DNA from: a virus
DNA: 24,351 bases
IMG/VR virus record: IMGVR_UViG_3300047996_000027
Span: 1-24,351 of that record
Strand: one strand, 5' to 3'
The translations under genes were made by a program, and so were the position numbers. Within the stretch, counting starts at the first letter, position 1. The number at the start of each line of letters is the position of its first letter. Positions 1-24,351 of this stretch are shown here, piece after piece. Under the pieces are notes generated by a model. The model was not told the DNA's origin, made no database searches, and was given only the letters and a program-made list of their open reading frames with translations.

Positions 1-2
1 GA

Positions 3-1334
3 ACTGGTTCAACAACAACCTCTGGCTCAAACCCTAAAACGAATAAGTATTTCTTTTCAGACATAACCGGCACTATAGCTGGTTCTAACACCCAGGGCAA
101 TATAGCTTACGACGCTTATGGCGGTGGGGATTTTACATATACAATACCCTATGGAGCGGGGCCTACTTTTGGCGAAACTAGCGCAGTAGCAACATTACTT
201 GGAGCAGCGGGTATAACTTTTGGTTTTCAATCCGAATTTGGTAAAGATTACGGCTGGGGATCAATATCCTCATCAAGCGGCAACACCACCTCGGGGCCAA
301 GCGAAGGAGGACTTGATGATGCTAATGGCGGCAACAGCGTTGATGAGCCAACTGACGGCTCTGGCGGATTAGATTATGATAGCATCCCTAACATAACTGA
401 TATTGCAGGTTTTGATTACACGCTAAATGTTGTATTCAAATTTTATTTTGTTCCAGACAATGGTGGCGCTAGTGTTTTATTAAAAACTGAAACAAAAGCA
501 GTAGCTTCTGGATCTATATCCAAAGATTTAAGAGACGCAACTTCGGTTATTTTGAGCCCTAATAACGATAATGAGTATTTCGGCGTTATTGCTAATGTGC
601 CAGGCAATTGGGCGTCTGGTCAAATTGAGGGAACTTATCAAGCCCCGACATCATCAAACATAGGTACCGCTACAAATCCAGGTGATATACGTGTGGACTC
701 TTTCTATGAATATGATTTTAGTAATATATACGTATGGTCAGCTGGTACTTCAACTTCAGGGTATGATATGACAACGCCTTGGTCATACATACACCCCACG
801 GTCCGACAATATCTTTCTTCCGGTGAAGACTTAACTAATTCTTTTAGTAATGTATTATTTACAGGCGCAACAGCAAAAACAAATATTGGATTAAACGGTA
901 TACAGGTTAGGGGTAATAAAGGTTTTGTTGCCCTCGGGGATGTTGTTCCCGGGTCCGCTAACGCGGTTGCTCAGGTATGGGGTAACACACAAGTATTCGG
1001 TACTTTAACAAGTAACGCTGCTCGTACTTTTTCAGATAAAAATCTAAAAGAAAATATTATACCAATTTCAAATGCTTTAGACACGGTTTCGAAATTGGAG
1101 CCTGTTTCATTTAATTGGAAGCCAGATATGCGGGGTGTAGATTTAGGAACGCGCTATGGGTTTATAGCTCAGGACATGCAAGAAGTTCTACCTACTATCG
1201 TAAAAGAAGAAGAACATCTAACGCTGGAGCACAATAATATTATATCAATAAATACTGCGGCTATTAAAGAGTTAGTAAATGAAATAAATGAACTTAAAGA
1301 CGAAATAAAAACATTAAAAGAAAACAATGGCTAG
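3..1334 (+). CDS. Tail spike/fibre protein with C-terminal S74 intramolecular chaperone (5' end outside window)
   Basis: The reading frame is open from base 3 to the TAG at 1332-1334, so the true start lies left of the window; the TTG at 552 is not a credible start because coding sequence continues upstream. The visible 443 residues are Gly/Ser/Thr-rich and beta-structured, as in phage fibres. From visible residue 344 the motif SDKNLKENI begins, followed by a YGFIAQDMQEVLPTIV stretch and a terminal coiled coil (ELVNEINELKDEIKTL). This is the Peptidase_S74 / endosialidase-type chaperone: it trimerises and folds the fibre, then cuts itself off. In the family the Ser of SD and the Lys five residues later form the dyad; both are present (Ser344, Lys349), so self-cleavage is predicted. 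It overlaps the next gene by 8 bases. The receptor-binding role is inferred from family and context. Confidence 0.85.
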   Translation, partial: TGSTTTSGSNPKTNKYFFSDITGTIAGSNTQGNIAYDAYGGGDFTYTIPYGAGPTFGETSAVATLLGAAGITFGFQSEFGKDYGWGSISSSSGNTTSGPSEGGLDDANGGNSVDEPTDGSGGLDYDSIPNITDIAGFDYTLNVVFKFYFVPDNGGASVLLKTETKAVASGSISKDLRDATSVILSPNNDNEYFGVIANVPGNWASGQIEGTYQAPTSSNIGTATNPGDIRVDSFYEYDFSNIYVWSAGTSTSGYDMTTPWSYIHPTVRQYLSSGEDLTNSFSNVLFTGATAKTNIGLNGIQVRGNKGFVALGDVVPGSANAVAQVWGNTQVFGTLTSNAARTFSDKNLKENIIPISNALDTVSKLEPVSFNWKPDMRGVDLGTRYGFIAQDMQEVLPTIVKEEEHLTLEHNNIISINTAAIKELVNEINELKDEIKTLKENNG

Positions 1335-3333
1335 AATACCTACTTATCAAAAAGATGTAAATATTTCGGACCTTGATAGCTTTCTCGGTACAGACGGAGA
1401 CAGCAACGAGTTAACTACCAAAAACTTCCATTTAGGAGATGTAGCTAATTATGTTATAGACAAGCTTATAGACCCTGACGCGACGGATTTTCAAATACCT
1501 GTATTTAATCAAAGCGGCAATAGAATAACAGGATCTATAATGAGTCAAGACAGTTCGCTTTCAAACGGCGTAGCTGGTACTAAGATAACTATAGCTGGTA
1601 ACACAACTACTACAGGTAATGTAAAGATAGATACGTTAACATCTGGGTACATACCTTTTGTTAATTCACCAGCAGGTAACGTATTGCGCGACTCTGGTTT
1701 TTATCAAGTATCTGCGCCTGTTACTGCAGACAAAGCTATTGGTTTAAATACAACTAAACTTGGTAGTGTTTACGGTGAATATCCAGATTTAAGAGTTGCA
1801 TCTAGATCTTTAAATGATCCAGGTGTATTAGATTTATTTAGACCAGATGGAGATGTTCAAGCTGGCGACAGGGTTGGTATTTTGCAGTATAGTCTTGACG
1901 ATCAATCTGCATACGCTGTAGCGCAAATAGAAGTAAAAACAATTGGTAATTCTGGATCTGGCAACTCAGGAGGTGGTAAATTTTGTATTAAAACATCTAC
2001 AAATGTTTCAGGCGCTCAACCAACAGAAAGACTTTGTATAGACAATACTGGAGCAGATTTTTCAGTACCTATAAATGTAACAGACTTAAACCAATCAAGT
2101 TTTGCAGGTCAAGTGACAATACCAACTACCCCCGTAGCAGCAACTGATGCAGCTTCTAAAGCTTATGTTGATTCACAATTTAGCGGCGGAAGTGTAACAG
2201 GAACTGGCACAACTAACGCGCTACCCATATGGTCAGACGGACCAAACGGAGTTTTAGGGGATTCGCCTATAACTCAAATATTAGATTTTGGGGGTAATGT
2301 TAAAGAAATAAATATAGCGACCACATCAGGTAATGCAGCTCATTTTGACATAAATGGGGCAGGCGGCAAAGTAATTTTTGGTCTTCCATCCTCTACTCCG
2401 GCATTCGAACTAAAAATTGACAATACTGGTTATTATAGCCGTAACTTTCAGATGCGTGGAACTTTAGCTGTAGGAAGATCGCAACAATCCACAGCCGCTA
2501 CTTTAGACGTAGGTAACGCAGGGGATCTTTACCCGGCTGCATTGTTTAGACACGGTGTTGTAATATCAAACAACCCATCAGGCGTTCAAGTTGACAACAC
2601 GTCAATGGTTATTGGTGCTGGTAACAACGACGTTGTATATGGGTCTGACAATTGTTTAGTTGTAGGTAACAATAATAGAATACTAGAAGACTCAGACAAC
2701 TCATTAGCAGTAGGGCAGGGCAACACCATCACAAACAATTCTGATAACTCTTTTGCTATAGGGCAAGGCAATACAATAGATGGATCCAATACCGGAACAA
2801 ATTCTGTTAGATCTCAAGTATTAGGATATCAAAACTCGCTAACTGGTTCCTTTTCATCTCTTATAGCAGGTGGTCAAAACACAGTTACAACAAGTCAAAA
2901 CGCGGTTGCTTTAGGATTTAGCCACACATTATCTGGTGCTGATTCTATGTTTGCTTTTGGCGAAAACAATACTGGGCCATCAGGGGCTAATGACAACAAC
3001 TCATTTATGATTGGGGGTAACCTGACGGGAACCGATGGCACCATGGCGTTAGGCTTTAGAAATGACACATCATCTTACCCTGCTACAGATTATTCTAATG
3101 GATTAGGTAACACTAAATTCGCGGTATCAGTAGGAACAGTTACTAATTCCAATGCAATTATTATAACTGAAGGCGGTGTTAATAGAGGTGGCGGCGTTGC
3201 TCAAGTGCCACGTGTAGTGCTTCCGACAGTTGTAGAATTTAATTTTGCCAATGATGCAGACGCTGCTTCTAATGGTATACCTGTTGGTGGAATATATCAT
3301 CATAACGGTAATTTAAAAATAAGAATAATATAA
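1327..3333 (+). CDS. Fibre/adhesin protein with YadA-head-like repeats
   Basis: This 668-residue protein is Gly/Asn/Thr/Ser-rich and is probably a trimeric virion fibre. Residues 1-45 (MARIPTYQKD..., then TKNFHLGDVANYV) match the start of the next gene's product and may be a shared virion-anchoring module. Around residue 280 there is an ATDAASKAYVDSQ motif typical of phage fibre shafts. Residues about 426-580 contain roughly ten imperfect 14-22-residue repeats of the form S-h-A-h-G-x-x-N-x-h (for example NSLAVGQGNTI, NSFAIGQGNTI, NAVALGFSHTL). This resembles the left-handed parallel beta-roll of YadA / Hep_Hag trimeric autotransporter heads. A compact tip of about 80 residues follows, ending in GGIYHHNGNLKIRII. 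The start overlaps the preceding stop by 8 bases. No signal peptide or membrane anchor is seen, as expected for a virion protein. The receptor is unknown. Confidence 0.8.
   Translation: MARIPTYQKDVNISDLDSFLGTDGDSNELTTKNFHLGDVANYVIDKLIDPDATDFQIPVFNQSGNRITGSIMSQDSSLSNGVAGTKITIAGNTTTTGNVKIDTLTSGYIPFVNSPAGNVLRDSGFYQVSAPVTADKAIGLNTTKLGSVYGEYPDLRVASRSLNDPGVLDLFRPDGDVQAGDRVGILQYSLDDQSAYAVAQIEVKTIGNSGSGNSGGGKFCIKTSTNVSGAQPTERLCIDNTGADFSVPINVTDLNQSSFAGQVTIPTTPVAATDAASKAYVDSQFSGGSVTGTGTTNALPIWSDGPNGVLGDSPITQILDFGGNVKEINIATTSGNAAHFDINGAGGKVIFGLPSSTPAFELKIDNTGYYSRNFQMRGTLAVGRSQQSTAATLDVGNAGDLYPAALFRHGVVISNNPSGVQVDNTSMVIGAGNNDVVYGSDNCLVVGNNNRILEDSDNSLAVGQGNTITNNSDNSFAIGQGNTIDGSNTGTNSVRSQVLGYQNSLTGSFSSLIAGGQNTVTTSQNAVALGFSHTLSGADSMFAFGENNTGPSGANDNNSFMIGGNLTGTDGTMALGFRNDTSSYPATDYSNGLGNTKFAVSVGTVTNSNAIIITEGGVNRGGGVAQVPRVVLPTVVEFNFANDADAASNGIPVGGIYHHNGNLKIRII
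2604..3065 (+). repeat. YadA-head-like tandem protein repeats inside the fibre gene
   Basis: About ten degenerate repeats encode beta-roll turns: SMVIGAGNN, CLVVGNNN, SLAVGQGN, SFAIGQGN, SQVLGYQN, SLIAGGQN, AVALGFSH, MFAFGENN, SFMIGGN and TMALGFRN. Spacing is 14-22 codons. The repeats are conserved at protein level but diverged at DNA level, so they are old rather than a recent tandem expansion. Confidence 0.7.
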
Positions 3334-3334
3334 T

Positions 3335-4051
3335 ATGGCTAGAATAAGCACATACGCTTTAGACGCTAAACCGGATTTAGCAGATAAAGTATTAGGAACA
3401 AATACATCCGCAGGGGCAGCCAATCAAACAAAGAATTACTCTTTGAACGATATGGTAAAAATGTTTAATAAAGAAAATGCTATTGCCATCGCGGGGCAAG
3501 CTATATTTGAATTTCAATCAGACAAATTATTAGATGGCAGAGATAGCGGTACTATTAGTTTTAGAGCGGGAGAAGGTATTGATACCCCTTTTCAAAATAT
3601 AGGCGAATTATTTATAAGTATTAAAAATAGCGGCAATAAAAGAATAATTGAGCTATTACAGACAATGGTCAAATCCAGAATTATATTGTGTCAAACAGAC
3701 GATATAAATAACTTTGGCGCTTATTATTTAGACAACTTATTACAAGATTCAATAGAGACAGATTTTTATGTTGCTACGTTAGCGCCCGATCCTGATATGG
3801 TAAATGGCGTTATAAAAGAGAATAAATATTATGCAATAGCGGAATACTTTAAGCAAGATGCGTTTGAAGTGTGGGACCAATCATCAGCATCTAACGTTTG
3901 GGCTATAACACATACACTTGACAAAAAACCGTCAATTACAGTTGTAGATTCTGGAGACAATAAAGTATATGGAAAAATAGACTATATAGATAACAATAAC
4001 TTAACAATAACATTTAACGCCGCATTTTCCGGCAAGGCTTATTTAAACTAA
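3335..4051 (+). CDS. Fibre-associated protein with shared MARI-TY N-terminal module
   Basis: The product has 238 residues. Its N-terminus (MARISTYALDAKPDLADKVL, then TKNYSLNDMVKMF) parallels that of the preceding fibre (MARIPTY, TKNFHLGDVANYV), suggesting a common attachment module to the same part of the virion. The last 60 residues (ITHTLDKKPSITVVDSGDNK, then a TITFNAAFSGKAYLN end) look like a small beta-sandwich tip domain often found at the C-terminus of phage tail or fibre proteins. The middle (residues 50-160) is not recognised. It starts one base after the previous stop and ends six bases before the next gene, so it belongs to the fibre operon. Possible roles are a short secondary fibre or an adaptor between fibre and tail; the sequence does not decide. 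Confidence 0.7.
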   Translation: MARISTYALDAKPDLADKVLGTNTSAGAANQTKNYSLNDMVKMFNKENAIAIAGQAIFEFQSDKLLDGRDSGTISFRAGEGIDTPFQNIGELFISIKNSGNKRIIELLQTMVKSRIILCQTDDINNFGAYYLDNLLQDSIETDFYVATLAPDPDMVNGVIKENKYYAIAEYFKQDAFEVWDQSSASNVWAITHTLDKKPSITVVDSGDNKVYGKIDYIDNNNLTITFNAAFSGKAYLN

Positions 4052-4057
4052 CAAATC

Positions 4058-5617
4058 ATGGCAGACATTAAATTTTTAGCCGGTCTCGATATAGACGGCA
4101 ATATTAACTTAAACAAAGGGCAGCTACAATCACCGGTAATTCACCCTTTATCAGCAAACCCCGCATCTCCCGAGGTAGGACAGTTGTATTATAATACTGG
4201 CGACTCTGAGCTAAGAATATACACTAGCGGCGGTTGGATCCCAGTAGGGGCAGACACGGATAACTATGTAGATGACGGTTCTTATAGCGGTGGTACTTTA
4301 ACATTAGAGAGAACTGGTACACTTGGGGATATTGATATTAGTGGTTTTCTTGAAATAGGTACAGGCGCAACGCAAGCTTTGGCAGGTAACACAACTACAA
4401 TAACAACCACTCAGGCTGCTGCGATAATTACTAATAGCGGTAAAACATCCTTTCCTGGATTTGGCACTACAGCTGGTACAGCTTTAGAAGGAAATACAAT
4501 AATACCCGCAGACAGTTTATCAGATGTTCTTAGTAGAGGCAATACAACAGGTGGTACTGATATTGAAGTAGAAGCGGGAGACGACATCACACTAACCGAT
4601 TCGTCTAAAATTATAATGGATTCAGATTTCCAAATATATAAAACTCTTGGGAACAATGCTATTATATCAGAAACTGGCTCAGGCGATTTATTGCTATTGT
4701 CAAACAATGAGGTTGAGATTAAGTCAGGGGAACTTGGAGAAACATATGCTAAGTTTACAAAAGATGCGGGTATAGAGCTTTATACTAATGATAGTAAAAA
4801 ATTCGAAACCACCTCAACTGGTATTACTATAACCGGTAAAGGTTTATCTACAGCTACAGCGGTAAATGACGCTAGCACAACATTAACCACAAAGGGTTAT
4901 GTTGATGGGGAGATTAGCTCAGCTATTGCGGGCCAACTTGTTTTCCAAGGTGGGTATGACGCAAGTACAGACCCTCCAACTGGAACAGGAATATTAAAAG
5001 GTTATACATATGTTGTTACCACTGCTGGTAGCGGTACAGGCGGCTCTTTTTGGTCTGTTCCATTAGAAGTTGGTGATCTTATTATAGCCGAAAGCGATCA
5101 ACCTACAACTGAAAGCGACTGGACAGAAGTTAACAAAAATATTGATATAGCAACTACCTCAACAGTTGGTGTTGTTCAGCCTAGCTCAGATAACTTTGCT
5201 ATTAGTGGTACAGGATTGCTTACTATTAAAAATAACGGCGTTGCTCTTGGCACAGAAACAACTGGTAATTATGTGGCCTCTTTAACGGGCAGTACAAACG
5301 TAACTGTCTCAGGCGGTACAGGCGAAGGGTCAACACCTTCTGTTAGTGTCCCTAATTCAAATATTGATGCCAGAATAACCAATAGACAATATGCAGGTTT
5401 GATTGGTAATGGCTCATTAACAGATGTACCCGTAACTTCCTCAACGCACGGGCTAGGAACTGATTCATCTCAGTTTATGGTTCAGCTTGTACAAGTGTCT
5501 AATGGCGAAACAGTTCATGCAGAAGTAACTAGAGGTGCAAGTGGTTTAGTAACAGTTGGATTTACTACAGCACCAGCAACAAACGCTATTAGAATTTTAA
5601 TTAATAAAATAGGATAA
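4058..5617 (+). CDS. Large phage fibre protein
   Basis: The product has 519 residues and is Thr/Gly/Ser-rich. The N-terminal part (LDIDGNINLNKGQLQ, then PEVGQLYYNTGDSELRIYTS, GGWIPVGAD) is the repeat-like head common at the start of phage fibre proteins, where 'QLYYNT...L.IY..G.W..V' recurs. A TLTTKGYVDGEISSA helix near residue 280 probably trimerises the shaft; a beta-rich FWSVPLEVGDLIIAESD segment follows. The C-terminal 65 residues (SSTHGLG, VQLVQVSNGETVHAEVTR, VTVGFTTAP) resemble the tip domain of the preceding gene in motif order. No catalytic motif for polysaccharide cleavage is visible. The receptor target is unknown. Confidence 0.78.
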   Translation: MADIKFLAGLDIDGNINLNKGQLQSPVIHPLSANPASPEVGQLYYNTGDSELRIYTSGGWIPVGADTDNYVDDGSYSGGTLTLERTGTLGDIDISGFLEIGTGATQALAGNTTTITTTQAAAIITNSGKTSFPGFGTTAGTALEGNTIIPADSLSDVLSRGNTTGGTDIEVEAGDDITLTDSSKIIMDSDFQIYKTLGNNAIISETGSGDLLLLSNNEVEIKSGELGETYAKFTKDAGIELYTNDSKKFETTSTGITITGKGLSTATAVNDASTTLTTKGYVDGEISSAIAGQLVFQGGYDASTDPPTGTGILKGYTYVVTTAGSGTGGSFWSVPLEVGDLIIAESDQPTTESDWTEVNKNIDIATTSTVGVVQPSSDNFAISGTGLLTIKNNGVALGTETTGNYVASLTGSTNVTVSGGTGEGSTPSVSVPNSNIDARITNRQYAGLIGNGSLTDVPVTSSTHGLGTDSSQFMVQLVQVSNGETVHAEVTRGASGLVTVGFTTAPATNAIRILINKIG

Positions 5618-5629
5618 TAAAATTAAATT

Positions 5630-6622
5630 ATGTCGGTAAAACATTTATCAGATATTTTAGTAGATGGGAAGATCGGTGTTGGCACCGACTCTCCCACTGC
5701 TCAAATAGAAATAGCAGATAGTAGTGATAATACATCTGGCCTTAGGTTCAAAACTGTAGGCTCAGGAAATCAAGATAATGTAAACTTCCACTTCCAGGGT
5801 ACAGCTGGTAGTGCTCCTTTTTATATATCAAGAGCACAAACAGGCGGAGCGGAGATACAGCTGCAGAGAGATGGCGATATAATACTTAACGGTAACAACG
5901 GTGATAATACCGGAATTGGGACAACCCAGCCATCAGCAAAGTTAGATGTTAATGGTACAACTAGATTCAGAAGCAATTCAACTTTTAACGCTGCTTTATA
6001 TGTGGGCAATTTGAGCATGAGTATAGAAGCTCAGCCTATATCAATAGGTGGGTTTGGTGATATTAACGCAGCAAGCTGGGCGCAAAATACATCTATAAGT
6101 GGATTAACATTAAAAAGCTCAGGCGTAACATCAGGATCCTATACTAACGCTAATATAACAGTAGACTCTAAAGGTAGAGTAACATCTGCTTCAAACGGTA
6201 GTAGCTCTGGCGTTGGTGGATCGGGCACAACTAATTACGTGCCTAAATTTAGTAACAGCTCAACATTAACTAATAGTATAATAAGAGATAACGGATCTAG
6301 CGTCGCTATAGGAGCAACACCGGAGTTAGCTAATAAGCTTTTAGTAAATGGCAGTATGAGAGTTGTAGATGATATATATCTAAACACTGGAACGTCAAAC
6401 TCGATAAAAGGTACTAGCGGTGGTGTTGAGATTTATACTAATCATGTCAAAAAGCTTGCCGTTAAATTCGGAGGAGCAACAGAAGTGTATGATGATTTAA
6501 AAGTAGATGAAGATGTGCTTTGTGAAACTATAGGTAAAGGCTTAGTATTAAGATCGCCAAACGGAACAAGATACAGAATAAAAGTAGACAATAGTGGTAA
6601 TTTATCAACAGAAACCTATTAA
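5630..6622 (+). CDS. Fibre protein with 'GIGT-x-x-P-x-A-K-L-x-V-N-G' repeats
   Basis: The product has 330 residues. Three copies of a fibre-type repeat are visible: IGVGTDSPTAQIEIAD near residue 16, TGIGTTQPSAKLDVNGT near residue 96, and VAIGATPELANKLLVNGSM near residue 225. Such repeats are common in tail fibres and other trimeric beta proteins. The segment GSGTTNYVPKFSNSSTLTNS resembles GTGTTNALPIWSDG in the YadA-like fibre, so the two genes share shaft modules. The C-terminus (KGLVLRSPNGTRYRIKVDNS, then GNLSTE) ends in a short beta structure often seen at fibre tips. It starts 12 bases after the previous gene with an A/T-only leader and is the last gene of the fibre block; a weak hairpin follows. 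Confidence 0.75.
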   Translation: MSVKHLSDILVDGKIGVGTDSPTAQIEIADSSDNTSGLRFKTVGSGNQDNVNFHFQGTAGSAPFYISRAQTGGAEIQLQRDGDIILNGNNGDNTGIGTTQPSAKLDVNGTTRFRSNSTFNAALYVGNLSMSIEAQPISIGGFGDINAASWAQNTSISGLTLKSSGVTSGSYTNANITVDSKGRVTSASNGSSSGVGGSGTTNYVPKFSNSSTLTNSIIRDNGSSVAIGATPELANKLLVNGSMRVVDDIYLNTGTSNSIKGTSGGVEIYTNHVKKLAVKFGGATEVYDDLKVDEDVLCETIGKGLVLRSPNGTRYRIKVDNSGNLSTETY

Positions 6623-6633
6623 TAAGAAATTAG

Positions 6634-6654
6634 ATTACTTAAGAATTAGGTAAT
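6634..6654 (+). terminator. Weak hairpin between fibre block and chaperonin block
   Basis: ATTACTTAA (6634-6642) and TTAGGTAAT (6646-6654) can form a 9-bp stem with one T-G pair and a GAA loop. It sits 12 bases after the stop of the last fibre gene. There is no clear T-run after it, so it could be a weak terminator, a processing hairpin or chance in AT-rich DNA. Confidence 0.3.
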
Positions 6655-6689
6655 TATATAACCAATAGTAATAATTAAAACCAAAACCA

Positions 6690-6983
6690 ATGACACTATA
6701 TTACCAGACTAATACGTGGACTAGTCAACCACAACCAACAGAAAAAGCCGTAGAAACCTGGAAACACGCATCCACTAAGGCTAACTGGCGTATTGTTCAG
6801 TTACCAAATGGATTCTACCAAACAGAAATAAAAGTACCAGACGAAGATTCTTGGAAAGATATTACAAGGAGAGAAACTATCGAGGGTGCAGAAGCGGCAA
6901 TTGACGGATCAATTCAATATTATCAGAAAAAACTTGATTTTATAAAAGGCCCTAAAGTTGTAAAGACTTTTGAAAAAGAGTAA
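6690..6983 (+). CDS. Small unknown protein upstream of groEL
   Basis: The product has 97 residues and I do not recognise it. It is rich in aromatic and polar residues (NTWTSQPQPTEKAVETWKHA, NWRIVQLPNGFYQTEI) and ends in a charged helix (YYQKKLDFI). No signal peptide, membrane segment or Cys is present. The N-terminal two thirds looks like a small beta sheet, the rest alpha-helical. It is separated from the fibre block by 67 bases and from groEL by 20 bases of A/T-only leader, so it may be the first gene of the chaperonin transcript. A role beside the chaperonin is only suggested by position. Confidence 0.6.
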   Translation: MTLYYQTNTWTSQPQPTEKAVETWKHASTKANWRIVQLPNGFYQTEIKVPDEDSWKDITRRETIEGAEAAIDGSIQYYQKKLDFIKGPKVVKTFEKE

Positions 6984-7003
6984 ATAATTTAAAATTTAAT
7001 TTA

Positions 7004-8557
7004 ATGGAATTTAATAACCCTAGTGAGATAGTTAAAACTCTCACATTTGGCAATGAAGCCAAAGAGCAAATTATGCAAGGCGTCGAAAAATTGTCAAACG
7101 CAGTAAAGAGCACGTTAGGTGCTTCTGGAAAATGCGTTATATATGAAGACGCTCTTGGAAAACCGGTAATAACAAAAGATGGTGTAACCGTTGCGGAAAG
7201 CGTAGTCTTATTACATCCGGTTGAGAACATTGGCGCAACACTCATAAAAGAGGCGGCAAGCAATACGGTAAAAGAAGCCGGGGACGGTACAACAACATCA
7301 ACTGTCCTCGCGCATTCTTTACTAAAAACAGTTAATGAAAATTTAGATGAAGAAAAAGTTAGAGAGCTTAAAAGCGGCATTGCTACTGGTGCTGAAAAAG
7401 TTATGGTTTATCTTGATAAAACCAGTATTGAAATTAAAGGTGATATGCTTAAGCAAGTTGCTGGTATTTCATGCAACAACGACTCAGAGCTTGGAGATAA
7501 AATTGGACAAGCTTATGAAAAAGTTGGAAAAAATGGAGTTGTTCTAATGGAAGAATCCGATACAAATGAAACTTATGTTGAGTTTGTTGATGGAGTTCAA
7601 TTTGATAGCGGTTTAAAATCACCGCATTTAGCTACAGATAAAAATAAGGGCTCAGCTACATTAGAAGACCCATATATACTTATAGTTTCTTCACCTATAC
7701 CCAATATACGAAGAATACAAAATGTATTAGAGTTTGTAATTAAAAATAAGAAAAGTTTATTAATAGTTGCAGACGTAGAGCAGCAGCCGTATCAAACGTT
7801 ATTAGCTAATAAAGTAAAAGGCAATATAAAAGTAAATATTGTTGACATACCAGGCTTTGGCCCAACTAAACAGCAGACGCTTGAAGACCTTGCTATATTA
7901 ACTGGCGCTAACATAATAAACGAGGAGTTAGGGGACGATTTAGACCTCATAGACCCTGATGTATTAGGCAAAGCGTTTAAAGCTGTTACAGACGACAAAA
8001 ACACTGTTCTGCAAGTAGCCGAAGCAAATGAAGAGGTTGCATTAAGAATAATGGATGTTGAAAAGCAAATAAGCGAAGAGACTAATCCGTTTTTTAAGAA
8101 ACAATTAGAGCAAAGGCTATCAATGCTTACCGGTCAAGTTGGTATAGTTTATGTTGGAGCAGACTCTAAAGTTGAATTAAAAGAAAAGAAAGATCGTGTT
8201 GAAGATGCGATTTATGCGACGAAAGCCGCTTATAAAGAAGGTATAGTCCCGGGCGGGGGTGTAGCTTTGCTAAATGCTTCTACACTGATTAAGCCGAAAA
8301 ATAAAGGTGAAGAGATATTGCTTGCTGCAATAAGATCACCGTATGAGACTATATTAGAAAACGCTAATATGCAAGTAGTTTATCCTCAAATCAAAAACAG
8401 GGGTATAGACGTTAAAACAGGTAAAGATGTTAATATGATTAAAGCCGGTATTATAGATCCGGTGTTAGTTACTAAAACAGCTTTAAAGAACGCAGTAAGT
8501 GTTGTCAATACAATTATATCTGCCGATTGTATAATCAGTAATAAAAGATTAGCATGA
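7004..8557 (+). CDS. groEL: Phage-encoded chaperonin GroEL (Cpn60)
   Basis: The 517-residue product is recognisable as group I chaperonin from end to end. This family forms ATP-driven double rings that fold client proteins in a cage capped by GroES. Nucleotide-site motifs are present: TKDGVTVA (Asp59, equal to E. coli Asp52 by eye), GDGTTTSTVLA (Asp94, equal to Asp87) and VEDAIYATKAA with the hydrolysis Asp401 (equal to Asp398), then KEGIVPGGGVALL. The usual TLGPKGRNV is changed to TLGASGKCV. The apical domain (about residues 195-380) keeps the fold (VDIPGFGPTKQQTLEDLAIL) but has altered substrate/lid-binding residues. The protein ends at NTIISADCIISNKRLA and lacks the Gly-Gly-Met tail, which explains its being shorter than the usual 540-548. 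The next gene, groES, overlaps its stop by ATGA. Likely role: folding virion proteins in the infected cell. Confidence 0.97.
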   Translation: MEFNNPSEIVKTLTFGNEAKEQIMQGVEKLSNAVKSTLGASGKCVIYEDALGKPVITKDGVTVAESVVLLHPVENIGATLIKEAASNTVKEAGDGTTTSTVLAHSLLKTVNENLDEEKVRELKSGIATGAEKVMVYLDKTSIEIKGDMLKQVAGISCNNDSELGDKIGQAYEKVGKNGVVLMEESDTNETYVEFVDGVQFDSGLKSPHLATDKNKGSATLEDPYILIVSSPIPNIRRIQNVLEFVIKNKKSLLIVADVEQQPYQTLLANKVKGNIKVNIVDIPGFGPTKQQTLEDLAILTGANIINEELGDDLDLIDPDVLGKAFKAVTDDKNTVLQVAEANEEVALRIMDVEKQISEETNPFFKKQLEQRLSMLTGQVGIVYVGADSKVELKEKKDRVEDAIYATKAAYKEGIVPGGGVALLNASTLIKPKNKGEEILLAAIRSPYETILENANMQVVYPQIKNRGIDVKTGKDVNMIKAGIIDPVLVTKTALKNAVSVVNTIISADCIISNKRLA

Positions 8558-8811
8558 AAGCAATAAATCATTTTGTAATTGTAGATAAAATTAAAGAGCA
8601 GCCAACAAAAGTTGGTGGGCTAGAGCTTACTGAAAAACAAAATAAAGACGTTCGTTACGTTAAAGGTAGAGTAATAAGTATAGGCGACCAAATAGATATA
8701 CTGCAAGACGGTGATTTTGTTAGATATGACAAACACGCTGGGCATGGAATAGAATGGAACGATCATTTGTATTATGTGCTAAAAATTTCAGATATAGTAC
8801 TTATAGAATGA
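8554..8811 (+). CDS. groES: Phage-encoded co-chaperonin GroES (Cpn10)
   Basis: The product has 85 residues; cellular GroES has about 95. The family order is clear: N-terminal strand INHFVIVDKI, a mobile loop at about residues 14-32 containing GGLEL (counterpart of the GGIVL that docks on GroEL), KGRVISIGD, then DGDFVRYDKHAG and a C-terminal YYVLKISDIVLIE strand. It would form the seven-subunit lid of the chaperonin cage. The middle loop hydrophobic is replaced by Glu24, an oddity to compare with the changed receptor groove in the neighbouring GroEL. The ATG overlaps the groEL stop (ATGA), so translation is probably coupled; the order groEL-groES is the reverse of the usual bacterial operon. 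Confidence 0.9.
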   Translation: MKAINHFVIVDKIKEQPTKVGGLELTEKQNKDVRYVKGRVISIGDQIDILQDGDFVRYDKHAGHGIEWNDHLYYVLKISDIVLIE

Positions 8812-9248
8812 GGCTAACTGGAACAGATCTGCAGGATATGAATTTGTTAAAGTATTACAGGCTTATCAGAAGGTGGGCCTGTAAGACTTATGACTTAAAA
8901 GATGCAGATTTAGAGCTACTTATTTACTTAGATTGCAAAATGCTTTTTACACGTAATGATTTTATTAATGGTGTGTACACCTATAGCTGGGATAAAAACC
9001 GGTGGGAACGCTTAAGGCGGAATGGTTGGATTGATGTATTTAAAGAAAGAAATAGGACTACTTCAAAGTATGCTGTTTATAAAACATCAAACAAATGCAA
9101 GCTTTTAATTAAAAGAATATACAGAATAATGTTAGCAGAGGAAGATTTGCCAACATCTGAACGAAGTACATTTTATAAAAACAAAACATATACGGATAAA
9201 GTTTATAACAAAGCTATTGACGATATGATTAACGATAAAGAACGATGA
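8808..9248 (+). CDS. Small winged-helix-like DNA-binding protein (candidate)
   Basis: I place the start at the ATG at 8808, which overlaps the groES stop (ATGA), rather than the in-frame ATG at 8754 inside groES; this gives 146 residues. The predicted order helix, helix, then a beta wing (WDKNRWERLRRNGWIDVFKE, RNRTTSKYAVYKTS) followed by a long helix (NKCKLLIKRIYRIMLAEED) resembles MarR-type winged helices, where the second part would be recognition helix plus wing. The protein is strongly basic. It may regulate late genes or bind DNA during packaging. The fold assignment is by eye and no exact family is recognised. The next gene again overlaps by ATGA. Confidence 0.6.
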   Translation: MRLTGTDLQDMNLLKYYRLIRRWACKTYDLKDADLELLIYLDCKMLFTRNDFINGVYTYSWDKNRWERLRRNGWIDVFKERNRTTSKYAVYKTSNKCKLLIKRIYRIMLAEEDLPTSERSTFYKNKTYTDKVYNKAIDDMINDKER

Positions 9249-9616
9249 GTTTCAAATTAAAGTCTAAAGGTGAAATATTCGGTATCAACGAAGAACTATC
9301 TGAGTTTGGTAGACCAGTTTTTGAAAAAGATTTAGGCGATGGTATTATAGCAGAAGCTAATCGTGATGGTACTACTTTTGTAAATAAAAATGTAAGCGAA
9401 AAAGAAAAGCGTGATTCTATTCCCGAAGAAAATAATCACCACGACCAAATGATAACAGGCCGTTTGCAATATACAAACGAAGAAGTTACTTGGAAAAAAG
9501 ATACAAAGTCACCAGCTAGAGTATATCAGCGTGTTGGCGGAAGAATAGTAAATAAAACAACAAATGAGCCAGAAGGCGGTAACCTTGAATGGGAAGCTGA
9601 GGCTAAAAAAGCATAA
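9245..9616 (+). CDS. Small protein with degenerate HExxH-like motif
   Basis: The product has 123 residues. Its middle (EKRDSIPEENNHHDQM, then GRLQYTNEEVTWKK and a final GGNLEWEAEA) resembles small marine-phage proteins I recall that carry HExxHxDQ followed by GxLxYxxxxVxWK and LPWExEA. That pattern looks like a zinc-peptidase helix. Here the first His is replaced: residues 61-68 read EENNHHDQ, so a zinc site would be incomplete and peptidase activity is doubtful. The N-terminal 40 residues are not recognised. The start overlaps the previous stop (ATGA), making it the fourth member of a translationally coupled run from groEL. A structural role is equally possible. Confidence 0.6.
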   Translation: MSFKLKSKGEIFGINEELSEFGRPVFEKDLGDGIIAEANRDGTTFVNKNVSEKEKRDSIPEENNHHDQMITGRLQYTNEEVTWKKDTKSPARVYQRVGGRIVNKTTNEPEGGNLEWEAEAKKA

Positions 9617-9618
9617 TT

Positions 9619-10602
9619 ATGGCAAACCCAATTACAGCAATAGCATCTCGCTCATGCGCGAAGAACTCTTTACTTAAACAAACCGAAGATGATTTGTCTA
9701 AAGGATCATCTACTAGAGAGGTGTCAACAGCAGATGTCCAACAAAATATTGGCGGTGGGCGAGCTATATCGGGTGATCAAACCGATACTACAATAACCAC
9801 GCCAGGCTCAGGGGGAACTCCTGCGGACCCGGGATCGAGTGGTAGAGTTGTTAAGGCTGCAGAAAATCAAATGTCGGATGAGGCATGGAAAGAATATTTA
9901 GCCAAAGAAACAGCGGAACAAAAACAAAAAAGATACGCTAGAGAACAGGCTGAGGGCCTTAGAGAAGGCTATAAGCCCCCAACACCAGCAACCCCAGGCA
10001 CCCCTCCAACATCTGATACCACTCAAGATTTTGAAATGGATCAAACACAGGTTAAAGGCCAAGAAAACCTAGACTTGCGAGCGGACATACGCCAAGAAAA
10101 AATATTAAACAGATTAGACAGGCAAGCTGAGCGCAGACAAGATCGTTTTGAAAGAAAAGGTTTAAGTGGCAAAGACAAACGAGCTATGCGCAAACAACAA
10201 AGAAAAGATCGCGCAGCAAGCAATATAGAAAGACAGCAAAATGTTCAAAACTTAATTGCTGATCGTAGAGCTTTAAGAGACTTGCAAAGAGATCAAGGTA
10301 GTTTTGGAGGCGAAAGCTACGGAGTTGGAAATGTTACAGAAACTAAAGAAGGTGTTGTTGATAGAGTTGCAAAAGAATCTTTTACACCTACACAAGTAAC
10401 TTCAACGCCTAGCGGTAAAACAAAAGTAGGCGAGGTTATAGAGGGTATTGGTGATGTATTTGCAAAGAAACCAGAAGGCACTGCTGTGGGCAATGCTCTT
10501 AGAGGTGTTTTTGGAAAAAAAGAAGAAGGTAGTTTTGTCGGCAACTTATTACGTGGAGGCAAAAAACCCGCACCACTTCAAAAAAACTATTTTAATAAAT
10601 AA
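9619..10602 (+). CDS. Unknown Arg/Gln-rich coiled-coil protein
   Basis: The product has 327 residues and is not recognised. It has three parts: a low-complexity N-terminus with Gly/Pro/Thr (residues 1-150, including PPTPATPGTPPTSD), a very charged helical middle (about 150-230: RADIRQEKILNRLDRQAERR then KDKRAMRKQQRKDR) likely to form a coiled coil, and a Gly-rich C-terminus with an internal duplication (PEGTAVGNALRGVFGKK and EEGSFVGNLLRGGKK). The duplicated segments are amphipathic. Size, composition and place in the late region would suit an internal virion or ejection protein, but this is speculation. It starts two bases after the preceding stop. Confidence 0.65.
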   Translation: MANPITAIASRSCAKNSLLKQTEDDLSKGSSTREVSTADVQQNIGGGRAISGDQTDTTITTPGSGGTPADPGSSGRVVKAAENQMSDEAWKEYLAKETAEQKQKRYAREQAEGLREGYKPPTPATPGTPPTSDTTQDFEMDQTQVKGQENLDLRADIRQEKILNRLDRQAERRQDRFERKGLSGKDKRAMRKQQRKDRAASNIERQQNVQNLIADRRALRDLQRDQGSFGGESYGVGNVTETKEGVVDRVAKESFTPTQVTSTPSGKTKVGEVIEGIGDVFAKKPEGTAVGNALRGVFGKKEEGSFVGNLLRGGKKPAPLQKNYFNK

Positions 10603-10605
10603 GAT

Positions 10606-10896
10606 ATGTACGATCAACAACCAGCAAGTTCTATGGTGCAAAAGCTCCGTAAGACAACAAAAGGCAAAGGGCGTCATTTTTTAACAGCCGAAGAAGGTGC
10701 TGGTATGACAGCCGCTGGCCGAAAAGCTTACAATAAAAAGACAGGCGGTAATCTTAAAGCACCTCAACCAGGAGGTGGCAAAAGACGAACGTCTTATTGT
10801 GCTAGATCAAAGGGCCAAATGAAACAACACGGTATTAACTGCTCAAAAACGCCAAAGAAAAGAATTTGCGCGGCACGTAGAAGATGGAAGTGTTAA
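10606..10896 (+). CDS. Small basic protein, DUF6321-like
   Basis: The product has 96 residues and is strongly basic (many Lys and Arg). The core LTAEEGAGMTAAGRKAYNKK, then TGGNLKAPQPGGGKRRTSYC and ARSKGQM, matches from memory the phage and marine-metagenome family named DUF6321, whose hallmark is 'TAxGRxxYNxxTGxNLKxP...RRxSFCAR'. The C-terminus adds NCSKTPKKRICAARRRWKC with three Cys. The positive charge suggests nucleic-acid binding, for example as a packaged or virion-associated DNA binder; function is not established. It begins three bases after the previous stop, and the next micro-gene starts inside its last 13 bases. Confidence 0.7.
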   Translation: MYDQQPASSMVQKLRKTTKGKGRHFLTAEEGAGMTAAGRKAYNKKTGGNLKAPQPGGGKRRTSYCARSKGQMKQHGINCSKTPKKRICAARRRWKC

Positions 10897-11006
10897 AACA
10901 TATATTAGGAACCTGCGGGGAAGCTCACGTGAATCTATCACATGTGCTTTTCATTGCATTAATAATTTTAGCTTATGGAGTCAAGAGGTCTAGGCGATAC
11001 AGTTGA
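10884..11006 (+). CDS. 40-residue single-span membrane micro-protein
   Basis: ATG at 10884, TGA at 11004-11006. The translation starts MEVLKHILGTCGEAHVNLSH, continues with the hydrophobic stretch VLFIALIILAYGV (residues 21-33) and ends KRSRRYS. This is a plausible one-pass membrane protein with a positive cytoplasmic tail. The 'LGxCGExHxNLxHxL' start is a pattern I recall from small proteins in related phages, which is the main reason to accept so short a frame. It overlaps the upstream gene by 13 bases and the downstream micro-gene by 32 bases, each in another frame. Its nearness to the holin-like gene makes a lysis or membrane role possible. Confidence 0.6.
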   Translation: MEVLKHILGTCGEAHVNLSHVLFIALIILAYGVKRSRRYS

Positions 11007-11130
11007 AAAAATTACTAAAGCTACAGGTATTAAAACTGTAGTCGATAAAGTGTCCCAGGGTTTGAACATTCCCTGTGGATGTGGGCATCGTAAAGAAAAG
11101 TTAAACAAAATGTTTCCTTATAAAAAATAA
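10975..11130 (+). CDS. 51-residue Cys-pair micro-protein
   Basis: ATG at 10975, TAA at 11128-11130. The product starts MESRGLGDTVEKITKATGIK, has the motif IPCGCGHRKEKLNKMFPYKK at its end, and is basic. The pattern 'SRGLGDTxxKxTxATGIK...CGCxxRKxxLNxxFPY' recurs, from memory, in small genes of related marine phages near the terminase, supporting a real gene. The two Cys (34 and 36) with His38 could bind a metal alone or in a dimer, but a full four-ligand site is not visible. The start lies in the coding sequence of the 40-residue gene in a different frame. Function unknown. Confidence 0.65.
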   Translation: MESRGLGDTVEKITKATGIKTVVDKVSQGLNIPCGCGHRKEKLNKMFPYKK

Positions 11131-11134
11131 TACA

Positions 11135-11530
11135 ATGGGATATAATAAACCAATTACAGCAAGAATTCAACATTCCACAAATAAGGGAATGAAAGTACAA
11201 GAGCCTTTACTAGATATGGGATCTCCAGCAACGAAAAAAGAATTAAATTACGGTGCAGACACAAGTTTAACAAGCGGCGTTGAAAACAGTAAGTTTGTAG
11301 ACATAAATAAATCCATGGCGGATGGCTTAGATTCTTCTAAAGCACCAACATCGCCAGAAAAGCAAACAAAAGGTCAAACAGATACATTTGGCCCAGGGGG
11401 TACTGATCCAAATCCTAAGCTTTATGCTGGCATTGTGGCTGACGCAAAAAAACAACCAAAAGCAATGGTGAAAAGTCTTGGCCCAAAAGGTGTGGGTAAA
11501 AACTATAAAAACGGATATTACGGTAAATAA
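11135..11530 (+). CDS. Unknown polar, probably disordered protein
   Basis: The product has 131 residues and I do not recognise it. It is rich in Lys, Gly, Ser, Thr and Pro with few large hydrophobics (for example TSPEKQTKGQTDTFGPGGTD), which suggests disorder. The C-terminus is basic and Gly/Tyr-rich (VGKNYKNGYYGK). It has no Cys, membrane segment or coiled coil. The stop TAA shares one base with the ATG of the holin-like gene, so the two are probably translated together. Confidence 0.6.
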   Translation: MGYNKPITARIQHSTNKGMKVQEPLLDMGSPATKKELNYGADTSLTSGVENSKFVDINKSMADGLDSSKAPTSPEKQTKGQTDTFGPGGTDPNPKLYAGIVADAKKQPKAMVKSLGPKGVGKNYKNGYYGK

Positions 11531-11928
11531 TGAAAAAAATATGGGAATGGCTTACCGGCGGAGTAATTAAAGAAGTCGGTGATGTCATTGATAAATTAAC
11601 TACAACTAAAGAAGAAAAATTAGAAGCTCAGCGATTAATAACTGAGATACTAGAAAAAGCAGATAAAGAAGCGCAAGAGCAAGTAACAGCAAGATGGGAA
11701 GCGGATATGAATTCAGATTCGTTTTTATCTAAAAACATAAGGCCTATGGTTCTTATATATTTAACTGTTATATTTACAGCACTATGTTTTTTTGATGGTA
11801 ATATAGGAGAGTTTAAAATAGCTGAAGACTATATACCAATTTTTCAATCTTTATTAATAACAGTCTACGGGGCGTATTTTGTTGGGCGTACCTGGGAAAA
11901 AGCAAAGAAATCCAGCAATAACAATTAA
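11530..11928 (+). CDS. Holin-like membrane protein (GTA_holin_3TM type)
   Basis: The product has 132 residues. An N-terminal Trp-containing amphipathic segment (MKKIWEWLTGGVI) is followed by a charged helix, then SKNIRPMVLIYL and two hydrophobic spans at about residues 73-88 and 102-119, and a basic tail (TWEKAKKSSNNN). The combination 'W-x-A-D...S...RP' before two to three membrane spans is typical of the holin family found in gene transfer agents and many phages. The family makes holes in the inner membrane at the end of infection. No endolysin or spanin is recognised in the window, so the lysis partner lies elsewhere. The ATG overlaps the previous stop by one base. Confidence 0.75.
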   Translation: MKKIWEWLTGGVIKEVGDVIDKLTTTKEEKLEAQRLITEILEKADKEAQEQVTARWEADMNSDSFLSKNIRPMVLIYLTVIFTALCFFDGNIGEFKIAEDYIPIFQSLLITVYGAYFVGRTWEKAKKSSNNN

Positions 11929-11938
11929 ATTAAATTAA

Positions 11939-12181
11939 ATGGCAAAAAAAGAAAAGCTAACAGCAGAAGAACTAGAAGTTCTAACAAACATTATTAAGCA
12001 ATTAAATAGCGTTCAATCACAGATCGGTGGATTAGAGTTACAGAAGCATGAGTTATTACATACATTTGCTCAGGTTAAAACAAAGCTTGATGAGCAGCAA
12101 AAAGAGTTGCAAGATAAGTATGGTGACAAAGTGATTGATATTAACACCGGTGAACTACGTGAGCCTGCTAAGGAAGATTAG
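11939..12181 (+). CDS. Small coiled-coil protein
   Basis: The product has 80 residues, mostly one long charged helix with heptad-like hydrophobics (about residues 8-65: EELEVLTNIIKQLNSVQSQI, then LELQKHELLHTF and VKTKLDEQQKELQDKYG), ending in a short beta-like VIDINTGEL. It probably forms a dimeric or trimeric coiled coil. The leader is three tandem copies of ATTAA just before the ATG, an example of the A/T-only leaders in this genome. It follows the holin-like gene by 10 bases, but no signal or lipobox is present, so a spanin role is not supported. Function unknown. Confidence 0.65.
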   Translation: MAKKEKLTAEELEVLTNIIKQLNSVQSQIGGLELQKHELLHTFAQVKTKLDEQQKELQDKYGDKVIDINTGELREPAKED

Positions 12182-12209
12182 TATAGGGAAAGACTATAAA
12201 AATGACGCC

Positions 12210-12377
12210 ATGCACTACTCTGTTGGACAGGAAGTGTATGGTGGTCATACTATAGTTAATATTATAGAAGAAGAAGAAAAGTACTCTATCTATATTCAAA
12301 AAGGTAAAGATATAATACCCTGGAAAGACTTTAATAAAAATATGGCAATAGCCATTGAATACAATATTGATTACTAA
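12210..12377 (+). CDS. 55-residue small beta protein
   Basis: I choose the ATG at 12210; the same frame extends upstream to a TTG at 12135 inside the preceding gene but without a likely start. The product (MHYSVGQEVYGGHTIVNIIE, YSIYIQKGKDIIPWKDFNKN) has short alternating strands like an SH3-type or other small beta barrel. I recall similar small proteins beside terminase genes in related phages, but no function is known to me. Its stop TAA shares one base with the ATG of the tandem GroES-like gene (TAATG), so the two are likely co-translated. Confidence 0.6.
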   Translation: MHYSVGQEVYGGHTIVNIIEEEEKYSIYIQKGKDIIPWKDFNKNMAIAIEYNIDY

Positions 12378-12976
12378 TGAAAGGTATTTTTGATTTTGTT
12401 GTAACTCCTAAAGACGATAGATACAATAATACTAAAACAATAGGCGACAAAAAATTAATATTAAATACAGAATTACAAAACCATAATTTTGTTTCAAGAG
12501 TTGGTGTGGTAATGGCTGTACCTAGTCATAATCCAACAGGCGTACAAAAAGGAGACGAAGTAATATTACACCACAATGTTTTTAGAAGGTTCAGAGATAT
12601 TAAAGGTGAAGAAAAAAATAGCAGGAGTTATTACAAAAATAATTTGTATTTTGTTTCTCCTGATCAGATATTCGCATATAAGCGTATAATAAAGTGGATT
12701 CCACTTGAGGGGTTTAATTTCGTTAAACCAATAAAAGAAGACAAGATGTTTTCTATAAACTTTGAAAAGCCATTAATTGGTATACTTAAGTATAAAGACC
12801 CAAGTCTAAAAGAAGCTAAAGAAGGTGATTTAGTGGGTTTTAAGCCAGGTGCTGAATATGAGTTTTTAATTAACAAAGAAAAATTATATCGTGTTCCAAC
12901 AAATCTAATTACAATTAAATATGAATATCAAGGAAACGAAAAAGAATATAATCCAAGCTGGGCAGCGAGCAGTTGA
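12377..12976 (+). CDS. Candidate tandem GroES-like (double Cpn10) protein
   Basis: The product has 199 residues that can be laid by eye on GroES twice. First half (residues 4-101): strand FDFVVTP, a loop, KKLILN, SRVGVVMAVPSHN, KGDEVILHHNVFRR and closing strand NNLYFVSPDQIFAY. These match, in order, FVIVDKI, GGLEL, KGRVISIG, DGDFVRYDKHAG and HLYYVLKISDIVLI of the window's own GroES. Second half (about 108-182): FNFVKPI, KPLIGILKYKD, EGDLVGFKPGAEYEFLIN, then LYRVPTNLITIKYEY, again the Cpn10 order ending in a DI-like strand. Two Cpn10 domains in one chain recall chloroplast Cpn20. The second domain has a short loop and the first an insertion near residues 71-88. It may cap the phage GroEL, or only share the fold and do another job. 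It overlaps the TerS-like gene by 56 bases. Confidence 0.6.
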   Translation: MKGIFDFVVTPKDDRYNNTKTIGDKKLILNTELQNHNFVSRVGVVMAVPSHNPTGVQKGDEVILHHNVFRRFRDIKGEEKNSRSYYKNNLYFVSPDQIFAYKRIIKWIPLEGFNFVKPIKEDKMFSINFEKPLIGILKYKDPSLKEAKEGDLVGFKPGAEYEFLINKEKLYRVPTNLITIKYEYQGNEKEYNPSWAASS

Positions 12977-13196
12977 GGAATTAATAAAAGTAGCTAAAGA
13001 ACCTATAGTTGATTCAGATGATGATATATCTGCTGATAGGCTTAAGAATGCGGCTGCCACAAAAAAGTTAGCTATATTTGACGCTTTCGAGATATTGTCT
13101 CGTATACAAGATGAAGAAGCTATATTAGAAAATAAACCTAAAGAAGAAGAGAAAGCAAAAACTTTTTCAGGGTTTGCAGAAAGAAGATCTAAATAA
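12921..13196 (+). CDS. Probable terminase small subunit (TerS-like)
   Basis: The product has 91 residues, mainly helical and charged. It sits directly before the large terminase gene, sharing one base (TAATG), the normal place for TerS. The core GQRAVEELIKVAKEPIVDSD, then ADRLKNAAATKKLAIFDAFE, reads as two or three helices with a Lys-rich face; the acidic C-terminus (EEEAILENKPKEEEK) is helical. TerS proteins recognise packaging DNA and stimulate TerL; this is shorter than many and shows no clear helix-turn-helix, so the assignment is mainly from position and general similarity. The start overlaps the preceding gene by 56 bases. Confidence 0.65.
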   Translation: MNIKETKKNIIQAGQRAVEELIKVAKEPIVDSDDDISADRLKNAAATKKLAIFDAFEILSRIQDEEAILENKPKEEEKAKTFSGFAERRSK

Positions 13197-15406
13197 TGTA
13201 CGAGCAAAATTTATACAGAGTAGAGACTCCTATAAAAGCTAATACAATAGCTAGATTAAATAAATCAAAAAAGTGGAAGTACGGTTATAACAAAGAGCAT
13301 GACATCGTAGTTATAAGCAAGACCGGACAAATTGGTGAAATATATAATATTCAAAATTTAAAAATTGCATTACCAAAAACTCCCACTAAAATAGACAAGT
13401 CACAGGATAAATGGGCTGCAGATGAGTACCCTAAGGAATTAAAACGAATACAAAGCGTTTTTGATTGGCGGGAATATCCAGATGACTTTAAAGAAAAATG
13501 GGAACCATATATAGATGAACAATTTAAACGCAGAGAAGAAGGCCATTGGTTCAATAATAAAGGTGTGGCTACTTACATTACTGGCACTCACTTTATGTAC
13601 TTGCAGTGGAGCAAGATTGACGTTGGGAAGCCAGACTTTAGGGAAGCAAACAGACTATTCTTTATATTCTGGGAAGCTAGTAAAGCCGACTCACGATCTT
13701 ATGGAATGTGCTATCTTAAAAACCGTCGTTCAGGATTTTCATTTATGTCTTCAGCAGAAACCGTTAATTTGGCAACAATTACATCAGATGCACGGTATGG
13801 TATCTTGTCAAAGTCTGGAGCCGATGCTAAGAAGATGTTCACAGATAAGGTTGTACCAATATCCGTTAACTACCCCTTCTTTTTCAAGCCCATCCAAGAC
13901 GGTATGGATCGCCCCAAGACCGAGCTTGCCTATAGAATACCAGCCAGTAGACTCACTAGAAAATCCATACAAAATAAACAAGACCAGGAGTTACTTGAAG
14001 GATTGGACACAACGATCGACTGGAAGAACACGGGTGATAACTCCTACGATGGAGAGAAGCTTAAACTCCTCGTCCACGATGAATCGGGCAAATGGGAAAG
14101 GCCTGACAACATCCTCAACAACTGGAGGGTTACAAAAACAACATTAAGGCTAGGTAGTAGAGTCATAGGTAAATGTATGATGGGTTCAACCTCAAACGCG
14201 TTAGACAAAGGCGGTGAGAACTTTAAAAAACTTTATAATGACTCAGATGTTACAAAAAGAAACCGCAATGGACAAACTAAGTCAGGATTATATTCTTTGT
14301 TCATACCTATGGAATGGAATTACGAAGGATTCATTGACGATTATGGAATGCCTGTATTCGAAAACCCACCAGAAGATTGCGTTGGACCACACGGAGACGC
14401 TATCGAAGTCGGGGTTATTGAACACTGGGATAATGAGGTCGAAGGATTAAAAGGCGACCAGGATGCTTTAAATGAGTTTTACAGACAGTTCCCGCGTACA
14501 GAGGAGCACGCGTTTCGAGATGAAACTAAAAATAGTATATTTAACTTAGTAAAAATATACGAACAAATAGATTACAACGAAGATTTAAAAAGCACAGGTG
14601 TTATTACAACTGGTAGTTTTAATTGGGAGCATGGTGTTAAAGATTCAAAAGTAATGTTTAGCCCAAACCCTAATGGAAGATTTAAAGTTTCGTGGGTTCC
14701 TAAAATTGGATTGCAAAATAAACAGGTAATTAAAAATGGTATAAAGCATCCAGGCAACGAACACATTGGTGCTTTTGGATGTGATAGTTACGATATATCA
14801 GGTACCACAGACGGCAGAGGATCAAAAGGAGCGCTACATGGGTTAACGTCTTTTAGTATGGAAGATGCTCCACCTAATTCATTCTTTTTGGAATATGTAG
14901 CAAGGCCTCAAACCGCTGAAATGTTTTTTGAAGACGTATTAATGGCTTTAGTGTTTTACGGTATGCCATTGCTTTGTGAGAATAATAAACCACGATTGCT
15001 TTATTATTTAAAACGGAGAGGCTATAGGGGTTACTCTATGAATAGACCTGATAAGTTATATACAAAGCTTTCAGTTGCGGAAAGAGAAATAGGCGGGATA
15101 CCTAACTCGTCTGAAGATATTAAGCAAGCGCACGCTGCTGCTATTGAAACTTATATTCAAACACACGTAGGGCTTAAAGCTGATGGCCAATATGGAACAA
15201 TGTACTTTAATAATACATTGAACGATTGGGCTAAGTTTGATATAAATAAAAGAACAAAATTTGATGCGGCTATTAGCTCAGGGTTAGCAATAATGGCATG
15301 TAACAGACATCTGTATAGACCTAACCCAAATGTGCAAAAACCAAAGTTAAACTTAAATATTGCAAAATATAAAAACGCCGGTTCAATATCGGAAATAATA
15401 AAATAA
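13196..15406 (+). CDS. terL: Terminase large subunit (DNA-packaging ATPase and nuclease)
   Basis: The product has 736 residues. The N-terminal ATPase part carries a non-classical Walker A-like loop YLKNRRSGFSFMS (Arg177, Arg178, Gly180, Ser182) in place of GxxxxGKS/T, as in several podovirus/crAss-type terminases, and Walker B KLLVHDES with Asp295 and Glu296. A coupling-type motif MMGSTSNALDKGG follows. The C-terminal RNase-H-like nuclease shows candidate acidic residues Asp530 (FGCDSYD), Glu595 (LLCENNK) and Asp690 (KFDAAISSG). TerL drives DNA into the prohead through the portal and cuts the concatemer. The start shares one base with the TerS-like stop; the portal gene follows after three bases. 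Codon use shifts in the ATPase half (see findings). Confidence 0.93.
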   Translation: MYEQNLYRVETPIKANTIARLNKSKKWKYGYNKEHDIVVISKTGQIGEIYNIQNLKIALPKTPTKIDKSQDKWAADEYPKELKRIQSVFDWREYPDDFKEKWEPYIDEQFKRREEGHWFNNKGVATYITGTHFMYLQWSKIDVGKPDFREANRLFFIFWEASKADSRSYGMCYLKNRRSGFSFMSSAETVNLATITSDARYGILSKSGADAKKMFTDKVVPISVNYPFFFKPIQDGMDRPKTELAYRIPASRLTRKSIQNKQDQELLEGLDTTIDWKNTGDNSYDGEKLKLLVHDESGKWERPDNILNNWRVTKTTLRLGSRVIGKCMMGSTSNALDKGGENFKKLYNDSDVTKRNRNGQTKSGLYSLFIPMEWNYEGFIDDYGMPVFENPPEDCVGPHGDAIEVGVIEHWDNEVEGLKGDQDALNEFYRQFPRTEEHAFRDETKNSIFNLVKIYEQIDYNEDLKSTGVITTGSFNWEHGVKDSKVMFSPNPNGRFKVSWVPKIGLQNKQVIKNGIKHPGNEHIGAFGCDSYDISGTTDGRGSKGALHGLTSFSMEDAPPNSFFLEYVARPQTAEMFFEDVLMALVFYGMPLLCENNKPRLLYYLKRRGYRGYSMNRPDKLYTKLSVAEREIGGIPNSSEDIKQAHAAAIETYIQTHVGLKADGQYGTMYFNNTLNDWAKFDINKRTKFDAAISSGLAIMACNRHLYRPNPNVQKPKLNLNIAKYKNAGSISEIIK

Positions 15407-15409
15407 AGT

Positions 15410-17836
15410 ATGGCTGAGTCAGTTATAAATAGTTTTTTTCCAAGCCAAGTTGCTAGCGACCAAGAAAAAATGTCGGTTAAATATGGCTTAAGAGTTGGTA
15501 GGGCGATTCAAGACGAATGGTTCAAATCAGATTCTGGTACTAATAGATATAAAAGTAATCAAAATACATTTCATCAATTAAGACTATATTCTAGGGGCGA
15601 ACAATCAATACAAAAATATAAAGATGAATTGTCTATTAACGGCGATTTATCATATTTAAATATAGACTGGAAGCCGGTTCCGATTATACCTAAGTTTGTT
15701 GACATAGTTGTAAATGGTATATCTGAAAGAACATTTGATATAAAAGCGTTTTCACAAGATCCTTATGGTGTTTCAAAACGTACAGATTACTTAAACAGTA
15801 TAGTTAGAGATTTGCAAACAAAAGAAATAAATGATTTTGCAAAAGAAAACTTTGGTGTTAACTTATATGAAAATCCTCCGGAAATGCTACCGGATTCGCA
15901 AGAAGAGTTAGACGTACATATGCAGCTTAATTATAAGCAAGCTGTGGAGATAGCGGAGGAGCAAGCTATAAACGTTTTATTAGAAGGAAATAATTACGAT
16001 TTAACTAAGAAGCGCGTTGTATATGATTTAACAACAATAGGTATTGGCGCTGTGAAAAACAGATTTTCAAAATCAGAAGGCGTTGTTATTGATTATGTTG
16101 ACCCTGCTAATTTAGTATGGTCATATACAGAATCACCTTATTTTGATGATATATATTATTGTGGCGAGGTTAGAAACGTACCTATTAATGAAATTAAAAA
16201 GCAATTTCCTGATTTAACTGACGAAGATTTAAAAAGAATATCTGAGACAGGTTATCAAAACAATGGCTTTTACGATAGAACAATATCTAATTATAACGAA
16301 TCGGATTCAAACACAGTTCAAGTATTGTATTTTAATTATAAAACATACATGAATGAGGTTTACAAAATTAAAGAAAGCGCAACTGGCGCTTCTAAAGTTT
16401 TGTTACGCGACGACACATTTGACCCGCCTGTTGAAGTATTAGAACAACAGTTTGGCAAATTATCTAGGTCTATTGAAGTATTATACGAAGGGGTGTTAGT
16501 ATTAGGCACTGATTATTTATTACAATGGGAACTAGCAAAAAATATGATGCGTCCTAAAAGTGATAGTTCTAAAGTACTTTTAAATTATAGTATTAACGCG
16601 CCTAGAATGTATAAAGGTAAGATTGAATCTTTAGTAAGCCGTATTACTGGTTTTGCTGATATGATTCAATTAACGCATTTAAAGTTACAGCAAGTAATGT
16701 CTCGTATGGTACCAGATGGTGTTTATCTTGATGCCGACGGGTTAGCCGAAATAGATTTGGGTAATGGAACAAATTACAATCCGCAGGAAGCATTAAATAT
16801 GTTTTTCCAAACAGGTTCTGTAATTGGTAGATCGTTTACGCAAGACGGCGACATGAATCCAGGTAAAATACCTATTCAAGAAATCACAAGTGGTAGTGGT
16901 GGTAATAAGCTAGGCGCTTTAATAAATACCTACAACTATTACTTGCAAATGATACGTGACGTAACCGGGTTAAACGAAGCAAGAGACGGCAGTATGCCTG
17001 ATAGCAAAGCTTTAGTGGGTATACAAAAAATAGCAGCAGCTAATAGCAACACAGCAACAAGACATATAATGCAAGCTGGGTTATATATAACAGCTCATTT
17101 AGCTGAATGCTTATCATTAAGAGTATCCGATATAATAGAATATTCTCCAGCTAGAGAAGCGTTTATACAAAAAATAGGGGCTCACAATGTAGCTACCCTC
17201 TCGGAAATGAGCAATTTGCATCTATACGATTTTGGTATATTTTTAACACTTATGCCAGATGAAGAAGAAAAACAAATGCTTGAGAATAATATACAAACCG
17301 CGTTATCAGCGGGGTTAATTGATTTAGACGATGCAATCGATATTAGAGAAGTGCAAAATTTAAAACTAGCAAATCAGCTTCTTAAAATAAAACGTAAGAA
17401 AAAGCAAGAGCGTGACCAAGCGATGCAACAACAAAATATACAAGCACAGGCACAAGCAAACGCTCAAGCACAACAAGTTGCTGCGCAAGCTGAGGTTCAA
17501 AAGAATCAAGCTTTAACTGCTCAGAAAGCAGAACTAGAACAACTTAAAGGTCAATTAGACATACAAAAGCTACAAGCTGAGGTAACAGCCAAAAAAGAAT
17601 TAATGGCGCAAGAGTTTGAGTATAACCTACAGCTAAAAGGTATGGAAACCGATATATTAAAACAAAGAGAATCTCAAAAAGAAGATCGAAAAGATGATCG
17701 TTCAAAAATGGAAGCTTCTCAACAAAGTGAATTAATTGAGCAAAGAAAAAACAATACACCACCAAAAAACTTCGAATCCGGCGGAAACGATATAATTGGC
17801 GGAGGGTTTGACTTAGGAACCTTCGAACCTAAGTAA
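15410..17836 (+). CDS. Portal protein
   Basis: The product has 808 residues and lies directly after terL, the usual place. It is large, like portals of P22-type and crAss-like phages. N-terminal and stem regions contain WKPVPIIPKFVDIVVNGISE and DPANLVWSYTESPYFDDIYY, typical of portal wing folds. The middle (KIESLVSRITGFADMIQLTH then GLNEARDGSMPDSKALVGIQ) matches the conserved crown/stem area of podovirus portals. The last 150 residues (from about 661) are a long Gln/Ala/Lys-rich coiled coil that would form the C-terminal barrel inside the head, followed by a Gly-rich tail (NDIIGGGFDLGTF). It forms the 12-fold DNA channel at one vertex and the dock for TerL and the neck proteins. Confidence 0.9.
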   Translation: MAESVINSFFPSQVASDQEKMSVKYGLRVGRAIQDEWFKSDSGTNRYKSNQNTFHQLRLYSRGEQSIQKYKDELSINGDLSYLNIDWKPVPIIPKFVDIVVNGISERTFDIKAFSQDPYGVSKRTDYLNSIVRDLQTKEINDFAKENFGVNLYENPPEMLPDSQEELDVHMQLNYKQAVEIAEEQAINVLLEGNNYDLTKKRVVYDLTTIGIGAVKNRFSKSEGVVIDYVDPANLVWSYTESPYFDDIYYCGEVRNVPINEIKKQFPDLTDEDLKRISETGYQNNGFYDRTISNYNESDSNTVQVLYFNYKTYMNEVYKIKESATGASKVLLRDDTFDPPVEVLEQQFGKLSRSIEVLYEGVLVLGTDYLLQWELAKNMMRPKSDSSKVLLNYSINAPRMYKGKIESLVSRITGFADMIQLTHLKLQQVMSRMVPDGVYLDADGLAEIDLGNGTNYNPQEALNMFFQTGSVIGRSFTQDGDMNPGKIPIQEITSGSGGNKLGALINTYNYYLQMIRDVTGLNEARDGSMPDSKALVGIQKIAAANSNTATRHIMQAGLYITAHLAECLSLRVSDIIEYSPAREAFIQKIGAHNVATLSEMSNLHLYDFGIFLTLMPDEEEKQMLENNIQTALSAGLIDLDDAIDIREVQNLKLANQLLKIKRKKKQERDQAMQQQNIQAQAQANAQAQQVAAQAEVQKNQALTAQKAELEQLKGQLDIQKLQAEVTAKKELMAQEFEYNLQLKGMETDILKQRESQKEDRKDDRSKMEASQQSELIEQRKNNTPPKNFESGGNDIIGGGFDLGTFEPK

Positions 17837-17869
17837 TAATAGTAATGTATAATTATATAATATTTTATC

Positions 17870-19081
17870 ATGTCAGAAAACCAAGAAGAAGTTCTTGAGG
17901 TACAAGAAGATACCCAAGATCAAACAACAGCTGAAAAAGAAGTTGTTGAGGAAAAACCTACAGGCCCTGTAACGCAGGACGAAGAAGGTACAATAAAAGT
18001 TAACTTATCAGATTTAAATAAACCACAAGAAGATGCCGTTCAAGAGCAAAGCTCAGATGACAGCGATGCTGCTGTCGGACAACCCGAAGACGCGACAGAC
18101 AGCGAAGAAGTGGTTGAAGAAATACAAGACGCCGAAGAAGAAGTAAGTGTACTTGAAGAAGTAACAGAAGAAGACGAACCTGCACCTACAGTTAAAGAAG
18201 CGAAAGAAATTGTTGAAGAAGCTGTAGCTGAGTCAAATGAAACCGGCATTGAGTTACCGGAAAATATTCAAAAAGTTGTAGACTTTATGAATGAAACAGG
18301 GGGTAGCCTTGATGATTACGTAAAATTAAATACTGATTATTCTAAATTAAATCAAGGGCAATTAATTCGTGAATTTTATGAAACGACAAAGCCTCATTTA
18401 GATAAAGAAGATATTGATATCCTTATGGAAGACTTTTCATATGACGAAGAGTTAGATGAACCCAAGGATATTAGAAAAGCTAAAATAGCCTTTAAAGAAG
18501 AAGCTGCTAAAGCTAAAAAGCATCTTGAAGGTTTAAAATCTAAGTATTACGAAAATATTAAAGCTGGATCTAATTTAACACAGGACCAGCAAAAAGCAGT
18601 TGAATTTTTCAATCGCTATAATAAAGAAAACGAAGAGGTTACTAAAGTAGCTGAATCGCAAAAGAAAATATTTTTAACTGAAACCGAAAACGTTTTTAAT
18701 CAGAATTTCAAAGGTTTTGACTATTCTGTAGGAGACAAGAAGTATAGGTTTAAAATTAAAAATACTGAAGACGTAAAGACAACCCAAAGCGACATTAATA
18801 ATTTCGTCAAAAAGTTTTTGAACGATAAAAATGAAATGTCAGACGCTAAGGGTTATCATAAGTCGCTATTTACAGCTATGAATGCTGATGCAATCGCAAA
18901 CCACTTTTACGAGCAAGGCAAAGCCGATGCAGTAAAGGATAGCATGTCGAGAACTAAGAATGTTGATATGGACCCGAGACGGGGACACGAAAAAGTAACA
19001 ACACAAAATGGTTGGACGATACGCGCGGTCAATAATGATGCAGTAAGCACGAGTAGTTTTAAAGTTAAAAAACGAAAATAA
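17870..19081 (+). CDS. Capsid scaffold protein (probable)
   Basis: The product has 403 residues between portal and major capsid protein, the normal place for a scaffold. Residues 1-130 are extremely Glu/Asp-rich and probably disordered; 180-260 are helical and charged (KIAFKEEAAKAKKHLEGLKS). The C-terminus is basic (SSFKVKKRK after NVDMDPRRGHEKVTTQNGWT), as in scaffolds that hold the coat protein with a positive tail. No Ser or His protease motif is visible and no separate protease gene lies between portal and coat, so a P22-like pathway of scaffold release without cleavage is plausible. Low sequence conservation is usual for scaffolds, so position and composition carry this call. Confidence 0.75.
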   Translation: MSENQEEVLEVQEDTQDQTTAEKEVVEEKPTGPVTQDEEGTIKVNLSDLNKPQEDAVQEQSSDDSDAAVGQPEDATDSEEVVEEIQDAEEEVSVLEEVTEEDEPAPTVKEAKEIVEEAVAESNETGIELPENIQKVVDFMNETGGSLDDYVKLNTDYSKLNQGQLIREFYETTKPHLDKEDIDILMEDFSYDEELDEPKDIRKAKIAFKEEAAKAKKHLEGLKSKYYENIKAGSNLTQDQQKAVEFFNRYNKENEEVTKVAESQKKIFLTETENVFNQNFKGFDYSVGDKKYRFKIKNTEDVKTTQSDINNFVKKFLNDKNEMSDAKGYHKSLFTAMNADAIANHFYEQGKADAVKDSMSRTKNVDMDPRRGHEKVTTQNGWTIRAVNNDAVSTSSFKVKKRK

Positions 19082-19104
19082 TTAACCATTAAAAAATTAA
19101 TAAA

Positions 19105-20517
19105 ATGGCTGGATCTTTTACTGGGAGCCCAACGGCTCTCGCACATTTAACCCCACGACCTATTAAGGGATTGTTTGGAGACAACTACCTTTCTGTCGCG
19201 GACTTAGACTTCACGCAACAATTTTTGCCTGAGGTATATGAGAAGGAAGTAGAACGATATGGAAATCGTACTATTGCTGGATTTTTACGTATGGTAGGCG
19301 CTGAAATGCCTATGGCTTCTGACGTAATTACTTGGTCAGAACAAGGACGTTTACACATTGCTTATGATGACGTTGAAGTAGCTTCTACTACAACTTTAAC
19401 ATTCCCTGCTGGTCACTTGATTGGAAAAGGAATGACACTTGTTGTATCTAAAGGCTTCATTACTCAAAAAGCATATGTACAAGACGTAGTTGGACAAACT
19501 GTAACTGTTGACACTTACGGCGAGGTTGCTGGTCTTACAATGACTGGTGCTGACGTTAAGGTGTTTGTTTATGGTTCTGAGTACGCTAAAGGAACTGAAA
19601 ATGCTGGTAACTCAATTGACGCTTCTTTCACAACCTTCAACAACAAACCAATTATTCTTAGAGATAAGTATAATGTAAATGGTTCTGATGTTGCTCAAAT
19701 TGGTTGGGTAGAAGTAACTACTGAGGCTGGAACTTCTGGTTACCTTTGGTACTTAAAGTCTGAGCACGAAGCTCGTATCCGTTTCGAAGATCAACTTGAA
19801 ATGGCTATGGTCGAAGCTGAAAAATCTTTAAACATCGATGGCACAGTAAGAAACATTACTGCTGCTGCTGGTTTTGGAGGTGGTACTAACGTAACAGGAT
19901 CTGAAGGTCTATTTGCTGCTCTTGAAGATAGAGGATTAGTTTATACTGATGCTGACTTCAACGCTGCTGGTGGCGCAGGTCTTGCGGACTTTGATACTAT
20001 TTTAGCTGAGCTAGATAAGCAAGGATCAATCGAAGAAAACATGCTTTTCTTAGATCGTGGTACTTCACTAGCGATTGACAATATGTTGGCTGCTCAAAAT
20101 TCTTACGGAGCTGGCGGTACATCTTACGGTGTATTCGACAATTCAGAAGACATGGCGCTAAACCTTGGATTCTCAGGATTCCGAAGAGGTTCTTACGATT
20201 TCTACAAAACTGACTGGAAATATCTAAACGATTCTACAACTCGTGGATTAGTTGCAGATGTTGAAGGTGTACTAGTTCCTGCTGGAACTTCTACAGTTTA
20301 CGATCAGCAACTCGGAAAGAACATCTCTCGACCATTCCTACACATCCGCTACAGAGCTTCTGAAGCTGATGACCGTAGAATGAAGTCTTGGGTGACTGGA
20401 TCAGTAGGAGGTAACTATACTTCTGACGCTGACGAAATGAACGTACACTTCTTATCTGAAAGAGCGTTGTGTGTTCAAGCTGCCAACAACTTCGTATTGT
20501 TGAAAGCAACAAGTTAG
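19105..20517 (+). CDS. Major capsid protein
   Basis: The product has 470 residues and follows the scaffold by 23 bases. It starts MAGSFTGSPTALAHLTPRPI, then FGDNYLSVADLDFTQQFLPE and MVGAEMPMASDVITWSEQGR, a pattern I recall from major capsid proteins of marine and Bacteroidota phages (HK97-like fold by family). Later blocks include YLWYLKSEHEARIRFEDQLE and NISRPFLHIRYRASEADDRR. Codon use differs from its neighbours: Arg is mainly CGT and Phe, Tyr and Asn often end in C, while flanking genes prefer AGA and A/T endings, as expected for the most highly made protein. A strong terminator follows within 10 bases, consistent with separate high expression. Confidence 0.9.
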   Translation: MAGSFTGSPTALAHLTPRPIKGLFGDNYLSVADLDFTQQFLPEVYEKEVERYGNRTIAGFLRMVGAEMPMASDVITWSEQGRLHIAYDDVEVASTTTLTFPAGHLIGKGMTLVVSKGFITQKAYVQDVVGQTVTVDTYGEVAGLTMTGADVKVFVYGSEYAKGTENAGNSIDASFTTFNNKPIILRDKYNVNGSDVAQIGWVEVTTEAGTSGYLWYLKSEHEARIRFEDQLEMAMVEAEKSLNIDGTVRNITAAAGFGGGTNVTGSEGLFAALEDRGLVYTDADFNAAGGAGLADFDTILAELDKQGSIEENMLFLDRGTSLAIDNMLAAQNSYGAGGTSYGVFDNSEDMALNLGFSGFRRGSYDFYKTDWKYLNDSTTRGLVADVEGVLVPAGTSTVYDQQLGKNISRPFLHIRYRASEADDRRMKSWVTGSVGGNYTSDADEMNVHFLSERALCVQAANNFVLLKATS

Positions 20518-20526
20518 AAAACCTGT

Positions 20527-20585
20527 AGTAATTACCCTCGTTGAACTGACGGGGGTAGTTATTACTCTTATTAACATTTTTATTA
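20527..20585 (+). terminator. Rho-independent terminator after the major capsid gene
   Basis: AGTAATTACCCTCGT (20527-20541) pairs with ACGGGGGTAGTTATTACT (20549-20566): 15 base pairs with one G-T pair and a 3-base bulge, and a 7-base loop. A T-rich tail (CTTATTAACATTTTTATT) follows. It lies 10 bases after the capsid stop and 29 bases before the next gene, so it should end or attenuate transcripts leaving the capsid gene. Confidence 0.8.
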
Positions 20586-20594
20586 TATTATATC

Positions 20595-21365
20595 ATGTCA
20601 AAAAAGAAAGAAGCCGAGGTTGTAATTCAATCTTGGGAAGTTAAAGATAGATTATATACGCTTAAAAATAATAAGCGTCCATTAGTATTCACAATACCAT
20701 CCAAACACAGCGCAAGAAAACCATTACTTTGGTTTGATGCTGATAAAGGATATCAACGTGAATTAAAATACGCTACAAACCAACCCACTCCGTTTGTTGA
20801 TGAACAAAAAGGAACGGCAACGTTAGGGCGTATTGTTTTCAGAAATGGGGCATTAAATGTTCCAAAAGAAAATCAAGTTTTACAAAAGCTATTATCATTG
20901 TACCACCCCATGAAAGACGAAGTGTGGGAAGAGTATAAGCCTCAACAGCAAGCAGCAAGTCAACTAGATTGGATTGAAGCAGAAATTGCAGCGCTTAACT
21001 TAGCTAAGACACTAGACGTTGAACAAATGGAAGCTATATTAAGAGTACAGTTTGGTACATCAGTTAATCAGTTATCAAGCAGCGAATTAAAAAGAGATGG
21101 ATTAATATTTGCAAAAAGAAATCCATTGCTATTTGTTGAGTTAGCTAATGATGATAACGTACAATTAAGAAACTTTGGTATTAAATCTGTAGAAGCAGGT
21201 TTGATTAAACTATCAGCTGATCAAAGAACATTTACATATGGAGACGGCGATAGAAAGCTTATGACTGTTCCTTTTGATGAAAATCCATACTCTGCATTAG
21301 CAGCGTGGTTTAAAACAGACGAAGGTGTAGAAGTCTATAAGACAATTCAAAAAAGACTTAAATAG
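20595..21365 (+). CDS. Unknown head-region protein
   Basis: The product has 256 residues. I recall the pattern from genes just after the capsid gene of marine phages but know no function: LYTLKNNKRPLVFTIPSKHS (near residue 21), LLWFDADKGYQRELKYATNQ, PTPFVDEQKGTATLGRIVFR, then LQKLLSLYHP, all in a beta-rich N-terminal half. The second half is helical (AEIAALNLAKTLDVEQMEAI) and ends with a DEGVEVYKTIQKRLK helix. No enzyme motif or membrane segment is seen. Possible roles are a capsid accessory or head-completion protein. It lies behind the capsid terminator and starts without a Shine-Dalgarno motif. Confidence 0.65.
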   Translation: MSKKKEAEVVIQSWEVKDRLYTLKNNKRPLVFTIPSKHSARKPLLWFDADKGYQRELKYATNQPTPFVDEQKGTATLGRIVFRNGALNVPKENQVLQKLLSLYHPMKDEVWEEYKPQQQAASQLDWIEAEIAALNLAKTLDVEQMEAILRVQFGTSVNQLSSSELKRDGLIFAKRNPLLFVELANDDNVQLRNFGIKSVEAGLIKLSADQRTFTYGDGDRKLMTVPFDENPYSALAAWFKTDEGVEVYKTIQKRLK

Positions 21366-21372
21366 TCACTCA

Positions 21373-21409
21373 TAGTGGTCAGGCCATCTTATGGGTGGCC
21401 TAATTACTA
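21373..21409 (+). terminator. Strong intergenic hairpin without T-tract
   Basis: TAGTGGTCAGGCCA (21373-21386) and TGGCCTAATTACTA (21396-21409) can pair over 14 positions with two G-T pairs and one mismatch, around a 9-base loop. It lies between the unknown head gene and the first neck gene. An A-run, not a T-run, follows. It may be a processing or mRNA-stability hairpin, or an atypical terminator. Confidence 0.5.
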
Positions 21410-21422
21410 TAAATAAAAAAAT

Positions 21423-22208
21423 ATGAGCGTAAGTATAGATACTGTTTATCAAAGAGTATTAGGCATACTCAATAAAGAACAACGAGGGTATGTTACGCCT
21501 CAGGAGTTTAACCTGTTTGCAAATCAAGCACAATTAGATTTATTTGAACAATATTTTTACGATATAAATCAGTTTGGCAGAACGCCAGGGAATGACACAG
21601 AGTATTCCGACATGCTCGATATATTAAATAAAAAAATAGCTATATTCGAAACGCAAGATAGCTTAACATACGACGAAACAAATAGCTACTTTCCGTTTCC
21701 TACGGATATGTACAGACTTGGCACTGTTATATTTACTAATACAACAACTAGGGATCTTTACCCGTCGCCAACTCAGGAAGCAAACTTTCCGGAAAACAAC
21801 CCTACTATATACAGGCAAACTCTTAATGAAGACATTGAAGCGGAGCGTATAAATGGTAATGAATTTTTATATATTAATTCCTCTCCATTAACTAAGCCTA
21901 AAAATATTCGACCTATATATGTTTCTAAAAACAATACTATTAATGTATACGGCGATACCGAATTAACTTCTGCTGTAAAGTGTAATTATATACGTAAGCC
22001 AGCTAAGGTAGAATGGAGATATCAAATGGTGTACGGTGAAGCGCTGTATGACGCAACATACTCACAAGACTTTGAGCTGGATCCGTCAGAAGAGACTGAG
22101 CTTGTAATAAAAGTATTAGAGATGGCTGGGTTAGTTGTTAAAGATATTCAAATGTATCAAATAGCAGCAGGTGAAGAAATTAAGAATACACAACAAGAAA
22201 AAGCATAA
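21423..22208 (+). CDS. Neck/ring-type structural protein (head-tail adaptor candidate)
   Basis: The product has 261 residues. The start VYQRVLGILNKEQRGYVTPQ, then EFNLFANQAQLDLFEQYFYD, is the hallmark, from memory, of a structural protein found in crAss-like and related Bacteroidota phages near the ring and stabilization proteins. The N-terminal half is helical; the second half has beta strands (NFPENNPTIYRQ, KCNYIRKPAKVEWRY) and ends with a helix (TELVIKVLEMAGLVVKDIQM). It probably forms a ring under the portal. It shares the neck cluster with the next gene (four bases apart). The exact ring position is not shown by the sequence. Confidence 0.65.
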   Translation: MSVSIDTVYQRVLGILNKEQRGYVTPQEFNLFANQAQLDLFEQYFYDINQFGRTPGNDTEYSDMLDILNKKIAIFETQDSLTYDETNSYFPFPTDMYRLGTVIFTNTTTRDLYPSPTQEANFPENNPTIYRQTLNEDIEAERINGNEFLYINSSPLTKPKNIRPIYVSKNNTINVYGDTELTSAVKCNYIRKPAKVEWRYQMVYGEALYDATYSQDFELDPSEETELVIKVLEMAGLVVKDIQMYQIAAGEEIKNTQQEKA

Positions 22209-22211
22209 TAG

Positions 22212-23132
22212 ATGGGTTTACTATATCAAAATAATGAGCAGTACTATTTAGGGCCAGATGGCATATGGAATAGTTACGATGAGAATTACGGTGATTACCA
22301 GGCTGTTTCTTTAAAAGACATTATAAATAACTTTATAATATCTTATGTTGGCGAAGGTAAACTAGTTAGTAAAATTAAAAGAACTGATGTAGCTTTCCAC
22401 GCACAACGCGGATTAGCTGAAATGAGTTTTGATATATTACCATCTTCTAAATGGATTGAAGTAGAGGTTGGACCCACATTATATGTGCCGTTACCTCAAG
22501 ACTTTGTTGGCTATGTAAAAGTTGCAATGACAGATGAATCTGGTATAGAAAGAATATTATACCCCGCAAGAAAAACAGGCGATCCTTTGCCTTATGTTCA
22601 AGATAACGAATATGAGTATATATTTGACGAGCAGACTCGTGAAATAGTAACAGCAACACCATCAGAAACTTTTAAAAGATTTAGAAGATCAGAAGGACAG
22701 GGCAGTACACCTGACACAGATTTTCAAAATATAAACAATGCCGACCTTATGCGCGGAACATCTGCGGGCCGCAGATACGGTTTAGATCCAGAATATTCGC
22801 AAAGTAACGGGGTATTCTTTATAGACCCTATAAGAGGTGTTATGCACTTTAGTTCAAATTGTGTAAGTCAAATAGTTTCAATAAAATATATATCAGATGG
22901 GTTAGCCACTGACGAAGAAAGCAAAATACATAAGTTTGCAGAAGAAGCTTTATATAAATATATAGCCTACGCTATAGTTTCAACGCGCCCTGCAATACCA
23001 GAGTATATTGTACAAAGATATAAAAAAGAGGCAAGAGCATCAAAGCGTAATGCTAAATTAAGGTTATCAAATATTAAGCTAGAAGAACTAACGCAGGTTA
23101 TGCGAGGTAAGTCTAAGCAAATAAAACACTAG
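22212..23132 (+). CDS. Neck/ring-type structural protein 2 (adaptor candidate)
   Basis: The product has 306 residues. The block GDYQAVSLKDIINNFIISYV, then GEGKLVSKIKRTDVAFHAQR and GLAEMSFDILPS, resembles from memory a conserved neck protein of crAss-like and related phages, with the P22 gp4 / tail-tubular-A kind of adaptor fold as a possible relative. Later beta blocks (LYVPLPQDFVGYVKV, NGVFFIDPIRGVMHFS) and a C-terminal helix (EEALYKYIAYAIVSTRPAIP then a basic KKEARASKRNAKLRL) fit an adaptor that sits below the portal and is held by its C-terminal helix. It lies three bases before the stabilization gene. The assignment is from recalled similarity, not a search. Confidence 0.65.
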   Translation: MGLLYQNNEQYYLGPDGIWNSYDENYGDYQAVSLKDIINNFIISYVGEGKLVSKIKRTDVAFHAQRGLAEMSFDILPSSKWIEVEVGPTLYVPLPQDFVGYVKVAMTDESGIERILYPARKTGDPLPYVQDNEYEYIFDEQTREIVTATPSETFKRFRRSEGQGSTPDTDFQNINNADLMRGTSAGRRYGLDPEYSQSNGVFFIDPIRGVMHFSSNCVSQIVSIKYISDGLATDEESKIHKFAEEALYKYIAYAIVSTRPAIPEYIVQRYKKEARASKRNAKLRLSNIKLEELTQVMRGKSKQIKH

Positions 23133-23135
23133 AAT

Positions 23136-24351
23136 ATGCCAGAATTGATTCATACGTTTCTCAAGGGTAAAATGAATAAAGACCTTGATGAGCGTTTAGT
23201 TCCAAATGGCGAGTATAGGGATGCGTTAAACCTAGAGGTAGCTACATCCGAAGGCTCAGACGTCGGTGCATTACAGACATTAGTTGGTAATGTTCAGATG
23301 GTCAATCGTACTTTAAACGATATAACTACGCTGCATACCACATGGGCAGCCTCTGGACTGGCTTATATACCTGCTGACGCTAAATGTATAGGTACCGTAA
23401 AAGATGCAACCACAGAAAAGATATATTGGTTTATTACATCACAGAGCGTAGATGCTATTGTTGAATATGACCAAATAAGAGATGTTGTATTCCCTATTTT
23501 AGTTGATAAAAACGGTATACTTGGGTTTAATGAAAACTTTTTAATTACGGGTGTAAACATACTCGAAGGGTTTTTATTTTTTACAGATAACCAAACTGAG
23601 CCTAAAAAAATTGAAATAAAGAAATTTAAAGAGGGTTCATCTGATTTTGCTACACACACACAAATATTCGGCAGAAACTTCATAGAAGCTGATATTACTG
23701 TTATAAAAAAATCACCTCTTTTACGACCAACTATATATAAAAAGAATACTGTTAGGGATGGTGAGATAGAAACAACTACTACATTTGAGTTTAACACACT
23801 GTCTACCGACCCAGAAGATGATCCTGATGAAACGATCTCTATGGACTTCGGTACTGTTATAACTTTAAACTGGACAAACGCAGTAGACTATATAGCAGGT
23901 GACTTTTTATTATTAACAATACAAGATCCCGACGATAATTTCTTAAGAGAATTCCAAGCTAGAGTAAAAGTTACACAAGTTGTTTCAGAAGCGCAGGCTA
24001 TATGTGAATTACAAAGCGTAGGTGAGGATCTACCCGCGGGGCCACAAGGGTTTGATGTAGAACTGGAACAAGACGATCCATTATTTGAGTTTAAATTTCC
24101 TCGCTTCGCATATCGTTATAAGTACGATGATAACCAATTTTCCACATTTTCTCCTTTTACAGAGATAGCATTTATACCAGGTGATGAGTTTGAGTATACA
24201 GGTGTTGATGGTTATAACTTGGCAATGACTAATAACATACGAGTCTTAGAAGTAAGGGATTTTATTACGCCTAACATTCCTGATGATGTAATAGCTATAG
24301 ATATACTTTACAAAGAATCAAACAGTACCAATGTGTATCGTGTTGACACTA
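23136..24351 (+). CDS. Tail stabilization-type protein (3' end outside window)
   Basis: ATG at 23136, three bases after the previous stop; the frame is open to the right edge (405 codons visible). Residues 9-35 include LKGKMNKDLDERLVPNGEYR and DALNLEV, a hallmark of the large 'stabilization' or tail structural protein next to the ring proteins in crAss-like and other Bacteroidota phages; residues near 323 (RFAYRYKYDDNQFSTFSPFT) are a second conserved block. The family is beta-rich and surrounds the neck and short tail. Its position as the last gene of the neck cluster agrees. The missing C-terminal part prevents any statement about full length or cargo-binding domains. Confidence 0.8.
   Translation, partial: MPELIHTFLKGKMNKDLDERLVPNGEYRDALNLEVATSEGSDVGALQTLVGNVQMVNRTLNDITTLHTTWAASGLAYIPADAKCIGTVKDATTEKIYWFITSQSVDAIVEYDQIRDVVFPILVDKNGILGFNENFLITGVNILEGFLFFTDNQTEPKKIEIKKFKEGSSDFATHTQIFGRNFIEADITVIKKSPLLRPTIYKKNTVRDGEIETTTTFEFNTLSTDPEDDPDETISMDFGTVITLNWTNAVDYIAGDFLLLTIQDPDDNFLREFQARVKVTQVVSEAQAICELQSVGEDLPAGPQGFDVELEQDDPLFEFKFPRFAYRYKYDDNQFSTFSPFTEIAFIPGDEFEYTGVDGYNLAMTNNIRVLEVRDFITPNIPDDVIAIDILYKESNSTNVYRVDT

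Follow-up and report, generated by a model that had tools for sequence, protein, structure and literature searches.

The co-chaperonin GroES carries in its mobile loop a hydrophobic tripeptide, IVL, whose site on GroEL is formed by helices H and I. To our knowledge, proteins that join two Cpn10 units in one chain are known from plastids and apicoplasts only. In Cpn20 of the chloroplast (7ekq chains R and Q) and of the apicoplast, two Cpn10 domains follow each other head to tail, and chloroplasts, like the phages considered here, also have a single Cpn10. Plant Cpn20 and Cpn10 are reported to form active hetero-oligomers, probably at three to one, and four loops are the reported minimum for GroEL binding. 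The literature on these proteins describes Chlamydomonas forms as hetero-oligomers of seven GroES-like domains (PMC5780408) and the docking of GroES on GroEL through a mobile loop (PMC4242682). The phage co-chaperonin gp31 of T4 has a single domain of 111 residues and uses the GroEL of its host.

The phage gene described here, dES, encodes a double-Cpn10 co-chaperonin of 199 residues. Its predicted domain arrangement is like that of Cpn20, from which it differs in being a phage gene beside the terminase, in an identity of only about 15% and, in the clade of the sequence analyzed, in a short loop in its second half. Unlike the T4 system, most records with dES also encode GroEL and a single GroES. 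With the Cpn10/GroES family (PF00166) the protein shares the fold, the loop triad and a conserved Arg after the loop, but it has two such domains per chain and its sequence falls under the curated cut-off of that family.

Both PHROGs and RefSeq records already label the family co-chaperonin GroES. PHROG 13932 includes phi18:3 gp096 and, by way of copies in the scanned alignment that are identical or nearly so, phi38:1 gp089 and elemo gp33, all at the same gene position; a similar gene of Panino, likewise placed, lay outside the PHROG scan. The double architecture is stated neither for PHROG 13932 nor in these annotations. A "chaperonin cpn10" appears as a core gene of the Pervagoviridae in a section of PMC8776804, where it could mean either dES or the single GroES, and the terms "GroES" and "Cpn10" are absent from the main text of the phi38:1 proteomics paper (PMC13288928). 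No description of a double phage Cpn10 was found among the top matches in the open-licence literature. The first-pass annotation had seen here the best candidate for an undescribed system, which is right in part, for the doubleness but not for the name. New here are the double architecture, the loop kept in half 1 and shortened in half 2 within one clade, and the usual presence of a single-GroES partner even where GroEL is lacking. The double architecture would refine the plain "GroES" label on many phage genes.

Gene Map of the Window

The window, that is, the whole stretch of DNA analyzed, comprises 24,351 bases and is one single virus record. The features discussed below are, in order of position:

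7004-8557, + strand: phage GroEL, 517 residues (Pfam Cpn60 at 1.6e-52; NCBIfam GroEL models; ATPase aspartates D52, D87 and D398 retained)
8554-8811, + strand: phage single-domain GroES, 85 residues, proposed ring partner of dES (Pfam Cpn10 at 36 bits, above cut-off)
12135-12377, + strand: short ORF that precedes dES and overlaps its start with a stop codon; where the short ORF truly begins is uncertain
12377-12976, + strand: dES, double-Cpn10 co-chaperonin, 199 residues, intact ORF (PHROG match, model, profile comparison)
12377-12691, + strand: dES half 1, GroES-like domain, residues 1-105 (hhalign 31.9 against phage GroES; Z 6.6 on T4 gp31)
12422-12484, + strand: hairpin of half 1 that resembles a mobile loop, residues 16-36 (strands predicted at 19-22 and 25-28; loop comparison)
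12455-12463, + strand: LIL, a hydrophobic triad at residues 27-29 that we propose corresponds to the GroES IVL (conservation in 171 sequences)
12692-12922, + strand: dES half 2, residues 106-182, a GroES-like domain whose loop is shortened (hhalign 28.0-29.6; Z 8.8 on GroES 8wuc)
12923-12973, + strand: clade-specific dES tail, residues 183-199 (overlaps ORF 12921-13196 in another frame)
12921-13196, + strand: 91-residue ORF that separates dES from terminase and is small-terminase-like in its position only (relatives found by phmmer in 162 of 189 records)
13196-15406, + strand: terminase large subunit, TerL (phrog_6681, 1.1e-165)
15410-17836, + strand: portal protein (phrog_6547, 1.8e-153)

A virion structural protein is also encoded in the window, with a weak match to Crass_capsid under the family cut-off. 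As first annotated, the genome holds both a GroEL and a single GroES; they lie on the same strand as dES, about 3.6 kb upstream of it. The reported adjacency to the terminase genes is likewise correct, with the 91-residue ORF in between. By eye, this ORF resembles the last part of the N-terminal extension in the phi38:1 and elemo terminases (L081 and L082), including a GFAE-like stretch, and may possibly be a split or fused part of a small terminase. Small ORFs similar to that at 12135-12377 were seen by eye before dES in phi38:1, elemo, MW202828 and Panino.

Evidence for Two GroES-like Domains

Each half of dES was compared by hhalign with a 22-sequence profile built from the single GroES of these phages. 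Half 1 (residues 1-105) scored 31.9 with a probability of 73%, in an alignment spanning only about residues 1-63, and half 2 (106-184 or 106-199) scored 28.0-29.6 with a probability of 57-63%; as controls, seven reversed profiles scored no higher than 18.7, and 48 slices taken from profiles of terminase, portal and capsid no higher than 18.3. A direct comparison of the two halves gave 17.2, inside the control range, so the internal repeat is visible through GroES and through structure, and not directly. The entire protein matched the PHROG 13932 profile ("co-chaperonin GroES") at E 2.1e-15, with residues 1-176 on positions 1-193 of 200, and this profile was matched by all 60 members of the scanned alignment, the window included.

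Pfam Cpn10 (PF00166) speaks against the assignment in the window protein, which reached only 13.4 bits over residues 39-67, where the curated cut-off is 21.1; 10 of the 60 alignment members matched at E 0.1 or better (best 2e-6). Scanned singly against Pfam, neither half of the window protein gave a match, and Cpn10 was not matched by any of six half-1 pieces. Half 2 does exceed the Cpn10 cut-off in phi18:3 (32.6), phi38:1 (28.2) and the phi38-type relative L086 (26.4); the dES proteins of elemo, MW202828 and Panino had no Pfam Cpn10 match. As Pfam found no Cpn10 in the separate halves of the window protein, profile comparison and models were relied on instead. A sequence search of the PDB with the window protein alone returned no match. 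The sole PDB match of the 60-sequence dES profile, 3hsq at E 0.78, was taken as chance.

An AlphaFold model from the alignment of 60 sequences consists of two GroES-like domains (pLDDT 83.1, pTM 0.76), both with the beta-barrel fold of GroES. Its best match in the PDB is 7ekq chain R from Chlamydomonas chloroplasts, which the PDB sequence table lists as "Cpn20 co-chaperonin subunit" (Foldseek E 2.4e-4, TM 0.56, rmsd 6.6); comparison with VIA gave Z 10.2 and rmsd 3.8 for 157 aligned residues spanning 1-183 and thus both domains. Taken separately, half 2 lies on GroES 8wuc with Z 8.8 and rmsd 2.1 (76 aligned), and half 1 on T4 gp31 (1g31) with only Z 6.6 and rmsd 4.0 (84 aligned), a Z under 8 being one that may reflect a mere common arrangement. 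The GroES-like domain of alcohol dehydrogenase was considered as another identity and rejected. For half 2 its best Z, 5.6, falls below the Cpn10 entries, and for half 1 its best Z, 5.1, comes close to the 6.6 of gp31, so that the identity of half 1 is founded on the profile, on gp31 and on Cpn20 in combination. Of the two GroES assignments that of half 1 is weaker, with no Pfam Cpn10 match and a modest structure score.

The same architecture is predicted for relatives. The model of L086 has the same best match, 7ekq chain R (Z 10.8, rmsd 4.6, 163 aligned; Foldseek E 4.5e-5), and its second half reaches Z 10.0 on GroES. A separately predicted model of the phi18:3 "Chaperonin cpn10" (200 residues) compares with the dES model at TM 0.73 and rmsd 5.4. 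By profile and model, dES is confirmed as two GroES-like domains head to tail in one chain. The two GroES folds first traced by eye in the 199-residue product, and their likeness to chloroplast Cpn20, are thereby borne out, with half 1 the less secure; searched separately, as proposed at that stage, neither half matched Pfam Cpn10, and both matched the profile of phage GroES.

In the Crassvirales phage phi14:2, the second gene upstream of the terminase (L225:42266-42652, - strand) encodes a hypothetical protein of 129 residues that is among the Foldseek matches to the dES model (E 0.032, with TM 0.42 of its length) and looks GroES-like by eye. No Cpn10 was found in it with Pfam and PHROGs. Phage phi14:2 also encodes GroEL. 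Terminase-adjacent GroES folds may extend to the Crassvirales.

Distribution and Gene Neighborhood

Relatives of dES are encoded in at least 598 stretches of viral contigs, and the family is widespread in phages of the Bacteroidota, just upstream of the terminase. Isolates with the gene include phi38:1, phi40:1, Calle, the elemo phages, Panino, phi18:3, phi13:2, phi19:3 and phi46:3. The comparisons below draw on 189 records (184 loci from IMG/VR, three from annotated phages, and the window together with its own copy, L188); six were dropped from the alignment as annotated, duplicate or window sequences and 13 because the ORF did not start with M, leaving 170 that were aligned with the window. 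In all 188 records in which both genes were found, TerL lies downstream of dES on the same strand and no more than about 1 kb away; many of these records are close relatives or copies and not independent. The end of dES overlaps the start of TerL in phi38:1 and elemo. Both halves are under apparent purifying selection, with a median pN/pS of 0.37 in half 1 and 0.31 in half 2, calculated from pairs with pS over 0.15 (74 of 76 for each half) and at pS values near 0.7 that are close to saturation.

A bacterial origin of the gene was considered and rejected. All 24 matches among genome contigs lie in contigs of binned assemblies (23 titled MAG and one titled isolate Bin_147), with a terminase in 21 of the 24; the remaining three (L203, L210 and L213) extend at most about 260 bases beyond the match. 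Blocks of dES and terminase occur in binned assemblies labeled as archaea or Proteobacteria, for example L209 (CP070801.1, about 874 kb), probably through the binning of phage contigs. One odd case is a dES-terminase block inside a MAG chromosome of 1.05 Mb.

Mobile Loops and Conserved Residues

Across the alignment of 171 sequences, half 1 has a mobile loop with a hydrophobic tripeptide. Residues 27, 28 and 29 (LIL in the window) are L, I, V, M or F in 171, 169 and 161 of the 171, respectively, and the flanking positions 26 and 30 are hydrophobic in none. The corresponding segment of half 2 (residues 119-134) measures 16-18 residues in 167 of 171 sequences, including the window, and 26-27 residues in four that are phi38-like. 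A mobile loop in both domains, a trait of Cpn20, is thus absent from the window clade. Relatives of the phi38:1 type have a long loop in both halves, and the L086 model shows strand pairs, of low pLDDT, at both loop places; by alignment, the half-2 loop of phi18:3 is long as well. Given the long half-2 loop in both the phi38 type and phi18:3, the two-loop form is probably ancestral, and the second loop would have been shortened in the window clade.

Five further residues, R41, P49, H65, H66 and N67, are invariant in all 171 aligned sequences and have no evident role in GroES. By eye, the HHN at residues 65-67 (12569-12577) has no counterpart in the single GroES of the window; the dES of phi18:3 is without the two histidines. 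The apical groove of the window GroEL has diverged from that of E. coli, with only L237 identical among eight positions and with L234 replaced by Q and V264 by A, so that loop binding is not readable from the sequence.

A Proposed Mixed Lid and Its Alternatives

The flanks of the 189 records contain a single GroES in only 42 cases and GroEL in 41, and co-occurrence was therefore judged on whole records, namely 30 of the 184 IMG/VR loci, chosen largely by their length (25.8 to 99.6 kb), and eight more, with phi38:1 present in both sets (as G010 and W05). A single Cpn10 above cut-off was found in 26 of the 30 and in all eight further records, and GroEL in 25 of 30 and four of eight. Four phages of the phi18:3 type keep a single GroES together with dES, and GroEL was not detected in them; the same holds for record G012. 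Neither GroEL nor a single GroES was detected beside dES in G007 (52.6 kb), G028 (41.8 kb), G026 (32.2 kb) and G029 (25.8 kb), which may be incomplete. A tblastn search of phages with the window single GroES gave no match at 1e-3. Between its two candidate partners, dES is accompanied more constantly by the single GroES, which points to a lid composed of dES and single GroES together.

We favor a reading of dES as a double co-chaperonin whose gene lies with those for packaging and the capsid and is therefore probably expressed late. Half 1 would keep the GroEL-binding mobile loop, and half 2 would serve mainly as ring filler in the window clade. The protein would join the single GroES in a mixed lid of seven domains, for example three dES and one GroES with four loops, and this lid would close the phage GroEL, or the host GroEL in phages that have none of their own. 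Its clients would be phage proteins made late, for example the capsid, the portal or the terminase; the place of dES among the packaging genes, with its end overlapping the start of TerL, suggests both late expression and late clients. We give this explanation as a whole, in which we infer ring composition, GroEL binding, timing and clients, an even chance of being correct. The arithmetic of seven domains and four loops is suggestive and does not amount to evidence, since a tetramer of dES only, or an assembly of four dES in which one second domain is excluded, would likewise offer four loops. More tentatively, the lid may be deliberately asymmetric, with three dES and one GroES giving seven domains but only four loops; such a weaker or differently shaped cap would be tuned to large late proteins and would parallel, in a phage, the lid that Cpn20 and Cpn10 form in plastids. 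The lineages of this large phage family, with a long or a short second loop and usually with a single GroES, offer simple systems in which to test a seven-fold chaperonin with an even-numbered or mixed lid, and to ask which late phage proteins need such a lid.

Instead of sharing a ring with GroES, dES might take its place on GroEL during late infection, in the manner of T4 gp31, as a self-sufficient homo-oligomer of four chains with one domain left out or of seven chains whose second domains form an upper storey. Its loop and fold would suit this role, four one-loop chains would also supply four loops, and plant Cpn20 alone is active as a tetramer according to a passage of PMC4242682. In phi38:1, moreover, the strand opposite to that of dES carries groEL and the single cpn10 among replication genes, and dES lies with the late genes. 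In the window, however, GroEL, GroES and dES share one strand and separate timing is not evident; the predicted domain arrangement is that of Cpn20 and not of stacked storeys, and the retention of a single GroES in nearly all whole records is hard to square with its replacement. We consider this doubtful. The second, specialized lid suggested in the first-pass annotation is plausible, with the usual single GroES making a mixed lid at least as likely.

A use of the double fold away from GroEL, in which dES would act on terminase or portal to aid assembly or packaging, would account for the constant nearness of dES to TerL (188 of 188 records), for the five invariant residues and for the four phi18:3-type phages in which GroEL was not detected. 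It is unlikely, given that the GroEL-type triad is kept (171, 169 and 161 of 171) and that a single GroES accompanies dES in 4 of 4 phi18:3-type records. In addition, gp096 of phi18:3 is not among the MS/MS-marked proteins of its record, so dES is probably not part of the virion. The packaging role raised at the outset finds its one support in gene position. The best structural match, 7ekq chain R, belongs to a Cpn11/20/23 complex on chloroplast ClpP (described in part of PMC8889267), and the hydrophobic loop of dES might by analogy cap or inhibit the ClpP of the host. This is very improbable: 7ekq is the only double-Cpn10 entry among the matches listed, which leaves the match without functional weight, and nothing in the analysis points to a contact with ClpP. 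The mixed lid remains the preferred reading.

The Overlapping Tail

The last 17 residues of dES (12921-12976) overlap the next ORF in another frame. This tail is present in 77 of the 171 sequences, a number equal to the size of the window-like clade (77). Synonymous change in it is low, with a median pS of 0.158 among the pairs that exceed 0.15 (27 of 76, so that it is lower overall) compared with about 0.69 elsewhere in the gene. The tail is consistent with overprinting after the loss of a stop codon.
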